Shown here in pieces: positions 1 to 64,000 of a DNA stretch of 64,000 bases (position 1 is the first letter of the stretch; each line of letters opens with the position of its first letter). Position numbers and translations under genes: made by a program. Where the stretch lies: assembly GCA_944387065.1 (NCBI GenBank), contig CALXDM010000001.1:62001-126000 (forward strand), given 5' to 3'. The DNA comes from an uncultured Oscillospiraceae bacterium. Its GTDB lineage: Bacteria > Bacillota > Clostridia > Oscillospirales > Oscillospiraceae. The notes beneath the pieces were generated by a model that was given only the letters and a program-made list of their open reading frames with translations, had not been told where the DNA came from and searched no databases.

Positions 1-127
1 TGTTTTGATGGGGCGATTTGCCCCCTATTATACCACGGTTTTCCGGATAGAACAAGACAGCGGGAAAAATCCCCGCAGCCCAGCCCGGTCAGGGACAACG
101 CATGATCAAGCATAGTCCTTCCGGGGA
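1..127. other. window-edge intergenic sequence
   Basis: I see no gene here. A short repeat with GGGGC and GCCCC arms near positions 10-26 could be the remnant of a terminator for something outside the window. It has no clear U-tract and is not called. Confidence 0.3.
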
Positions 128-165
128 CAAAAGGAACCGGCACGGCGGACTGCCATGCCGGTTCC
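128..165 (-). terminator. intrinsic terminator after zinc-ribbon gene
   Basis: Perfect 10-bp arms (133-142 and 156-165) pair around a 13-nt loop. Read on the minus strand, the stem is followed by TTTTGTCC. It lies just beyond the stop codon at 185 and probably ends the sigH/zinc-ribbon transcript. Confidence 0.75.
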
Positions 166-184
166 ACATAGGGGTGCGATGGGC

Positions 185-469
185 TTACAGCTGCGCCTCG
201 TCCTGGGCCTTGGCAAAGCACTCGCTGCAATAAACAGGCCGGTCAGACTTGGGCTCAAAGGGAACCCGGGCCTCGCCCCCGCAGGCTGCGCATACGGCAG
301 TAAAATACTCCCGGGGCCCACGGGCGGCGGCCTTACGGGCGTCACGGCAGGGCTTGCAGCGCTGTGGCTCATTTTGGAAGCCGCGCTCCGCGTAGAACTC
401 CTGCTCACCGGCGGTGAACACAAACTCCTGTCCACACTCTTTGCATACTAACGTCTTGTCTTCGTACAT
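185..469 (-). CDS. small zinc-ribbon protein
   Basis: A 94-residue protein with four CxxC pairs: residues 9-12 (CKEC), 38-41 (CKPC), 60-63 (CAAC) and 81-84 (CSEC). This looks like two zinc ribbons in tandem and matches the 'probable zinc-ribbon domain' family of clostridial small proteins, whose function is not established. The reading frame is open further upstream, but the ATG at 469 is chosen because a GAGAGGG ribosome site precedes it and the cysteine pattern begins there. It lies 64 bp downstream of sigH on the same strand and ahead of a terminator, so it is probably the last gene of that transcript. A nucleic-acid-binding or metal-storage role is possible but unproven. Confidence 0.8.
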   Translation of the reverse strand: MYEDKTLVCKECGQEFVFTAGEQEFYAERGFQNEPQRCKPCRDARKAAARGPREYFTAVCAACGGEARVPFEPKSDRPVYCSECFAKAQDEAQL

Positions 470-533
470 GGAAATACCCTCTCTTTGATGCCCAGAACCG
501 GAGACATAGCCTGCTGGGACTGTAATATTTGCG

Positions 534-1124
534 TCAGCTTTCGCTGAATACGCCATAGAGCTTGGCCACCTTGCGGCGGATGCGCTGTACCGCGTTGTCC
601 ACCGCCTTGACTGGCCTGGCCACCTGCTGGCCAATCTCCCGGTAGGAGAGCCCCTGAAGATAGAGGGCCAGGATGCGCTGCTCCAGGGAGGAGAGCTGCC
701 GGTTAACCCGATCCAGCCGCTCCTGGGTCGCCTCCCGGGAGAGGAGCAACTCCTCGGGGCTGTCTCCCCCCTCCCCTGTGACCGCCCCGTCCAGGGGGAC
801 GCTGTGATTGAGGGGCGTGTGCTTGTCCCGGGCCGCGGCGGTAACGGCAGAGCGGATCCGGTTGCGCACACACACCTGGGCAAAGGTATGGAACGCAGCC
901 TGCCGACTGGCGTCGTACTCCCGGATTGCCTTGAGCAGCCCGAACATCGCCTCTTGGATGAGGTCCTCACTGTCCCCACCGGCCAGGAAGTAGGGACGGG
1001 CGCAGGCCCGGGTCAGCTGCTGATACCGGGCCACCAAGACCTCCTCCGCTGTACGGTCGCCACCCTGCGCGCTGGCGCACAGGGCCTCATCGCTCCATTC
1101 GCTTGTATGCCTGCTCCAATCCAT
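534..1124 (-). CDS. sigH: RNA polymerase sporulation sigma factor SigH
   Basis: A 196-residue sigma-70 family protein resembling Spo0H/SigH, the sigma factor that directs early sporulation and post-exponential genes. Region 2 shows SEDLIQEAMFGLLKAIREYD followed by a FHTFAQVCVRNRI segment. Region 4 carries LSYREIGQQVARPVKAVDNA, close to SigH's RHVKSIDNALQRVKRK signature. The open frame extends 23 codons upstream, but AGGAAAGG sits 7 nt before the ATG at 1124, so that start is chosen. Its own sigma-A-like promoter is at 1144-1172. The next gene upstream is glmM, 78 bp away. Other group 3 sigma factors are possible, but the region 4 signature favours SigH. Confidence 0.9.
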   Translation of the reverse strand: MDWSRHTSEWSDEALCASAQGGDRTAEEVLVARYQQLTRACARPYFLAGGDSEDLIQEAMFGLLKAIREYDASRQAAFHTFAQVCVRNRIRSAVTAAARDKHTPLNHSVPLDGAVTGEGGDSPEELLLSREATQERLDRVNRQLSSLEQRILALYLQGLSYREIGQQVARPVKAVDNAVQRIRRKVAKLYGVFSES

Positions 1125-1143
1125 CTCGCAGCCTTTCCTATCT

Positions 1144-1185
1144 TTCTTATCACAGATCCTGTCGCTTGTCAATGCGTTTGACGCA
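1144..1185 (-). promoter_or_regulatory. sigH promoter with adjacent inverted repeat
   Basis: Read on the minus strand: TTGACA (1167-1172), a 17-bp spacer, then TAAGAA (1144-1149). The -35 is perfect and the -10 poor, as in regulated promoters. Directly upstream of the -35 is an inverted repeat, TGCGT-CAA-ACGCA (1173-1185), which could bind a regulator. No exact 0A box is visible. Confidence 0.55.
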
Positions 1186-1202
1186 AATTTCAAGGGAATT
1201 TC

Positions 1203-2567
1203 TTAGATTTCCGCCGATTTAATCAGATTTGCCAACCCCTGGGCAATCTCCCGAGCGGTTTGCTCCGCCCCGGCCTCCACCATGACGCGCACCAGCGCCT
1301 CCGTACCGGAGGGACGCACCAGCACGCGCCCTTCCCCTTTCAGCTGCTGCTCCCACCGCCTCACAGCTTCTTCCAGCCAAGGGGCGGACATGATCCGCTG
1401 CTTGGCCTGCCCATCTGGGACAGGGACGTTGATCAGCTCCTGGGGATAGCGCTTACAGCGGCCAAACAGTGCCGAGGCCGGCTCCCCGCTGCGAAACAGC
1501 AGGTCTAAGATCTGAAGGGCGGTCAGCTCCCCGTCGCCGGTGGTGGCGTGCTCCAAGAAGATCATGTGGCCCGACTGCTCCCCGCCCAGCACATAGCCCC
1601 GCTCCACCATGCGCTCCAGGACATTGCGGTCGCCCACGTCGGTGCACTCCAGGGTCAACCCCCGCTCTCGGGCAAAGGCGTGCAGGCCGATGTTGCTCAT
1701 CACCGTGGCCACCACCGCGCTGCCGGCCAACCTGCCTTGGGCCAGCAGGTCCGCCCCGCAGGCGGCCATGATCTGGTCCCCGTCGATCAGACCGCCCTTC
1801 TCATCCACAGCCAGGCAGCGGTCGGCATCTCCATCAAAGGCAATGCCCAGGACGTAACCGCCCGCCCGCACCATGGCGGACAGAGCGTCCATATGGGTAG
1901 AGCCGCACCGCTGGTTGATGTTGACCCCGTTGGGGTCGGCGTTGATTACGTCCACACTCAGTCCAGGAAAGCGGTCAAACAGGCGGGCAGCGGTAGCAGA
2001 GGCGGCCCCATTGGCACAGTCCACCAAAATACGCAGGTCAGACAGGCTGGCAGAGACGGTGCCGGCCAGGTGGTCAATGTAGTCTTCCGATGCGGCGGGG
2101 GCGACGTAGCGCACCCGGCCGATCTCCCCATGGGTCCTGCGGGGCACGTCGTTGTGGCCAAACAGCACGATGTCCTCAATCCGCTCCTCCAGCTGGTCGG
2201 ACAGCTTGAAGCCCCGGCCGTTGAAGATCTTGATGCCGTTGTGTTCAAACGGGTTGTGAGAGGCGGAGATGACGATACCGGCGTCCGCCTTCCGATCCAC
2301 CGTGAGCCAGGCCACCGCAGGGGTGGGGATGGTGCCCAGATCCAGTACATCCGCCCCGGCGGTACACAGCCCGGCGATGAGCGCGCCCTTGAGCAGATCC
2401 CCTGAGATGCGGGTGTCCTTGCCGATGGTGACCAGGGGTTTGCCGCCCGCCGCCCGCTCCCCCGCCAGCACCACTGCTGTGGCAAGCCCTACCTTATAGG
2501 CCAGATCCGCGTCCAGTCCGGCGTTGACCACGCCGCGGATGCCATCCGTGCCAAACAGTTTTCCCAT
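1203..2567 (-). CDS. glmM: phosphoglucosamine mutase GlmM
   Basis: Converts glucosamine-6-phosphate to glucosamine-1-phosphate, feeding UDP-GlcNAc and peptidoglycan synthesis in the cytoplasm. The 454-residue protein has the usual family length. It shows the phosphoserine loop SASHNP at about residues 101-106 (active serine 103), the Mg-binding DGDADR loop near residue 245 and the phosphate-binding RPSGTE near the C terminus. The start at 2567 (MGKLFGTDG) follows a GAGGTGG site; a GTG four codons earlier is less likely. It lies on the same strand as ruvB, 94 bp downstream of it. Confidence 0.96.
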   Translation of the reverse strand: MGKLFGTDGIRGVVNAGLDADLAYKVGLATAVVLAGERAAGGKPLVTIGKDTRISGDLLKGALIAGLCTAGADVLDLGTIPTPAVAWLTVDRKADAGIVISASHNPFEHNGIKIFNGRGFKLSDQLEERIEDIVLFGHNDVPRRTHGEIGRVRYVAPAASEDYIDHLAGTVSASLSDLRILVDCANGAASATAARLFDRFPGLSVDVINADPNGVNINQRCGSTHMDALSAMVRAGGYVLGIAFDGDADRCLAVDEKGGLIDGDQIMAACGADLLAQGRLAGSAVVATVMSNIGLHAFARERGLTLECTDVGDRNVLERMVERGYVLGGEQSGHMIFLEHATTGDGELTALQILDLLFRSGEPASALFGRCKRYPQELINVPVPDGQAKQRIMSAPWLEEAVRRWEQQLKGEGRVLVRPSGTEALVRVMVEAGAEQTAREIAQGLANLIKSAEI

Positions 2568-2661
2568 TGCGATATCCACCTCGCCTTAAAATCTTTTGAC
2601 ACATGAAATGTAAAGGGCATTAACCTGTCGGATTAGGGCAGGCCATAGCAGAGGAGGACCC

Positions 2662-3729
2662 TCATCCGTCCAGGCGCAGCTGCTCCATCCCCTGCCCCTC
2701 TGGGGGGCGCAGGCCCAGGTGCTGATATGCCTTTGGGGTGACACACCGGCCCCGAGGGGTGCGGGTGAGAAACCCCAGCTGCATCAAGTAGGGCTCGTAG
2801 ACATCCTCCAGGGTGACGGCCTCCTCGTGGATGGTGGCCGCCAGGGTATCCAGGCCCACCGGCCCTCCGCCATAGTTGTCAATGATGCTGGCCAGCATCC
2901 GCCGGTCCAGCTGGTCCAGACCCAGCGGGTCGATCTCCAGGGCCTGCAGAGCCCGGTCGGCCACCTCCCGGGTAATGACCCCACCGGCGGTCACCTGGGC
3001 AAAGTCCCGCACCCGCCGCAGCAGCCGGTTGGCAATGCGGGGAGTGCCCCGGCTGCGCCGGGCAATCTCCAAGGCGCCGGCGTCCTCCATGGGCACCTCC
3101 AGAATGCCGGCCGACCGGGTGACGATCTGGGCCAGCTCTTGGGGGGTGTACAGCTCCAGGCGCAGGGTGACGCCAAATCGGTCCCGCAGAGGGGCGGACA
3201 GCTGTCCGGCCCTGGTGGTGGCGCCGATCAAGGTGAATTTGGGTAGGTCCAGCCGGATGGAGTTGGCCGAAGGGCCTTTGCCGATGATGATGTCAATGGC
3301 GTAGTCCTCCATGGCGGGATAGAGGATCTCCTCCACCGAGCGGTTGAGCCGGTGAATCTCGTCCACAAATAGGATGTCGCCCTCCTGCAAGTTGGTCAGC
3401 AGGGCGGCCAGGTCCCCGGGCTTTTCAATGGCAGGGCCGGAGGTGATGCGAATGTTGACCCCCATCTCGTTGGCGATGATGCCGGACAGGGTGGTCTTGC
3501 CCAGCCCGGGAGGGCCGTGGAGCAAGACATGGTCCAGCGGCTCCTGGCGCATTCTGGCCGCTTGGATGAAGATCTCCAGGTTGCCCTTGGCCTTCTCCTG
3601 GCCAATGTATTCCCCCAGGGTCTTTGGGCGCAGGGAGTACTCCCCCTCGTCAGCCTGGGTAAGCGAGGTGGTGACCAGGGGCTCCATCCCCTCTGCCTCA
3701 AAGTCCTGGCTGGAAAAATCAATTGCCAT
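2662..3729 (-). CDS. ruvB: Holliday junction branch migration helicase RuvB
   Basis: The AAA+ motor of the RuvAB complex, which drives branch migration of Holliday junctions during recombinational repair. The 355 residues are typical. Walker [10 protein letters not shown] lies at 72-80, Walker B with DEIH at 123-126, followed by the [18 protein letters not shown] sensor and arginine-finger region. A winged-helix C-terminal domain carries the TPRGR motif. It lies 42 bp downstream of ruvA, with ruvC further upstream, giving a ruvC-ruvA-ruvB operon. Confidence 0.98.
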
Positions 3730-3771
3730 GGGATCACCTCCTGTCTGGGGTGGGGGCGCTTGCGCCGAGGG

Positions 3772-4371
3772 TTACTTCACCATCTTCTTCAGCGCCTGGC
3801 GGATGATCTGCTCCAGCTCCAGGCCGTCCAGGTCGATCCCCTTCAGGGCCGTGGAGATCTCCCCCTGGGAGTAGCCCAGCACCGCCAGGGCCGCCGCGGC
3901 CTCGCTGGCCTTGTTCTCCGGGATGATGGTCACACCGCCGGCAAAGCTTTCCCCGCCGGTGGGGAGCTGCCCTTTTGTCAGTTTGTCCTTTAGCTCCAGG
4001 ATGACCCGCTGGGCGATCTTTTTGCCGATGCCCGGCGCGCAGGTCAGGGCCGTCTCGTTGCCCGACACGATGGCCATGGCCAGCCCCTCCGGCGTGTTGG
4101 CGGACAGGATGGCCAGGGCGGCCTTGGGCCCCACGCCGGAAACCCCGATGAGCATTTCAAAGCAGCTCAGCTCATTTTCCGAGATGAAACCGTACAGTTC
4201 AAAGAGCTCCTCCCGGACATGGAGGTGGGTATATAGTTTCGCGGCTTTCCCCCGGGTCAGGGCCGCGATGGTATGCTGGGTGGTGCGGCAGGCATACCCC
4301 ACTCCGCCGCAGTCGATCACGGCCAGATAGGGCCCGATATGAGCTACGGTCCCGTCCAAATAGTAAAACAT
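3772..4371 (-). CDS. ruvA: Holliday junction DNA-binding protein RuvA
   Basis: Binds the four-way junction and loads RuvB. The 199-residue protein has the expected N-terminal OB fold (MFYYLDGTVAHIG), two helix-hairpin-helix motifs (GVSGVGPKAALAIL and CAPGIGKKIAQRVILELKDK) and the C-terminal RuvB-binding three-helix bundle. Two ATGs compete. The one at 4371 is favoured because AAGGG lies 9 nt upstream, whereas the ATG at 4380 abuts that site. It lies 61 bp downstream of ruvC. Confidence 0.96.
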   Translation of the reverse strand: MFYYLDGTVAHIGPYLAVIDCGGVGYACRTTQHTIAALTRGKAAKLYTHLHVREELFELYGFISENELSCFEMLIGVSGVGPKAALAILSANTPEGLAMAIVSGNETALTCAPGIGKKIAQRVILELKDKLTKGQLPTGGESFAGGVTIIPENKASEAAAALAVLGYSQGEISTALKGIDLDGLELEQIIRQALKKMVK

Positions 4372-4432
4372 CAGCAGCATCCCTTCCCATCGAAAGCATC
4401 CAGAGGTCAAAGCCACTCCAAGGCGCGCCTGT

Positions 4433-4924
4433 TCAGCGAAGCACCTGGAGCAAGGAGGTGGAGCAGCGGGCATGGCACAGGGCGATGGCCACCGCGTCGG
4501 CCGCGTCGTCAGGCTTGGGGACGGAGGGCAGCCCCAGCAGGCGCTTGGTCATGTCCATGACCTGGCGCTTTGCCGCCTTGCCGTAGCCCGCCACCGCCTG
4601 CTTGACCTGGGAGGGGTTGTACTCATAGATGGGAACGCCCAGCTTTTCCGCTGTCATCAGGATCACGCCCCTGGCCTGGGCCACCCCGATCCCGGTGGTG
4701 ACATTGTGGTTGAAGTACAGCTCCTCAATGGCCATGGCCTGGGGCTGGAAGCGGCCGATGAGGGCTTCCAGATCCCAGGAAATTTGGAGCAGCCGAGTGG
4801 AGAGGGGCACCCCGGCAGGGGTGGTGATGGCGCCGCAGCCCGCCAGCCGCTGCCGCCCCCCGGAACTGTCCACCACCCCAAAGCCCACAATGGCGTATCC
4901 CGGATCAATGCCAAAAATGACCAT
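4433..4924 (-). CDS. ruvC: Holliday junction resolvase RuvC
   Basis: The endonuclease that resolves Holliday junctions, acting after RuvAB. The 163-residue protein begins with the catalytic strand FGIDPG (Asp6 or nearby) and keeps the acidic residues in AIEELYFN and the C-terminal DDAADAVAIALCH segment, the four-carboxylate RNase H-like site. It is the first gene of the ruvCAB operon, with a promoter at 4954-4982. Confidence 0.97.
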   Translation of the reverse strand: MVIFGIDPGYAIVGFGVVDSSGGRQRLAGCGAITTPAGVPLSTRLLQISWDLEALIGRFQPQAMAIEELYFNHNVTTGIGVAQARGVILMTAEKLGVPIYEYNPSQVKQAVAGYGKAAKRQVMDMTKRLLGLPSVPKPDDAADAVAIALCHARCSTSLLQVLR

Positions 4925-4953
4925 GCGCTTTCCCTCCCATTGCCTATTTTAAC

Positions 4954-4982
4954 AGTTTACCATACCGCCGCGGCCATGGCAA
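4954..4982 (-). promoter_or_regulatory. ruvCAB promoter
   Basis: On the minus strand: TTGCCA (4977-4982), 17 bp, TAAACT (4954-4959). It lies about 30 bp before the ruvC start, between the xerD terminator and ruvC. No LexA or SOS box is evident. Confidence 0.5.
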
Positions 4983-4985
4983 GGG

Positions 4986-5021
4986 AAAACGGCAAGCCCG
5001 GCCATCAAGGCAGACTTGCCG
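4986..5021 (-). terminator. xerD terminator
   Basis: A 7-bp stem (CGGCAAG at 4990-4996 with CTTGCCG at 5015-5021), followed on the minus strand by TTTTCCC. It lies directly after the xerD stop and partly overlaps the ruvC promoter region. Confidence 0.6.
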
Positions 5022-5032
5022 AAACGCTCCGC

Positions 5033-5911
5033 TCAGGCCCTGGGATGGGCCTTGATGTACACGTCCTTGAGTTTTTGGCTGACGATCTGGGTGTAGATCT
5101 GGGTGGAGGAGATGTCGGCGTGGCCCAGCATCTCCTGGATGGATTTCAGATCAGCCCCGTTCTCCAGCAGGTGCGCGGCAAAGGAATGGCGGAGGGTATG
5201 GGGGGTGATCTCCTTGCTGATGCCCGCCTTCTCCTGATAGCATTTGACGATCTTCCAAAAGCCCTGGCGGCTCATCCGCTCGCCGTTCATGTTGACAAAC
5301 AGGGCCGTCTCCTGCAAGTCCTCCAAAAGCTGGGGCCGCACCTCCCGCACATAGCTCTCCAGCGCTTTGACCGCCCCCCGGTAGAGGGGCACAATGCGCT
5401 CCTTGCGCTTGCCCGCGCAACGCAGAAAGCCCAAGGGCAGGTTCACATCCTGGACATCCAGGGCGATCAGTTCGGACACGCGGATACCGGTGGCATACAG
5501 TACCTCCAGCATCGCCTTGTCCCGGCATCCCTTGGCGTCGGCGGGATCCGGCTGCTCCAGGAACAGGTCCACCTCTTTGCTGCTGAGGATGGCGGGCAGC
5601 TTGCGCTCAATCTTGGTTGGGGTAAAGCCTTTGGCTGGGTTGATAGGGACTGCGTGGATGCCCAGCAGATATCCATAAAAGGATTTGAGGGCGGCCACCG
5701 AGCGGACGATGGTTGCGTTGGATTTTCCATGCCGGCCCAGGTGGAGGGCATAGTGCCTGACGTCCTCCTGGGTGGCTTGGGGGAGGGCCAGTCGCCGGGC
5801 GTCCATCCACTGGGAGAACTGGCGGACATCCCGCAGGTAGGAGCACAGCGTGTTGGCCGCCGCTTTCTTCTCGTGGCGCAGCCAGGACTCGTAGCCAGCC
5901 AGATAATCCAT
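5033..5911 (-). CDS. xerD: site-specific tyrosine recombinase XerD
   Basis: A tyrosine recombinase of the Xer type, expected to resolve chromosome dimers at dif with a partner recombinase. The 292 residues comprise an N-terminal SAM-like core-binding domain (about 1-100) and a catalytic domain with R144, a lysine near 168, H238, R241, H264 and nucleophile Y273 (TQIYTQ). Length and motifs are those of housekeeping XerD rather than a phage integrase. The position just downstream of spoIIM matches the conserved spoIIM-xerD neighbourhood of Bacillus and Clostridia. Confidence 0.93.
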   Translation of the reverse strand: MDYLAGYESWLRHEKKAAANTLCSYLRDVRQFSQWMDARRLALPQATQEDVRHYALHLGRHGKSNATIVRSVAALKSFYGYLLGIHAVPINPAKGFTPTKIERKLPAILSSKEVDLFLEQPDPADAKGCRDKAMLEVLYATGIRVSELIALDVQDVNLPLGFLRCAGKRKERIVPLYRGAVKALESYVREVRPQLLEDLQETALFVNMNGERMSRQGFWKIVKCYQEKAGISKEITPHTLRHSFAAHLLENGADLKSIQEMLGHADISSTQIYTQIVSQKLKDVYIKAHPRA

Positions 5912-5934
5912 GCCTTCTCACAACCTCCCTCTTC

Positions 5935-6561
5935 TCAGGAAACAAAAAACCGGGCGCATACGGCGTCCAGCAGCGCCGGCATGAGCGTGCATTGGGCCAC
6001 TGCGCCGGCCACGACCATCCCCGCCGACGGCACCAGCGTGGCCAGATATTGGCGCAAGGATGGCCTCACCGGCTCCCCATAGCGGCCAAGCCGGCCCAGG
6101 CAGATGCGAAACGACTTACAGCTGACCGCAAACAGCACCGGCAGGGCAAACAGCGCCGTCACCCCAAAAACCACCAGGGCCGCCAACATCCCCCCCATTC
6201 CAAATAGGCGCAGGAACAGGCAGACCGAATAGGAGAGTAAAAAACCCCGGGCCAGCAGCAGCGCCGGGACACAAAAGACCCCCAGCGTGGTAAAGCCCAG
6301 CGCCAGGGCAGCAACCGGCCAACGGATCAGGTCCCAGACCACGCTCCAGGGAGCGGGCCGCCATCCCCCTTCCGTTCCCGCCGCCTGAAAGTAGGCGCCC
6401 AGGTAGTCGGACAGCTCGGAACTGGCCTCCCCCAGCGCGGCGAACAACAGGCCGCCCAGCAGCCCCAGGAAAAAGAACGCGCTCAAAAACAGCAGGGAGA
6501 CCAGCTGTCCGTCCTCCTCACCCCGCTCGGCCAGGGCCCGCTTTGCCAATCGTCTCATCAT
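5935..6561 (-). CDS. spoIIM: stage II sporulation protein M
   Basis: A 208-residue multi-span membrane protein. SpoIIM is the membrane scaffold of the SpoIIDMP complex, which thins septal peptidoglycan and drives engulfment. I see hydrophobic segments near residues 20-45, 85-110, 110-130, 130-150 and 180-200, which fits the DUF95/SpoIIM family. It ends 23 bp before xerD. A promoter is at 6638-6666. Identification rests on topology plus synteny, so it is a little less certain than its neighbours. Confidence 0.82.
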   Translation of the reverse strand: MMRRLAKRALAERGEEDGQLVSLLFLSAFFFLGLLGGLLFAALGEASSELSDYLGAYFQAAGTEGGWRPAPWSVVWDLIRWPVAALALGFTTLGVFCVPALLLARGFLLSYSVCLFLRLFGMGGMLAALVVFGVTALFALPVLFAVSCKSFRICLGRLGRYGEPVRPSLRQYLATLVPSAGMVVAGAVAQCTLMPALLDAVCARFFVS

Positions 6562-6637
6562 GTCCCATCACCCCGGGGACATCCTATGCGGAAGGACGGT
6601 TGGCTATTCCCTGTCCCGCCGGTTGACGGTAACCTTT

Positions 6638-6666
6638 ACTATATCCCACTTCTTTCGGAAACGCAA
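6638..6666 (-). promoter_or_regulatory. spoIIM-xerD promoter
   Basis: On the minus strand: TTGCGT (6661-6666), 17 bp, TATAGT (6638-6643). The leader is about 75 nt. The upstream DNA (6690-6750) is very AT-rich against the GC-rich background and holds two copies of TTATGTAAA, perhaps an UP element. Confidence 0.6.
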
Positions 6667-6777
6667 GTGTTTTTGGGGAAATTTCACCCCAAAATTTTTT
6701 ATGGCCTAATTTTATGTAAAATAATTTATGTAAACAACGAAACAAAATAGGAGCATGACGCCGGATGTTGAGTCGGC

Positions 6778-6812
6778 AAAAAGGGCGTCCCACCATATCT
6801 TGTGAGACGCCC
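6778..6812 (-). terminator. scfB terminator
   Basis: Arms GGGCGTC (6783-6789) and GACGCCC (6806-6812) extend to about 11 bp with one mismatch. On the minus strand a run of five T follows (6778-6782). It ends the scfB message. Confidence 0.85.
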
Positions 6813-6843
6813 CTGGTGCAAATAAATTGGAGTTTTTTTGCGT

Positions 6844-8217
6844 TTATTCCGCTTTCTGGGCCATGGATCGCCGGGCCTGCATGGCGATGGCACACTCCAG
6901 ACGCTTGCGCTGCAGCTGGCAGCCAAACTCATTGGGCTGCTTGATGTCGCCGTTGGTCTGGAGGTTGGAGGCCGAGCAGCCCCCGCTGCAATAGAACTTG
7001 GCCCAGCAGGTCTGGCAGTCTGGCCGGCTGTAAATGTTCAGGTCGGCAAACTGATGGGACAGGTCCATGTTGAAGCTCCCATCCCAGACGTTGCCCAGTC
7101 GGTAGTCCTCGTTGCCCACGAACTGATGGCAGGGATAGATGTCGCCGTCCGGGGTGACGGCCACATATTCGCACCCGGCTCCGCAGCCCCGCACCCGCTT
7201 GATGACGCAGGGGCCCTGGGACAGATCCACATAGAAATGGAAGAAGTTCACGTCATCCCGGTCCAGCAGCTGCTCGGCCAGGTTCTCGTACTCCTGCAGC
7301 AGCCCGGGCAGGTCTTCCTCCCGGAAGGTGTAGTCCTGCTCAGGGCTGCCCACCACAGGTTCCACCGAGACGTGGCGGAAGCCCTGGTCGGCAATGTGGA
7401 GCACGTCCGCGGCAAAGTCCCGGTTGTTCCGAGTGAAGGTCCCGCGCAGGTAGTAGTCCTTCTCCCCCCTGCCCGCCACCAGCTTCTGAAATTTGGGCAG
7501 GATCACCTCATAGCTGCCCGTTTCCGCGGCGGTCTTGCGCATGGCGTCGTTGACCTCAGGGCGTCCGTCTAGGGAGAGCACCGCGTTGGACATCTCCCGG
7601 TTGATGTACTCGATGGTCTCGTCGTTGAGCAGCACGCCGTTGGTGGTGATGGTGAAGCGGAAGCTCTTGTTGTGCTTCTTCTCCAGGGAGCGGGCATAGT
7701 CCACGGTGGACTTGACGGTATCCATGGCCATCAGGGGCTCCCCGCCAAAGAAGTCCACCTCGATGTTCCGCCGCTTGCCCGAGCGCTGGATGACAAAGTC
7801 AATGGCCTTCTTGGCCGTTTCCACGTCCATGGTCACCCGCTTGCCGGTCCCGAAATCGCCGGTGGAGGCAAAGCAGTACTCGCACCGCAGGTTACAGTCG
7901 TGGGAGACGTGCAGGCACAGGGCTTTGATGGGGGCCTCCTTTTGCAGGAGGGCTGCGGCCTCTGGATCCAGGTAGCTGTCGTCTGTGAACAACAGCCCCT
8001 GGTGGGTGAGCGCTTGCAGTTCCTCCCAGGCGCCCTGCACCTCCTGCGGGCCGTGGCCGGACAGCCGCTCAAGCACCCAAGCGGGGCAATCCCCCTCCGG
8101 CAAAGGGCCGTCCAGCAGGTTGAGCAGGTCATAAGCGGTCTCGTCCAGGATGTGGACCGCGCCGCTGTATACGTCGACGGCAAGGAACACGCCCAGACAT
8201 TGAAATGTGTGAACCAT
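6844..8217 (-). CDS. scfB: SCIFF-peptide thioether maturase (radical SAM/SPASM)
   Basis: Installs thioether cross-links in the SCIFF precursor, giving a ranthipeptide. The 457-residue protein has an N-terminal peptide-recognition (RRE-like) region at about 1-85, and a radical-SAM core with CNLRCEYC giving the CxxxCxxC ligands C108, C112 and C115. It also has a GGEP motif and a C-terminal SPASM/twitch region rich in cysteines (GCGAGCEY, YPCHQF, CQTCWAKFYC, GCSAS, FGCQLQ) for auxiliary 4Fe-4S clusters. The start follows AAGGAG with 10-nt spacing. The substrate gene scfA lies 84 bp upstream, and a strong terminator separates them. SPASM proteins are diverse, but adjacency to a classic SCIFF peptide makes this assignment secure. 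Confidence 0.95.
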   Translation of the reverse strand: MVHTFQCLGVFLAVDVYSGAVHILDETAYDLLNLLDGPLPEGDCPAWVLERLSGHGPQEVQGAWEELQALTHQGLLFTDDSYLDPEAAALLQKEAPIKALCLHVSHDCNLRCEYCFASTGDFGTGKRVTMDVETAKKAIDFVIQRSGKRRNIEVDFFGGEPLMAMDTVKSTVDYARSLEKKHNKSFRFTITTNGVLLNDETIEYINREMSNAVLSLDGRPEVNDAMRKTAAETGSYEVILPKFQKLVAGRGEKDYYLRGTFTRNNRDFAADVLHIADQGFRHVSVEPVVGSPEQDYTFREEDLPGLLQEYENLAEQLLDRDDVNFFHFYVDLSQGPCVIKRVRGCGAGCEYVAVTPDGDIYPCHQFVGNEDYRLGNVWDGSFNMDLSHQFADLNIYSRPDCQTCWAKFYCSGGCSASNLQTNGDIKQPNEFGCQLQRKRLECAIAMQARRSMAQKAE

Positions 8218-8251
8218 GGGGTATCTTCTCCTTTGATCACGTTTTGCGCAG

Positions 8252-8280
8252 AAAAAGGGTGGGACTGGCCCACCCTTTTT
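8252..8280 (-). terminator. intrinsic terminator between scfA and scfB
   Basis: Perfect 12-bp complementary arms (8252-8263 and 8269-8280) around a 5-nt loop, with A5 on one side and T5 on the other, so the hairpin can terminate in either direction. It sits in the 84-bp gap between peptide and maturase genes and should limit read-through into scfB. Confidence 0.9.
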
Positions 8281-8301
8281 CTGGAGGTCGCTTCGCGTCT
8301 C

Positions 8302-8445
8302 TTACTTCTGATGCTCGCAGGTCTGGTTGGCGACCGTACAGGAGGTCTTGCAGGCGGACTGGCAAGAGGTCTGGCACTCGCCGCAGCCGCCATAGGCGGC
8401 GCTGCTCTTCAGCGTGGCGCCGTTGAGCGTCTGGATGTGGGTCAT
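8302..8445 (-). CDS. scfA: SCIFF ranthipeptide precursor
   Basis: A 47-residue peptide of the 'six cysteines in forty-five residues' family, near-universal in Clostridia. Cysteines at 21, 24, 28, 32, 36 and 43 sit in the C-terminal half after a leader beginning MTHIQTLNGATLKSS. ScfB is known in this family to link a cysteine sulfur to a non-cysteine residue. The start is set by GGGGGGAG six nt upstream. The gene has its own strong promoter (8477-8505) and a terminator just after it. The exported product and its activity cannot be read from sequence; in some clostridia SCIFF ranthipeptides have been linked to cell-density signalling. Confidence 0.95.
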   Translation of the reverse strand: MTHIQTLNGATLKSSAAYGGCGECQTSCQSACKTSCTVANQTCEHQK

Positions 8446-8476
8446 GGCTTCTCCCCCCATTCGTCTGATTTGCTCC

Positions 8477-8505
8477 ATCATAGCACACCCCCAGCCGGAT
8501 TTCAA
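8477..8505 (-). promoter_or_regulatory. scfA promoter
   Basis: On the minus strand: TTGAAA (8500-8505), 17 bp, TATGAT (8477-8482). The leader is about 25 nt. This is one of the best sigma-A matches in the window and predicts high peptide expression. Confidence 0.75.
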
Positions 8506-8541
8506 GGCTTATCTCCCGCTTTTGGATGTTTTTGGAGAACT

Positions 8542-9309
8542 TCACCGACCCTGTCCACCCTCCCTGGGGCGCAGCAGGAAGGTATAGGTCTCCCCATCGG
8601 AATGGACGGGGGAAAAGGCATAGTCCAGCCCCTGGAACTCCTTGAGCCCCTCCGGGTCATCCACCCCACGCTCGGCCAGAAAGCGCACCATCTCGCCTCT
8701 GGCCATCTTGCACAGGGTGCCCTTTTCCACCACCTTGCCGTCCGCCAGCTCCCCGAACACGCAGGTAATCAGCCGGGCCCCCGCCGGGCGGTGCTGGATG
8801 ACGCAGCGGCTGTACTCCTTGGAAGCCAGGTCAACCACGCAGTCAGTCTCCCGGTAGAGCGCGTCTGCAAGCAGACTTCCCCAGTAGCTATAAAGGTCTT
8901 TTGCCTGCCCGATTTTCAGCTTGGCCTGCATCTCCAGCCGATAGGGAATCACTCCATCGAAGGGGCGCAGCACTCCGTACAGGCCGGAGAGAATGCGCAG
9001 GTGATCCTGAATGTAGTCGAAGGCGGCCTGGGTAAACACACCGGGGGCCATGTACTGGTACTGGATCCCCTCGTAGGCCAGGATGGCAGGGGTCAGGTCC
9101 CGGCGCAGTCCGAAGCGGGCCAGTCGGTCCAGGTTGAGGGCGGTGATCTGATCATTACACTTCCAGAGGGCCTTGAGCTGCTCATAGGACATGGACTGCA
9201 GCTGCCGATAGATCACCTCCGAGCGATCCAAGAACTGGGGCAGATCCCGCCAGGGCAAGGTGTCCCGGTCCACCCGCATCTTCTTGGCAGGGGCGATGAT
9301 TAGCTTCAT
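8542..9309 (-). CDS. yaaA: peroxide stress protein YaaA
   Basis: A 255-residue member of the YaaA/DUF328 family, which in E. coli lowers free iron and limits peroxide damage. It begins MKLIIAPAKKM and contains the family segments ALNLDRL, YQYMAPGVFTQAAFDY and LSGLYGVLRPFDGVIPYRLEM. Its ATG overlaps the stop of the rhodanese gene by 4 nt, and the thiol peroxidase gene is just upstream. The neighbourhood therefore supports a peroxide-defence role. Confidence 0.93.
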   Translation of the reverse strand: MKLIIAPAKKMRVDRDTLPWRDLPQFLDRSEVIYRQLQSMSYEQLKALWKCNDQITALNLDRLARFGLRRDLTPAILAYEGIQYQYMAPGVFTQAAFDYIQDHLRILSGLYGVLRPFDGVIPYRLEMQAKLKIGQAKDLYSYWGSLLADALYRETDCVVDLASKEYSRCVIQHRPAGARLITCVFGELADGKVVEKGTLCKMARGEMVRFLAERGVDDPEGLKEFQGLDYAFSPVHSDGETYTFLLRPREGGQGR

Positions 9310-9674
9310 CCCCCCTGCTCCACCTCATAGGGCCAGCGCAGAATGCCGCCAAAATCATAGACCTGGGTGTAGCCCATGTCGGCCAGGGCCTCTGCGGCCA
9401 TCCGGCTGCGGCCGCCGCTTTGGCAGTAGACCAGCACCTGGGCGTCCTTGCCGCCGGGGATGGCCTGGGCCGCCTGGGCCTCGCTGAAGGTGCTCAGGGG
9501 CAGCAGAGTGGCCCGGGGAATGTGGCCCCGGACATACTCGTCCCGCTCCCGCACGTCCAGGATGACGGCGTCGGGGTGCTCCTGCATACGCTGCTTGGCC
9601 TGCTGGGGGGAGATGTGATGGTACCCATCGCCCTCCCGGCCACCGCCCAGCAGGTGGGCCAATCTCCTCAGCAT
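9306..9674 (-). CDS. rhodanese-like domain protein
   Basis: A single rhodanese domain of 122 residues. The catalytic loop is CQSGGRSR with Cys84, and DVRERDEYVRGHIPRA is the typical CH2 motif. Such proteins carry persulfide sulfur to thiol acceptors; the acceptor here is unknown. The start at 9674 overlaps the bcp stop by 7 nt, and its own stop overlaps yaaA by 4 nt, so all three are translationally coupled. A longer upstream reading frame is only the shadow of bcp. Confidence 0.9.
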   Translation of the reverse strand: MLRRLAHLLGGGREGDGYHHISPQQAKQRMQEHPDAVILDVRERDEYVRGHIPRATLLPLSTFSEAQAAQAIPGGKDAQVLVYCQSGGRSRMAAEALADMGYTQVYDFGGILRWPYEVEQGG

Positions 9675-10138
9675 TTCTCCACCCCCTCCACATAGGCCAG
9701 GAAGTCCTGGGGGTTGGTGTCCGGCTTGACCTTCTCCTGGGCCTGGACGATGACCCCCTGTTCGTCGATGAGGTAGGTGGTGCGCACCACACCCATGCTC
9801 ACCTTGCCATAGAGCTTCTTCTCCTGCCACACCCCATAGGCCTGGATGGCCTGCAGCTCCGGGTCGGCCAGCAGTAGGAAGGGCAGTTCATATTTTTGAG
9901 CAAACTTCTGGTGGGAGGCGGCGGAATCCTTGCTGATCCCGATGACCACCGCCCCCTTGGCCTGGAAGGCCGGGTAGCGCTCGGCAAAGGCGCAGGCCTG
10001 CCGGGTGCAGCCGGGGGTGTTGTCCTTGGGATAGAAATACAGCACCACCTTCCGGCCCAGGAAATCGGACAGGCGGACCTGGTTTCCGTCCTGGTCGGAC
10101 AGGGTGAAATCAGGGGCTTTCGTGCCCACGTTCAGCAT
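9668..10138 (-). CDS. bcp: thioredoxin-dependent thiol peroxidase (Bcp/PrxQ)
   Basis: Reduces hydrogen and organic peroxides using thioredoxin. The 156-residue peroxiredoxin has a peroxidatic Cys44 and resolving Cys49 in TPGCTRQACAF, the PrxQ spacing. The ATG at 10138 is chosen because AAGGAG lies 8 nt upstream; an in-frame start ten codons earlier has no such site. It is the first gene of the bcp-rhodanese-yaaA operon, with a strong promoter at 10216-10244. The promoter has no obvious PerR box. Confidence 0.95.
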   Translation of the reverse strand: MLNVGTKAPDFTLSDQDGNQVRLSDFLGRKVVLYFYPKDNTPGCTRQACAFAERYPAFQAKGAVVIGISKDSAASHQKFAQKYELPFLLLADPELQAIQAYGVWQEKKLYGKVSMGVVRTTYLIDEQGVIVQAQEKVKPDTNPQDFLAYVEGVEKC

Positions 10139-10215
10139 GGCGATCACTCCTTTTATCTTTGGTGACACAGGGCCCGGACCGGTGTGCAGCTGGGCCGGAG
10201 GCCGGGCTTCTTGTC

Positions 10216-10244
10216 ATTATACTACTCTTTTGATCGAATTTCAA
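10216..10244 (-). promoter_or_regulatory. promoter of the bcp-rhodanese-yaaA operon
   Basis: On the minus strand: TTGAAA (10239-10244), 17 bp, TATAAT (10216-10221). It lies immediately downstream of the cotJ operon terminator. Confidence 0.8.
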
Positions 10245-10247
10245 AAG

Positions 10248-10287
10248 AAAAAACACCGGGCCGCCCGGTTTCCCGGACGGCCCAGTG
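10248..10287 (-). terminator. cotJ operon terminator
   Basis: A long GC hairpin (10254-10287) with a small loop near 10270, then six T on the minus strand (10248-10253). It is adjacent to the bcp -35 element. Confidence 0.85.
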
Positions 10288-10299
10288 GGGATGTTTGAT

Positions 10300-10896
10300 T
10301 TATCGGTCAAAGGCCGGGTTCATATAGTAGACGTTCTTTTGATTCATGCGCTGCTTGGCCAGCTCGATGGCCTCGCCAAAACGCTGGAAGTGGACGATCT
10401 CCCGCTCCCTCAAAAAGCGGATCACGTCGCTGACGTCAGGGTCGTCAGACAGGCGCAGGATGTTGTCGTAGGTGACCCGGGCCTTTTGTTCCGCTGCCAG
10501 ATCCTCGGTCAGGTCGCAGATCACATCCCCCTTCACCGCCATGGAGGCCGCGTTGTAGGGCCAGCCGGAGGCGGCGGTGGGATAGACCCCGGTGGTGTGG
10601 TCCACGAAGTAGGCGTCAAAACCGGCGGTCTTGATCTGCTCATCGCTGAGCTTTCGGGTCAGCTGGTGGACGATGGCGCCGATCATCTCCAGGTGCCCCA
10701 GCTCCTCGGTGCCAATGTCGGTCAGCAGCCCCTTCAGCTCCGGGTAGGGCATGGCGTAGCGCTGGCTGAGATAGCGCAGGGAGGCGCCCAGCTCACCGTC
10801 GGGTCCCCCGTATTGAGAGATGATGGCCGCGGCCAGCTTGGGGTTGCAGTTCTTGATGCGGACCGGGTACTGCAGCTTCTTCTCATAGACAAACAT
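10300..10896 (-). CDS. cotJC: spore coat protein CotJC, manganese catalase family
   Basis: A 198-residue ferritin-like protein related to Mn-catalase. It carries the metal-ligand motifs ELGHLE (about residues 66-71) and EREIVHFQRF (about 167-176), with additional Glu ligands near the N terminus. In Bacillus, CotJC is an inner coat component; clostridial relatives show catalase activity, so protection of the spore from peroxide is plausible. Its ATG abuts the stop codon of the fused cotJA-cotJB gene. Confidence 0.93.
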   Translation of the reverse strand: MFVYEKKLQYPVRIKNCNPKLAAAIISQYGGPDGELGASLRYLSQRYAMPYPELKGLLTDIGTEELGHLEMIGAIVHQLTRKLSDEQIKTAGFDAYFVDHTTGVYPTAASGWPYNAASMAVKGDVICDLTEDLAAEQKARVTYDNILRLSDDPDVSDVIRFLREREIVHFQRFGEAIELAKQRMNQKNVYYMNPAFDR

Positions 10897-11358
10897 TTAG
10901 TTGTCACCCCCCTCTCTGCGGTACTCCCAGGGCCAGGGGTCGTTCAGCCAGGTATAGACGCCGTTTTGAATGGCGTTGGCCTGGGTCAGCGGGCCGTACA
11001 TGGCCTCATAGCGGCGCCTGCCCTGCTCGGCTAGTCGGGTGTACTGTTGAAAGAGCGCAGCTGCCTCCGCGTCCTCCTGGTGGGTGTCCAGGTAGAGACC
11101 CAGCTCGGTGATGACAAAGTTCAGGGCCTGTAGCTCAGCCGCGGCCCCCTCGGCCAAGGTGGCCGCCTGCGTCTTTACATGGAAGGGCAGGTTGAGCCCC
11201 GGAAACAGTGTGCCGTTGGCCAGGGCGTCCTTCTGATCATATAGCTTGCTCCCCTGCTGCTGAAAGGGAACAAACGGAACCGCCAGCGGGGCGCAGTGGG
11301 AAAGCGTTCCCTGCCCGTCCTCGCAATGCCGGGAATTGGGTGCGGTGTTGGAATCCAA
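10897..11358 (-). CDS. fused CotJA-CotJB spore coat protein
   Basis: One 153-residue frame encodes both small coat proteins that are separate genes in Bacillus subtilis. Residues about 22-60 match CotJA (APLAVPFVPFQ, LANGTLFPGLNLPF). Residues about 68-150 match CotJB (ALNFVITELGLYLDTHQED, RRYEAMYGPL, ending WLNDPWPWEYR). No stop codon or frameshift separates them. The start appears to be TTG at 11358, because a perfect AGGAGG lies 8 nt upstream. The stop codon is directly followed by the cotJC ATG. The joined product is inferred to act in the CotJ coat assembly; a sequencing indel could also create such a fusion. Confidence 0.85.
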   Translation of the reverse strand: MDSNTAPNSRHCEDGQGTLSHCAPLAVPFVPFQQQGSKLYDQKDALANGTLFPGLNLPFHVKTQAATLAEGAAAELQALNFVITELGLYLDTHQEDAEAAALFQQYTRLAEQGRRRYEAMYGPLTQANAIQNGVYTWLNDPWPWEYRREGGDN

Positions 11359-11402
11359 TCACGTTGCCTCCTCACGAAAGGTTTGACAGAGACTGTCATC
11401 CC

Positions 11403-11410
11403 ATTCTATG
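11403..11410 (-). promoter_or_regulatory. possible mother-cell -10 element for the cotJ operon
   Basis: CATAGAAT on the minus strand, 45 nt before the cotJ start, resembles the CATACAAT -10 box of SigE promoters. B. subtilis cotJ is SigE-controlled. The -35 match is weak, so this is tentative. Confidence 0.35.
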
Positions 11411-11480
11411 CGGGCCTGACAGGCGGTGACAGCCTGCTTGTTTGGAGGGAATCCGACCGGATATTCCTATTCCTGAGATG

Positions 11481-11522
11481 AAAAAACGCCGGCGCAGCCC
11501 AAAATCTGGCCACGCCGGCGGC
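11481..11522 (-). terminator. terminator of the murD-to-nuclease operon
   Basis: Arms CGCCGGCG (11487-11494) and CGCCGGCG (11513-11520), then six T on the minus strand (11481-11486). It marks the end of the long minus-strand run starting at murD. Confidence 0.9.
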
Positions 11523-11536
11523 TTGTGGGGTGTGGG

Positions 11537-12409
11537 TCAGGGATGGCAGTTGCCACAGGGCTGATAACCCTGGGCCAGCAGCAACTCCCGGGTCCCCTCG
11601 TAGTCCTGGCGATTGCCCTGCCGGATGTCCGCCACGCTGGGGCAGCTGGGCAGGTGGAAGCGCCGGCTGCTGGTGTTGAGCACATACCGCCCCGTCTCCC
11701 CCTGGGAGAGGACCTCCAGATCCGCCTGGTTCTCCCCTGTGGCGTAGTCGATGGACACCCCGGGCTGCACGTTGTAGATGTAGACGTTGAAGCACACCCC
11801 TTCCCCTTCGTCCTCCACCGAGATGGCCTCCATCTGAACCCCGCTGGCCAGCAGGTTGTCCCCTTGAAAGACAGGGGTCACCCGGTAGAGCACATGGTTG
11901 CCCGTTTCCCGCACATAGCCGGCCACCAGGTTTTCAAAGGGGAGCATCCCCTCCACATTCAGGTATCGGGTGCCGGTGATCAGGTTGCGCTCGTTGGCGT
12001 TCTCCCCGGTGAGCTGAAAGCCAATGAGGTGGCAGCGGTTGTACAGGTACTCCCCGTCTACAAACTCGTAGCGCTGGTTCACCCAGCCGGTGGGCTCCAC
12101 CTGGCTGATGGACTCCCGCTCCTGGGTGGGCATGGTCTCCGGACCCACATTGGCGTAAGCCGTGCCGCAGCGGCCCAGGCCATCCAGCAGGCTGTATTGC
12201 TCGAAGGGCTGGGTGGTGAAGTCGTCCAGCGTGAAGCCAGGCTGGTTGTCCGAAATGGTCACATAGGGATGCCCGGCATAGGCCGGAACCTCCCCCAAAG
12301 AGGGGGCCTGCCCAGGGGGCAGCAGCGCCTGGCAGCCGCACAGGGCCATCAGGGCCAGAACCAGAGTGGATAGCAGGGCGGCTATCCGCCTTCCAATGCC
12401 TTCTGTCAT
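11537..12409 (-). CDS. secreted DNA/RNA non-specific endonuclease lipoprotein with Ada-like zinc tail
   Basis: 290 residues. The N terminus is a lipoprotein signal with lipobox LCGC (about residues 23-26). The core resembles DNA-entry/EndA-type beta-beta-alpha-metal nucleases: YLYNRCHLIGFQLTGE (about 120-136) carries the catalytic His region and NERNLITGTRYLNV (about 138-152) the metal-binding Asn. The last 45 residues, FHLPSCPSV through GYQPCGNCHP, give an HxxxC...CxxC pattern like the Ada zinc-binding module. It probably degrades extracellular or incoming DNA. It ends the operon, 13 bp after the aminotransferase gene. Substrate and the role of the tail are inferred. Confidence 0.82.
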   Translation of the reverse strand: MTEGIGRRIAALLSTLVLALMALCGCQALLPPGQAPSLGEVPAYAGHPYVTISDNQPGFTLDDFTTQPFEQYSLLDGLGRCGTAYANVGPETMPTQERESISQVEPTGWVNQRYEFVDGEYLYNRCHLIGFQLTGENANERNLITGTRYLNVEGMLPFENLVAGYVRETGNHVLYRVTPVFQGDNLLASGVQMEAISVEDEGEGVCFNVYIYNVQPGVSIDYATGENQADLEVLSQGETGRYVLNTSSRRFHLPSCPSVADIRQGNRQDYEGTRELLLAQGYQPCGNCHP

Positions 12410-12422
12410 ATCTCCACCTCCC

Positions 12423-13595
12423 TCACCGGTTCAAGATGCCGCTGCCTGCCACCGCAGCGACGATCTGCTCCATGACTGGCACGGGCTGGACCAGGGCAAA
12501 GCGCACATATCCCTCCCCCAGGGAACCGAAGGCGGAGCCGGGGGTGCACAGCAGGCCCGTCCGATCCAGCAGCTCATAGCAGAAGTCCACGCAGTTGGAG
12601 TAGCCTTTGGGCAGCGGCCCCCAGACAAACATGCTGCCCTGGCTATCTGGAACCTCCCAGCCGATGGACCGCAGTCCGCCGCACAGCGCGTCCCGCCTGG
12701 CCTGGTACTCCATCCGGTGTCGGGTCACGCTGTCCTGGGGGCCGCGCAGGGCGGCCACCGCAGCCTGCTGCACCGGCAGGAAAATCCCATAGTCGATCTG
12801 GGATCTCAGCCGGCGAAAGCACCCAACCACCTCCCGGTTGCCCAGCAGGAAGGAAATGCGCGCGCCGGTGAGGTTGTAGGTTTTGGACAGGGAGTTGAAC
12901 TCCACACCCACCTGCCGGGCGCCGGGATAGGACAGGAAGGATTTCCCCTGCCGGCCGTCGTAGACGATCTCCGAATAGGCGTTGTCATGGATGATCAGGA
13001 TCTCATACCGCCGGGCAAAGGCGATCAGCTCCTCATAGAAGCTGTCCGGCGCGGCCACCCCCACCGGGTTGGCCGGATAGGACACCACCATGCATTTGGC
13101 CCGCCGGGCAAGCTCTGGGTCAAAGTGGGCCAGGTCGGGCAGAAACCCGTTCTCCCGCCGCAGCGCATAGCCCACACAGCGAGCCCCGCACAGGGCGGGA
13201 CCCAGGGTGAAGATGGGGTAGCCCGGGTTGGGCACCAGCACGATGTCCCCGGGATCGCACAGGGCCCATCCGATGTGGGCCAGCCCCTCCTGGGAGCCGT
13301 AGACCGCCATCAGCTCATCCGGCTCCAGCTCCACCCCGTATCGGCTGGCATACCACTCCTGTACCGCCTGGATCAGCTCCGGGCGTTCGCTGAGGGAATA
13401 GCGGTAGTTGCCTGGGTCGGCCGCAGCCTGGGCCATGGCCTGCACCACATGGGGGTCAGGCAGGAAATCGGGCGTTCCAATGGACAGGTTGTACACCTGC
13501 TTGCCCTGGGCCAGTCGCTGCTGCCGGCGCTGGTCCAGGACGTTGAAGATGCCCGGCTGGAAGCCGTCCATCCGCTTTGCGCTGTGAATCATCAT
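12423..13595 (-). CDS. class I/II PLP-dependent aminotransferase
   Basis: A 390-residue fold type I aminotransferase. The PLP lysine lies in SLSKTYNLTGARI (about residue 234). Upstream are NPGYPIF, SYPANPVG and HDNAYSEIVYDG, typical of the group that includes LL-diaminopimelate aminotransferase, AlaC and MalY-like enzymes. The exact substrate cannot be decided; DapL-like annotation is common for such proteins. It lies 34 bp downstream of ligA and 13 bp upstream of the nuclease gene. Confidence 0.88.
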   Translation of the reverse strand: MMIHSAKRMDGFQPGIFNVLDQRRQQRLAQGKQVYNLSIGTPDFLPDPHVVQAMAQAAADPGNYRYSLSERPELIQAVQEWYASRYGVELEPDELMAVYGSQEGLAHIGWALCDPGDIVLVPNPGYPIFTLGPALCGARCVGYALRRENGFLPDLAHFDPELARRAKCMVVSYPANPVGVAAPDSFYEELIAFARRYEILIIHDNAYSEIVYDGRQGKSFLSYPGARQVGVEFNSLSKTYNLTGARISFLLGNREVVGCFRRLRSQIDYGIFLPVQQAAVAALRGPQDSVTRHRMEYQARRDALCGGLRSIGWEVPDSQGSMFVWGPLPKGYSNCVDFCYELLDRTGLLCTPGSAFGSLGEGYVRFALVQPVPVMEQIVAAVAGSGILNR

Positions 13596-13629
13596 GGGCT
13601 TATTCCATCTCCCTGTCTCTCTTTCTCCT

Positions 13630-16395
<2,766 letters not shown>

Positions 16396-16433
16396 TCACC
16401 TCCAGGCAAACTGTATGCGCCCCACGGCTCGGC

Positions 16434-17684
16434 CTATGTGCTCAGCAGCTGTTCCACAGCCAGCAGGATCCCCGCCTTCCCAGACTCATAGGTCAGCCCC
16501 CCCTGGAGATAGACGGCGTAGGGCTCCCGCATGGGCGCATCCGCGGACAGCTCGATGGATGCGCCCTGGATGAAGGCCCCGGCGGCCATGATGACCTGGC
16601 AGTCGTAGCCGGGCATATCCCAGGGCTCCGGCGTCACATAGGAGTCCACCGGCGCGCCCGACTGGATGCCCTGGCAGAAGCGCTTCACCTTTTCCGGATC
16701 CCCCAGGCGGATCATCTGGATAATGTCGTGCCGAACCTCATCCGAGGGGGGCTGGGTCTCATAGCCCAGCAGCTCCATGATTCCAGCCCCGAACACGGCG
16801 GTTTTCAGCGCCTGGGCCACCGTGTGGGGGGCCAAAAACAGCCCCTGGTAGAGCAGGCGGTTTTGCCCCAAGGTTGCCCCGCACTCCCGGCCGATGCCCG
16901 GGCAGGTCAGGCGGGCGGCCGCGGCCTCCACCAGATCCTGCCGCCCGGCCAGGTAAGCCCCCGTGGGGGCCAGCCCTCCGCCGGGGTTCTTGATCAGGGA
17001 GCCCACAGCCAGGTCTGCCCCCACATGGGTGGGCTCCTGCCGCTCCACAAATTCTCCGTAACAGTTGTCCACCAGGATGGCAGCCTCGGGGTTTGCCCAG
17101 CGCAGGACGGCGCATATCTCCCCGATCTGCTCCACCGACAGGGAGGCCCGGGTGGAGTAGCCCTTGGAGCGCTGGATGAGCACCGCCTTGACCCGGGGAT
17201 CCCCAGCGGCCCGGGCAATTCCCTCCAGGTCTGGCTCCCCGCCCGCCGCCGGCTCCACCTGTTGATAGCCCACGCCGTAATCCTTCAGCGAGCCCCAGCC
17301 CTTATCCGTGACCCCAATCACCCCCAGCAGGGTGTCGTAGGGCGCGCCCACGGCGCTGAGCAGCACCTCCCCCGGACGCAGCGCGCCGAACAGCGCCGCT
17401 GCGATGGCGTGGGTGCCGTTGACGAAGCCAATGCGCACCAGGGCGTCCTGGGTGCCAAACAGCTCTGCATAGATCCGATCCAGCTGATCCCGGCCCAGGT
17501 CGTCATACCCATAGCCGGTGGTGCCAGCAAAGTAGCCCTCCGCCACCCGGTGGTTCTGAAAGGCGGCCAGCACCCGCTGAGTGTTGTGCTGGGCAATGGC
17601 GTCGATGCGGGCAAACTGGCCCCGTACCCGGGCCTCCGCCTGGTCGGCCAGGTCCAATACCCGCCGAGAAATCTGTAAAGACAT
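16434..17684 (-). CDS. PLP-dependent lyase, methionine gamma-lyase / YnbB (aluminium resistance) family
   Basis: A 416-residue fold type I PLP protein. The PLP lysine lies in SLIKNPGGGLAPTGAYLAG, the hallmark of the YnbB/'aluminium resistance protein' group, which NCBI names methionine gamma-lyase family. VDNCYGEFVE supplies the PLP-binding Asp. True substrate unknown; cystathionine- or methionine-type beta/gamma-elimination is the usual inference. It starts 5 bp after the stop of the first M42 peptidase gene, so the two are co-transcribed. Confidence 0.9.
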   Translation of the reverse strand: MSLQISRRVLDLADQAEARVRGQFARIDAIAQHNTQRVLAAFQNHRVAEGYFAGTTGYGYDDLGRDQLDRIYAELFGTQDALVRIGFVNGTHAIAAALFGALRPGEVLLSAVGAPYDTLLGVIGVTDKGWGSLKDYGVGYQQVEPAAGGEPDLEGIARAAGDPRVKAVLIQRSKGYSTRASLSVEQIGEICAVLRWANPEAAILVDNCYGEFVERQEPTHVGADLAVGSLIKNPGGGLAPTGAYLAGRQDLVEAAAARLTCPGIGRECGATLGQNRLLYQGLFLAPHTVAQALKTAVFGAGIMELLGYETQPPSDEVRHDIIQMIRLGDPEKVKRFCQGIQSGAPVDSYVTPEPWDMPGYDCQVIMAAGAFIQGASIELSADAPMREPYAVYLQGGLTYESGKAGILLAVEQLLST

Positions 17685-17689
17685 TTACC

Positions 17690-18694
17690 TTAACACACTT
17701 TCTCTAACTTAGATTCCAGGAAGGCCCTGGTCAGATCCGCGCAGGCCTGCACATCCCGCAGGTCCACCAGCTCCATGGGGCTGTGACCGTACCGCCAGGG
17801 AATGGAAATGCCCCCGGTGATCACCCCGGCCCGGTTGAGGTGGATGGGACCGGCGTCGGTGCCGCCGGCGCGGATCACATCCCGCTGGGCCGGAATGCCC
17901 TTCTGCTGGGCCAGCTGCATCAGCCGCTCCACCATCCAAGGGTGGCAGATCACCGAACCGTCCATCACCTTCACCGCCGCGCCGCCCCCCAGCACGCTGC
18001 TCACCAGGTGCTTGGATCCAGGCTGGTCGTCAGCGGGGGTGACGTCCAGGGCCAGGCCGTAGTCCGGCTCAATAGCCCAGGCGGCGGTTTTCGCCCCCCG
18101 GGTGCCCACTTCTTCCTGGGCGGAGAAGACGAAATACAGGTCGTTATCCGTCTCCCCCAGCGCGGACATGGCTGCTAGCTGGGCCGCACACCCGGCCCGG
18201 TTGTCCAGATAGGGGGCGCTGACTCGGTGGCCCAGCTGGATCAGCCGGGTGTCAAACACCGCCGCGTCGCCGATCTGGACCAGGCGCTGGGCTTGCTCCC
18301 GGTCGGCTGCGCCCACGTCCAGGAACAGGTCGGAGCGCTTGCGCTTGCCAGGCTCCACATCGGCCTGGGCCTGCACCACGCCCCCCTGCCCGTTTTGAAA
18401 GCGCACCGGCGTGTGCACCACCCGGTCAGGGGAAATGCCACCGAGCCCTCCCACCCGGATATGGCCCTGCTCGTCCACATGGGTGGCCACCAGGGCAATG
18501 GTGTCCATGTGAGCGGAGACCATCACCCGAGGTCCACTCCCCCGCCGGTGGCAGATGAGGTTGCCCAGGGTGTCCCGCCGGAGCTCGTCGCAATAAGGTG
18601 CGGCCAGCTCCTGGATGAGCTGGGCCACTTCATCCTCCTTGCCGGATGGGCCGTAGGCGGCGGTAATCCGCCGCAAGGTTTCCATCAGATCCAT
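17690..18694 (-). CDS. M42 family metallopeptidase (copy 1)
   Basis: 334 residues, related to glutamyl/deblocking aminopeptidases that form self-compartmentalised tetrahedral dodecamers. Metal-ligand motifs: SAHMDTIALVATHVD (about 59-73), SAPYLDNRAGCAAQL (about 174-188), the catalytic Glu pair in SAQEEVGTRGA (about 208-218) and a C-terminal His in YGHSP. AGGAGG lies 9 nt before the ATG. It is the last of three tandem paralogues, which diverge clearly from each other, so different peptide specificities are likely. Confidence 0.93.
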   Translation of the reverse strand: MDLMETLRRITAAYGPSGKEDEVAQLIQELAAPYCDELRRDTLGNLICHRRGSGPRVMVSAHMDTIALVATHVDEQGHIRVGGLGGISPDRVVHTPVRFQNGQGGVVQAQADVEPGKRKRSDLFLDVGAADREQAQRLVQIGDAAVFDTRLIQLGHRVSAPYLDNRAGCAAQLAAMSALGETDNDLYFVFSAQEEVGTRGAKTAAWAIEPDYGLALDVTPADDQPGSKHLVSSVLGGGAAVKVMDGSVICHPWMVERLMQLAQQKGIPAQRDVIRAGGTDAGPIHLNRAGVITGGISIPWRYGHSPMELVDLRDVQACADLTRAFLESKLEKVC

Positions 18695-18709
18695 GCCTAC
18701 TGCCTCCTG

Positions 18710-19735
18710 TCAGATTTGCTCTGCCACCGCGGCCATAAACAGCCGGGCCAGGGTGAGCATATGTTCCATATCGGAGATACAGGCCACGCTGCTAGGGGCG
18801 TGGAGATAGCGCACCGGGGCGGAGATCCCCGCCACCCGCACGCCGGCCTTGGTTCGCTGGATGGCCCCGGCGTCGGTGCCGCCGGCCAGATAGTGCTTCA
18901 CCTGCCAGGGCAGCCCGTTGTCCTGGGCCAGCTGGCGCAGCAGTTCAAACAGCCCCCGGTCATAGATGGCGCTGCCGTCCATCCAGGACAGCACCGGCCC
19001 CCTGCCGGGCCAGCACACCTGGGCATGGGGTTCCAGGGCTGGGTTGTCCGCCGCGGTGGTGCCCTCCAGCACCAGGGCGATCTCCGGTGTGACGGAGAAG
19101 GCCGCCCCAAATGCCCCCCGGGTGCCCACCTCCTCCTGCACCGTAAAGACGAAGGTGCAGTCCATGGGCAGGGGCTCCTCCAGCAGCTTGATCAGCACCG
19201 CGCACCCCACCCGGTCGTCGATGGCCTTGGCCTTGAGCATCCCCTGGCCGAACTCCAACACGTCGCTTTCAAACACGGCGCAGTCCCCTGGACTGACCAG
19301 CGCCTGGGCCTCCTGCCGGTCCCGGGCGCCGATGTCCAGGTAGTAGTCCTCCAGGCGGGGGACCTTCTTGCGCTCTTCCAGTGTGGTCAGGTGGATGGCC
19401 TTCAGCCCGATCACCCCGGGCACCTGCCCCTCCCCCACCCGCACCTGTTTGCCCAGCAGGACCCGGCGGTCGATGCCGCCCACGCAGTGGAACTTCAGGT
19501 AGCCCTCTGAAGTGATGGAGCGCACGATCAGCCCCACCTCGTCCATGTGGGCGCACAGCATCAGCCGGCTGCCGGTGGGCTTAGTCCCCCGCTTGAACAC
19601 GATGAGGTTGCCCATGGCGTCTACCCGGATGCGGTGGGCATAGGGGGCGGCGCGGTCCCTGAGATAGGCGCGCACCGGCTCCTCAAAGGAGGACACCCCG
19701 GGCAGAGCGCACAGCGCCTTCACCGTCTCAATCAT
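18710..19735 (-). CDS. M42 family metallopeptidase (copy 2)
   Basis: 341 residues. Motifs AHMDEVGLIVRSI, AKAIDDRVGCAVLIK, TVQEEVGTRGAFGAAF, LAGGTDAGAIQ and RYLHAP show the di-metal site and catalytic glutamates of the M42 family. GAGGAGG precedes the ATG at 19735; eleven further upstream codons belong to the shadow of copy 3. The start overlaps the stop of copy 3 by 8 nt, indicating translational coupling. Probable cytosolic aminopeptidase that finishes peptide breakdown. Confidence 0.93.
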   Translation of the reverse strand: MIETVKALCALPGVSSFEEPVRAYLRDRAAPYAHRIRVDAMGNLIVFKRGTKPTGSRLMLCAHMDEVGLIVRSITSEGYLKFHCVGGIDRRVLLGKQVRVGEGQVPGVIGLKAIHLTTLEERKKVPRLEDYYLDIGARDRQEAQALVSPGDCAVFESDVLEFGQGMLKAKAIDDRVGCAVLIKLLEEPLPMDCTFVFTVQEEVGTRGAFGAAFSVTPEIALVLEGTTAADNPALEPHAQVCWPGRGPVLSWMDGSAIYDRGLFELLRQLAQDNGLPWQVKHYLAGGTDAGAIQRTKAGVRVAGISAPVRYLHAPSSVACISDMEHMLTLARLFMAAVAEQI

Positions 19736-20768
19736 CCCTTGCGCCCTCCTCTCCCAGACCCTGGGCAAAGGCAGCCAGCAGCCTGGCCGTGTGCTCCAGA
19801 TCGTCCAGGTCCACCACCTCCACTGGGGTGTGCATATATTTTAGGGGCAGAGAGAGCACGGCGGTGGCCACCCCCTCGTTGCAGATCTGCATCTTCCAGG
19901 CGTTGGTGCCCGAACTGCCACCCATGACCTCTTGCTGCACCGGGATGCCCAGCGCCTGGGCCTGGTCCAGCAGCCGCCGGGACATCCAGCGGGTCATGTT
20001 GGGGCCGATGCCCACCGCCGGGCCCGACCCCAGCGTGAAGCTCTGGTCCTTAGGGCTGTCCGGCGTGCTGCCATGAGTGACATCCACCGCCACGCACCAG
20101 TCCGGCTCCAGGGCCTGGACGGCAGTGATGGCCCCGGCGCTGGACGTCTCCTCCCTCACGCTGCCCAGGAAATACACGTCCACATCCAGAGGCTGCGCCC
20201 GGAGCAGCTGGGCAGTCCGCAGCAGGGCCACAAAGCAGGAGCGGTCATCCATGGCCTTGCCGCACACCTGGCGCTGGCCCAACCGGAGAAAGCTTGGACG
20301 GAACACCATGGGCGTCCCCACCGGGATCTCCCGCTGGGCCTGCTGCTGGCTCAGTCCCACGTCCACATAGAGTTCGTCGATGGCCGGCGCCTTCTCCCGC
20401 TCGGCGTCGGTCAGCACATGGGGGGGCAGGCAGGCCACCACCCCAAACCGGGGCGGATGGGTGAGGATGGTCAGCTCCCGGTCGGGAAGCATCCGAGGAT
20501 CCACCCCACCGATGGCAGCAAAGCGGAGGAAGCCGTCCTTTACCCCGGTCACCACCAGCCCAATCTCATCCAGATGGGCGTCCAGCAGCAGCTTGCCCGC
20601 TCCCGGCCGCCCGCAACGGCGCAGGCCAACCAGATTGCCCATCCGGTCGATCCACACTTGGTCCACCAGCGGTTCCAAAAGGGTCTTGGCCACCTGAGCC
20701 ACTCGCGACTCAAAGCCGGACGGCCCTTCCTGCAGGCACAGGAGCCGGAGCATTTCACAGCTGTCCAT
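19728..20768 (-). CDS. M42 family metallopeptidase (copy 3)
   Basis: 346 residues with DAHLDEIGLVVTGVK, GKAMDDRSCFVALL, GSVREETSSAGAI and KYMHTPVEVVDL. The usual AQEEVGTRGA motif is altered here to VREETSSAGA: the paired Glu is kept but the glycine-rich part is changed, so this copy is the most divergent. Starts at 20768 after GGGGGAGGGG, overlapping the murD stop by 14 nt. The overlap ties the M42 set to murD translation. Activity is inferred from the retained metal ligands. Confidence 0.9.
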   Translation of the reverse strand: MDSCEMLRLLCLQEGPSGFESRVAQVAKTLLEPLVDQVWIDRMGNLVGLRRCGRPGAGKLLLDAHLDEIGLVVTGVKDGFLRFAAIGGVDPRMLPDRELTILTHPPRFGVVACLPPHVLTDAEREKAPAIDELYVDVGLSQQQAQREIPVGTPMVFRPSFLRLGQRQVCGKAMDDRSCFVALLRTAQLLRAQPLDVDVYFLGSVREETSSAGAITAVQALEPDWCVAVDVTHGSTPDSPKDQSFTLGSGPAVGIGPNMTRWMSRRLLDQAQALGIPVQQEVMGGSSGTNAWKMQICNEGVATAVLSLPLKYMHTPVEVVDLDDLEHTARLLAAFAQGLGEEGARDD

Positions 20769-22170
20769 CCCGCGCCCCTCCCCCTTCCGCAGGCTCCAGC
20801 GCCCGCACATAGTCTTTGAATGCCCGGCCCCGCTGGGCAAAGTTTTCAAACTGGTCAAAGGAGGCGCTGGCCGGGGAGAGCAACACCGCGTCCCCTGGTC
20901 GGGCCAACTCGTTTGCCCGGGCCACCGCCGCTTCCAGCGTATCGCACCGGACGATCTCCGGCCGGCCAGGCCGGTAGCCCGGGGAATTCTGGGTGGCTTC
21001 CTGGATCTTGTCTGCGGTCTGCCCCGTGAGGATTAATACCTTTACATGATTAACAATCTCTGGCCCGAGCGCGTCATAGGACAGGTTCTTGTCATATCCC
21101 CCGGCCAGGAGGATCACAGGGGTGGAAAAGCAGCGCAGCCCCGCCATGGTCCGGGTTGGGCTGGAGGCGATGGAGTCGTTGTACCAGCGCACCCCTGCCC
21201 GCTCCCGCACCAGCTCGATGCGGTGCTCCACCCCGGGAAAGTGCCTGGCAAAGTCCTGGATGGTCTGGCTGGATACCAGCCCCTCTACCGCGGCGATGGC
21301 CGCCAGGTAGTTTTCCAAGTTATGGACCCCGGGCAGCAGGATGTCTGAGGCAGCCAGCACTGGGCGACCGCCGCTAAAGATCATCCCATCCCGCAGGCAC
21401 ACCCCGCCCTCCAGCGTCCGCTGCCGGCTGAACAGGGTAACCCGCCCCTTGGCCTGCTGGGCAAAGGAGGCGGTGAGGGGCTGATCGGCGTTGAGCACCA
21501 GCCGGTCCTGGTCCTCCTGATAGGCGAAGATGTTCCGCTTGGCCTGCACATACTCCTCCATGTCCCGGTGTACATCCAGATGGTTGGGGGACAGGTTGGT
21601 GATGACCGCCACGTTGGGGCTTTGGCGCATAGTCAACAGCTGGAAGGAGGACAGTTCCAGCACCACATAGGCGTCCGGCGGGATCTGATCCACCTCACAC
21701 AGGAGGGGGTGGCCGATGTTGCCACCCACAAAGGTGCGGTAGCCGGCATCCCGAAGCAGACCGGCGATGATGGTAGTGGTGGTGGTCTTGCCGTCAGAGC
21801 CCGTCACGGCGATGACCTGGCAGGGGCACAGCGCCAAAAAAGCCTCCATCTCCGAGGTGAGCTTGGCCCCTCGCTCCACTGCCCGGGCCAGCTGGGGCAC
21901 GTCCGGGCGCAGGCCGGGGGTGCGGAAGATCACATCCGCCCCGTCCAGGCCATCCAGGTAGTCCGCTCCCAACCGGGCTTCCAGCCCCTGGGCCTCCCAG
22001 CGCTCGATCTGGCCGTGAAACTGCTCCCGCTCCCTTCGGTCGCAGGCCAGCACGGACACGCCCCCCTCCAGCAAGCGTTCGATCAGCGGGGTGTTGGACA
22101 CGCCGATGCCCACCACGGCAACCCGCTTGCCCTGCAGCGTGCGGATGAATTCCTGCAAGATTGACTGCAT
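20755..22170 (-). CDS. murD: UDP-N-acetylmuramoyl-L-alanine--D-glutamate ligase MurD
   Basis: Adds D-glutamate to UDP-MurNAc-L-Ala in cytoplasmic peptidoglycan precursor synthesis, using ATP. The 471-residue protein has an N-terminal Rossmann-like domain (GKRVAVVGIGVSNTPLI), the Mur ligase ATP motif VTGSDGKTTTTTIIAG, NLSPNHLDVH, and a C-terminal domain with YNDSIASSPT and LLAGGYDKN. The start at 22170 matches the family N terminus and has GGGGGAGG upstream. First gene of the long minus operon; its leader holds a terminator hairpin at 22201-22230. Confidence 0.96.
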   Translation of the reverse strand: MQSILQEFIRTLQGKRVAVVGIGVSNTPLIERLLEGGVSVLACDRREREQFHGQIERWEAQGLEARLGADYLDGLDGADVIFRTPGLRPDVPQLARAVERGAKLTSEMEAFLALCPCQVIAVTGSDGKTTTTTIIAGLLRDAGYRTFVGGNIGHPLLCEVDQIPPDAYVVLELSSFQLLTMRQSPNVAVITNLSPNHLDVHRDMEEYVQAKRNIFAYQEDQDRLVLNADQPLTASFAQQAKGRVTLFSRQRTLEGGVCLRDGMIFSGGRPVLAASDILLPGVHNLENYLAAIAAVEGLVSSQTIQDFARHFPGVEHRIELVRERAGVRWYNDSIASSPTRTMAGLRCFSTPVILLAGGYDKNLSYDALGPEIVNHVKVLILTGQTADKIQEATQNSPGYRPGRPEIVRCDTLEAAVARANELARPGDAVLLSPASASFDQFENFAQRGRAFKDYVRALEPAEGGGARDGQL

Positions 22171-22200
22171 GGATCGCAATGCCTCCCCCAATGGTTTTCC

Positions 22201-22230
22201 AAAAAACACGGGCCGGCCGGAGCCCGGCCC
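22201..22230 (-). terminator. terminator hairpin in the murD leader (possible attenuator)
   Basis: On the minus strand GGGCCGG and CCGGCCC (22224-22230 and 22210-22216) pair around a 7-nt loop, followed by GTG and six T (22201-22206). It lies within about 40 nt of the predicted murD transcription start and about 30 nt before the murD ATG. No gene lies between promoter and hairpin. Confidence 0.7.
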
Positions 22231-22245
22231 CAAGTCTGAACTCAT

Positions 22246-22274
22246 ATTATACCGCAACAAGTCTCATTTGACAA
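22246..22274 (-). promoter_or_regulatory. murD operon promoter
   Basis: On the minus strand: TTGTCA (22269-22274), 17 bp, TATAAT (22246-22251). Its -35 shares five bases with the -35 of the divergent rnpB promoter. Confidence 0.8.
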
Positions 22275-22296
22275 TCACCCAAAGTTGAAGTACAAT
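22268..22296 (+). promoter_or_regulatory. rnpB promoter
   Basis: TTGACA (22268-22273), 17 bp, TACAAT (22291-22296): near consensus. The predicted start is about 22303, the 5' end of the RNase P RNA. Confidence 0.85.
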
Positions 22297-22302
22297 CGTC
22301 TC

Positions 22303-22691
22303 ACGAGTAAGCTGGACAGCCGCGTGGGCAGGCCGAAAGGCCGTCTATGAGGAAAGTCCGGGCTCCACAGGGCAAGGATAACGGGTAACGCCCGCCGAAG
22401 GCGACTTCAGGAAAAGTGCAACAGAGATATACCGCCTCGCCCCTCTGGGGGAGCAGGCGCAGGGCGCCTCTGGCGCATGCGCCCACGAGGTAAGGGTGGA
22501 AAGGCGGAGATAAGCGCCCGCCCGATGACTGGGAACTGCTCATCGCTGTAAACTCTATCCGGAGCAACACCGTGGTAACGCGTCAAGGCCGGCCCGGCCG
22601 CGTTTTGGAGGTGGCTAGAACGCATCGGCAACGGTGCGTCAAGATAGATGGCTGTCTTAAAGGACAGAACCCGGCTTACAGGCTTGCTCGC
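22303..22691 (+). ncRNA. rnpB: RNase P RNA, bacterial class A
   Basis: The catalytic RNA that removes tRNA 5' leaders. The terminal helix P1 is visible: GAGTAAGC at 22305-22312 pairs with GCTTGCTC at 22682-22689. Conserved region I reads GAGGAAAGTCCGGGCTCC (near 22348), and conserved region V appears as ACAGAACCCGGCTTA near the 3' end. AACGCCCGCCGAAGGCGAC is also typical. Length about 389 nt. Open reading frames across this stretch are spurious. Confidence 0.97.
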
Positions 22692-22692
22692 T

Positions 22693-22729
22693 GGAAAGGC
22701 CCTGCCCCCTTGTGGGACAGGGCCTTTCC
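22693..22729 (+). terminator. rnpB terminator hairpin
   Basis: Perfect 12-bp arms (22693-22704 and 22718-22729) directly after the RNase P RNA. There is no long U-run after it, so termination or 3' trimming is inferred from position. Confidence 0.6.
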
Positions 22730-22770
22730 CCTGCCCGCCGGGACTCCGGTTTGATTTTCCCCACTTTCCC

Positions 22771-22799
22771 TTGCCTTCTATCCCCTTCTCCGATATAAT
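22771..22799 (+). promoter_or_regulatory. pyr operon promoter
   Basis: TTGCCT (22771-22776), 17 bp, TATAAT (22794-22799), about 27 nt of leader before pyrC. The leader is too short for a PyrR attenuator. Confidence 0.65.
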
Positions 22800-22832
22800 G
22801 GTTTCAAATCACATAGTTTGCGGAGGTGTTTC

Positions 22833-24107
22833 ATGGCGCTGCTGATCAAGGAAGGCCGGGTGATCGACCCGGCCAGCGGCGTGGATCAAACCGCCGATCT
22901 GAGAATTGAAAACGGCCGGATCACAGGCCTCGGCCCCGGACTGGACAGCCCAGGGGCGCAGGTGATCTCCGCTGCGGGAATGGTGGTGGCCCCCGGGCTG
23001 GTGGACCTGCACGTCCACCTGCGGGAGCCAGGATTTGAGGAGAAGGAGACGGTGGCCACCGGCTGCGCCGCCGCGGCCCGGGGGGGGGTGACCACGCTGG
23101 TGGCCATGCCCAACACCCGCCCGGCTGCCGATTGTCCCGAGGTGATCGCCCTGGTGCGGGAAAAGGCGGCGCCCACCGGCGTGCGGGTGCTGCCCGCCGG
23201 TGCGGTGAGTGTGGGGCAGCGGGGCCAGGCGCTCACCGACTTTGCCGCCCTGCGCCAGGCTGGGGCCCCCGCGGTCACCGACGATGGGATGCCCATCCAG
23301 AACCAGGCCCTGCTGCGCCAGGCCCTGCGGGCGGCTAAGTCCGCCGGTCTGCCTCTATTGGACCACTGCGAGGACCGGGACCTGGTGGGCAACTACGCGC
23401 TCAACGAGGGGGAGGTGTCCCAGGCGCTGGGCCTGCCAGGACGCCCGGCCATCGCCGAGGAGCTGCAGGTCATGCGGGACGCCATGCTGGCTGAGGAGAC
23501 CGGGGCCCATGTTCACATCTGCCACATCTCCACCGGCAAGGCAGTGGACATCGTGCGCCAGGCCAAGGCCAGGGGGGTAAACATCACCTGTGAAACCTGC
23601 CCCCACTACTTCCTGCTCACCCAGCAGGAGGTGCTGCGCCAAGGGTCCATGGCCCGGGTCAACCCTCCCCTGCGCACCCCAGAGGACCGGCAGGCCATTC
23701 TGGATGGGCTGGCCGACGGCACCATTGACGCCATCGTCACCGACCACGCCCCCCACTGCCAGCAGGAGAAGGACAGGCCCCTGCCCCAAGCGCCCAGCGG
23801 CATGGTTGGGCTGGAGATCTCCCTGGCCCTGTCCCTCACCGCCCTGTACCACACCGGGCTGCTCCCCCTCTCCCGGGTGGTCGAGCTGATGAGCGCCTCC
23901 CCCGCCGCCGTCCTGGGCTTGGACGCCGGGCGGCTGGAGGTGGGTGGACGGGCCGACGTGGTCATCTTTGACCCAGAGGAGCGCTGGACGGTGGATCGGG
24001 ATCGCTTTGCCTCCAAGGGGCGCAACACCCCCTTCCACGGCTTCCCTGTCCAGGGCCGGGTGAAGTACACCATTTCCCAGGGAATCATCATCTACCAGGA
24101 GGGCTGA
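22833..24107 (+). CDS. pyrC: dihydroorotase PyrC
   Basis: Cyclises carbamoyl-aspartate to dihydroorotate, third step of UMP synthesis. The 424-residue class I enzyme has the zinc-binding DLHVHLRE (about 54-61), DHCEDRDL, HICHISTGKAV, and the TDHAPH metal/catalytic motif near residue 305. The start at 22833 follows GGAGGTGTTTC; a GTG-like upstream extension lacks support. It is followed 2 bp later by pyrF. Confidence 0.96.
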   Translation: MALLIKEGRVIDPASGVDQTADLRIENGRITGLGPGLDSPGAQVISAAGMVVAPGLVDLHVHLREPGFEEKETVATGCAAAARGGVTTLVAMPNTRPAADCPEVIALVREKAAPTGVRVLPAGAVSVGQRGQALTDFAALRQAGAPAVTDDGMPIQNQALLRQALRAAKSAGLPLLDHCEDRDLVGNYALNEGEVSQALGLPGRPAIAEELQVMRDAMLAEETGAHVHICHISTGKAVDIVRQAKARGVNITCETCPHYFLLTQQEVLRQGSMARVNPPLRTPEDRQAILDGLADGTIDAIVTDHAPHCQQEKDRPLPQAPSGMVGLEISLALSLTALYHTGLLPLSRVVELMSASPAAVLGLDAGRLEVGGRADVVIFDPEERWTVDRDRFASKGRNTPFHGFPVQGRVKYTISQGIIIYQEG

Positions 24108-24109
24108 CC

Positions 24110-25033
24110 ATGTCGTTTGACCTGCTTCAGGAGAAGATCCGGGAGAAGAAAAATCCCACGGTGGCCGGGCTGGACACCCGGATCGAATACGTGCCCGCCC
24201 ACATCCGGGAAAAGAGCTTCCGGGAGCATGGGGAGACCCTGATGGGGGCGGCAGACGCCGTTTGGGAATTCAACCGGGGGCTGATCGACGCGCTGGCCGA
24301 CCTCGTCCCCGCCGTCAAGCCTCAGGCCGCCTACTATGAGAACCTGGGCTGGCCCGGCATGGCCATGCTGGAAAAGACCATTCGCTATGCCAAGGAGCAG
24401 GGCCTATATGTCATCGCGGACATCAAGCGGGGGGACATCGGCAGCACCGCCCAAGCCTATGCCGAAGCCTGGCTGGGAACCACCCGGGTGGGTGGGACGG
24501 ACTGCCCCGTATTTGACGCCCACTGCGTCACCCTGAACGGCTACATGGGTTCGGACGCCATCCAGCCCTTCCTGGACCAATGCGTGGCCCAGGGGAAGGC
24601 CGCCTTCGTGTTGGCCAAGACCTCCAACCCCTCCAGCGTGGAGCTGCAGGACCTGGTGGCCGGCGACCGGCTGGTCTACGCAGCCATGGGGGAGCTCATT
24701 GAGCGCTGGGGGCGGGGCACCGCCGGGACATACGGCTACCAGGCCCTTGGGGCTGTGGTGGGGGCCACCCACCCCTCGGTGCTCAAGCAGCTGCGCCGCA
24801 AGTTGGAGCGCACCTTCTTCCTGGTGCCTGGCTATGGCGCCCAGGGGGGGACGGCCGCCGATGTGCGCCATGCCTTTGACGAGCTGGGCCGGGGAGCCAT
24901 CGTCAACGCCTCCCGCTCCATCCTGTGCGCCTGGCAGAAGACGGGCAAGGATGGGCTGGACTACCAGGACGCCGCCCGGGCCGCTGCCATCCAGATGCGG
25001 GAGGAACTGAAGGCCCATATCACCATCCTATGA
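24110..25033 (+). CDS. pyrF: orotidine-5'-phosphate decarboxylase (type 2)
   Basis: Decarboxylates OMP to UMP, the last step of the pathway. The 307-residue protein is the longer type 2 form, with VAGLDTRIEYVP at the N terminus, AVKPQAAYYE, and the catalytic DIKRGDIGSTA segment holding the Lys-Asp pair. The C terminus has FFLVPGYGAQGGTAADV for phosphate binding. AGGAGG inside the end of pyrC serves as its ribosome site. Confidence 0.96.
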   Translation: MSFDLLQEKIREKKNPTVAGLDTRIEYVPAHIREKSFREHGETLMGAADAVWEFNRGLIDALADLVPAVKPQAAYYENLGWPGMAMLEKTIRYAKEQGLYVIADIKRGDIGSTAQAYAEAWLGTTRVGGTDCPVFDAHCVTLNGYMGSDAIQPFLDQCVAQGKAAFVLAKTSNPSSVELQDLVAGDRLVYAAMGELIERWGRGTAGTYGYQALGAVVGATHPSVLKQLRRKLERTFFLVPGYGAQGGTAADVRHAFDELGRGAIVNASRSILCAWQKTGKDGLDYQDAARAAAIQMREELKAHITIL

Positions 25034-25056
25034 CGGTTGGATCAGGAGGGATTCTC

Positions 25057-25245
25057 ATGCGCAAGCGACAGCCGTGTGTGTTCTGCGGATCCGGCCCGAT
25101 GGCCCACCGCATGGTGTTCGGGAAGGTGGAGGTGGAGCTGCAATCCTGCCGGCAATGCGGGCATATGGAATTTTTCCACTGGGGATATCTGGAGCAGAGA
25201 GCGGTGGATGACAGTTTGGGGGATGGTGTGGATGCAAATACTTGA
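25057..25245 (+). CDS. 62-residue zinc-ribbon protein inside the pyr operon
   Basis: Begins MRKRQPCVFCGSG and has a second pair, CRQCGH, at residues 32-35, so a single four-cysteine zinc ribbon is likely. A strong AGGAGGG lies 7 nt before the ATG, 23 bp after pyrF, which argues it is translated. Its 3' end overlaps the pyrK start by 14 nt in another frame. I do not recognise a characterised family. The position suggests a small regulator or assembly factor for the pathway, but coupling of pyrK translation alone could explain it. Confidence 0.6.
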   Translation: MRKRQPCVFCGSGPMAHRMVFGKVEVELQSCRQCGHMEFFHWGYLEQRAVDDSLGDGVDANT

Positions 25246-26011
25246 GCGCCAATGCAAGGTACTGGAGCTGACCCAGCTGGGCTGCGGCGACTGGACCATG
25301 ACGCTGGAGAGCCAAGGCCTGGCGGAACAGGTGGCCGCGCCGGGGCAGTTTCTCCATCTCAAATGCGGCCCCGGCCAACTGCTGCGCCGGCCCATCTCCA
25401 TCTGTAACTGGTCGGCCCGGCGGGACCTGATCCGTCTGGTCTTCTCGGTGCGAGGGGAGGGCACCGCTTGGCTGTCCCAGCGACAGGTTGGAGAAAGCCT
25501 GGACGTACTGGGCCCCCTGGGAAAAGGCTTTTCCATGAAGTCGGGGGCATCCTACCTGTTGGTGGGAGGCGGCATCGGCGTCCCTCCCCTGCTGGGCTGC
25601 GCGGTCCAGGGGGGCGGGGCGTGTACCGCTGTGCTGGGGTTTCGCTCCGCCCGCCAGGCCATGCTGTTGGAGGAGTTCGGCCAGGCCTGCCCCGGTGGGG
25701 TGCGCCTTGCCACCGACGACGGCTCGTTGGGCCACCACGGCTTTGTGGACGCCCTGGTGGCCCAGGAGCTGGAGTCCCACCCCGGCCTCTACGCCGGCGT
25801 GCTGGCCTGCGGGCCCAAGCCCATGCTCCGGGCGGTCGCCTCGGTCTGCGCCCGGTATGAGGTGGACTGTCAAGTCTCTTTAGAAGAGCGCATGGGCTGC
25901 GGCGTAGGGGCGTGCCTGGTGTGCGCCTGCCCCACCGTAGACGGGGGCTATGCCCATGTATGTAAGGATGGCCCCGTCTTTCCCGCACAGGAGGTGGACT
26001 GGAATGCATGA
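25232..26011 (+). CDS. pyrK: dihydroorotate dehydrogenase electron-transfer subunit PyrK
   Basis: Passes electrons between the FMN of PyrD and NAD via FAD and a 2Fe-2S cluster. In this 259-residue protein, FAD binding is shown by LLRRPISICNW (RxxS-type) and the nucleotide site by YLLVGGGIGVPPLL. The C-terminal cluster ligands are in ERMGCGVGACLVCACPT plus a final HVCKDGPVF cysteine. The start at 25232 fits the family N terminus (MQILERQ); ATGs upstream at 25208 or 25223 are possible. It overlaps pyrD by 8 nt. Confidence 0.94.
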   Translation: MQILERQCKVLELTQLGCGDWTMTLESQGLAEQVAAPGQFLHLKCGPGQLLRRPISICNWSARRDLIRLVFSVRGEGTAWLSQRQVGESLDVLGPLGKGFSMKSGASYLLVGGGIGVPPLLGCAVQGGGACTAVLGFRSARQAMLLEEFGQACPGGVRLATDDGSLGHHGFVDALVAQELESHPGLYAGVLACGPKPMLRAVASVCARYEVDCQVSLEERMGCGVGACLVCACPTVDGGYAHVCKDGPVFPAQEVDWNA

Positions 26012-26921
26012 GCCCTCTATGGCGGTCAAACTGGCCGGGGTGGAGTTGAAAAACCCTGTGGTAGCCGCCTCCGGAACCTTTGGCTTTGGCCGGGAGTACA
26101 GCCAATTCTACGACCTATCCGAGCTGGGGGCCATCTGTGTCAAAGGACTGACCGCCGCCCCCCGGAAGGGCAACCCGCCCCCCCGCATTGCTGAGACTCC
26201 CATGGGTATTCTGAATAGTGTTGGGCTGCAAAACCCGGGGATAGACGCCTTTCTCGCCCAAGAACTTCCCTTCCTGCGCCGGTACGATGTGAAGGTGATC
26301 GCCAACCTCTCCGGCGACACGCCGGAGGAGTACGGCCAGATGTGCGAAAAACTCTCCCAGGCGGGGGTGGATCTCATCGAGCTGAACATCTCCTGCCCCA
26401 ACGTCAAGGCTGGCGGCCTGGCTTATGGAACCCGCCCTGACCTGGCCGCCGAGGTCACCCGGGTGGCCAAGGCCCACGCGGGGGCAACGCCGGTGATGGT
26501 CAAGCTCTCCCCCAACGTCACCGACGTGGTGGCCATCGCCCAGGCGGTGGCCGACGCGGGGGCGGACGCCCTGTCCCTGATCAACACCCTGCTGGGGATG
26601 CGCATCGACGTGGCCTCTCGGCGGCCCATCCTGCGCCGGAACACCGGCGGCCTGTCCGGCCCGGCGGTCCTGCCGGTGGCGGTGCGCATGGTGTGGGAGG
26701 TATCCCGGGTGGGGCTGCCCATCCTGGGCATGGGGGGAGTGTCCGACGGGGACTCTGCCGCCCAACTCATGCTGGCCGGGGCCAGCGCCGTGGCGGTGGG
26801 CACCGCCTGCCTGGCCGACCCCTATGCCCCCCTTCAGGTGCGGGACGGGCTGCGGGACATCGCCGCCCGTCAGGGCCTGTCCAGCGTGGCCCAACTCACC
26901 GGCGCCATCCAGCCCTGGTAA
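26004..26921 (+). CDS. pyrD: dihydroorotate dehydrogenase 1B catalytic subunit PyrD
   Basis: Oxidises dihydroorotate to orotate with FMN; type 1B forms a heterotetramer with PyrK. The 305-residue protein has NPVVAASGTFGFG, LNISCPNVKAGG with the catalytic Cys of class 1B, SLINTLLGMRID, and C-terminal phosphate-binding GMGGVSDGDSA. AGGAGG lies 9 nt before the ATG at 26004, which beats the internal ATG at 26019. Confidence 0.96.
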   Translation: MHEPSMAVKLAGVELKNPVVAASGTFGFGREYSQFYDLSELGAICVKGLTAAPRKGNPPPRIAETPMGILNSVGLQNPGIDAFLAQELPFLRRYDVKVIANLSGDTPEEYGQMCEKLSQAGVDLIELNISCPNVKAGGLAYGTRPDLAAEVTRVAKAHAGATPVMVKLSPNVTDVVAIAQAVADAGADALSLINTLLGMRIDVASRRPILRRNTGGLSGPAVLPVAVRMVWEVSRVGLPILGMGGVSDGDSAAQLMLAGASAVAVGTACLADPYAPLQVRDGLRDIAARQGLSSVAQLTGAIQPW

Positions 26922-26948
26922 CCCATTGGAAAGAAGCGATATGGATTT

Positions 26949-28109
26949 ATGACCACCGTATATCTCATCCGTCACGCCCAGGCAGAGGGGAACCTCTACC
27001 GCCGCTGCCACGGCTGGTACAACGGCCTGATCACCCCAAAGGGGTATGCTCAGATTGAGGCGCTGGCCAAGCGCTTTCAGGACATTCCCATTGACGCGGT
27101 TTACTCCAGCGACCTGTACCGCACCATGACCACCGCCCGAGCCATCCTGCGCGGCCGGCCCCTCTCCCTGCGGGTGGACCCCCAGCTGCGGGAGATCGGC
27201 GGCGGCTGCTGGGAGGACCGCACCTGGGGCGAGCTGATGCGCCAGGACCGAGCGGGGATGCTGGCCTTTCTGCGCTGTGATCCCAGCTGGCACGTCCCGG
27301 GCAGCGAAACCTATCCAGAGCTTCAGCGCCGCATCCACGCCGCCGTGGCGGGGATTGCCGACAGCCATCCCGGCCAGACGGTGGCGGTGTTTACCCACGG
27401 CAGCGCCATCCGCTCTGCCCTGGCCGGCTGGCTGGGAATGCCCCTGGAGCGGATGGGGGAGCTGCCCCTGGGGGATAACACCAGCGTGGCCAAACTGGAG
27501 TTTGAGGCCGGATCCTGCCAGGTCTGCTTCTACAACGACGCGAAGCATTTGGGCCCTCTGGCCGGCCGCCCCAACCGAGGAGACGGCTCGGGGGACGCCA
27601 AGGCCCGGGATCTGGCCGCCACCTCCCTCTATTTCCTCCCCCTGCGCTTACCCGAGCAGGAGCAGCTCTATCGCTCCGCCCGGCGGGAGGGCTGGATGGC
27701 CAGCCACGGCACGCTGGACCACTTTGACCCAGAGCCCTTCCTGGCCGCCGCCCAGCTCAGTCAGAGCCGGGACCCCGGAAGCGTCCTGCTGGCCATGGCC
27801 GGCCAGACGGTGGCGGGCATCCTCCAAATGGATTTCCAGCAACAGGCCCAGCAGCAAATCGGACGTGTCTCCTTCCTTTATGTCACGCCCGAGTGCCGCG
27901 GGCAAGGTCTGGGCACCCAGATGCTGGGCCAGGCCATCTCCGTCTTTCGGGGCCTGGGCCGGCGGCGCATCCGCCTGCGGTGCGCCCCGGAGAATGAACG
28001 GGCCAGGGGCTTCTATCTCAGCCACGGTTTTTCCAAGGTGGGCCAGGAGCCAGGCGGTCTGGATCAGCTGGACACCATGGAGAAATATATCGGCTCGGTG
28101 CTGGGATAG
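26949..28109 (+). CDS. fused histidine phosphatase and GNAT acetyltransferase
   Basis: 386 residues with two domains. Residues about 1-200 are a histidine phosphatase: LIRHAQAEGN gives the RHG-type catalytic His8, SSDLYRTMTTA the second Arg, and FTHGSAIRSAL the second catalytic His. Residues about 220-386 are a GNAT fold, with the acetyl-CoA loop TPECRGQGLGTQML and the ENERARGFYLSHGF segment near the end. Such fusions are known in Clostridia but their substrates are not. It lies 27 bp after pyrD with only a weak ribosome site and ends at a terminator, so it may close the pyr transcript. Confidence 0.88.
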   Translation: MTTVYLIRHAQAEGNLYRRCHGWYNGLITPKGYAQIEALAKRFQDIPIDAVYSSDLYRTMTTARAILRGRPLSLRVDPQLREIGGGCWEDRTWGELMRQDRAGMLAFLRCDPSWHVPGSETYPELQRRIHAAVAGIADSHPGQTVAVFTHGSAIRSALAGWLGMPLERMGELPLGDNTSVAKLEFEAGSCQVCFYNDAKHLGPLAGRPNRGDGSGDAKARDLAATSLYFLPLRLPEQEQLYRSARREGWMASHGTLDHFDPEPFLAAAQLSQSRDPGSVLLAMAGQTVAGILQMDFQQQAQQQIGRVSFLYVTPECRGQGLGTQMLGQAISVFRGLGRRRIRLRCAPENERARGFYLSHGFSKVGQEPGGLDQLDTMEKYIGSVLG

Positions 28110-28126
28110 GCCTGGTCAAACAAGCA

Positions 28127-28158
28127 GACCGGCAGGGATGCTTCCCTGCCGGTCTTTC
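28127..28158 (+). terminator. pyr operon terminator
   Basis: Perfect 12-bp arms (28127-28138 and 28143-28154) with a 4-nt loop, then TTTCTAATT. It lies between convergent genes. Confidence 0.85.
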
Positions 28159-28161
28159 TAA

Positions 28162-28575
28162 TTAGCGAACGGCACGGCCGGCGTCCTCGGCCGCCCGGCC
28201 CACCGCGTCTCCGGCGTCCTCGGCGGCTCGGCCCACCGCATCCCCGGCGTCTTTGGCCGCGTCTCCAGCCCCTTCGATCAGGTCGCCCGCCGCATCACCC
28301 AGGTCGTCCAGGGGCGTATCGCCGCTGGACTGGGCACTGTGGTCCGGGCTGGCGTCGGGGTGTCCGTCGTTGTTGGTGTCATTGGTCCCCCCTGCTCCGC
28401 CGCCCTCCATCGCGTCGTTGCTCACGCTGGGCTGTGGCTGATCACTCACGTGCAGCGAGGCGCTGGGATCGACATGGGGAGAGTTGCTCCCACCGGTCTG
28501 ATCCCCACCGCAGCCGGCCAGCAGCAAGGCCGTCAAAACAGCTGCCGGCAGCACGGTCAGATGTCTGAGTTTCAT
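28162..28575 (-). CDS. small lipoprotein with amphipathic 11-residue repeats
   Basis: 137 residues. The signal ends in lipobox LLAGC (Cys near residue 22). A Ser/Pro/Asp-rich low-complexity linker follows, including NDTNNDGHPDASPD, a possible calcium-type acidic run. The last 45 residues repeat the motif DAxxAxxDAGDAVGRAAE, an alanine-rich amphipathic helix resembling LEA or coat-associated proteins. AGGAGG precedes the ATG. CATACTA on the minus strand at 28615-28621 resembles the -10 of SigG/SigE promoters, hinting at spore expression. No characterised family recognised. Confidence 0.7.
   Translation of the reverse strand: MKLRHLTVLPAAVLTALLLAGCGGDQTGGSNSPHVDPSASLHVSDQPQPSVSNDAMEGGGAGGTNDTNNDGHPDASPDHSAQSSGDTPLDDLGDAAGDLIEGAGDAAKDAGDAVGRAAEDAGDAVGRAAEDAGRAVR
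28181..28258. repeat. 33-bp tandem repeat coding for the lipoprotein tail
   Basis: Two full 33-bp units (28181-28213 and 28214-28246) and a degenerate partial third encode 11-residue repeats. The unit length equals three helical turns of amphipathic helix, so copy number could vary by slippage. Confidence 0.75.
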
Positions 28576-28666
28576 GGCTATCCTCCTTGCAAACGGTTTG
28601 CGTGTTCCCGGCATTAGTATGTACGGAGGCCTGAAAACTTAAACTGAAAAAATTTGCGTCAGCCCC

Positions 28667-28695
28667 TTGTATTTTCTTCGCCACCATGTTAAGAT
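28667..28695 (+). promoter_or_regulatory. rubrerythrin promoter
   Basis: TTGTAT (28667-28672), 17 bp, TAAGAT (28690-28695). The predicted start falls next to the operator at 28707-28726. Confidence 0.55.
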
Positions 28696-28706
28696 GATTC
28701 TATAAA

Positions 28707-28726
28707 TAAGAATTATTATCGATAAT
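28707..28726. promoter_or_regulatory. PerR/Fur-like operator before rubrerythrin
   Basis: TAAGAATTATTATCG (28707-28721) matches 10 of 14 defined positions of the PerR box TTATAATNATTATAA. It overlaps a perfect 12-bp palindrome ATTATCGATAAT (28715-28726). AT-rich DNA of this kind is rare in the window. It lies at or just after the transcription start, as expected for peroxide- or iron-controlled repression. Confidence 0.55.
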
Positions 28727-28746
28727 TAAGCAAGGAGGAATTACAT

Positions 28747-29280
28747 ATGGAGTTGAAAGGCAGCAAAACCGAGGCCAACCTGTGGACCGCCTTTGCCGGG
28801 GAGAGTCAGGCCCGCAACAAGTACACCTACTTTGCCAGCAAGGCCCGGAAGGACGGCTACGAGCAGATCGCGGCCATCTTTGAGGAGACCGCCGGCAACG
28901 AGAAGGAGCACGCCAAGATGTGGTTCAAAGAGCTGGGGGGCATCGGCACCACTGCGGAGAATCTGAAGGCAGCCGCCGCCGGCGAGAACGAGGAATGGAC
29001 TCACATGTATAAGGAGATGGCCCAAACTGCCCGGGAGGAGGGCTTTGACCGCATCGCTACCCTCTTTGAGATGGTTGGCGCCATTGAGAAGGAGCACGAG
29101 GCGCGCTATTTGAAGCTGCTGGGCAACGTGGAAAACGACCTGGTCTTTTCCGCCGGCGAGCAGACCATCTGGGTGTGCCGAAACTGCGGCCATGTCTATA
29201 TGGGTAAAGAGGCGCCTAAGACCTGTCCTGTGTGTGCCCATCCCGGGTCCTACTTCGAGCGTAAGGCCCAGAATTACTAA
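28747..29280 (+). CDS. rbr: rubrerythrin
   Basis: A peroxide-reducing di-iron protein of anaerobes, usually fed electrons by rubredoxin or NADH:rubredoxin reductase. The 177-residue protein has a four-helix domain with metal ligands in GESQARN (Glu19), ETAGNEKEHAKMW (ExxH near 53-56), EMAQTARE and MVGAIEKEHEARY. The C-terminal rubredoxin-like domain carries CRNCGHVY and CPVCAHPG. AAGGAGG precedes the start. Confidence 0.97.
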   Translation: MELKGSKTEANLWTAFAGESQARNKYTYFASKARKDGYEQIAAIFEETAGNEKEHAKMWFKELGGIGTTAENLKAAAAGENEEWTHMYKEMAQTAREEGFDRIATLFEMVGAIEKEHEARYLKLLGNVENDLVFSAGEQTIWVCRNCGHVYMGKEAPKTCPVCAHPGSYFERKAQNY

Positions 29281-29294
29281 GATTTTTCGTATCA

Positions 29295-29340
29295 AATGGA
29301 AACAGGAGGCGGCCATTATGAGCCGCCTCCTGTTTCCATT
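29295..29340. terminator. bidirectional terminator between rbr and ABC permease
   Basis: An exceptional perfect 19-bp stem (29295-29313 with 29322-29340) and an 8-nt loop, between convergent genes. U-rich sequence follows on both strands but is interrupted. Confidence 0.85.
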
Positions 29341-29358
29341 TTGGCAAAGGGGAAAGCT

Positions 29359-29958
29359 TTATCCTATTTTCCCCTTCTTCCAGCGCAGGCTATACCAGCG
29401 GATGGACGCAGGCCAGGACAGGGCGAAGATCCCCAGGGCCGCTAAGGTGAGAACCATCTGGCCCATCAGGTCGGATTTGACAAGCCAAACAGGTAGAAGG
29501 AATACCATAAGCAGAGCAAATGATCCATACTCACCAAAACGAAAAGTCAGGGGCAGGCGGATGGCCGTTGAGAACAGGACAATCACAGTAGCATGGCACA
29601 ACATGGGCGCCAGGGCAATCCCGACCCACGCACCCCAGAAAAGCCAGAAGACGATCACTTCCACCAGGATGATCCCAAGTAGGAGCAAGTGCAGCAGGTA
29701 CTTGCCCGACACATAATCTTTCCTCGTGCAGGGCAGAGTCAGACAATAGCTCTGCCACCGGTCCCGCTCATCCTCGGACAGGATTATGGTGGGCGCGAAA
29801 AGGGCAATCATACAGCCAACGTCCAAAAAAGCGGGGGCTGGTGGAAAATCTTCAATGCGGGTATAGGCAAGAAACTGCACCCCAATCACCACTTGAGAAA
29901 GCCAAAAGTACCAGGATCGAAACATCCGGCGCAGATCCTTTTTCAGCAGGCCCTTCAT
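29359..29958 (-). CDS. ABC-2 type permease subunit (second copy)
   Basis: 199 residues with about five or six hydrophobic segments after a short cationic N terminus (MKGLLKKDLRRMF). It resembles the permeases of YtrA-controlled ABC transporters. The central motif LTLPCTRKDYVSGKYLL is shared almost exactly with the neighbouring permease. It overlaps that gene by 4 nt and is last in the operon. The pair probably forms a heterodimeric membrane channel with the ATPase at 30530-31381. Substrate unknown; cell-envelope antibiotic stress is the usual inducer for this operon type. Confidence 0.8.
   Translation of the reverse strand: MKGLLKKDLRRMFRSWYFWLSQVVIGVQFLAYTRIEDFPPAPAFLDVGCMIALFAPTIILSEDERDRWQSYCLTLPCTRKDYVSGKYLLHLLLLGIILVEVIVFWLFWGAWVGIALAPMLCHATVIVLFSTAIRLPLTFRFGEYGSFALLMVFLLPVWLVKSDLMGQMVLTLAALGIFALSWPASIRWYSLRWKKGKIG
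29691..29761 (-). repeat. 71-bp near-identical repeat, copy A
   Basis: Matches 30293-30363 at 70 of 71 bases, inside the two paralogous permease genes whose flanks are much more diverged. Encodes the SYCLTLPCTRKDYVSGKYLL core. Confidence 0.85.
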
Positions 29959-30533
29959 GCCGCCCCACCTCTCTTCCAGCGCAGCTTGTAGCAGTATACG
30001 GACAGGGGCCAGGACAGGGCGAAGAGTCCCAGGGCCACCAGGGCAAAGGCAGTTTGCCCCAGCAGATCAGAGGGCAAAAACTGAGAGAAAGGCATCACAA
30101 GTGTCATGAAAATCCAAGCAGACGCAACCTTCCCGCCAAAGCGGAAGGTCAAAGGCAGGCAGATGGCCGTTGGGAGCATCGGTACGGTCATAGCCCGGAG
30201 CAGCATGGGCATCAAGTCCATCCCGACCCACGCGCCCCAGAAAAGCCAAAAGACGGCCATTTCCACCAGAAGGATTCCGAATAGGAGCATCTGCAGCAGG
30301 TACTTGCCCGACACATAATCTTTCCTCGTACAGGGCAGAGTCAGACAATAGCTCTGCCACCGGGACTGCTCATCCTCAGACAGGACGGCCAGGGACACAC
30401 AGGCGATCAGATAGCATGCTGTGCTCAAAGCAAATTCGCTTCGGTATGTAATGAGTACCAGGCTCACCTGGATGAGCCAGAAGTACCAGGCCCGGAGTAT
30501 CTGGCGGGCATCTTTGAGCAACAGACCCCTCAT
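29955..30533 (-). CDS. ABC-2 type permease subunit (first copy)
   Basis: 192 residues, paralogous to the downstream permease: similar N terminus (MRGLLLKDARQIL), the same central LPCTRKDYVSGKYLL motif and the same FWLFWGAWVG membrane segment. The ATG at 30533 overlaps the stop of the ATPase gene by 4 nt; the longer upstream frame is a shadow of the ATPase. Probably pairs with the second permease. Substrate unknown. Confidence 0.8.
   Translation of the reverse strand: MRGLLLKDARQILRAWYFWLIQVSLVLITYRSEFALSTACYLIACVSLAVLSEDEQSRWQSYCLTLPCTRKDYVSGKYLLQMLLFGILLVEMAVFWLFWGAWVGMDLMPMLLRAMTVPMLPTAICLPLTFRFGGKVASAWIFMTLVMPFSQFLPSDLLGQTAFALVALGLFALSWPLSVYCYKLRWKRGGAA
30293..30363 (-). repeat. 71-bp near-identical repeat, copy B
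   Basis: Partner of 29691-29761, offset 602 bp, with one substitution. Suggests recent gene conversion between the tandem permease genes or strong local constraint. Confidence 0.85.
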
Positions 30534-31381
30534 GCCCCTTTCGCCCCCTGCTTGGCCATGACCACGAACAGCTGCTCGATGTCCACCGCCCCCAGCTCCA
30601 GCCCTGCGGGCACCCTGTCCCGCTCTACGATGGCCTCCACGCCGTAGGCGGTCTCCCGCTTGCTCAAAACGGCCCCGGTCTCCAGCCGGTCCAGATCCTC
30701 CCGGGCGCAGCGGAGCACCCCGTAGCGGGCCTTGAGCAGATCCTTCTCCTGGCACAGCAGCAGCTTGCCCTGCCGGAGAAAGGCGATGTAGTCGCAGGCC
30801 TTCTCCAAATCACTGACGATGTGGGAAGAGAGCAGCACCGCGTGGTCCTCCTGCCTGGTAAACTCCATGAGCAGATCCATCACCTCGTCCCGCACCACCG
30901 GATCCAGGCCGCTGGTGGCTTCGTCCAACAGCAGCAGCTTGGGATGGTGGGACAGAGCGATGGCGAACCCCAGCTTCATCTTCATCCCCTTGGAAAAGGT
31001 TCGGAATCGCTTGCCCTCCGGCAGGTTAAACCGGCGCAGATAGCCCTCGTAGACCGCCCCGTCCCAGTTGCGGAAGACTGAGCGCATGATCTTGCCCACC
31101 TCCCGAGGGGTAAGGTAGCCGGGCAGGCCCACCTCGTCCAGCACCACGCCGATGTCCTCCTTCAGCGCCCGGATGTCCCCCTGGTTGTCCTGTCCCAGCA
31201 GGCACACGCTCCCTTGGTCGGGTGGGACTATATCCAGCATGAGCTTAATGGCGGTGCTCTTCCCCGCCCCGTTCTCTCCGATCAGGCCCAAAATGCAGCC
31301 GCTGGGCAGCGTCAGGTCCAGGGGGCCCAGGGTGAAGCCCTTATAACTTTTTTTCAGCTTTTGAATCTCGATTGCGTTCAT
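30530..31381 (-). CDS. ABC transporter ATP-binding protein (YtrB-like)
   Basis: 283 residues. Walker A is GENGAGKST (about 35-43), signature FSKGMKMKLGFAIAL (modified LSGGQ with FSKGM), Walker B LLLLDEATSGLD and switch histidine in LLSSHI. The FSKGM-type signature is usual in YtrB/EcsA-like exporters. An extra C-terminal region of about 70 residues follows the ATPase core. It overlaps the first permease gene by 4 nt and starts 2 bp after the GntR gene. Confidence 0.92.
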   Translation of the reverse strand: MNAIEIQKLKKSYKGFTLGPLDLTLPSGCILGLIGENGAGKSTAIKLMLDIVPPDQGSVCLLGQDNQGDIRALKEDIGVVLDEVGLPGYLTPREVGKIMRSVFRNWDGAVYEGYLRRFNLPEGKRFRTFSKGMKMKLGFAIALSHHPKLLLLDEATSGLDPVVRDEVMDLLMEFTRQEDHAVLLSSHIVSDLEKACDYIAFLRQGKLLLCQEKDLLKARYGVLRCAREDLDRLETGAVLSKRETAYGVEAIVERDRVPAGLELGAVDIEQLFVVMAKQGAKGA

Positions 31382-31383
31382 TC

Positions 31384-31761
31384 CTATCCCTCTCCCTCTA
31401 TACTGTATCGGACCATGTCCAGTAGCTCTTCCCGGCTCAGATTGCAGGAGGCAGCCAGCTTCACAATCTGGTCGATGTGCCCCTCGATCTGCTTGAGCAG
31501 CTCCTCCCGCAGCAGCTCCAGGTTCCGGGCCGCTACAAAACAGCCCTTCCCCGCCACCGTGTAGACAAACCCCTCCCGCTCTAGCTCGTCATAGGCCCGC
31601 TTGGTGGTGATCACGCTGATGCGCAGGTCTTTGGCTAGGTTGCGGATGGAAGGCAGCATCTCGTCCTCCCGCAGCGCTCCGCTGATGATCTGGGCCTTGA
31701 TCTGGGTATAGATCTGGTCGTAGATCGGGGAGCCGCTCTTGTTGTCAATCAGGATTTGCAA
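31384..31761 (-). CDS. GntR family regulator, YtrA subfamily
   Basis: A 125-residue short GntR protein: a winged helix-turn-helix (IYDQIYTQIKAQIISGALREDE through LAKDLRISVITTKRAYDELEREG) and a short C-terminal helical dimer module. YtrA repressors sit first in operons with ABC-2 transporters, exactly as here. The start is read as TTG at 31761, which gives the family N terminus (QILIDNKSGSPIYDQI) and has GGCGG/GGTG upstream; no ATG is available in the right place. A palindromic operator overlaps its promoter, implying autorepression. Confidence 0.88.
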   Translation of the reverse strand: MQILIDNKSGSPIYDQIYTQIKAQIISGALREDEMLPSIRNLAKDLRISVITTKRAYDELEREGFVYTVAGKGCFVAARNLELLREELLKQIEGHIDQIVKLAASCNLSREELLDMVRYSIEGEG

Positions 31762-31780
31762 GGTTTCACCGCCTCTCCAC

Positions 31781-31801
31781 TGTACATAAACAATATATAC
31801 A
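31781..31801. promoter_or_regulatory. YtrA-type operator
   Basis: On the minus strand TGTATATA-TTGTT-TATGTACA: imperfect palindrome with half-sites of TGTA..ATA type, covering the -10 and start of the operon promoter. Probable site of repression by the GntR protein. Confidence 0.7.
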
Positions 31802-31820
31802 GAATAAACACCCTTGTCAA
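31792..31820 (-). promoter_or_regulatory. promoter of the GntR-ABC operon
   Basis: On the minus strand: TTGACA (31815-31820), 17 bp, TATATT (31792-31797). Strong promoter, so repression is needed to keep the operon off. Confidence 0.8.
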
Positions 31821-31917
31821 GAGGGATCTCACATTTTTTGAAAAAGCCACGAAAGGGATCACTTCCTGTCCGCATCGTTGGGCTCTGGAAAACCGCCCCA
31901 GGTCCACGCAAGCCAAA

Positions 31918-31959
31918 GATAAAAGGAAAGGGCACCCCTGTGGGATGCCCTTTCCTTTT
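31918..31959 (-). terminator. tRNA-Arg terminator
   Basis: Arms of about 14 bp (31921-31934 and 31946-31959) directly after the tRNA CCA, with U-rich sequence in the 3' arm on the minus strand. Confidence 0.8.
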
Positions 31960-32036
31960 TGGTACGGCTGGAGGGATTCGAACCCCCGACCTTTTGGTTC
32001 GTAGCCAAACACTCTATCCAGCTGAGCTACAGCCGC
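31960..32036 (-). tRNA. tRNA-Arg (anticodon ACG)
   Basis: 77 nt including an encoded CCA end. Acceptor GCGGCTG pairs with CAGCCGT (one G-U at the end). The D arm is GCTCAGCTGGATAGAGT. The anticodon stem TTTGG/CCAAA encloses CTACGAA, giving anticodon ACG, which is normally deaminated to ICG to read CGU, CGC and CGA. The T arm is GGGGG TTCGAAT CCCTC. Confidence 0.97.
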
Positions 32037-32059
32037 GCACTGCTTCAAGCAGCTTTGTT

Positions 32060-32088
32060 ATGATAGCACAGCCGGAAGGGAAATACAA
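32060..32088 (-). promoter_or_regulatory. tRNA-Arg promoter
   Basis: On the minus strand: TTGTAT (32083-32088), 17 bp, TATCAT (32060-32065), about 20 bp before the mature 5' end. Confidence 0.65.
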
Positions 32089-32101
32089 GTCCTTTTTCAA
32101 A

Positions 32102-32140
32102 ATTTTTGGGCTGGGGCGACGGGGTGAACCCCTCAGCCCA
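32102..32140 (-). terminator. probable terminator of the rex-SLH operon
   Basis: GGGCTG/CAGCCC outer and GGGG/CCCC inner pairs (32108-32139), overlapping the stop codon region, then A-rich and T4 sequence on the minus strand. Confidence 0.5.
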
Positions 32141-33179
32141 TCCAGTCGGCAAATCGCTGCACCATGGCGGCCACCTCTGCCCGCGAGGCATTGTTGTCCG
32201 GCAGGATCAGCCCGTCAGATCCCCGGATGATGCCCAGGGATACCGCCCAGGACACTGCCTCCCGCGCCCATGGGGCCACCTGAGCGCTGTCAGAAAAGCC
32301 GTCCAGCGACCCGCGGTCAGACACGTCCAGCCCTACGTACTGGGCATAGCGGAACAGGATGAGGGCGATCTGCTGCCGGGATACATAGTCCTCCGGGCCG
32401 AAGACCTGATTGCCCAACCCGGCCACCACCCCCGTCTGCCCCGCCCAGACGGTGGGCAGGCTGTACCACAGCCCCTCTGGTACATCGGTAAAGAGTGGGG
32501 CATAGGCCGTCTCCGGGCTTCCCGCCAGGCGGTGAAGCACGGTGGTCAGCATCCCGCGCTGCATGGGGCTCTGGGGGGAGAAGATGGTGGCGCTGATCCC
32601 CCGGTACAACCCCTGCTCATAGACATAGTGGACCGGCTCATAGTACCAATCCGAGACGGACACGTCCAGGAAGGGCAGCCCCGTCCCATCCCCCTGCCGC
32701 CAAAGCCCCTCTACCCACCAGGAGGAGGGGGCGGTTAGGGTGAGGGAGACCTGCTCTGGGGCCAAATATCGGTGGCTGGGCTGCAGGCTGTCCCCTGGGG
32801 CGACCTCTGCCCCCAAGGTGAGGTCCACCAGCGCTCCCTCCACCTGGGCGCTTCCAGAGCGCCAGACCACCCCGGAACCCTGGCCCAAGGTGAGGCGCTC
32901 CCCCTCCCCACCGCTCTGGGAGGAAAAGCTGGCGCTGTACTGCCAGAGGTAGCCCTGGGCAGACTGTTCCAGCGTCTCCTGGAGCTGCTGGTAAGCGGGT
33001 TCCAGCAGCGACTGGGCCTGCTGGGACGCCTGATGCGTCACCTGCTGCAGGAAGGTCCCCTCCAGATAGCTCCGGGAGACCAGGGACGCTTCCCGCCCGC
33101 TGGCAGCGCCCATCGCCCCGCCCCCCAGGGCCACAGCCAGAACGGCCGCAGCGGTCAGGCCCATCACCCATCGCTTCAT
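32133..33179 (-). CDS. SLH-domain cell-surface protein
   Basis: 348 residues with a signal peptide (MKRWVMGLTAAAVLAVALGGGAMG as hydrophobic core, cleavage near residue 26). A helical region (about 30-80) and a beta-rich region follow. Three S-layer homology repeats start near residues 168 (FLDVSVSDWYYEPVHYVYEQ), 231 (LFTDVPEGLWYSLPTVWAG) and 297 (FSDSAQVAPWAREAVSWAV). SLH domains anchor proteins to secondary cell-wall polymer. The N-terminal function is not recognised. Its start overlaps the rex stop by 4 nt, an uncommon partner for Rex. Confidence 0.9.
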   Translation of the reverse strand: MKRWVMGLTAAAVLAVALGGGAMGAASGREASLVSRSYLEGTFLQQVTHQASQQAQSLLEPAYQQLQETLEQSAQGYLWQYSASFSSQSGGEGERLTLGQGSGVVWRSGSAQVEGALVDLTLGAEVAPGDSLQPSHRYLAPEQVSLTLTAPSSWWVEGLWRQGDGTGLPFLDVSVSDWYYEPVHYVYEQGLYRGISATIFSPQSPMQRGMLTTVLHRLAGSPETAYAPLFTDVPEGLWYSLPTVWAGQTGVVAGLGNQVFGPEDYVSRQQIALILFRYAQYVGLDVSDRGSLDGFSDSAQVAPWAREAVSWAVSLGIIRGSDGLILPDNNASRAEVAAMVQRFADWMG

Positions 33180-33814
33180 AGGCGCTCCTCCGAAATCATA
33201 TAACTCAGGGTCAGCAGGCTGTCGGCAAAGTGGACGCTCTCCACCCGGGCTTTGCCCACCTCCTGCTGAGGAATCTCAATGTTGGTGAAGTTCCAGATTC
33301 CCTCCACCCCGCCGATGGCCAGACGGTGGGCCGACTCCACCGCCACTGGGCCGGGCACGGTGAGTATCCCCACATTCACCTGGTGCTCCTGCAGGTAGGA
33401 TTCCAGTGCCCGGGTGTGATAGATGGGCACCCCGCCCAGGCGGGCGCCCACCAGGCTGGGATCCACGTCAAAGGCGGCCACCAACATAAAGCCGCTGGCC
33501 TGGAAGGGAAAGTTCTCGATCAGCGCACGGCCCAGGTTCCCCGCCCCCAGGATGACAGCCCGGTGGGCGCGGTTCATCCCCAGGATGTCCGCCACTTCCC
33601 CCCGCAGCCGCTCCACGTTATATCCATACCCCTGTTGTCCAAAGCCGCCAAAGCAGGACAGATCCTGTCGGATCTGGGAGGCGGTCAGCCCCATGGACTT
33701 GGCCAGCGCCCCGGAGGAGATGCGCACCGTACCCTTCCGGTGCAGCTCGTCCAGATGGCGGTAATATCTCGGCAGCCGCCGGATGACGGCGGATGAGATC
33801 TTGTCTTTCTTCAT
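33176..33814 (-). CDS. rex: redox-sensing transcriptional repressor Rex
   Basis: Senses the NADH/NAD+ ratio and represses fermentative and reductive genes. The 212-residue protein has an N-terminal winged helix (IRRLPRYYRHLDELHRKG, SASQIRQDL-type recognition helix) and a Rossmann domain with GAGNLGRALI (about 90-99). FDVDPSLVG follows, and the C-terminal domain-swap helix carries VHFADSLLTLSYM. A good promoter is at 33859-33887; I see no clear Rex box there. Confidence 0.96.
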   Translation of the reverse strand: MKKDKISSAVIRRLPRYYRHLDELHRKGTVRISSGALAKSMGLTASQIRQDLSCFGGFGQQGYGYNVERLRGEVADILGMNRAHRAVILGAGNLGRALIENFPFQASGFMLVAAFDVDPSLVGARLGGVPIYHTRALESYLQEHQVNVGILTVPGPVAVESAHRLAIGGVEGIWNFTNIEIPQQEVGKARVESVHFADSLLTLSYMISEERL

Positions 33815-33858
33815 CTTCTCTTCACCAATTCAGCAGTGTAATCAAAACCAGTATCCGT

Positions 33859-33887
33859 ATTGTACTGCATCCGTCGCAACTTGTCAA
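33859..33887 (-). promoter_or_regulatory. rex promoter
   Basis: On the minus strand: TTGACA (33882-33887), 17 bp, TACAAT (33859-33864). Close to consensus. Confidence 0.8.
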
Positions 33888-33919
33888 ACTTTTTAACGAT
33901 CTCCAGGGGCAAAAATCCA

Positions 33920-33947
33920 CAATTTTTCCCAAGCCGCCTCATATACT
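33920..33947 (+). promoter_or_regulatory. possible SigE/SigK-type promoter for the sleC-like locus
   Basis: CATATACT (33940-33947) matches the SigE -10 (CATACAAT-like) at seven of eight positions under its degenerate code and also the SigK CATAnnnTA form. CAATTTT (33920-33926), 13 bp upstream, is a partial -35. Mother-cell expression is expected for cortex-lytic proteins. Confidence 0.4.
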
Positions 33948-33982
33948 ACTACATCGAATCTGAGCAGGAAGGATGATGCTCC

Positions 33983-34360
33983 ATGCCGCAAACCGGCACC
34001 CTGATTGTCCGGACCTTCGTCTCCCGGGCCCAGATCCCTGTCCCCGGCGCCACCGTCGTGGTGGCCCGCACAGTGGGCCAGCAGCAGGAGATCCTGGCCG
34101 TGCGCATCACCGACGAGAGCGGGATCGCCGGCCCCATTGAGCTGCCCGCACCAGAGGTGGCCTCCAGCCTGAGCCCAGACCAAGTGGATCCCTTTTCCAG
34201 CTACACTCTGCTGGTGGAGCATCCCGGGTTCGAGGTGGCCACCTTTCTGGATTTACAGGTCTTTCCCGGGGTGCAGACCATCCAGGACGTACCCCTGGTG
34301 CCCACACAGATCCAAGGGACGGGAGATGGGGTAACCACCGTCACGCCCCAGCCGCTGTGA
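33983..34360 (+). CDS. SleC pro-domain encoded as a separate protein
   Basis: 125 residues without signal peptide. The sequence TGTLIVRTFVSRAQIPVPGATVVVAR, read in pieces (TGTLIVRTF; IPVPGATVVVA), and the end FLDLQVFPGVQTIQDVPLVP resemble the N-terminal pro-segment of clostridial SleC, which has a carboxypeptidase-regulatory-like beta fold and a QxFPxxQxIQ motif before the catalytic region. In C. perfringens and C. difficile this segment is part of the SleC pro-enzyme and is removed by a Csp protease. Here it ends with its own stop, 18 bp before the catalytic gene. GGAAGGATG precedes its start. The assignment relies on remembered family features. Confidence 0.7.
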   Translation: MPQTGTLIVRTFVSRAQIPVPGATVVVARTVGQQQEILAVRITDESGIAGPIELPAPEVASSLSPDQVDPFSSYTLLVEHPGFEVATFLDLQVFPGVQTIQDVPLVPTQIQGTGDGVTTVTPQPL

Positions 34361-34378
34361 GAGGAGGGATCGCTGACT

Positions 34379-35557
34379 ATGCCGCCGTTCAATGTCATCC
34401 CCTATGTGCCCCAGACCATTACCGTCCATCTGGGACCCGCCGACCAGCCGGCTGAAAACGTCACCGTCTCTTTCCCCGACTATATTAAGAACGTAGCCTC
34501 CAGCGAGATCTATCCCACCTGGCCGGAGCAGGCCCTGCGGGCCAACATCCTGGCCCAGATCTCCTTTGCCCTCAACCGAGTCTACACCGAATATTACCGG
34601 AGCAGGGGCTACGACTTTGACATCACCTCCTCCCCTGTCAACGACCAGAAGTTCATCAAGGGACGCAGCACCTTTGAAAACGTGGACCGGCTGGTGGATG
34701 GGCTGTTCACCTCCTACATCCGGCGGGTGGGCTATGTGGAGCCGCTGTCCGCCCGATTCTGCAACGGGACCACCACCACCTGCGACGGCCTGTCCCAATG
34801 GGGCAGTGAGGCCCTGGCCCGGGAAGGGTACGATGCCATGGAGATCCTGCGCTACTACTACGGGGACGACATTGAGCTGGTCACCTCCGCGCCGGTGCAG
34901 GACCTGCGCAACTCCTACCCGGGCTATGCCCTGCGCAGCGGCTCCACCGGGGAGTATGTGGTCGTGCTCCAGACCATGCTCAACCGGGTGGCCCGCAACT
35001 ATCCGGCCATCCCCAGGATCAACCCGGTGGACGGGGTCTTTGGCCCCCAGACGGAGCGGTCGGTGCGGGAGTTCCAGCGGATATTCAACCTGACGGCGGA
35101 CGGCATCGTGGGCCGGGCTACCTGGTATAAGCTGGTGTTCCTCTATGTGGGGGTAACCCGCCTGTCCGAGCTGACCAGCGAAGGGCAGACCTTCACCCAG
35201 GTCCAGGCTCCCAGCGCGGGCGTCACCCTGAGCGAGGGCAGCTCCGGGCCGGCGGTGTCCGCTTTGCAGTTCTTCATCACCGTATTGGGCCAGGTACTCT
35301 ACAACTTCCCCACCCTGGACATCGACGGCATCTTCGGTCCCCGCACCCGCCAGGCTGTGATGGACGCTCAGCGCTACCTGGGGCTGGAGCCCACCGGCGT
35401 CGTGGACACCGACACCTGGATGGCCATCTACGACGCCTATGTCCGGGTGGCTGAAACCCTGTTGGCCGAAACCGAGCTGCCCCTGACCTATGAGGAGATT
35501 GAGCAGGACGCGCTCACAGGGCAGTTCCCAGGCTATCAGCTGACCTACCAAGGGTAG
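34379..35557 (+). CDS. SleC-like spore cortex-lytic enzyme (SpoIID-like domain plus two peptidoglycan-binding domains)
   Basis: 392 residues. Residues about 30-165 form the SleC/SpoIID-like lytic domain: DYIKNVASSEIYPTWPEQA, ANILAQISFALNRVYTEYY, RGYDFDITSSPVNDQKFI, LSQWGSEALAREGYDAMEIL and YYYGDDIELV. Residues about 180-260 and 285-360 are two PG_binding_1 repeats (RSGSTGEYVVVLQTMLN ... VDGVFGPQTERSVREFQ; EGSSGPAVSALQFFI ... IDGIFGPRTRQAVMDAQ). SleC hydrolyses cortex peptidoglycan during germination. No pro-segment is present in this frame; the upstream gene supplies it. Lysis by this split form is inferred. Confidence 0.85.
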   Translation: MPPFNVIPYVPQTITVHLGPADQPAENVTVSFPDYIKNVASSEIYPTWPEQALRANILAQISFALNRVYTEYYRSRGYDFDITSSPVNDQKFIKGRSTFENVDRLVDGLFTSYIRRVGYVEPLSARFCNGTTTTCDGLSQWGSEALAREGYDAMEILRYYYGDDIELVTSAPVQDLRNSYPGYALRSGSTGEYVVVLQTMLNRVARNYPAIPRINPVDGVFGPQTERSVREFQRIFNLTADGIVGRATWYKLVFLYVGVTRLSELTSEGQTFTQVQAPSAGVTLSEGSSGPAVSALQFFITVLGQVLYNFPTLDIDGIFGPRTRQAVMDAQRYLGLEPTGVVDTDTWMAIYDAYVRVAETLLAETELPLTYEEIEQDALTGQFPGYQLTYQG

Positions 35558-35578
35558 GAGAAAGGAAGGGAATCAATC

Positions 35579-36130
35579 ATGGAGCAAAACCAAAGCGCCG
35601 CCCCCATCCGGGATCTGCAGCGGATGCTGGATCAGCTCTCCCAGCGCAACGACCGGCTGCCCCGTCTGGTGCCCACCGGCAATTTTGACGAGCCCACGCT
35701 GGAGGCGGTGATGATCTTTCAGCGGGACACCGGCCTTCCGGTGACCGGTGTGGTGGACCACGACAGCTGGTATGCCATCGTGCGAGCCTATCAGGACGAC
35801 CTGCTGCACTATGGGGAACCGGCTGTCCTGCGGGTGCTGCCCAACGGGAGCTTTCGCACCGAGCCAGGCCAGGCCAGCGAGCCGGTGCGCCTGGCCCAGG
35901 CCCTGTTCTGCGCCCTGTCCGTCCCTGTGGCCAATTTTGACCTGTGCCAGGGCGACCGGGTCAACCAGGGTTCCACCCAGCAGAACCTCCGGCGGGTCCA
36001 GCATCTGGCAGGGTTAGAGCAGACCGGGGCGCTGGACCGGGCCACCTGGGAGTACCTCGCCCGGCTTTACCACCTCTATGTGACCCGCTCTATCGAGCCG
36101 TCGGGAGCCGGGAGGGCAGCCATGCCCTGA
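35579..36130 (+). CDS. peptidoglycan-binding domain protein
   Basis: 183 residues made of two PG_binding_1-like modules: residues about 5-75 (RDLQRMLDQL ... TGNFDEPTLEAVMIFQRDTG, VTGVVDHDSWYAIV) and about 95-165 (VRLAQALFCAL ... NLRRVQHLAGLEQTGALDRATWEYL). No signal peptide or catalytic domain. It lies 22 bp after the SleC-like gene with AAAGGAAGGG upstream, so it probably assists cortex binding of the lytic enzyme in the spore. Confidence 0.8.
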   Translation: MEQNQSAAPIRDLQRMLDQLSQRNDRLPRLVPTGNFDEPTLEAVMIFQRDTGLPVTGVVDHDSWYAIVRAYQDDLLHYGEPAVLRVLPNGSFRTEPGQASEPVRLAQALFCALSVPVANFDLCQGDRVNQGSTQQNLRRVQHLAGLEQTGALDRATWEYLARLYHLYVTRSIEPSGAGRAAMP

Positions 36131-36170
36131 GCCACGGGCGGCCTGCGGCTCCTGATCTGGCACTTTTTCC

Positions 36171-36199
36171 TTGTAAGAGAGCCGAATTTTCGGTATACT
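36171..36199 (+). promoter_or_regulatory. promoter of the DUF4364-CmpB operon
   Basis: TTGTAA (36171-36176), 17 bp, TATACT (36194-36199). The leader contains a GC hairpin GCCCCCG-TC-CGGGGGC (36228-36243), some 15 nt before the ribosome site. Confidence 0.7.
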
Positions 36200-36274
36200 A
36201 AAGGATAGATCGCAACCGCTCTGGCTCGCCCCCGTCCGGGGGCGGGATCGTGGGCGGCAGAGGAGGAGAATCCT

Positions 36275-36820
36275 TTGGCCAGATTCGGCTTCATCCACGG
36301 AAAACTTGACGTCAAGCTGCTGATCCTCTACCTGCTCTCCCGGGTCGCCGCTCCCATCGACTTTGCCACCCTCACCGACCTATGCCTGTGTGACGAGGGA
36401 GTGGACTACTTCCTGTACGCCGAGGCGGCGGCGGAGCTCCTGGACAGCGGGCACCTGGTTCAAAACGCGGGGCACTACGCCATTACGGACAAGGGGCGCA
36501 GGGTGTGCTCGGATGGGGAGAGCAGCCTGTCCCCCGTGATCCGCCAGCGGTGTGACCGCCGCCTGGCCCCCCTCAACGCCGCGCTCAAGCGCAGGGCCCA
36601 GGTCCGTGCCGAAGTGGAGCCCCTGCCCGACGGATCCTTCCAGGTCCGGATGGACCTGGAGGACGACCAGGGCAGTCTGCTCTCCCTGTCCCTGATGGCC
36701 TCCACCCGGGAGGATGGGGAGCAGATTGCGCGCCGCTTCGCCGACCACCCCGACCGGATCTATAATGGGATCCTGGGGGTTCTGCTCTCGGACGAATCCC
36801 AGAAAGGCGGCGTGTCATGA
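36275..36820 (+). CDS. DUF4364 family protein
   Basis: 181 residues. The N-terminal 75 residues look like a winged helix (LLILYLLSRVAAPIDFATLTD ... AELLDSGHLVQNAGHYAITDKGRR, quoted in parts), followed by a mixed alpha/beta domain. DUF4364 proteins are widespread in Clostridia; a DNA-binding or regulatory role is inferred, not shown. The start is TTG at 36275 with AGGAGG 8 nt upstream. The stop overlaps the next ATG by 4 nt, so the two proteins are probably functionally linked. Confidence 0.85.
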   Translation: MARFGFIHGKLDVKLLILYLLSRVAAPIDFATLTDLCLCDEGVDYFLYAEAAAELLDSGHLVQNAGHYAITDKGRRVCSDGESSLSPVIRQRCDRRLAPLNAALKRRAQVRAEVEPLPDGSFQVRMDLEDDQGSLLSLSLMASTREDGEQIARRFADHPDRIYNGILGVLLSDESQKGGVS

Positions 36821-37686
36821 CCTTTTTTGGCCATCCGCTCCCTGCCCTGTTCCTGTACTTCCTGCTCTACTCCTTCTTGGGGTGGCTGATGGAGACCTGC
36901 TATTGCTCAGTGCTGCAGCGCCGCTTGGTGCCTCGGGGGTTTCTATACGGGCCCATCTGCCCCATCTACGGAGCGGGCGTGCTGATCATGATACTGTTCT
37001 TCACCCCCCTCAAGGGCAACCTGCTGGTCTTTTATGTGGTGGCTGTGGCCGTGATGAGCGCCTGGGAGTATTTTGTGGGATGGCTGCTGGAGGTCACCAC
37101 CCACATGAAGTATTGGGACTATTCCAACCATCCCTTCAACCTCAAGGGACGCATTTGCCTGTGGGTGGCCCTGGTGTGGGGCGGGCTGTCCTACCTTGTC
37201 ATCTTCTGGATCCATCCCCCCATCCAGCAGCTGTACAACCGCATCCCGCCCTGGCTGGTGACTACCCTGTGCGTAACTCTGCTGGCGGTGCTGCTGGCTG
37301 ATACCCTGCTCACCCTGCGCCATTTAGCCCTGATCTCCAAACTGGTGCGGGGGGTGAGCGCCGCTGTCCAGCAGCTTCAGCTCCAGCTGTCTCTTGGCAG
37401 GGCGGAGCTGTCCGACCTGCTGGCCGGTCAGACGGCTCAGCTGCGGGATCGGTATGGGGAGCAGGTGGCCTCCATCCAGGCGTCCTACCGGCAGCAGATC
37501 GCCCGGCTGGAGCGGCAGAGCCGCCGGTTCCGAAATCGTTACGCCAATATGCGGGCCGCCGGGCGCTATGTCGTGCGGTCTGAGGATATCCGGGCTGCCG
37601 CCGAGCGAGCGAAGGAGGAGTTTGTCCGCCGCAAGCAGGCCATCCAGCACGACCGTGCCCAGCGCCGGCAGCATAGGCGCCAGTAA
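36817..37686 (+). CDS. CmpB-like putative ABC transporter permease (PF06541 family)
   Basis: 289 residues. The first 170 contain about five membrane spans with the family signatures YSFLGWLMETCYCS, RGFLYGPICPIYGAGVL, VTTHMKYWDYSNHPFNLKG (19 residues) and ICLWVALVWGG. The last 120 residues are a long charged coiled coil rich in Arg and Gln (QQIARLERQSRRFRNRYANM). The family name says ABC permease, but no ATPase is adjacent and transport is unproven. Ends in a hairpin shared with the convergent gene. Confidence 0.85.
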   Translation: MTFFGHPLPALFLYFLLYSFLGWLMETCYCSVLQRRLVPRGFLYGPICPIYGAGVLIMILFFTPLKGNLLVFYVVAVAVMSAWEYFVGWLLEVTTHMKYWDYSNHPFNLKGRICLWVALVWGGLSYLVIFWIHPPIQQLYNRIPPWLVTTLCVTLLAVLLADTLLTLRHLALISKLVRGVSAAVQQLQLQLSLGRAELSDLLAGQTAQLRDRYGEQVASIQASYRQQIARLERQSRRFRNRYANMRAAGRYVVRSEDIRAAAERAKEEFVRRKQAIQHDRAQRRQHRRQ

Positions 37687-37687
37687 A

Positions 37688-37721
37688 AACACGGGACAGG
37701 GGAAACCCCCTGTCCCGTGTT
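37688..37721. terminator. bidirectional terminator between convergent genes
   Basis: Perfect 15-bp arms (37688-37702 and 37707-37721) with a 4-nt loop. The minus strand has TTTTT after the stem, so it serves the Spo0A-like gene best; the 3' arm touches that gene's stop codon. Confidence 0.85.
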
Positions 37722-38083
37722 CAGCTGTCTGGCAAAAGGTCGTTGGCCTCCATGTAATAGCGAATGATGTCGATGAACTCCCCCGTGGATGGTTTCATCT
37801 TCATCTGGTACATGGCCATCTCCCGCAGCCGTTCCCGGTCCCCCTTGTCCCATTGCCGATCGCGCAGCGCCCGCAGGTTGCGCTCCACGGCGGTGCTGTT
37901 GGTGTTGCCCATCTCCTCTGCCACCCGCTGGTACAGTCCCTTGGAAACATTGGTCAGCAGGGACAGGTCCTCGTGGGCCAGCTCCACCGCGCACACCATC
38001 TGGCGCATGGACACAGAGTATCCCAGCAGGCCAAGGGTATGTAGGACGCCCTCGATCTTCCGGAGATTTTTCGGATACAACAT
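37721..38083 (-). CDS. stand-alone Spo0A C-terminal-like DNA-binding protein
   Basis: 120 residues, essentially one Spo0A_C domain with no receiver domain. Matching features: LHTLGLLGYSVSMRQMVCAV aligns with the Spo0A [21 protein letters not shown] region; DLSLLTNVSKGLYQRVAEEM with ELLGSITKVLYPDIAKKF; NTNSTAVERNLRALRD with the recognition helix TTASRVERAIRHAIE; and KPSTGEFIDIIRYYMEA with KPTNSEFIAMVADKL. GGGAGGATG precedes the ATG. Two tandem 0A boxes lie upstream. It may compete with or modulate Spo0A at 0A boxes; that is inference. Confidence 0.85.
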   Translation of the reverse strand: MLYPKNLRKIEGVLHTLGLLGYSVSMRQMVCAVELAHEDLSLLTNVSKGLYQRVAEEMGNTNSTAVERNLRALRDRQWDKGDRERLREMAMYQMKMKPSTGEFIDIIRYYMEANDLLPDS

Positions 38084-38137
38084 TGGCTCATCCTCCCAGA
38101 TCTTCCAAATTCTATCTGTTCCAATTTTATCGCAATC

Positions 38138-38187
38138 CGTCGAAGATGGAAAGGAATTTTCGTTTTATTTTTCGACGTTTTTCGACA
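38138..38187 (-). promoter_or_regulatory. promoter region with tandem Spo0A boxes
   Basis: On the minus strand TGTCGAA (38181-38187, perfect 0A box) and CGTCGAA (38171-38177, one mismatch) in the same orientation, spaced exactly 10 bp. A third, opposed CGTCGAA lies at 38138-38144. TAAAAT preceded at 17 bp by TTTCCA gives a plausible promoter just downstream of the paired boxes, the arrangement of Spo0A-activated promoters. Confidence 0.7.
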
Positions 38188-38259
38188 ATTTTCTCAGAAA
38201 GAAAGCAGCACCGCGCCAGGGCAAAGCCTGTCGCGATGCCGCAAATGCAGCAGGATCCC

Positions 38260-39291
38260 TCAGCGCTGTCCTTTATCGTAGGGGATGCCTTCCGCCTTGG
38301 GCGCCCGAGAGCGCTTGGAGGTAAAGGCCAGCACCGCCAGGGTGATCAGGTAGGGCAGCATCCGGTAAAAATGGGAGCTGATGCCCAGTTCATTGAGCAG
38401 GAAGACCCCGTCGCCATTGATGTCCAAGCTGGAGTAAGAGGCGGCGATGCACTTGAACAAGCCGAACAGCAGGGACGCCCCGGCGATATTCAGCGGCTTC
38501 CAGTTGCCGAAGATCATCACCGCCAGGGCCAAAAAGCCAAAGCCGGCCACATCCCCATTGGCGGTGCAATTGGCGGTAGTCAGGGCATAGACAAAGCCGC
38601 CCATGCCCGCCAGCGCGCCGGAGATGGTGGTGCCGATGTAGCGCATCTTATAGACATTGATGCCAAGGGAGTCAGCGGCCTGGGGGTTTTCCCCACAGGA
38701 GCGCAGGCGCAGGCCAAATCGGGTCTTGTAAAGCAGGATGGCCAGCAGCACAAAGATCAGGATGCACACATAGGTGGCCAGATAGGTGCGATCCAGGAAG
38801 GTGGAGCCGAGAAAGCCCATTTCTTCATTCCGGCCATAGCCAAAATCGCTCTTTTGGATCATGAACCAGCTGGCCGCGTTCCCAGTGGCCATCTGCAGGG
38901 TATTCTGGCTGGCGATGATGCGGATGAAGAACAGCACCAGGGCCGGGGCCATCAGGTTCAGGGCGGTGCCTCCGATGGTCTGGTCCGCCTTCAGGTTCAC
39001 CGAGGCGAAGGACAGCAGCAGAGAGAACACCCCGCCCATCAGGGCAGATACCGCCATGGCCAGCAGCTCAAAGCCCTGCAGGGCAATCCAGTTGTCCTGA
39101 GCATAGGCTGCGTCGAACACGCCGGCCTGCTGCACCAGGTTGACGAAGAGCACCCCAATGAACGCGCCAAAGATCATGATGCCCTCCAGGGCCAGGTTGA
39201 TGATCCCGCTGCGTTCGGCAAAGACGCCGGCCAGGGCCACCACCATCAGCGGGATGGCATAGAGCATCGTTTGCTGAATGAGGAATGTCAT
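38260..39291 (-). CDS. nucleoside ABC transporter permease (second subunit)
   Basis: 343 residues, multi-span inner-membrane permease of the BPD_transp_2 family (branched-chain amino acid/ribose type) as found in BMP-type nucleoside importers (NupQ-like). Signatures: AGVFAERSGIINLALEGIMI and LRSCGENPQAADSLGINVYK, the EAA-like loop that contacts the ATPase. It overlaps the upstream permease gene by 4 nt and is last in the operon. Confidence 0.9.
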   Translation of the reverse strand: MTFLIQQTMLYAIPLMVVALAGVFAERSGIINLALEGIMIFGAFIGVLFVNLVQQAGVFDAAYAQDNWIALQGFELLAMAVSALMGGVFSLLLSFASVNLKADQTIGGTALNLMAPALVLFFIRIIASQNTLQMATGNAASWFMIQKSDFGYGRNEEMGFLGSTFLDRTYLATYVCILIFVLLAILLYKTRFGLRLRSCGENPQAADSLGINVYKMRYIGTTISGALAGMGGFVYALTTANCTANGDVAGFGFLALAVMIFGNWKPLNIAGASLLFGLFKCIAASYSSLDINGDGVFLLNELGISSHFYRMLPYLITLAVLAFTSKRSRAPKAEGIPYDKGQR

Positions 39292-40556
39292 CCCTCTCCC
39301 CCTCCTTTCCCGGTGCGCCCTAGATCTGTGGCCGGGGCATGGGCAGACGGAGCGTCCACCGGCCCGGACTTGCCGCCCTCCGCCTCTTCCAGTCTCCGTT
39401 TCCGCCGCCCCCGCAGCAGCAGCTTGATGGCCAGGGAGAAGGCACTGAGGTAGACGATGGTGGCCACAATGATGTCGGTGATGTACTCATTATAAGGTGT
39501 GAGGTTGGTGATCTGCTGGCCCACTACATCCAGCATGGACATGAAGCAGCCGGTAAAGACCACCCCAATGGGGTTGCTCACCGCCAGCAGGGCCACCGGG
39601 ATGCCGTTAAACCCCACGTCCGGCAGGGATTGATAGGTATTCCAGTAAAATTCCGTGTTGCCCGACAGATAGTACAGCGCCGCCCCAGCCCCGGCCAGCG
39701 CGCCGGCGATGGCCATGGACAGCACGATGTTTCGCTTGTCCGCGATGCCCGCGTACCGGGACGCGTGACGGTTGGCTCCGCAGGCCTTGAGCTGATAGCC
39801 CAGGGTGGTCTTGTTCATCAGGATGTACATGAGCACCGCGATGACAATGGCCACCAGGATGCCCCCGTTCACCTGGGAGTTTGGAAAGAGCTGATCCAGC
39901 CCCAGCTTGGCCGTCTGTACCCCGTTGAAGCTGGTCTTGTAGATATAGGCGCTCTTGGTGCTCTCCGCCAGGTTGCGGAACTGGCTGCCGTCGAAGATCC
40001 AGCTCACCAGGTTGGCGGCGATCCAGTTTGTCATGATACAGGCCAGCACCTCGTTGATGTTGAGCAGGGCCTTCACCAGGCCAGGGATGCATCCCCACAG
40101 CGCCCCAGCCAGCGCCCCGCCCAGAAAAGCGATGAGCCAGACCAGGGGGGCGGGCACCACCTGGGTGGGGATGCCCAGGGCCAGCATCAGGGTGGCGGCG
40201 GTGCCCATCAGGTATTGGCCTGGCGCGCCGATGTTGAATAGCCCGGTCTTGTAAGCCACCGCCACCGACAGCCCGGTGAGGATCAGCGGCGTGGCCCGGA
40301 AGAGCATATCCCCCATGCTCACCGGGTTAAAGCCGAAGGTGAGCGCTCCGGTGGCGGTCCGGCCGGTGCTGAATAGCCCCAAGAACTCCAGCCGCACGGC
40401 CTCCCACACGGTGCCCAGGCCCAGGTCGGGATTGGACAGGCCCATGATCAGGATGATCACAGCCCCCACCGCCAGGCCGATAAGGATAGAGATCAGGGAG
40501 GCGGCCACCGATTGGGCCCCCTCTCGTCGCCACAGCTTGGAAACCTTTCCCTTCAT
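39288..40556 (-). CDS. nucleoside ABC transporter permease (first subunit)
   Basis: 422 residues, about nine or ten membrane spans (NupP-like). The cytoplasmic coupling loop is KACGANRHASRYAGIADKRN, followed by SMAIAGALAGAGAALYYLSG. Longer than its partner because of a hydrophilic N terminus and a C-terminal Arg/Gly-rich tail. Overlaps the ATPase stop by 4 nt. Confidence 0.9.
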   Translation of the reverse strand: MKGKVSKLWRREGAQSVAASLISILIGLAVGAVIILIMGLSNPDLGLGTVWEAVRLEFLGLFSTGRTATGALTFGFNPVSMGDMLFRATPLILTGLSVAVAYKTGLFNIGAPGQYLMGTAATLMLALGIPTQVVPAPLVWLIAFLGGALAGALWGCIPGLVKALLNINEVLACIMTNWIAANLVSWIFDGSQFRNLAESTKSAYIYKTSFNGVQTAKLGLDQLFPNSQVNGGILVAIVIAVLMYILMNKTTLGYQLKACGANRHASRYAGIADKRNIVLSMAIAGALAGAGAALYYLSGNTEFYWNTYQSLPDVGFNGIPVALLAVSNPIGVVFTGCFMSMLDVVGQQITNLTPYNEYITDIIVATIVYLSAFSLAIKLLLRGRRKRRLEEAEGGKSGPVDAPSAHAPATDLGRTGKGGGEG

Positions 40557-42094
40557 GCCCCCTCCCCCTCCTTTTCCTCCCGCTTGGCCCCTGACATATA
40601 CAGGCCCAACTCCTGGGCGTCGGTGGAGGCGGGGTCCAGCTCACCCACGATCTCTCCCTCATACATCACCAGGATCCGGTCGGACAGGCTCAGCACCTCG
40701 TCCAGCTCCAGCGAGACCAGCAGCACTGCCCGGCCCTTGTCCCGTTCAGCCACCAACTGGTTGTGGATGTACTCGATGGCCCCCACGTCCAGCCCCCGGG
40801 TGGGCTGGACGGCTACAATGAGCTCCTTTTCCCGATCCAGCTCCCGGGCGATGATGGCCTTTTGCTGGTTACCCCCAGACATGGAGCGGGCGACGGTAGC
40901 CGGCCCCTGGCCCGAGCGCACATCGTACTGCTGGATCAGGCGCTGGGCGTACTGGCGCACCGCCCCCTGGCGGAGAAAGCCAAGGCGCTGAAAGGCCGGC
41001 TCCCGAAAGCGCTGGAGCACCAGGTTTTGCTCCAGGGTGAAGTCCAGGATGAGCCCGTGCTTGTGCCGATCCTCCGGGATGTGGCTCAAATGCTGTCCGC
41101 GCTGACGGATGGAGGCCCGGCCGATCTCCTGCCCGCACAGCGTTACCCGGCCCGCGGAGGGCTTCTCCAGCCCGGTCAGGCCGTAGACCAGCTCGCTCTG
41201 GCCGTTGCCGTCAATGCCCGCGATGCACACGATCTCCCCGGCCCGCACCTGGAAGCTCACGTTGCGCACCACGTCCCGCCGGCGCCCTTCCCCGCGCACG
41301 CACAACCCGTCCACCTCCAGCACGCTCTGCCCCGGCTGGGCCTTGCCCTTGATCACCTCCAGCTGTACCGGGCGGCCCACCATCATATTGGACAGGGCCT
41401 GCTTGTCCGTCTCCCGGGTGGCCACCGTGCCCACCAGCTTGCCCTTGCGCAGCACGGTGACCCGGTCGGACACCGCCATGATCTCGTTGAGCTTGTGAGA
41501 GATGAACAGGATGCTCTTCCCCTCCTGGGCAAACTCCCGCATGGTGGCCATCAGCTCGTCGATCTCCTGGGGGGTGAGCACCGCGGTGGGCTCGTCAAAG
41601 ATCAGGATCTCATTGTCCCGGTAGAGCATCTTCAGGATCTCCACCCGCTGCTGCATCCCTACCGTGATGTCCTCCACCCTGGCGTCCAGGTCCACCCGGA
41701 GGCCATAGCGCTGGGAAAGCTGCTCCACCTTGCGCCGGGCCTCCTTCTTCTGGAGAAAGCCCAGCTTGGCCGTCTCCGCGCCCAGGATGATGTTGTCCAG
41801 CACCGTGAACACCTCCACCAGCTTAAAATGCTGGTGGACCATGCCGATGCCAAGGGCAGTGGCGTCGTTGGGATTGTGGATCTTCACCACCTGGCCGTTC
41901 TTGCGGATCTCCCCCGCCTCTGGCTGGTACAGGCCGAACAGCACGCTCATCAGGGTGGACTTGCCCGCTCCGTTTTCCCCCAGCAGGGCATGGATCTCCC
42001 CTCGGCGCAGCTCCAGGGTGATATCGTCGTTGGCGACAATCCCAGGGAACTGCTTGGTGATGTGGCGCATCTCAATGATGTTGTCGGTCTGCAT
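40553..42094 (-). CDS. nucleoside ABC transporter ATP-binding protein (tandem NBDs)
   Basis: 513 residues with two ABC domains. The first has GENGAGKST (about 37-45) and an unusual signature near ITVGMQQRVEILK, then LIFDEPTAVLT. The second has a degraded Walker A at GIDGNGQSEL and signature MSGGNQQKAIIAREL with AVQPTRGLD. The asymmetric sites are normal for sugar/nucleoside importers (RbsA/NupO type). The ATG at 42094 is preferred; a GTG one codon earlier is possible. Own promoter at 42134-42162. Confidence 0.93.
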   Translation of the reverse strand: MQTDNIIEMRHITKQFPGIVANDDITLELRRGEIHALLGENGAGKSTLMSVLFGLYQPEAGEIRKNGQVVKIHNPNDATALGIGMVHQHFKLVEVFTVLDNIILGAETAKLGFLQKKEARRKVEQLSQRYGLRVDLDARVEDITVGMQQRVEILKMLYRDNEILIFDEPTAVLTPQEIDELMATMREFAQEGKSILFISHKLNEIMAVSDRVTVLRKGKLVGTVATRETDKQALSNMMVGRPVQLEVIKGKAQPGQSVLEVDGLCVRGEGRRRDVVRNVSFQVRAGEIVCIAGIDGNGQSELVYGLTGLEKPSAGRVTLCGQEIGRASIRQRGQHLSHIPEDRHKHGLILDFTLEQNLVLQRFREPAFQRLGFLRQGAVRQYAQRLIQQYDVRSGQGPATVARSMSGGNQQKAIIARELDREKELIVAVQPTRGLDVGAIEYIHNQLVAERDKGRAVLLVSLELDEVLSLSDRILVMYEGEIVGELDPASTDAQELGLYMSGAKREEKEGEGA

Positions 42095-42124
42095 CACGTT
42101 CCTGCTCCCTCCCTCCCGCTTTTC

Positions 42125-42162
42125 TTCGACAACATTATATAATAGCCCCTACCAAAAGACAA
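42125..42162 (-). promoter_or_regulatory. internal promoter of the ABC genes with an 0A box
   Basis: On the minus strand TTGTCT (42157-42162), 17 bp, TATAAT (42134-42139), then TGTCGAA (42125-42131), a perfect Spo0A box at the predicted transcription start. Such placement would favour repression by Spo0A~P. Confidence 0.6.
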
Positions 42163-42190
42163 GGGAATTCTTCCACCCCCCTATGATGGA

Positions 42191-42221
42191 CAAGGGCGGA
42201 ACGCGTTGCGTTCCGCCCTTG
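42191..42221 (-). terminator. GC hairpin between bmpA and the ABC ATPase gene
   Basis: Perfect 14-bp arms (42191-42204 and 42208-42221) with a 3-nt loop, 23 bp after the binding-protein stop. No U-run follows, so it may act as an mRNA 3'-end stabiliser or partial terminator that keeps binding protein in excess. Confidence 0.65.
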
Positions 42222-42243
42222 CGAAATGGGGATCCGGATGGGA

Positions 42244-43455
42244 TCACTCCACCATATTCAGGTTCAGGTTGGTCCACTGCGTGTTGGCCTGGTTGGCAAA
42301 GTTGGCGTCCACCACCACAGTGCCGTCCACCAGCTGCTGATAGAGCTGCTCGTACTGCTCCACAGTGTAGGTCTCAAAGCGCCAGGCCTCGTCGCTGGTG
42401 GGCAGGCCCACGGCGTCCTCGGCCGCGCCCAGCTTGGTGGCCTGACCGCCAATCTGGGTGAAGGTCTCGTCATACACATGGCCCAGGGCCCACTGCACCG
42501 CGTCGGCCAGGCTCTTCATGGCAGAGGTGATGACAAAGTCACCCTCGCCGGACTGGTCCACATCCACGCCGATCACATACTTGCTGTTGGTGGCGGCGGC
42601 GTTGGAAATGGAGTTGAACATGGCCCCGCCGCAGGCAAAGACAACCTCAGTGCCGCTGGCATACCAACCGGAGATCATGGTCTGCAGGTCAGTGGAGGCC
42701 TGGAAGTCGGCCCCGTACAGCCAGGAGAAGTTCACGTCCACGGTGGTGTCCAGCTCAGCAGCTGCGGCATTGATCCCCTGGAGGTAGCCGTAGCCAAACC
42801 GGTTGCAGGCGTCGTTGTTGCCGCCGCCGCCGCCGGAGAAGCCCAGGCTGGTGAAGCCGTCCATCACGGCGGCGTAACCGGCCAGATAGCCGGCCTGCTC
42901 CTCCTGGAAGGAGATGGCGGCCACGTTAGTCAGCGGGTTGCCCGCTTCATCGCTCAGAGGATTGCCGTCGATGAAGATAAAGGGGACGTCAGGAAACTCC
43001 ATGGCGGCCCGGCGCAGGGCGGCCTCCTGGAGGTAGCCGGCGCACACCACCACTTCCGCGCCGCCCTCCACGGCGGTCCGCATGGCGTTGTAGCGGTCCT
43101 CGTCGGTGGCCTCGGAATTGTTGGCGGGCCGGTAGTACTTGTAGCTTAGGCCGTTGTTGGCGGCGTACAGCTTCACGCCGTCATAGGTGCCCTGGTTGAA
43201 GGACTTGTCCTTCAGGTCGCCCACGTCGGTGACGAAGGCCACCTGGTAGGTGCCGTCCTCAGAGCGCATATCGTCGTCGATGCTGTCCGGGTCGGTGATC
43301 TCCCCGGCGGAGCCGCTGTTGGCGGGCTCCCCGCTCTGGGTCCCCTCCGAGGCGTCTGCGCTGGGGTCAGCGCTCTGGCTGGCGTCGTTGCTGTTACAGG
43401 CCGCCAGGCTCAGCGCCATGATCATGGCCAGCAGCAAGGCAACAAGCTTTTTCAT
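42244..43455 (-). CDS. BMP family nucleoside-binding lipoprotein
   Basis: 403 residues. Lipoprotein signal MKKLVALLLAMIMALSLAAC with Cys20 as lipidation site, then a Ser/Asp/Ala-rich linker to about residue 60. The BMP/Med fold follows: VAFVTDVGDLKDKSFNQGTY, VCAGYLQEAALRRAA, FIFIDGN, SFQEEQAGYLAGYAAVM, FACGGAMFNSISNAA and VIGVDVDQSG. The family binds purine nucleosides in Treponema (PnrA) and other bacteria. With deoC upstream and the importer genes downstream, nucleoside uptake is likely. It has a strong promoter and a leader of about 135 nt. Confidence 0.92.
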   Translation of the reverse strand: MKKLVALLLAMIMALSLAACNSNDASQSADPSADASEGTQSGEPANSGSAGEITDPDSIDDDMRSEDGTYQVAFVTDVGDLKDKSFNQGTYDGVKLYAANNGLSYKYYRPANNSEATDEDRYNAMRTAVEGGAEVVVCAGYLQEAALRRAAMEFPDVPFIFIDGNPLSDEAGNPLTNVAAISFQEEQAGYLAGYAAVMDGFTSLGFSGGGGGNNDACNRFGYGYLQGINAAAAELDTTVDVNFSWLYGADFQASTDLQTMISGWYASGTEVVFACGGAMFNSISNAAATNSKYVIGVDVDQSGEGDFVITSAMKSLADAVQWALGHVYDETFTQIGGQATKLGAAEDAVGLPTSDEAWRFETYTVEQYEQLYQQLVDGTVVVDANFANQANTQWTNLNLNMVE

Positions 43456-43597
43456 CTGGCATACATCCTTTCTTTTTCTTTTGAACCGGGGGCAATATCG
43501 CAAGGGCAAGCGCCCACAGCTCCGGTGCCTTGGCCTCCCTTCCGGAAGCGGATGACGGCCGCGCGACCGGGCCAACCCCGCCTCTCAAGCCGCTTTC
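43456..43597 (-). other. long 5' leader of the BMP gene
   Basis: Between the promoter and the ATG about 135 nt are transcribed. I see GC-rich segments able to pair, such as GGAAGC/GCTTCC around 43535-43550, but no purine-riboswitch core or other known motif. Confidence 0.4.
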
Positions 43598-43626
43598 ATT
43601 ATACAGGCGATGCGACAAAATTACAA
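43598..43626 (-). promoter_or_regulatory. BMP gene promoter
   Basis: On the minus strand TTGTAA (43621-43626), 17 bp, TATAAT (43598-43603). It lies just after the deoC stop codon, so the importer can be expressed apart from deoC. Confidence 0.8.
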
Positions 43627-43658
43627 GCAGATTTTACATCCGCGACCCGCCCTGCCCT

Positions 43659-44324
43659 TTAATAGCCCTGGGCCTGCTGGCCCTTCACCAGCCTGACGAT
43701 CCGGCTGGTGCCCAGCCGGTCGGCGCCCAGCTCCAGAAAGTCCTGGGCGTCCTCCAAAGTGGCGATGCCGCCGGCGGCCTTGACCCGCACCCGTGGGGCC
43801 ACCTGGGCGCGGAACAGGGCCACATCCTCCCGAGTGGCCCCGCCGGTGGAGAATCCGGTGGAGGTCTTGATATAGTCCGCGCCGCTGTCCGACACCACAT
43901 GGCACAGCTGGATTTTTTCCTCCTGGGTGAGCAGGCAGGCCTCCACAATCACCTTTAGAACCCGCTCGCCGCAGGCCCGCTTCACCGCCTGGATCTCCTC
44001 CAGCAGCTTATCCCACAGCCCGTCCTTCACCCAGCCCAGGTTGACCACCATGTCGATCTCTTCCGCCCCGTTGGCAATGGCCTCTTTGGTTTCAAAGACC
44101 TTGACCATGGTGGTGGCGTATCCGTTGGGAAAGCCGATGACAGTGCACACCGGCAGCCTGTCCCCCAGGTAGTCCGCCGCCTGCCTGACGTAGCTGGGTG
44201 GAATGCACACGCTGGCACAGCCGTACTCCACCCCTTCGTCGCACAGCTGCCGGATCTCATCCCAAGTGGCCGTCTGGGCCAGCAGAGTGTGGTCCACCGC
44301 GGCCAGGATGCGTTTGGGTTCCAT
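43659..44324 (-). CDS. deoC: deoxyribose-phosphate aldolase DeoC
   Basis: Cleaves 2-deoxyribose-5-phosphate to acetaldehyde and glyceraldehyde-3-phosphate, ending deoxynucleoside catabolism. The 221-residue TIM barrel carries VDHTLL at the N terminus, LKVIVEACLLT, the Schiff-base lysine in DYIKTSTGF and the second lysine in VRVKAAGGI. The start at 44324 (MEPKR) follows GAGGTG; a GTG three codons earlier is weaker. Fits functionally with the nucleoside importer immediately downstream. Confidence 0.95.
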   Translation of the reverse strand: MEPKRILAAVDHTLLAQTATWDEIRQLCDEGVEYGCASVCIPPSYVRQAADYLGDRLPVCTVIGFPNGYATTMVKVFETKEAIANGAEEIDMVVNLGWVKDGLWDKLLEEIQAVKRACGERVLKVIVEACLLTQEEKIQLCHVVSDSGADYIKTSTGFSTGGATREDVALFRAQVAPRVRVKAAGGIATLEDAQDFLELGADRLGTSRIVRLVKGQQAQGY

Positions 44325-44353
44325 TGTCCTCACCTCTCTCGTATTCTGTCCCT

Positions 44354-44382
44354 ATCATACCCCCTTCCGCCCTCCCTTGCAA
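44354..44382 (-). promoter_or_regulatory. deoC promoter
   Basis: On the minus strand TTGCAA (44377-44382), 17 bp, TATGAT (44354-44359). Confidence 0.75.
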
Positions 44383-44444
44383 GTATGACAGATGATAAAA
44401 TACCCCGCTTTCCCGGGAAGATCGCAACCTCTCTCGCCCAAGAC

Positions 44445-44509
44445 ACAACCATTAGTTGTAATTTGACAACATACACTCCATTGAATTCAATTGTTGGTTT
44501 TGCTATGAT
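44445..44509 (+). promoter_or_regulatory. promoter and palindromes before the XRE-ABC operon
   Basis: TTGAAT (44481-44486), 17 bp, TATGAT (44504-44509). The -35 is embedded in a perfect palindrome ATTGAATTCAAT (44480-44491), and a second, ACAAC-CATTA-GTTGT, lies at 44445-44459. Both are candidate binding sites for the XRE protein itself. Confidence 0.6.
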
Positions 44510-44538
44510 ACAACCAAAGGATGAAATGAGGTGATCCA

Positions 44539-45453
44539 ATGAACGAGGGATTGAGCCAACAGATCACGCGGCTGCGCCGGGAGCGGGGGCTGACCCAGGA
44601 ACAGATGGGCCAGCTGGTTGGGGTGTCTGCCCAGGCGGTGAGCAAGTGGGAGAAGGGGGGCGCGCCTGACGTGGAGCTGCTGCCCGTCTTGGCCGACCGG
44701 CTGGGAGTGAGCATAGACGCGCTGTTTGGCCGGGAGGAGACCGCCCCCCAGGACATGGCCGGTCAGCTGAGCCGGTGGATCCAGACCATCCCACAGGCCG
44801 AACGGATGGGCCGGCTCTTCCGTCTGATGGCTACCACCATGCTGGATCTCTATGTGGATCCCAGAAACTTGAATCAGGACGCGGGCAAGACGGTGGCAGC
44901 CACCTGCTACATGAATGGCATCGACGGCACCCTGTTCTGGCTGCGTTCCCAGTTCGTCACCGAGGAGGGGATGATCCTGGGCGTGATGGCGGAGGACTTC
45001 CCCCTGTACCTGCTGCTGCCCGAGCCACCGGAGGGCTATGGGGCCCAGTTCGCCCCCGACGGGGACTATCGGAAGCTGTTCGCCCTGCTGGCCAAGGAGG
45101 GCTGCCTGGAGCTGCTGCGGCATCTCTATGGCAAGCCCCGCAGCTACTACACTGCCTCCGCCCTAGCCAAGCAGGCCGGTTTACCCACCGAACAGGTGGA
45201 GGGATTATTGCCCAGCCTGGTGGACTGCCATCTGATGCAGGAGCGGTCGCTGGAGCTGGACGACGGCCCCACCAAGGTGTACTGCCTCCACGACAACCGG
45301 GGCCTGGTCCCCCTGCTCTACTTCGCCCGTTGGTTCATGGAACCGGTGGATGCCTGGCTCTACGGCTATGATGTCCGGACCAGGCCCACCTTGGCCCTGA
45401 ACGAGGAACAAAAACAGAGGAGGAAGGGAACCCAACATGAATCCAAGCACTGA
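44539..45453 (+). CDS. XRE family transcriptional regulator
   Basis: 304 residues. The N-terminal helix-turn-helix (about 5-60) reads ITRLRRERGLTQEQMGQLVG with VSAQAVSKWEKGGAPDVELL. The remaining 230 residues form an unrecognised effector domain; residues about 200-245 (YYTASALAKQAGLPTEQVEG) look like a second winged helix. Overlaps the ABC exporter gene by 17 nt, so it probably controls that gene. A GAGGTGAT site precedes the ATG. Confidence 0.88.
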   Translation: MNEGLSQQITRLRRERGLTQEQMGQLVGVSAQAVSKWEKGGAPDVELLPVLADRLGVSIDALFGREETAPQDMAGQLSRWIQTIPQAERMGRLFRLMATTMLDLYVDPRNLNQDAGKTVAATCYMNGIDGTLFWLRSQFVTEEGMILGVMAEDFPLYLLLPEPPEGYGAQFAPDGDYRKLFALLAKEGCLELLRHLYGKPRSYYTASALAKQAGLPTEQVEGLLPSLVDCHLMQERSLELDDGPTKVYCLHDNRGLVPLLYFARWFMEPVDAWLYGYDVRTRPTLALNEEQKQRRKGTQHESKH

Positions 45454-47149
45454 CCGCCGGGCCTATACCCGGGCCTTTTACCAGGGAAACCGGCTGAACT
45501 TTGCCCTGGCATTGTTGTTCACAGTGCTGAGCACCGGGGCGATGCTCTACCTCTCCTGGGTGCTGGGGGAGGTAACCAACCTCATGGCCGCCAGCGACTT
45601 GGATGAGCTGGGCCGCACCCTTTCCGTCACCCTGATCTCCCTGGCCGGCATCCTGGCCGTGGAACTGCTGACCTACTACTACAAGAGCCGGTTCATCCAT
45701 AAGGCCATGCGCCAGTACAAGGACCTGGCCTTCTCCCGGCTTTCGGAAAAGAGTATCAGCGCCTTTTCCCGGGAAACCACCAGCCGGTATCTGTCCGCCC
45801 TGACCAATGACGCCAACTCGGTGGAGGAGAACTACTTAAACCGCTCCCTGCTGCTGATCTATCACGGGGCCCTGTTTGTGGGTGGCATGACCATGATGCT
45901 GGCCATGAGCTGGCAGCTGGCCCTTGCCGCCATCGTACTCTGTCTGATCCCCATAGCCTGCGCCCTGGCCATGGGAGGCGGGCTGGCCCGGCGGGAGCGG
46001 GCCATGAGCGACCAGAACGAGCGCTTTGTGGCCCAAGTGAAGGATTTCCTCTCCGGTTTCTCCATCATCAAGAGCTTCAAGGCCGAAGGGGAAGTGAAGC
46101 AGCTGTTTTGCGCCACCAACGCAGAGACCGAGCGGGTCAAGGAGCGCCGCCGCCGATGGGAGGGAATGCTCAGCGGCGCTACCCAGGTGTGCGGGGTTTT
46201 GCTCCAGATGGGCATCTTCTTCATCGGGGCCTGGCTGGCCATCACCGGAAGCATCCAGATGGGTACGGTGCTGGTCATTCTCAACCTGTGTAACTGCTTC
46301 ACGGCGCCCATCCAGATCGTCCCCCAGTACTGGGCCAGCCGGAAGGCCGCCCTGGCCCTGGTGGACAAGCTGGATCAGGTCACCCGGGAGAACGCCGGAC
46401 GGTCCGGCAGGGCCATCCCACCCGTCCTAAAGCAGGCCATCGCCCTGGAAGGGGTGAGCTTTGGCTATGAGGAGGGTCGGCCGGTGCTCCAGGGCCTATC
46501 CATCCGGTTTGAGCCGGGCAAGCGCTATGCGGTGGTGGGCCCTTCTGGATCGGGCAAGTCCACCCTGCTCAGCCTGCTCATGGGCGCCTACCATAGCTAC
46601 ACCGGCTCCATCACCATCGACGGCCAACAGCTGCGGGAGGTGGATCCAGACAGCCTCTACGATTTGATGAGCCTCATCGGCCAGAACGTCTTTCTCTTTG
46701 ACGACACCATCACCCGCAACCTGACCCTGTTCCGGGACTTCCCAGCCCAGCAGGTGGAGGATGCTGTTCAGCGCTCCGGCCTATCAGCGCTTGTGGAACA
46801 ACGGGGAGCGGACTACCGCTGCGGGGAGAACGGCGTGGGCCTGTCCGGCGGGGAGCGCCAGCGGGTATCCATTGCCAGGGCCCTGCTGCGGGGCACGCCG
46901 GTGCTCTTGCTGGACGAGGCCACCGCCGCGCTGGACAACCAGACCGCCTATGAGGTCACCGACGGGATCCTCAGCCTGGAGGGGCTGACCCGGATCGTGG
47001 TCACCCATCGGCTGGACGCTGCGCTGATGCAGCGATATGACGAGATCCTGGTGCTGAAGGACGGGCGGCTGCTGGAGTCGGGTACCTTCCGAGAGCTGAT
47101 GCAGGCCAAGAAGTATTTCTATTCCCTGTTCACCCTGTCAGAGGGATGA
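45437..47149 (+). CDS. ABC exporter, fused membrane and ATPase domains
   Basis: 570 residues of the type IV (MsbA/LmrA-like) half-transporter plan. Six membrane spans lie within about 1-310, with the ATPase after residue 340: Walker A GPSGSGKST (about 369-377), Q-loop SLIGQNVFLFDD, signature LSGGERQRVSIARAL, Walker B VLLLDEATAALD and switch THRLD. Works as a homodimer or with an unseen partner. Coupled to the XRE regulator, so efflux of a toxic compound or peptide is likely; substrate unknown. Confidence 0.92.
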   Translation: MNPSTDRRAYTRAFYQGNRLNFALALLFTVLSTGAMLYLSWVLGEVTNLMAASDLDELGRTLSVTLISLAGILAVELLTYYYKSRFIHKAMRQYKDLAFSRLSEKSISAFSRETTSRYLSALTNDANSVEENYLNRSLLLIYHGALFVGGMTMMLAMSWQLALAAIVLCLIPIACALAMGGGLARRERAMSDQNERFVAQVKDFLSGFSIIKSFKAEGEVKQLFCATNAETERVKERRRRWEGMLSGATQVCGVLLQMGIFFIGAWLAITGSIQMGTVLVILNLCNCFTAPIQIVPQYWASRKAALALVDKLDQVTRENAGRSGRAIPPVLKQAIALEGVSFGYEEGRPVLQGLSIRFEPGKRYAVVGPSGSGKSTLLSLLMGAYHSYTGSITIDGQQLREVDPDSLYDLMSLIGQNVFLFDDTITRNLTLFRDFPAQQVEDAVQRSGLSALVEQRGADYRCGENGVGLSGGERQRVSIARALLRGTPVLLLDEATAALDNQTAYEVTDGILSLEGLTRIVVTHRLDAALMQRYDEILVLKDGRLLESGTFRELMQAKKYFYSLFTLSEG

Positions 47150-47189
47150 GGTATGCGCCGAACCGACAAGCCAAACACATATACACAGG

Positions 47190-47235
47190 AAGGCCCGCCG
47201 CAGAAAAAGTCTCTGCGGCGGGCCTTCTAAGTTTT
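47190..47235. terminator. terminator between the ABC exporter and ispH-S1
   Basis: Perfect 15-bp arms (47190-47204 and 47212-47226) with a 7-nt loop between convergent genes; GTTTT follows on the plus strand. Confidence 0.8.
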
Positions 47236-47249
47236 AGGGTCAGCTGGAC

Positions 47250-49316
47250 TTACTCCTGGTCGGAAGAATCCTCCTGGGAAGTCTCCACCGCCTCCTGGGC
47301 CGGCTGCTCCTGCTGGAGCGGAGGCTGATCAGCCTGGGCAGGCTCGTTGTCCATCTCCACAGGCTCGTCGTCCATCTCCGCCGGTTCGTCCTCCAGGTAC
47401 GGACCACCCTCTATCAGGGCCCGGATGGAGAGGGACACCTTCTGATTTTCCTCATCGATGGCGATGATCTTAGCCTCCACGCTCTCCCCCTCGGTGAGCA
47501 CGTCCTCCGGCTTGTCGATGCGGTGGTCAGCAATCTGGGAGATATGGATCAGCCCGTCCACCCCAGGGACGATCTCAGCAAAGGCACCGAAGGTCATCAG
47601 CTTGACCACCCGCACGGTGGCCACGTCGCCCACCGTGTACTTGGAAAGGAACACGCTCCAGGGATCCTGGCTGTGATCCTTCATGCCCAGGGAGATCTTT
47701 TTCTTCTCCGGGTCAAAGGAGATCACATAGACCTCCACCTGGTCGCCCACCGAGACCACCTCGGCAGGGTTTTTGATCCGGGACCAGGACAGCTCGGAGA
47801 TATGCACCATGCCGTCCACCCCGCCGATGTCCACGAAGGCGCCGTAGGAAGTCAGGCTCTTGACGGTTCCGGTGTAGCGCTTGCCCTGCTCGATCTCAGC
47901 CCACACCTTGGCCGCGGCGGCCGCCCGGGCCTCCGCCTGCACGGCCCGGATGGAGCCCACCACCCGGCGGCGGGAGCGGTTGACCTCGGTGATGCGCAGC
48001 TGAACCTGGGTCTTGACCATATCGGACAGGTCCGCTCCCCGGGGCTTGCCCGACTGGGAGGCGGGAATGAATACCCGGATCCCCTTCACGCTGGCCACCA
48101 GGCCACCCTTGTTCTCCTCGGTGATATAGCCCTCCATCACCTCTTTGCTCTCCACCGCGGCCTCCACAATCTCCCAGTTCTTGGCCGCGTCCAGCCGCTT
48201 CTTGGACAGCTTGACCATGCAGTCCCGGTCGCTGACCATCATCACCTGGGCCTGGATCTCGTCGCCAACCTTGACCAGATCCTCCACCTTGGCGTTGGGA
48301 TCGTCGCTCAGTTCGGACAGGGGGATATAGCCCGGGTACTTGATCCCCAGCTCCACCTGTACCTCGGTGGGTGTGACGGCAACAACGGTTCCGGTGACCT
48401 TATCCCCATTATTCAAGGTTTTGAACGACTCCTCCAGCATCTGGGCAAAGGACTGTTCAATCTCCATAATTTCATCGCTCATTTTGTTGTAGACCTCCTT
48501 TATTATCCACTCCGGCGTGGATGCGCCGGCAGTGATTCCAAGCGTTTGAACGTGTTGGAAGTCCTGTCTGCTGAGTTCTTCCCCACGCTCGGTCTGCACC
48601 ACCAGAGGGCAGCTGGCCTGGCACAGTTGGGCCAAACGTCTGGTATTGGAGCTCTTTGGGTCACCGATCACGATCATGGCGTCGCACCGTTTGGCCAATT
48701 CTGCAGCTTCCCATTGACGCTTGGACGTAGCACCACATATTGTATCAAAAAATTCTGCGCTTGTACACACTTTTTTTGCGTTTTCAACGGTTTTTTCCCA
48801 GCCGTCCCGAATCGCCGTGGTTTGACACACAAAGCTCAGCGGAGCCCGGGTCAATTCCGGCCTGGATCGGAACAGTTCCTCCAGCTCCTGCCAGTCCCGG
48901 ACCGCCAGGGCAGAGTGGGCGCTGCCCACGATCCCCACCACCTCCGGGTGGTCCTTCTCCCCCACCACAATGGGGATGCGCCCCCGGTCCTGGGCCCGGC
49001 GGACGATGTCGTGGATCTTGGCCACGTCGGGGCAGGTGGCGTCCAGCACCTGGCACCCCCGCTCTTCCAGCAGCCGGTAGGTCTCGTCCGGTTCGCCATG
49101 GGCCCGAATGAGCACCGTGGCCCCCGGCGGCACCTGGTCCGGAGCAAACACCGTCACCGCCCCCTTGTCCTCCAGCCAGCGGATCACGTGGTCGTTGTGG
49201 GTGATGTGGCCCAGCAGATAGACCTGCCCGGCCTCGGCCGCCTGGGCCGCCCGCTCCACCGCCCGGCGCACCCCATAGCAAAAGCCAGCAGATCTGGCCA
49301 GCAGTACCTGCATCAT
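47250..49316 (-). CDS. ispH: bifunctional IspH (HMBPP reductase) and ribosomal protein S1-like fusion
   Basis: 688 residues. Residues 1-280 are 4-hydroxy-3-methylbut-2-enyl diphosphate reductase, the last step of the MEP isoprenoid pathway, with 4Fe-4S ligands Cys13, Cys95 and Cys194 and conserved HGEP and TTAIRDGW-type motifs. Residues about 300-640 are four S1 RNA-binding repeats (for example DGMVHISELSWSRIKNP and DGLIHISQIADHRIDKP). The tail (about 645-688) is acidic and repetitive (EPAEMDDEPVEMDNEP). This fusion is a known clostridial trait. The start at 49316 overlaps the plsC stop by 4 nt; the next ATG at 49313 is equally possible. Confidence 0.96.
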   Translation of the reverse strand: MMQVLLARSAGFCYGVRRAVERAAQAAEAGQVYLLGHITHNDHVIRWLEDKGAVTVFAPDQVPPGATVLIRAHGEPDETYRLLEERGCQVLDATCPDVAKIHDIVRRAQDRGRIPIVVGEKDHPEVVGIVGSAHSALAVRDWQELEELFRSRPELTRAPLSFVCQTTAIRDGWEKTVENAKKVCTSAEFFDTICGATSKRQWEAAELAKRCDAMIVIGDPKSSNTRRLAQLCQASCPLVVQTERGEELSRQDFQHVQTLGITAGASTPEWIIKEVYNKMSDEIMEIEQSFAQMLEESFKTLNNGDKVTGTVVAVTPTEVQVELGIKYPGYIPLSELSDDPNAKVEDLVKVGDEIQAQVMMVSDRDCMVKLSKKRLDAAKNWEIVEAAVESKEVMEGYITEENKGGLVASVKGIRVFIPASQSGKPRGADLSDMVKTQVQLRITEVNRSRRRVVGSIRAVQAEARAAAAAKVWAEIEQGKRYTGTVKSLTSYGAFVDIGGVDGMVHISELSWSRIKNPAEVVSVGDQVEVYVISFDPEKKKISLGMKDHSQDPWSVFLSKYTVGDVATVRVVKLMTFGAFAEIVPGVDGLIHISQIADHRIDKPEDVLTEGESVEAKIIAIDEENQKVSLSIRALIEGGPYLEDEPAEMDDEPVEMDNEPAQADQPPLQQEQPAQEAVETSQEDSSDQE

Positions 49317-49903
49317 CGCTCCCCTCCCAGCTGGCGGATGCGGGCCATCATGTCCTCCGCGATCCGATGATAGTCCTCCGGCGTGGGCTTAGCCCCGTCT
49401 ATCTGAGGGTGATAGGGCTGCCCAAAGATGACGGTGGTGGGGCGAAAGAGCCGCTTTTGCGGCTGGATGTAAACGGGGACGATGGGAGCGCCTGTCCGGG
49501 TGGCAAACATGGCCGCACCGGTATGGGCCTCTGAGCGCTCCCCCTCCCGCACCCGGGTCCCCTCGGGGAAGAGCAGCAGCTTTTCCCCGTTCCGGAGCAC
49601 CCGGATGCTCTCCTTGATGGCTCCCACGTCTGCCTTTCCCCGCTTGACTCCGATGATGCCGGCCCGGCGCAGCAGCCAGCCCACCACCGGCCAGCGCACG
49701 ATCTCATCCTTGGCCATGATGTGGGTCTGCCGCCGTCGGCCCAAGGCACACACCACATAGACCGGGTCACCCAGGGTGGTATGGTTGCCGCACAGCACCC
49801 CGTTCCCCTCCGGAACCCGCTCCAACCCCACGCTCTTCCACGGGTGGAACAGGCGCATGAACAGCCAGACCAGCGGGTAAAGCACGGCATACATTCGGTT
49901 CAT
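49313..49903 (-). CDS. plsC: 1-acyl-sn-glycerol-3-phosphate acyltransferase PlsC
   Basis: Acylates lysophosphatidic acid to phosphatidic acid at the membrane. The 196-residue protein has an N-terminal membrane-associated helix (MYAVLYPLVWLFMRLF), the catalytic HTTLGD box (HX4D, about residues 37-42), the substrate-binding FPEGTR motif and VPVYI. It overlaps cmk by 4 nt at its start and ispH by 4 nt at its end, so cmk, plsC and ispH-S1 are translated in series. Confidence 0.94.
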   Translation of the reverse strand: MNRMYAVLYPLVWLFMRLFHPWKSVGLERVPEGNGVLCGNHTTLGDPVYVVCALGRRRQTHIMAKDEIVRWPVVGWLLRRAGIIGVKRGKADVGAIKESIRVLRNGEKLLLFPEGTRVREGERSEAHTGAAMFATRTGAPIVPVYIQPQKRLFRPTTVIFGQPYHPQIDGAKPTPEDYHRIAEDMMARIRQLGGER

Positions 49904-50601
49904 CGGCCCATCCCCCCCGCTTCTCCAAGATGCGCCTGGACCAGTTCCATCAGCAGTTGAAAACTCTCCTCCCGCCCCTTGCCTGTGGTGTCCGCCACCA
50001 CCGCGTCTGGGGCTGGGCGCAGCGGGGAGACTGCCCGCTCCATATCCTGCCGGTCCCGGCCCAGCACGTCCTGGAGGATCTGCTCCTCATCGGCCTGTTC
50101 CCCCCGCTGGCACAACTCCAGGTACCGGCGCCTGGCCCGATCCTCGGGCCGGGCGGTGAGAAAGATCTTCAGATCCGCGTCTGGCAGCACCACCGTGCCG
50201 ATGTCCCGCCCGTCCATGATCACATTGTTTGACTGGGCCAGCCTGCGCTGGGTGTCCAGCAGGAAGGCCCGCACCGCCGGGATGGCCGCCACGATGGAGG
50301 CCCACTGGGACACCGCATGGCTCCGGATCGCCTCGGTCACGTCCTCCCCGTCCAGCACCATGCGCTGCCCCCCATCGGGGCCGTAGCACACCTGGATGTC
50401 CAGCTCAGGCAGCATGGCGGTCACCGCCTGGGCGTCCTCCTTCCCAATGGCCCGGCGGCTGGCGGCCAGCCCCACGGTGCGGTAGATGGCCCCGGTATCC
50501 ACGTGGAGATAGCCGATGGCCCGGGCCAGCTGGCCGGACAGCGAGCTCTTCCCCGCCCCGGACGGCCCGTCAATGGCAATGCTGCGATAGGCTCTACGCA
50601 T
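49900..50601 (-). CDS. cmk: cytidylate kinase
   Basis: Phosphorylates CMP and dCMP to the diphosphates. The 233-residue P-loop kinase has IAIDGPSGAGKSS (about 8-20), HVDTGAIYRTVGL, the DGRDIGTVVLPDA loop and LTARPEDRARRR for substrate and lid functions. It follows the flavoprotein gene by 2 bp and overlaps plsC by 4 nt. The cmk-plsC-ispH-S1 order is common in Clostridia. Confidence 0.96.
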   Translation of the reverse strand: MRRAYRSIAIDGPSGAGKSSLSGQLARAIGYLHVDTGAIYRTVGLAASRRAIGKEDAQAVTAMLPELDIQVCYGPDGGQRMVLDGEDVTEAIRSHAVSQWASIVAAIPAVRAFLLDTQRRLAQSNNVIMDGRDIGTVVLPDADLKIFLTARPEDRARRRYLELCQRGEQADEEQILQDVLGRDRQDMERAVSPLRPAPDAVVADTTGKGREESFQLLMELVQAHLGEAGGMGR

Positions 50602-50603
50602 CT

Positions 50604-51866
50604 CTATGTCCTCTCCTCCCGGCGTTGCGCCGCGGCCAGGCCGGCGGCGTGCCCGGTTGCCCAGGCGATCTGGAGGTTGAAGCCGCCGGTGTAAGCGTCC
50701 ACATCCAACAGCTCTCCAGCAAAATACAATCCCCTCACCAGCTTGGACTCCATGGTAGCTGGGTTGACCTGCCCCACCTGTACGCCGCCGGCGGTGACGA
50801 TGGCCTCCTCCACCGGCCTGGGGCCACGGATGGGGATGGAAAAATCCTTTAGGGTCTTCAGCAGATCCCGCCGCTGCGCCCGGCGCAGGTCCCAGAGCTT
50901 GCCCTCCAACGGGATGCCCGCCCGCTGGGCCACCACAGCCACCATGGAGCGGGGCACCAGCGCCCCCAGCAGGCTGGAGGCGTTCTGGTTAGACCGGGCC
51001 TGGATCTCCCGCAGCAGCCGTCCGTCCAGCTTTTCCTCGCTCAGCGCCGGCTTCAAATCCAGATGGGCGGTATATCCGCCCTGAGTGAAGTCCAGGTGGG
51101 CGGAGGCGGACAGCACCAGCGGGCCGGACAGCCCGAAATGGGTAAACAGCAGCTCCCCCAGCTCCTGGTAGACCCGCTTGCCCCGCCCGTCCAGCACCGA
51201 CAGCGACACATTGCGCAGGGACAGCCCCTGCATCTGCCTGCAACAGGGGTCGTCCGACTCCAGGGGGACCAGGGAGGGCCTGGGGGGGACAATGGTGTGG
51301 CCGGCCTGCCGGGCCAGGCGGTAGCCATCCCCGGTGGAGCCGGTTCTGGGGTAAGAGGCGCCCCCGGTGGCCAGGATCAGCCCTTCGCAGGGCAGCGGGA
51401 AAGCCTCCCGGTCGATGCGGGCGGCCCGCACCCGCCCGCCCCGGATCTCCATGCCCACCAGCCGGTCCCGGCGGATGGACACTCCCAGCCGGCGCAGCCG
51501 GCCCCACAGGGCGTCTATGAGGTCGGCAGCCCGGTCCGACTGGGGAAAGACCCGGTTGCCCCGCTCAGTCTTCAGCGGCACCCCCAGCCCCTCAAAAAAG
51601 TCCCAGGTATCCTGAGGTGTGAAACGATACAGCGCGCTGTAAAGGAATTTCCCATTATGGGGTATGTTGGCCAGGCACTCCTCCGGGCTGCACCGGTTGG
51701 TCACGTTGCAGCGCCCTTTCCCTGTGATGTACAGTTTTCTTCCCAGCTTTTCATTGGGCTCCAGCAGCACGACCTGTGCCCCGTACTGCGCGGCGGTGAG
51801 CGCGGCCATCATGCCAGCCGCCCCGCCCCCGGCCACAATGATCCGCCCCTGCGCCGGCTCTCCCAT
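50604..51866 (-). CDS. NAD(P)/FAD-dependent oxidoreductase, BaiN/HI0933 family
   Basis: 420 residues. Dinucleotide-binding IIVAGGGAAGMMAALTAAQYG at the N terminus (quoted as IIVAGGGAAGMM), then KLGRKLYITGKGRCNVTN, the family signature for FAD contact, RGNRVFPQSDRA, LATGGASYPRTGSTGDGY, and a C-terminal GLYFAGELLDVDAYTGGFNL. One family member, BaiN, reduces bile acids, but most have no known substrate; that activity should not be assumed here. The start at 51866 follows AAAGGATGG; upstream codons lack support. Confidence 0.9.
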   Translation of the reverse strand: MGEPAQGRIIVAGGGAAGMMAALTAAQYGAQVVLLEPNEKLGRKLYITGKGRCNVTNRCSPEECLANIPHNGKFLYSALYRFTPQDTWDFFEGLGVPLKTERGNRVFPQSDRAADLIDALWGRLRRLGVSIRRDRLVGMEIRGGRVRAARIDREAFPLPCEGLILATGGASYPRTGSTGDGYRLARQAGHTIVPPRPSLVPLESDDPCCRQMQGLSLRNVSLSVLDGRGKRVYQELGELLFTHFGLSGPLVLSASAHLDFTQGGYTAHLDLKPALSEEKLDGRLLREIQARSNQNASSLLGALVPRSMVAVVAQRAGIPLEGKLWDLRRAQRRDLLKTLKDFSIPIRGPRPVEEAIVTAGGVQVGQVNPATMESKLVRGLYFAGELLDVDAYTGGFNLQIAWATGHAAGLAAAQRREERT

Positions 51867-51943
51867 CGTTCCATCCTTTCCCGCCCACCCCAGCTGAGGA
51901 CGCCCATGGGAAGCGGCCTGGGCTTTCACCGCACCAAGGGCCG

Positions 51944-52816
51944 CTATGGGGATGGGTCCCCTGCCTTCTCATAGACGTGGTACTCATCCCAGATTTGCTC
52001 CAGGCGGCGGAAGGTGTCCGTCACCTCCCCCAGCTTTTTCCGGCCCACCGCCACGATGAGCGCGTTGAGCATTGACAGGGGGGCCACCAGGGAGTCCACA
52101 AAGGAGGCCATATCGCTCTTGGCCAGAAGGCGCAGGGAGGCGATCTGGTACAGGGGGGACAGCTCGCTGTCCGTGACGGCCACCACCGTGGCCCCCTGGT
52201 CCCGGGCAAACTCCATGGCCCGGGCCGTCCGGGTGGAGTAGCGGGGGAAGCTGATGCCGATCACCACGTCCTCCGGCCCCACCCGGAGCATCTGCTCGAA
52301 CATCTCGCTGGCCAGGGTGCTTTGCACCTGGCGCACGTTGTCGAAGATCAGGTTGAAGTAGAAGGTGAGGAAGTGGGACAGAGCCGTGGAGGAGCGCACC
52401 CCCAGGATATAGATCCGGTTGGCCCGGACGATGGCGTCCACCACAGCGGAAAACTCCTCCCGGCTCAGCTCCTCCAGGGACAGGCGGATCTTGTCAATGT
52501 CCGCCTGTACCACCTTGGCCAGGATGTCCTGATCGCTGATGCGGTCGTTGGCCACCTCGATGCGCTGCACCGCAGTCAGCTTGCTGCGGATCATCTCCTG
52601 AAGAGCCCGCTGCATGGACGGGTAGCCGTCATACCCCAGTTCAGCGGCAAAGCGGACCACCGTGGACTCGCTGACCTTCACCGTCCGGCCCAGCTTGGCC
52701 GCGGTCATGAAGGCGGCCTTGTCATAGTTGTCCAGGATGTACCGCCCAATGAGCTTTTGCCCCTTGGAGAAGGTCCCCATCCCCCTTTGGATGGCCAGAA
52801 GAATATCACGGCTCAT
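51944..52816 (-). CDS. MurR/RpiR family transcriptional regulator
   Basis: 290 residues. The N-terminal helix-turn-helix (about 1-75) includes AAKLGRTVKVSESTVVRFAAELG (quoted as KVSESTVVRFAAELG). The C-terminal SIS domain (about 110-270) binds phosphosugars (YILGVRSSTALSHFL, VVIGISFPRYSTRTARAM). Effector not identifiable. Starts at 52816 after GGGAGGG. Its promoter has a palindrome in the spacer, hinting at autoregulation. It lies 77 bp upstream of the flavoprotein gene. Confidence 0.92.
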   Translation of the reverse strand: MSRDILLAIQRGMGTFSKGQKLIGRYILDNYDKAAFMTAAKLGRTVKVSESTVVRFAAELGYDGYPSMQRALQEMIRSKLTAVQRIEVANDRISDQDILAKVVQADIDKIRLSLEELSREEFSAVVDAIVRANRIYILGVRSSTALSHFLTFYFNLIFDNVRQVQSTLASEMFEQMLRVGPEDVVIGISFPRYSTRTARAMEFARDQGATVVAVTDSELSPLYQIASLRLLAKSDMASFVDSLVAPLSMLNALIVAVGRKKLGEVTDTFRRLEQIWDEYHVYEKAGDPSP

Positions 52817-52842
52817 GCCGACCCTCCCATTCCCGCGTTCCG

Positions 52843-52913
52843 ACCAGGCGCCGCCTGGTGCCTGGTCGTCAGTCAACGGATTCTATCATAGCTGGTTTCC
52901 AGCCAAAATGCAA
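52843..52913 (-). promoter_or_regulatory. rpiR-type regulator promoter with palindromes
   Basis: On the minus strand TTGCAT (52908-52913), 17 bp, TATGAT (52885-52890). The spacer holds GCTGG-AAA-CCAGC (52891-52903). A second inverted repeat, ACCAGGC-GGC-GCCTGGT (52843-52859), lies in the transcribed leader. Confidence 0.7.
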
Positions 52914-52963
52914 GGGGGTTTGCACGCTTTGCCCTCCGCTGGATGATTGGTCCGGCCAGCCCC

Positions 52964-53653
52964 CTACCGCAGCCGCTTCAGCTCTTCCTGGCTGAGGGGA
53001 CGCCACGCTCCCGCCTTCAGATCCCCCAGCAGCAGCTCCCCCTCCCGCACCCGGATCAGACGCTCCACAGCCAGCCCGGCGGCGGCGCACATCCGGCGCA
53101 CCTGGCGTTTCTTTCCCTGGTGGATCACGATGGTGAGCCAGTCCGGCCCAGCCCGCTCCACCCGGTCTGCCGTTAACCGTTCCCCGTCCAACTCCATGGG
53201 GGCGCGCAGCAGGGGCAGCGCCCGCTCCAGGTCACCCCGCACCCGGACACGGTACTCCTTTTCCACCTGGTGGGAGGGATGGGTGAGGACATGGGTCAAC
53301 GCCCCGTCGTCGGTGAGCAGCAGCAGGCCCTCAGAGTCCATGTCCAGCCGGCCCACCGGCCACACCCGGGCTTTGCAGCCCTCGATCAACTGGGCCACGG
53401 TCCTCCGCCCCCGCTCATCAGACAGGGTGGTCACATAGCCCCTTGGTTTGTGCAGCATGAGATATGTATGGCGGCGGGGCAGGCACACCGGACGGCCGTC
53501 CAGCGTCACCTGGTCCCGCTCTGGGTCGGCCCGGTCCCCCAGACCGGCCAGCTGCCCGTTCACCCCCACCCGGCCTGAGCGAAGGTAGGCCTCCGCCTGC
53601 CTGCGGGAGCACACCCCGGCCATGGATAGGATCTTTTGCAGCCGCTCTTCCAT
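52964..53653 (-). CDS. rRNA pseudouridine synthase (RsuA/RluB family)
   Basis: 229 residues. N-terminal S4 RNA-binding domain (RLQKILSMAGVCSRRQAEAY). The catalytic domain carries the active Asp in VGRLDMDSEGLLLLT (GRLD motif, about residue 101), followed by KEYRVRV and GKKRQVRRM. It modifies uridine in rRNA; RluB (23S) is the likeliest assignment, but RsuA or RluF cannot be excluded. The neighbour upstream is dacF and the scp cluster, typical RluB synteny. Confidence 0.93.
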   Translation of the reverse strand: MEERLQKILSMAGVCSRRQAEAYLRSGRVGVNGQLAGLGDRADPERDQVTLDGRPVCLPRRHTYLMLHKPRGYVTTLSDERGRRTVAQLIEGCKARVWPVGRLDMDSEGLLLLTDDGALTHVLTHPSHQVEKEYRVRVRGDLERALPLLRAPMELDGERLTADRVERAGPDWLTIVIHQGKKRQVRRMCAAAGLAVERLIRVREGELLLGDLKAGAWRPLSQEELKRLR

Positions 53654-53689
53654 GCCCTTCCCTCCCCTTTCAGCCCTTCGCCTGCCGGC

Positions 53690-54790
53690 CTATCCAAGCA
53701 GCGCCTGCCACAAGCGGGCCCACCAGCCGTCCGGCGCATAGAGATCGCTGGCCGCCCCGGCGGCGCAGACCAGCTGGGTGCTGGCCACCTCCTGGCCGTC
53801 CAGCGTCCACACCGCCCGGCCCACCACCTGCCCGGCCTGGACCGGAGCCTGAAGTGATCCTGTCAGCTCCACCTCCAGGATAGGAGTCTCCCCCTGGGCC
53901 AGAGGGAAGCGCACCGCTTGGGCTGTCACCGCCTCCAGGCTGGGCAGCAGGCTGCCTGACAGCGGGACCTGCCCCATCCCCTGTCCCTGCTGGCATAGCT
54001 GGGTGCTGGGATAGGTGGCAAACCCGTAGTCCAACAGCCGCTGGTGATCCTGCCAATCGTCCGGGTCGTCCAGGGTGACGCAGATGAGGGTCTGCCCCTC
54101 CCGCCGGGCCGCGGAGACCAGGGTGCGGCCAGCCCGCTGGGTGTAGCCCGTCTTCATGCCCACGCAGCCTTCATACTCCGCCAGCAGCCGGTTGTGGTTG
54201 ACGAAGGTCCGGCTGCCCACAGTGATCGACCGGGTGGCGCAGATGCGGGCCACCGCCTCGTTTTCCAGGCAGGCCTGGGCCAGCAGCGCCATGTCGTAGG
54301 CGGTGGAGTAGTGCCCCTCCTGATTGAGACCGCTGGCGTTGGCAAAGCTGCTGTTGTCCATCCCCAGCTCCTGTGCCTTCCGGTTCATCAGCTGGGCGAA
54401 AGCCCCCTCATCCCCCGCCACAAAGCAGGCGATGGCCAGGGCCGCGTCGTTGCCCGACTGGAGCAGCAGCCCGTAGAGCAATCCCTCCAGGGTGATCTGC
54501 TCCCCCGCCCGCAGGTAGATGGAGGAGCCCTCGCTGCCCAGCCACTCAGGCTGGATGGTCACCACCTGGTCCAGGTCCGGCTCCCGCTCCACCGCCACCA
54601 GGGCCGTCATCAGCTTGGTGATGCTGGCGATCAGCCGGGGCTCGTGGATGTTCTGGGCATAGAGCACCCGCCCGCTCCCCCCGTCCATGAGGATGGCGCA
54701 GCGCGCGCTGGTATCCACCCCGTGGGCCCGAGCAGGCAGGGTGGTCAGGGCTATGGCTGCCGCGGCCAGGGCGGCAAACACTCGTCTCAC
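53690..54790 (-). CDS. dacF: D-alanyl-D-alanine carboxypeptidase (DacF-like)
   Basis: Trims terminal D-Ala from peptidoglycan stem peptides outside the membrane. The 366-residue penicillin-binding protein has a signal peptide ending near residue 22, SITK (Ser56, Lys59), SGN (112-114) and KTG (213-215), then a C-terminal beta domain and a final amphipathic anchor (WWARLWQALLG). DacF acts in the forespore in Bacillus; linkage with ytfJ suggests a similar role. The start codon is GTG at 54790, and its GGGAG ribosome site sits inside a hairpin. Confidence 0.92.
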   Translation of the reverse strand: MRRVFAALAAAAIALTTLPARAHGVDTSARCAILMDGGSGRVLYAQNIHEPRLIASITKLMTALVAVEREPDLDQVVTIQPEWLGSEGSSIYLRAGEQITLEGLLYGLLLQSGNDAALAIACFVAGDEGAFAQLMNRKAQELGMDNSSFANASGLNQEGHYSTAYDMALLAQACLENEAVARICATRSITVGSRTFVNHNRLLAEYEGCVGMKTGYTQRAGRTLVSAARREGQTLICVTLDDPDDWQDHQRLLDYGFATYPSTQLCQQGQGMGQVPLSGSLLPSLEAVTAQAVRFPLAQGETPILEVELTGSLQAPVQAGQVVGRAVWTLDGQEVASTQLVCAAGAASDLYAPDGWWARLWQALLG

Positions 54791-54798
54791 AAAAGCTC

Positions 54799-54828
54799 AC
54801 TCCCATCCGAGTGGTTTCAGATGGGAGT
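54799..54828 (-). promoter_or_regulatory. hairpin covering the dacF ribosome site
   Basis: Perfect 9-bp arms ACTCCCATC and GATGGGAGT (54820-54828 and 54799-54807 on the minus strand) with a 12-nt loop, between ytfJ and dacF. The 3' arm contains the GGGAG Shine-Dalgarno, 9 nt before the GTG start. TTTT follows, so partial termination is also possible. Confidence 0.65.
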
Positions 54829-54842
54829 TAGTATGGCCCTGT

Positions 54843-55253
54843 TCAGTCCGCCTTATCCCCGGCCGGCCCATCCCCGGACTTCCGATCCAGATATCCGGTG
54901 ATCCGGTCAAACATCTCGGGTACCAGCTCCACCGCCCGGCTCACGCTGTCCCCGGAAGGAGGGGCCACCGGCAGCAGCTTCACGCTCCCACCCTTGACGA
55001 TGAGGAAGGCCACGGGAACCACGTTGACCCCCGCCCCGGCCCCTCCGCCAAAGTTCTTGCTCACGTTGGGGGCCTTGCCAAAATCCGACCCGCCGGTGGC
55101 AAAACCGAAGGACAGGCGGGAGACCGGGATCAAGGTCACCCCGTCCTGGGTGGCGATGGGCTGGCCGATCACCGTGTTGGCATCCACCATCTCCCGGAGT
55201 TTGGACATGGTGGTTTGCAGGACGTCCTGAATGGGATGGTTGTGTTCGCTCAT
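54843..55253 (-). CDS. ytfJ: GerW family sporulation protein YtfJ
   Basis: 136 residues: HPIQDVLQTTMSKLREMVDANTVIG (in parts), GVTLIPVSRLSFGFATGGSD (20 residues), GGGAGAGVNVVPVAFLIV and a C-terminal VPEMFDRITGYLDRK. YtfJ/GerW is a forespore protein needed for germination response in Bacillus. The position next to a DUF2953 gene and scpB is the conserved Firmicute arrangement. Confidence 0.95.
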   Translation of the reverse strand: MSEHNHPIQDVLQTTMSKLREMVDANTVIGQPIATQDGVTLIPVSRLSFGFATGGSDFGKAPNVSKNFGGGAGAGVNVVPVAFLIVKGGSVKLLPVAPPSGDSVSRAVELVPEMFDRITGYLDRKSGDGPAGDKAD

Positions 55254-55256
55254 GGC

Positions 55257-55871
55257 TTATGCCTCCTGTCTTTGTTGGGCCCGCCGTCCGCTCCGGCTCC
55301 AGCGGGCCAGCGCCTTGCCCCCGTACCGCAGGACAAAGGCCAGGGCCTGTCCCACCGTCAGGGTCAGCTCCAGCTCCACCCGCACCTCTGGGCAGCTGGC
55401 TCCATAGTCCACGTCCACCTGAAAACAGTGGCGCTTGACACGAAAATTATGGTCAAACAGCGGCCAGATCATACCGATGGCCCCGTGGGCCCGGCCAAAT
55501 CCGATGGCCGCCCCCGCCGCATCTGGCGCGCCCCACACCACTGACACCTCCAGATGGTGGATCAAAATCTTCCGGCGCAGCGCCCCGGCGGCCTCGGCCA
55601 GCACCGGCAGCAGATCCAGCAGCCGGGCCAAGCTGCCCGGTCTCTTTTCCTTCTGCTCAGCAGCCCGGCCCTCCTTCCGGCTGGGCCGCTTCCGCTCCTT
55701 GTCAGGCTTTGCCCCCTTGTCCTTGGACGGCAGCACCTGGATCCGGACCGGGCCCACGATCATTCGCACCACCAGGCCGGCGGCGTCATAGCCGATCCAG
55801 GCCCCAACCCGGATCTGTCCAATCAGCAGCAGGGCCAGCAGGACCAGCAAGAGCACCAGCCACCCGTTCAT
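55257..55871 (-). CDS. DUF2953 protein (YtfI-like)
   Basis: 204 residues. One N-terminal membrane segment (about 4-22), a Lys/Arg/Glu-rich cytoplasmic stretch (about 55-85), and a C-terminal domain ending in a basic tail. DUF2953 members sit next to ytfJ in spore formers; function unknown. The start at 55871 overlaps the scpB stop by 4 nt; eight upstream codons belong to the scpB end. Confidence 0.85.
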   Translation of the reverse strand: MNGWLVLLLVLLALLLIGQIRVGAWIGYDAAGLVVRMIVGPVRIQVLPSKDKGAKPDKERKRPSRKEGRAAEQKEKRPGSLARLLDLLPVLAEAAGALRRKILIHHLEVSVVWGAPDAAGAAIGFGRAHGAIGMIWPLFDHNFRVKRHCFQVDVDYGASCPEVRVELELTLTVGQALAFVLRYGGKALARWSRSGRRAQQRQEA

Positions 55872-56554
55872 GGCGCCGCCCCTTCCCCGTCCCACTCCGC
55901 CTCTGCTTCAGGCCCCTGTGCCGGAGGCTCCTCCTGCTGCTCTGGCGGAGATTCCTCCTGCCCCTCTGGCTCCTGTTGCTCCTGCTGCTGCAACCGGCCG
56001 ATGGCCGACTCCAGCTCCATGGTCATCTGCACCCCCTCCTGGGTGGCGGCGGGCAGCTCGGGCAGGTCGTCCAGGCTGGCCAGGCCAAAGCAGCGCAGGA
56101 AGGCACTGGTGGTGCGAAACTGCACCGGCCGGCCGGGGACGTTCAGACGGCCCGCCTCGCAGATCAGCCCTCGATCCAGCAGCAGCCCCACCGTATAGGA
56201 GCTGTCCACCCCCCGTACCTGTTCAATGTAGGCCCGGGTCACCGGCTGGAAATAGGCCACGATGGCCAGCGCCTCCAATGCGGGCTGGGACAGCTTGGGC
56301 GGCTTGCGGCTCTCCAGCGCCCGGCGGATGCCGGAGGCGTACTCCGGCGCAGAGCACATCTGCCAGCTATGTTCCAGCCGCACCAGGCGGATCCCCCGCC
56401 GCTCATAGCTGTACGCGTCGGCCAGGCGCTGGCACACGCTGTCCACTGTCTCCCGATCCTGCTCCAGCGCCAGGCAGATGCGCTCTGTTGGCACCGGATC
56501 GCCCGCGGCAAAGAGGATCCCCTCGATGGCCGATTCCAGCTCTTTGAGTTCCAT
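55868..56554 (-). CDS. scpB: segregation and condensation protein B
   Basis: 228 residues, forms the SMC-ScpA-ScpB condensin that compacts and segregates chromosomes. Two winged helices are visible: ESAIEGILFAAGDPVPTERI at the N terminus, then PALEALAIVAYFQPVTRAYI and VDSSYTVGLLLDRGLI. The C terminus carries an unusual Gln/Glu/Pro-rich tail (about 180-228, EQQEPEGQEESPPEQQEE) that is probably disordered. Lies 34 bp after scpA. Confidence 0.95.
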   Translation of the reverse strand: MELKELESAIEGILFAAGDPVPTERICLALEQDRETVDSVCQRLADAYSYERRGIRLVRLEHSWQMCSAPEYASGIRRALESRKPPKLSQPALEALAIVAYFQPVTRAYIEQVRGVDSSYTVGLLLDRGLICEAGRLNVPGRPVQFRTTSAFLRCFGLASLDDLPELPAATQEGVQMTMELESAIGRLQQQEQQEPEGQEESPPEQQEEPPAQGPEAEAEWDGEGAAP

Positions 56555-56588
56555 CCCGTCTCCCCTTCCTGCGGCCGGCCCGGCCAGG

Positions 56589-57389
56589 TCAATAGTGCTC
56601 CACCGTCACGTCCAGCCCCTGCCCCCTGTCCTGCCCGGTGCTGGTCACCGTGCAGTCCTCCGCCGTGCCGGCCAAGTGGATGCGGTTTGCCTTGCTCAGC
56701 TCCAGGACGGCCAGAAAGGTGGCCACCACCTCCGAGCGGCTGCGGCTGCTGCCAAACAGGGCCCGGAACCGGGTCACGCCAAACTGGATCAGCCGGTCCA
56801 GGATGGCCCTGGCCTTGTCCGCCACCGGATAGGGCTCCCGCCCCACGATGCCCTCAAAGGCCTGCACTGGCGGGGGCAGCTTGTTGCCCACCCGCTCCAG
56901 CACGCGGTTCAGCGCTGTCAGCAGGTCGCCCCCCTCGTGCCGGTACTGGTATTCCCGCTCCCCCCGCAGCGGCTCCGGAGGCTTGGACATCAGATCCTTG
57001 CCATAGGCATAACGCTGGCCCAGGGGCAGGGCGGCCTGCTGGATCTTCAGGTAGTTTTCGTGGCGCTGGTGCTCCTCCAGGGCGGAGATGAGCTGCTCCA
57101 TCTCACTCATGACCTGCTCGTCCTCAATGGAAAGCAGCATCCGGGTCTTGAGATAGATCAGGTAGGCGGCCATGGTGACAAACTCGCTGGCCACCTCCAG
57201 GTTGAGCCGCTCCCGGCGCTCCATCCACTCCAAGTACTGGTCCAGCAGCAGGGTGATCTGGATGTCGTGGATCTCGATCTTGTTCTTGCTGAGCAGGTGC
57301 AGGATCAGGTCCAGCGGCCCGTTGAAGTCCTCCAGGTCCTCCTGCCGGGCTTTGACCACCTTTTCCAGATGATAGATGGGGGCCTCCAC
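56589..57389 (-). CDS. scpA: segregation and condensation protein A
   Basis: 266 residues, the kleisin subunit bridging SMC heads. Key segments: FNGPLDLILHLLSKNKIEIH (N-terminal SMC neck contact), QYLEWMERRERLNLEVASEF, AAYLIYLKTRMLLS, and the C-terminal winged helix FLAVLELSKANRIHL. The start is GTG at 57389 with GGAGGAGG 7 nt upstream. First gene of the scpA-scpB-DUF2953-ytfJ-dacF run. Confidence 0.95.
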   Translation of the reverse strand: MEAPIYHLEKVVKARQEDLEDFNGPLDLILHLLSKNKIEIHDIQITLLLDQYLEWMERRERLNLEVASEFVTMAAYLIYLKTRMLLSIEDEQVMSEMEQLISALEEHQRHENYLKIQQAALPLGQRYAYGKDLMSKPPEPLRGEREYQYRHEGGDLLTALNRVLERVGNKLPPPVQAFEGIVGREPYPVADKARAILDRLIQFGVTRFRALFGSSRSRSEVVATFLAVLELSKANRIHLAGTAEDCTVTSTGQDRGQGLDVTVEHY

Positions 57390-57426
57390 AGCCGCACCTC
57401 CTCCCAGGCATAGGTTCTTTTTGGTT

Positions 57427-57455
57427 ATTATACCAAAGCGCCGCCTGTTTTACAA
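57427..57455 (-). promoter_or_regulatory. scpA promoter
   Basis: On the minus strand TTGTAA (57450-57455), 17 bp, TATAAT (57427-57432). Confidence 0.8.
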
Positions 57456-57498
57456 CCCCCGCCCGCCTCAGTCTGGCTGGAAATCGCCCCATTCCCCC

Positions 57499-57579
57499 TT
57501 GACAGCGCGGCGATCACATACTATGGTGAGACCCTGAACTGGAAGCGCGCAACAGCCGGCGGGTGCAATCCGCCGGCTG
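57499..57579 (+). other. orphan promoter followed by hairpin (possible small RNA)
   Basis: On the plus strand TTGACA (57499-57504), 17 bp, TATGGT (57522-57527), then a perfect 10-bp hairpin (57553-57562 with 57570-57579). No plus-strand gene follows; rnc lies on the other strand. The hairpin may instead be the rnc terminator, since it lies 41 bp after the rnc stop, though it lacks a U-run on that strand. Confidence 0.4.
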
Positions 57580-57620
57580 CCTTCCTTTCCCCATCTATGG
57601 ACTTTGTGGATGGGCTACCC

Positions 57621-58292
57621 TCATGCCTCTATCTGCTCCAGGGCTGCCTTGGCCGCCAGCTGCTCGGCCTCCTTCTTGGTGCGGCCCTGTCCCTGGCCGG
57701 CCACCTTGCCGTCCACCGTCACTTCCATGACGAACACCCGGTCGTGGTCGGGCCCGATCTCCTCCACCAGGCGGTACCCAACCCGCCGGCCTGGCGTGCG
57801 CTGCACCCGCTCTTGTAGGCCGGTCTTGTAGTCCCGGTCTACCGCCTTCTCCCGCTCCTTGTTCAGGATGAAGTTTTGCACAATGCCCCGGGCCGCGTCA
57901 AATCCCCCATCCAGGTAGACCGCCGCCAAGGTGGCCTCCACTGCGTCGGCCAGGATGGACGGCCGGCTGCGCCCCCCGCCGGAGTCCTCCCCCTTGCCCA
58001 GGCGCAGATAGGCCCCCAGCCCCAGGGTGCGGGCCACCTCATGCAGGCTGTCCTCGCACACCAGGGCGGCCCGGGTGCGGGTCAGCTCCCCCTCCGGCAT
58101 ATCCGGGTGGGTGCGAAACAGGTACTCGGCCACCACCAGCCCCAGCACCGAGTCCCCCAGGAACTCCAGCCGCTCGTTGCTGGTGATCCCGGCGGCCCGG
58201 TGCTCGTTGGCGTAGGAGCTGTGGGTGAGGGCGTGCTCCAGCAGCCCGGCGTCCCGGAAACGATAACCCAGCTTGTTCTCTAATTTTTTCAT
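57621..58292 (-). CDS. rnc: ribonuclease III
   Basis: Cleaves double-stranded RNA in rRNA processing and mRNA decay. The 223-residue protein has the catalytic signature NERLEFLGDSVLGLVVAEYL (Glu41, Asp45 region), the second acidic cluster LADAVEATLAAVYLDGG and a C-terminal double-stranded RNA-binding domain (YKTGLQERVQ ... GQGRTKKEAEQLAAKAAL). A terminator hairpin separates it from acpP, so expression may depend on read-through. Confidence 0.97.
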   Translation of the reverse strand: MKKLENKLGYRFRDAGLLEHALTHSSYANEHRAAGITSNERLEFLGDSVLGLVVAEYLFRTHPDMPEGELTRTRAALVCEDSLHEVARTLGLGAYLRLGKGEDSGGGRSRPSILADAVEATLAAVYLDGGFDAARGIVQNFILNKEREKAVDRDYKTGLQERVQRTPGRRVGYRLVEEIGPDHDRVFVMEVTVDGKVAGQGQGRTKKEAEQLAAKAALEQIEA

Positions 58293-58305
58293 CTCAAGAT
58301 CTCCT

Positions 58306-58342
58306 TTGAAAACGGAAGCCCCGCACGCGCGAGGCTTCCGTT
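58306..58342 (-). terminator. terminator between acpP and rnc
   Basis: 10-bp arms AACGGAAGCC (58311-58320) and GGCTTCCGTT (58333-58342), followed on the minus strand by TTTTC. It lies 14 nt before the rnc start, so it may attenuate rnc. Confidence 0.8.
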
Positions 58343-58353
58343 ATGCGCTCCGT

Positions 58354-58587
58354 TCAGATGTCCAGATGCTCCTGCAGATACTTATAGAGTTCACCCACGG
58401 TGGTGATGGAACTCATGTCCTCCTCCTCCATCTCCTCCAGGCCGAACTCCTCCTCCAGCGCCATGGACAGATCCACCAGATCCACGGAATCCGCCCCCAG
58501 GTCGCCCACAAAGGCGGTTTCGGCAGTGACGGTGTCCGCATCCACCCCAAACTGTTCGGCGATCAGCGCACACAATTTTTCAAACAT
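58354..58587 (-). CDS. acpP: acyl carrier protein
   Basis: 77 residues, acidic, with the 4'-phosphopantetheine site GADSVDLVDL at Ser34. It carries growing acyl chains in fatty-acid synthesis; plsX is directly upstream. The start at 58587 is set by AAAGGAG and the usual length; the longer frame upstream is not used. Confidence 0.96.
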   Translation of the reverse strand: MFEKLCALIAEQFGVDADTVTAETAFVGDLGADSVDLVDLSMALEEEFGLEEMEEEDMSSITTVGELYKYLQEHLDI

Positions 58588-58623
58588 GGTTTGCGCAGCT
58601 CCTTTGGCATAAGCTTTGAGACC

Positions 58624-58652
58624 ATCATAGGAAGAATCTTCCCTGCTGTCAA
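58624..58652 (-). promoter_or_regulatory. acpP promoter with palindromic spacer
   Basis: On the minus strand TTGACA (58647-58652), 17 bp, TATGAT (58624-58629). The spacer contains GGAAGA-A-TCTTCC (58630-58642), a perfect 13-bp palindrome exactly between -35 and -10. It overlaps the plsX stop codon. Confidence 0.8.
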
Positions 58653-59728
58653 TAGTTTTTTGCTTCCATTTGCTGATCTTGCTCCTGGATGGAGCCCTCT
58701 CCGGCCGCACGCGTAGGCAGGCGCATATACGAGATGTTCTCCACAATGTCCTCGATGATCCCCGCCTTACAAAAATCCATAGCCTGGCGGATGGCGTTGC
58801 GCAGGGCATAGGCGTCGGAGGAGCCATGGGCCTTGATCACCGGCCGGGAGATGCCCAACAGGGCGGTGCCCCCCACCTCGTCGGCGCTCATCATCCGCTT
58901 AAACTGGCCCAGTTCCTTGCGCACCAGCAGGCCGGCCAGCTTGGTCTTCAGGCTCTTCAAAAACAGCTTCTTGACCTCCCGGCCCAGAAACCGCCCGGCG
59001 CCCTCCATGGTCTTGAGGAAGATATTGCCCGCGTAGCCGTCAGACACGATCACGTCCACGGCCCCCTCCACCGCCTCCCGAGCCTCCACATTGCCCACAA
59101 AGTTGATGCGTCCTTCCCCGCCGGCCTTTTGCAGCAGCGCGTAAGCCTGCTGCTGCAGCTCGCCTCCCTTGGAGGGCTCTGCGCCAATGTTCAGCAGGCC
59201 CACCTTGGGCTCGGGTCTGCCCAGCACCCGCTCGGCATAGTAGCTGCCCATGAAGGCGAACTGGAGCAGAAACTCCGGGGTGCACTCCACCGTGGCTCCA
59301 CAGTCGATGAGCACCGCGCCCCCCTTCCCCGTGGGCACCACCGGAGCCAGCGCCGCCCGGCGGATGCCCCGGATGCGCTTGGCCAGCAAGGTGGCCCCGG
59401 CCAGTAGCGCGCCGGTGGACCCCGCCGAAACAAAGGCGTCCCCCACCCCTTCCTTGAGCAAGGTCAGCCCCACCGTCAGCGACGAGTCCTTCTTCTCCTT
59501 AAAGGCGGTGGCAGGGTTGTCGCACATCTCCACCACCTGGTCGGCGTGGGTGATCTCCAGCCCCGCGGGCAGCTCGGCAATGCCGTCGGCATGGAGCGCG
59601 GAGAGGATCTCCTCCCCCCGGCCTACCAGGATCACCTCCGCCCCCAGCTCCTCAATGGCCTGGAGTGCCCCCCGCACCGGGGCCTGGGGAGCGTTATCCC
59701 CACCCATGGCGTCCACAATGATCTTCAC
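58649..59728 (-). CDS. plsX: phosphate acyltransferase PlsX
   Basis: Converts acyl-ACP to acyl-phosphate, the first step toward phosphatidic acid. The 359-residue protein has MKIIVDAMGGDNAP at the N terminus, DNPATAFKEKKDSSLTVGL, SAGSTGALLAGAT, LNIGAEPSKGG and DVIVSDGYAGNIFLKTMEG, all characteristic. A short, charged C-terminal tail follows. It lies 6 bp after trmFO. Confidence 0.97.
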   Translation of the reverse strand: MKIIVDAMGGDNAPQAPVRGALQAIEELGAEVILVGRGEEILSALHADGIAELPAGLEITHADQVVEMCDNPATAFKEKKDSSLTVGLTLLKEGVGDAFVSAGSTGALLAGATLLAKRIRGIRRAALAPVVPTGKGGAVLIDCGATVECTPEFLLQFAFMGSYYAERVLGRPEPKVGLLNIGAEPSKGGELQQQAYALLQKAGGEGRINFVGNVEAREAVEGAVDVIVSDGYAGNIFLKTMEGAGRFLGREVKKLFLKSLKTKLAGLLVRKELGQFKRMMSADEVGGTALLGISRPVIKAHGSSDAYALRNAIRQAMDFCKAGIIEDIVENISYMRLPTRAAGEGSIQEQDQQMEAKNY

Positions 59729-59734
59729 AAAGAA

Positions 59735-61069
59735 TCAGCCTCCCTCCACACGTGAAAGCGTCTCCCGCAGCCCATCCACCAGCTCCAGTGAGCGGCTGGC
59801 CAGCAGCGCGCCGCGGTTTCGCTTGCCCTTGACCTTTTGGTCCAGGGCGGGCAGAAGCCCGAAATTGATGTTCATGGGCTGAAACTCCCCCACGCTCTGA
59901 TCGCTCACATATAGGGCCAGCGCGCCGATGGCGGTATGCCGTGGAAAGTCCACGGCGGGCAGCCCCAGCAGCCGGTGGGCCAGCTCCACCCCGGCCAGAA
60001 GCCCAGAGGCGGCCGACTCCACATAGCCCTCCACCCCGGTGATCTGGCCGGCGAACACGATGCGCTCCTTGCCCCGCACCCGGTAGTAGCGGTCCAGCAG
60101 CCGAGGGGAGTCCAGGTAGGTGTTGCGGTGCATCACCCCGTAGCGCACATACTGGGCCTGGCGCAGGGCGGGGATCATGGAGAATACCCGCTTCTGCTCC
60201 CCCCACTTCAGATGGGTCTGAAAGCCCACCAGGTTGTACAGCGTGCCCTGGGCGTTGTCCCGGCGCAGCTGCACCACCGCGTAAGGCTCCCGCCCAGTCC
60301 GGGGATCGGTCAGCCCCCTGGGCTTGAGAGGGCCAAAGCACAGGGTCTGCTCCCCCCGGCGGGCCATGACCTCCACCGGCATACACCCCTCAAATACCCG
60401 GTCGTCCTCAAAGCCGTGCACCGGGGCCTGTTCCGCCTGGCACAGCTGCTGCCAGAAGGCCAGGTACTCCTCCCGGCTCATGGGGCAGTTGATGTAATCC
60501 TCGCCCCCCTTGCCGTACCGGGAGCCAAACCAGGCCCGGTCCATGTCCACGCTCTCAAAGGTGACGATAGGGGCGGCCGCGTCATAGAAATTCAGGTAGC
60601 GGCTGTCCGGGAAGAGCTGGGCGATGGCCGCGGACAGACCGTCCGAGGTGAGCGGGCCGGTGGCGATGACCACCTCCCCCTCGGGGATGGCCGTCACCTC
60701 CCCCTCCTCCACGGTGATGCCCGGGTGCTGCCGCACCGCCTGGGTGACCGCCTGGGAAAAGCCCGTCCGGTCTACCGCCAGCGCGCCCCCTGCCTCCACC
60801 CGGGTTTGGTCGGCGCAGGCCAGGATGAGCGAGCCGCACAGCCTCATCTCCTGCTTGAGCAGCCCCACCGCGTTCTCCAGCTGGTCGGAGCGCAGGGAGT
60901 TGGAGCACACAAGCTCGGCAAAATCCCCGCTGTGGTGGGCGGGGGTCATCTTCCGGGGCTTCATCTCCCGCAGGGTGACGGGGATTCCCCTCTGGGCCAG
61001 CTGCCAGGCCGCCTCGCAGCCCGCCAGCCCGGCCCCAATCACAGTCACAGGCTTGATCTTCTCTAACAT
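59735..61069 (-). CDS. trmFO: methylenetetrahydrofolate-tRNA-(uracil-5-)-methyltransferase TrmFO
   Basis: Makes ribothymidine at U54 of tRNA using FAD and methylene-THF. The 444-residue protein has the FAD motif VIGAGLAGCEAAWQLAQRG, HHSGDFAELVCSNSLRSDQL, KRVFSMIPAL, YVRYGVMHRNTYLDSP and FAGQITGVEGYVESAASGLL near the C terminus. Follows topA by 7 bp in the same order seen in B. subtilis (topA-trmFO). Confidence 0.97.
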   Translation of the reverse strand: MLEKIKPVTVIGAGLAGCEAAWQLAQRGIPVTLREMKPRKMTPAHHSGDFAELVCSNSLRSDQLENAVGLLKQEMRLCGSLILACADQTRVEAGGALAVDRTGFSQAVTQAVRQHPGITVEEGEVTAIPEGEVVIATGPLTSDGLSAAIAQLFPDSRYLNFYDAAAPIVTFESVDMDRAWFGSRYGKGGEDYINCPMSREEYLAFWQQLCQAEQAPVHGFEDDRVFEGCMPVEVMARRGEQTLCFGPLKPRGLTDPRTGREPYAVVQLRRDNAQGTLYNLVGFQTHLKWGEQKRVFSMIPALRQAQYVRYGVMHRNTYLDSPRLLDRYYRVRGKERIVFAGQITGVEGYVESAASGLLAGVELAHRLLGLPAVDFPRHTAIGALALYVSDQSVGEFQPMNINFGLLPALDQKVKGKRNRGALLASRSLELVDGLRETLSRVEGG

Positions 61070-61076
61070 ATAGCCT

Positions 61077-63404
61077 TTACAACTCCTCCCCGCCGCCTTC
61101 CGCCTTTTTGGCCTTGGCCTTTTTCGGGGTGGCTTTCTTGGCTGTTGTCCGCTTCGATGCCGTCTTTTTTGCTGCGGTTTTGGACGCGGTCTTTCTAGCT
61201 GCGGCCTTGGGCGCCGCCGCGTCCTTCTGCCCGGCTTCGCTCTCCCCGGCAGCTTGCGTCTCCTTCTTTACATAGCCGCCCCGCTTCTCTTCGGGGGTGA
61301 AGTTGGCGCAGTCCGGATTGATGCAGAAGGGGCGCTTGAACCCCCGCCCGGACTTTTTGAACATGGTTTGGCCGCACACCGGGCAGTTGTCCTTGACCGG
61401 CACGTCCCAGGTCATAAAGTCGCACCGCCGGGATTCATCCTTGCTGTTCAGATGCTCACAGCAGTAGTAGGTGTACTGTTTGCCCGTGCGCTTGCTCACG
61501 CCGGTGCGCTTGACCAGTCGGGCGCCGCACTTGGGGCACTTACCCGGCATCTCCACCACCAGCGGCATGGTGAAGGTGCACTCCGGCCAGCCGGGACAGG
61601 CCAAAAAGCGGCCGAACCGCCCCGACTTCACCACCAGGTTGCGCCCGCATTGGGGGCAGATCTCCTCCGTCACCTCGTCGGGCACCTTGATGCGCTCGCC
61701 ATCCAAGTCCCGCTCCGCCCGCTCCAGCTCGGCGGAAAAGTCCTTGTAGAAGTCGCCCAGCAGCTGCTTCCAGCGCACCTGGCCCGACTCCACCTTGTCC
61801 AGCTCCCCCTCCATCTGGGCGGTGAAGTCAGGGTCCACAATGTCGGGGAACTTATCCTTCATCAGACCCGTGACCACCTCCCCCAGCGGGGTGGGGCGCA
61901 GATGCCGTCCCTCCTTGACCACATACTCCCGGTCGGTGATGGTGGAGATGGTGGGGGCGTAGGTGGACGGACGGCCAATCCCCCGCTCCTCCAGGGCGCG
62001 GATGAGGGTGGCCTCGGTGTAGCGGGCGGGGGGCTGGGTGAAGTGCTGGATGCTCTCCATTCCCTGCAGCCGCAGCTCCTCCCCCTCCTTCAGGTCGGGC
62101 AGGGGGGATTGGGGCGCGTCCTCCTCGTCATCCCGGCTCTCTTCGTAGACCGCGGTAAAACCATTGAACTTGATGGACGAGTGGGTGGCTCGGAACTGAT
62201 AGCCCGCCGACTCCACCTCGATGGACACGCTGTCATACACCGCCGCCGCCATCTGGCAGGCCAGAAAACGGCTCCAGATCAGCTTATATAGCCGGTACTG
62301 CTCCCCCGTCAAGTCCTTCTTGATCTGCTCAGGCGTCAGGTTCACATCAGAGGGGCGGATGGCCTCATGGGCGTCCTGGGCGTTGCCCTTGGCCTTGAAG
62401 CGCCGGGTCTTTTCGGGGTAGTAACGCGTCCCATAGCGGCCCACGATGAAGGTTTTGGCCGCCGCCAGCGCCTCCTCGGACAGGCGCAGGGAGTCGGTAC
62501 GCATATAGGTGATCAGGCCCACGGTGCCCTCCCCTTCAATGTCCACCCCTTCATAAAGCTGCTGGGCCACCGACATGGTGCGCCGGGGGGTCATGTTCAG
62601 CTTGCGAGAGGCCTCCTGCTGCAAGGTGGAGGTGATGAAGGGAGGTGCGGGGTTGCGGTTCTTATCCTGGCGTTTGACGGCAGTCACCTGAAAGGCAGAT
62701 TCCTTTATAGCATTGGACACCTCGTCCGCCTCTGCCTTGCTACCCAGCTCCATCCGCTTGCCCCGGCCGTAAAACTCCGCCTGAAACCCGCCCAGGTTCG
62801 GGGCGATGCGGGCCAGGTCGGCGGTGATGGTCCAGTACTCCTTGGGCTGGAAGGCCCGGATCTCCTCCTCCCGCTCCACCACCAGGCGGGTGGCCACCGA
62901 CTGCACCCGGCCGGCGGACAGCCCCCGCCGGATCTTCTTCCACAGCAGCGGGGAGAGCTGATAGCCCACGATCCGGTCCAGCACCCGGCGGGCCTGCTGG
63001 GCGTCCACCAGGTTCTGGTCGATCTGCCGGGGGTGGGCGATGGAATCGGTGACCACCTTCCGGGTAATCTCGTTAAAGGTGACCCGGCAGGTCTTTTCCT
63101 GGGGCACCCCCAGCACCGACTGGAGGTGCCAGGAAATGGCCTCCCCCTCCCGGTCCGGGTCGGTGGCCAGGTAGACCGTCTGGCTGCCCTTGGCCGCCCG
63201 GCGCAGCTCGGCCAGGGTGTCCTCTTTGGACTGGATATCCTGATAGTCCGGCTCAAAGCTAGTCAGGTCCACCCCCAGCTTGCTCTTGGGCAGGTCCCGT
63301 ACATGGCCCATGGAGGCCTTGACCTGAAAGTCAGGCCCCAGGTACTTCCCGATGGTCTTGGCCTTGGCCGGCGACTCCACAATCACTAAATTCTTCTTTG
63401 CCAT
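61077..63404 (-). CDS. topA: DNA topoisomerase I
   Basis: Relaxes negative supercoils. The 775-residue type IA enzyme has an N-terminal Toprim domain (LVIVESPAKAKTIGKYLG; DPDREGEAISWHL metal site), SAGRVQSVATRLVVEREEEI, and the active tyrosine in GLITYMRTDSLRLSEEAL. Three C-terminal zinc ribbons follow (CPQCGRNL; CPKCGARL; CPVCGQTM). The last 50 residues are Lys/Ala-rich repeats of the KKTASKRTTAKK type, as in DNA-binding tails of GC-rich bacteria. The start at 63404 fits the family and has AAGGG upstream. Confidence 0.97.
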   Translation of the reverse strand: MAKKNLVIVESPAKAKTIGKYLGPDFQVKASMGHVRDLPKSKLGVDLTSFEPDYQDIQSKEDTLAELRRAAKGSQTVYLATDPDREGEAISWHLQSVLGVPQEKTCRVTFNEITRKVVTDSIAHPRQIDQNLVDAQQARRVLDRIVGYQLSPLLWKKIRRGLSAGRVQSVATRLVVEREEEIRAFQPKEYWTITADLARIAPNLGGFQAEFYGRGKRMELGSKAEADEVSNAIKESAFQVTAVKRQDKNRNPAPPFITSTLQQEASRKLNMTPRRTMSVAQQLYEGVDIEGEGTVGLITYMRTDSLRLSEEALAAAKTFIVGRYGTRYYPEKTRRFKAKGNAQDAHEAIRPSDVNLTPEQIKKDLTGEQYRLYKLIWSRFLACQMAAAVYDSVSIEVESAGYQFRATHSSIKFNGFTAVYEESRDDEEDAPQSPLPDLKEGEELRLQGMESIQHFTQPPARYTEATLIRALEERGIGRPSTYAPTISTITDREYVVKEGRHLRPTPLGEVVTGLMKDKFPDIVDPDFTAQMEGELDKVESGQVRWKQLLGDFYKDFSAELERAERDLDGERIKVPDEVTEEICPQCGRNLVVKSGRFGRFLACPGWPECTFTMPLVVEMPGKCPKCGARLVKRTGVSKRTGKQYTYYCCEHLNSKDESRRCDFMTWDVPVKDNCPVCGQTMFKKSGRGFKRPFCINPDCANFTPEEKRGGYVKKETQAAGESEAGQKDAAAPKAAARKTASKTAAKKTASKRTTAKKATPKKAKAKKAEGGGEEL

Positions 63405-63414
63405 AAATGATCCC

Positions 63415-64000
63415 TTACTCCGTCTTCCATCTGACCGCCAAGCAGAAGCGCTTGCCCCTCTCCTCCCGCACATAGCCCTGTACTTGGAGGATGGTCAGCG
63501 CGGACAGCACCCGGCGCACTGGCAGCTGGGTCTGCTCCACCACGTCGTCCGCCTTCCGGGCTCCCTGCTCCAGGGCGCGCAGCACAGTCTGCTGATCGTC
63601 GGTCAGTTTTTCTTGACATTCCTTCCAGTCAATATATGCCTCCCCAGGGGGGATGTCAACCTCTTTTTTCTCCTCCCGGCTAGTCTGGGGCTTTGGGGGT
63701 TGGCGCTGGACCTGGCCGCTCTGGATACCCTCCAGGCGCTGGCGGGCCGCCTCGGGGGACAGCCCCGCCCGGCGGTCCAGCCGCTGTGGAAAACGGTGGG
63801 CAAACTCACACAGCACGTCCTCCCCCCTGAGGATCAATTTGGCCGCCCCCTCCTGGATCAGCCGGTTGGTTCCCTCGCTGGCCGGCGCGTCCCAGGGGCC
63901 GGGCAGGGCAAACACCTCCCGATCCTGCTCCAGGGCATGGCCCACGGTGTGCATCGTTCCGCCGTAGCGGGGGCTCTCCACCGCCACCACCCCTACGCAC
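63415..64000 (-). CDS. dprA: DNA processing protein DprA (5' end outside the window)
   Basis: The C-terminal 195 or so residues of DprA/Smf, the RecA loader for incoming single-stranded DNA. Visible: the end of the Rossmann-like fold (VAVESPRYGGTMHTVGHALEQDREVFALPG, quoted as ALEQDREVFALPG and EGTNRLIQEGA), a Gln/Pro/Lys linker, and a C-terminal winged helix (DVVEQTQLPVRRVLSALTIL). The frame remains open through position 64000, so the start lies beyond the edge. A GTG at 63990 is internal. topA starts 10 bp after the stop. Confidence 0.92.
   Translation of the reverse strand, partial: CVGVVAVESPRYGGTMHTVGHALEQDREVFALPGPWDAPASEGTNRLIQEGAAKLILRGEDVLCEFAHRFPQRLDRRAGLSPEAARQRLEGIQSGQVQRQPPKPQTSREEKKEVDIPPGEAYIDWKECQEKLTDDQQTVLRALEQGARKADDVVEQTQLPVRRVLSALTILQVQGYVREERGKRFCLAVRWKTE

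Follow-up and report, generated by a model that had tools for sequence, protein, structure and literature searches.

The window analysed here, a stretch of 64,000 nucleotides from an uncultured Oscillospiraceae bacterium, contains murD on the minus strand and, facing away from it, rnpB on the plus strand. The assignment of murD is based on an NCBIfam match of 371 bits (vs a cut-off of 212). Two predicted promoters lie back to back between the genes, and their -35 boxes share 5 bp. The murD leader, counted from a putative start site at ~22239, carries a GC-rich hairpin followed by a T tract. The features of the locus are the following:

20755..22170, minus strand: murD coding sequence, 471 aa (NCBIfam TIGR01087)
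22171..22239, minus strand: murD leader, from a start site placed ~7 nt past the -10 box
22182..22189, minus strand: murD Shine-Dalgarno GGGGGAGG, read from the sequence
22201..22209, minus strand: GTG and T6 tract 3' of the hairpin, read from the sequence (T6 at 22206-22201)
22210..22230, minus strand: hairpin, GGGCCGG-loop-CCGGCCC, 7 GC pairs
22246..22251, minus strand: predicted murD -10 box TATAAT, in 39/39 genus members
22268..22273, plus strand: predicted rnpB -35 box TTGACA, in 39/39 genus members
22269..22274, minus strand: predicted murD -35 box TTGTCA, spacer 17, in 39/39 genus members
22291..22296, plus strand: predicted rnpB -10 box TACAAT, spacer 17, from the sequence and the genus comparison
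22304..22694, plus strand: rnpB, RNase P RNA class A (RF00010, 241 bits, model positions 1-367 of 367)

Downstream of murD and on the same strand are three tandem M42-type aminopeptidase-like genes (17690-20858), each of which matches aminopeptidase models, none up to an NCBIfam cut-off. Elsewhere in the window, a palindromic hairpin at 8257-8275, with a T run on each strand, is likely a two-way terminator.

The arms of the murD leader hairpin, GGGCCGG (22230-22224) and CCGGCCC (22216-22210), close a loop of 7 nt that reads GCUCCGG on the minus strand, and the hairpin alone has a computed folding energy of -17.5 kcal/mol. Directly 3' of this all-GC stem of 7 bp comes GTGTTTTTT; on the same strand the U6 run is followed by GGAAAACC, then by the Shine-Dalgarno and finally by the murD ATG at 22170. 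The initial annotation had described a 7-bp GC hairpin with a T tract about 40 nt from the murD start, and both points hold: the element occupies 22230-22201 on the minus strand at a level above that of shuffled sequences, and the hairpin ends 39 nt ahead of the ATG. The interval given there for the terminator, 22201-22245, ends at the base adjoining the murD -10 box (22251-22246). The element thus has the short GC-rich hairpin of an intrinsic (Rho-independent) terminator. A GUG separates the U tract from the stem, and 7 of the 9 nt after the stem are T. A GUG ahead of the T run is expected to weaken termination.

A strict rule asked for a stem of 7 bp, 6 or more of them GC pairs, and for 6 or more T among the 9 nt that follow. 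Dinucleotide shuffling of the 70-nt leader satisfied it 15 times in 20,000. Across 464 kb of the host genome it returned 16 sites, most of them between called genes, whereas three Markov-model controls gave 0, 0 and 1. The terminator-like shape is above chance. Because strict-rule sites stand so far above the shuffles and the Markov controls, the shape appears to be that of a real terminator, with the GUG as a blemish. The sequence agrees with the earlier proposal that the leader contains an intrinsic terminator, although the U tract does not follow the stem directly.

It had also been stated that no gene precedes the hairpin. This is correct insofar as no same-strand gene leads into it, but the divergent rnpB had been missed. 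Since rnpB runs the opposite way, the possibility that the hairpin terminates an upstream gene was rejected. A coding explanation was likewise considered, as an open frame runs into murD from TTG 22260 and ATG 22245, and was discarded because (i) these two codons are at or ahead of the predicted start site, (ii) a 1-nt insertion in the hairpin of the sister species breaks the frame and (iii) the MurD alignment of relatives begins at ATG 22170.

The promoter pair is kept in all 39 genus genomes having a murD match (3 of the 42 genomes sampled have none), and these carry 37 distinct promoter sequences. At the family level, the exact promoter pattern is found in 42 of 150 genomes and, as judged by eye, lies immediately 5' of rnpB in only six of them (G000, G002, G003, G117, G131 and G150). 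The pattern is adjoined by murD at L108 (G131) and L128 (G117), and there is no murD match at L124 (G150); murD is present at 23 of the 30 best family rnpB loci. The overlap of the murD and rnpB promoters, conserved in the genus, is firmer biology than the hairpin and deserves more attention; it could couple a cell-wall gene to the RNase P RNA through polymerase competition. No paper on divergent murD and rnpB promoters was found in a literature search that scarcely reached subscription papers.

The distribution of the hairpin is far narrower. The last 100 nt before murD were scanned at 39 genus loci, at 83 other family loci (123 family loci had rnpB or the promoter pattern, and 40 of these gave no N-terminal murD match in the stretch examined) and at 6 loci of a second genus; 6 genomes among the 132 in which rnpB was matched were not included (fragments, contig ends or overlooked). 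Within the genus, only the window leader and that of the sister species, Candidatus Enterenecus merdae (L003/L032), carry the hairpin and T tract. The sister murD is 94% identical to that of the window; its hairpin is bulged and weaker (-11.8 vs -17.5 kcal/mol) and keeps the outer GGG/CCC pairs and the T6. Between the two species, the leader has diverged by 5.6%, the promoter strip by 1.7% and rnpB by 1.6%. In the other 37 genus leaders, the sequence past the murD -10 box is unrelated to that of the window and cannot be aligned in distant members. Among the other family leaders, two of the 83 pass a loose rule: L136, which belongs to the second genus, and L224, which has a poor T tract. In this second genus (that of G094/L136), a comparable element is present in 3 of the 6 genomes with murD (L252, from the same genome as L136, L253 and L254). 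It consists of a stem, T6-7, GGAACC and a Shine-Dalgarno, the T run ending at ~+44/45, nearly the promoter distance seen in the window; the hairpin of L255 lacks a T run. This recurrence in two genera may be due to chance. A conserved attenuator was rejected on these counts, the element being in only 2/39 genus and 2/83 other family leaders.

We favour, at about an even chance, the hypothesis that the murD leader carries a young, leaky and unregulated early terminator. According to this proposal, which is built from the sequence, transcription of murD would begin at a sigma-70-type promoter that shares part of its -35 box with the divergent rnpB promoter, and the short murD leader would have gained a hairpin and a U tract, at ~+10 to +39, in the window species and its sister. 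A polymerase fresh from the promoter would terminate at times, releasing a ~39-nt RNA, and would otherwise read through into murD; the element, if active at all, would restrain murD in a fixed, leaky way and not as a switch. Here we infer the start site, the occurrence and extent of termination and the lack of regulation. A murD start near 22239 would place the hairpin from ~+10 and the T run, with the possible RNA end, at ~+39, and this predicted promoter position makes a terminated RNA of that length plausible. The hairpin probably halts some transcripts early at most. That most transcripts end there, as the initial annotation had suggested, seems doubtful because murD is an essential gene, because of the GUG ahead of the U tract and because the sister hairpin is weaker. 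If the element does terminate, murD, a cell-wall ligase gene, would join those bacterial genes whose transcription is held back in the first 40 nt of the leader, and the site would show how quickly such leader terminators come and go.

We rank an unregulated leaky terminator above a neutral accident, and consider a role in translation or a regulated antiterminator less likely. A serious contender, to which we would give roughly one chance in three, is nonetheless that the hairpin and T run arose by accident in this lineage, within a leader that changes quickly, and that they affect murD transcription hardly or not at all. The absence of the element from 37/39 genus leaders and the unalignable leaders of the more distant members speak for such an accident, and a looser folding-energy rule was reached by 51 of 2,000 leader shuffles. 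Moreover, at the loose threshold, the divergent leaders of the sampled genome (called with a rough homemade gene caller, so that some may be wrong) show no excess over the complementary strand (7/66 vs 7/66), which indicates that leader terminators as a class are not enriched in this genome and that the site may be functionless. Under the strict rule, however, an accident becomes harder to sustain given the rarity of matching shuffles; the sister species also retains the hairpin topology and the T6 although murD third codon positions have diverged between the two (63/471, 13%), and a similar arrangement is found in the second genus.

The U run could alternatively act on translation, by pairing with the purine-rich Shine-Dalgarno in the read-through RNA. 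In fourU-type RNA thermometers, a run of U pairs with the Shine-Dalgarno, and the minimum-energy fold of the window leader does pair GUGUUUUU with the Shine-Dalgarno region; in the predicted folds of the second-genus leaders, the U run pairs with the Shine-Dalgarno and AACUGC. Yet U-G pairing to a Shine-Dalgarno is easily obtained by chance, a slightly different piece of the leader folds another way without this pairing, and the whole window leader is no more stable than its shuffles (z +0.80; 160 of the 200 were as stable or more so); we therefore regard a thermometer-like role as unlikely. Regulated attenuation, in which an antiterminator fold or a bound factor would govern read-through into murD, appears a little less likely still. 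The site does lie between promoter and gene, as an attenuator requires, and premature termination is argued to be widespread in E. coli 5' UTRs in the accessible part of PMC7815308. However, with the hairpin starting at ~+10, only ~9 nt precede its 5' arm, leaving no room for a competing upstream antiterminator, and the Rfam search of the leader for cis-regulatory families returned none at the gathering score, only weak matches (E 1.2-8.7); a classical switch would thus have little room. No mutually exclusive fold is conserved among the 39 genus leaders, since the leader itself is unrelated in the other members of the genus. The antiterminator put forward initially is accordingly poorly supported, whereas the remarks that neither a known riboswitch nor an obvious leader peptide is present stand. 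Reading the leader by eye revealed no separate small frame with its own start, Shine-Dalgarno and stop before the terminator: there is no ATG; the only GTG shares the murD frame, uninterrupted by a stop, as do three of four TTG codons; and the fourth TTG is out of frame, at the end of the T run and without a Shine-Dalgarno. As for published work on transcription attenuation or a leader terminator at murD, no paper was found, the search having scarcely reached subscription papers.

Three described systems, each consulted through the accessible part of its paper, help to place the locus. With E. coli RNA polymerase in vitro, an intrinsic terminator functions within a transcription unit of 38 bp (PMC6978380), which makes a terminator at ~+39 possible: the murD element would be similarly promoter-proximal (~39 nt, as predicted, vs a 38-bp unit). 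In that system the polymerase remains on the DNA once the RNA has been released and is able to start again; that it could do so at a promoter of opposite orientation is only proposed as possible (PMC6978380). It is tempting to speculate that the early terminator serves the promoter pair, a halted polymerase being passed back to either of the two neighbouring promoters, murD or rnpB; if so, aborted murD transcription would feed RNase P RNA synthesis. We consider this very improbable, and the published system relied on an artificial template and the E. coli enzyme, the accessible text naming no divergent promoter as tested. The bidirectional promoters of E. coli described by Warman et al. share a -10 element, with starts commonly 18, 10 or 23 bp apart (PMC12825309). 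Like them, the promoters of murD and of its divergent neighbour rnpB have core DNA in common, so that one polymerase should exclude the other; unlike them, they share the -35 region, their -10 boxes are separate (22246-22251 and 22291-22296) and their predicted starts are ~64 bp apart, which sets them outside the definition of Warman et al. Finally, the IspZ/ispU (uppS) 5' UTR terminator of E. coli combines a short stem with a U tract and yields leader RNAs of 60 and 81 nt; mapped 3' ends, Northern blots and reporters back its termination, and IspZ is reported to be an sRNA sponge (PMC7815308). The murD element differs in its gene, in the length of its RNA (~39 nt) and in being predicted from sequence alone. 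As in ispU, a short stem and a U tract lie in the 5' UTR of a cell-wall precursor gene, and the ispU 5' UTR, as far as the accessible text describes it, is the nearest described case that we found.
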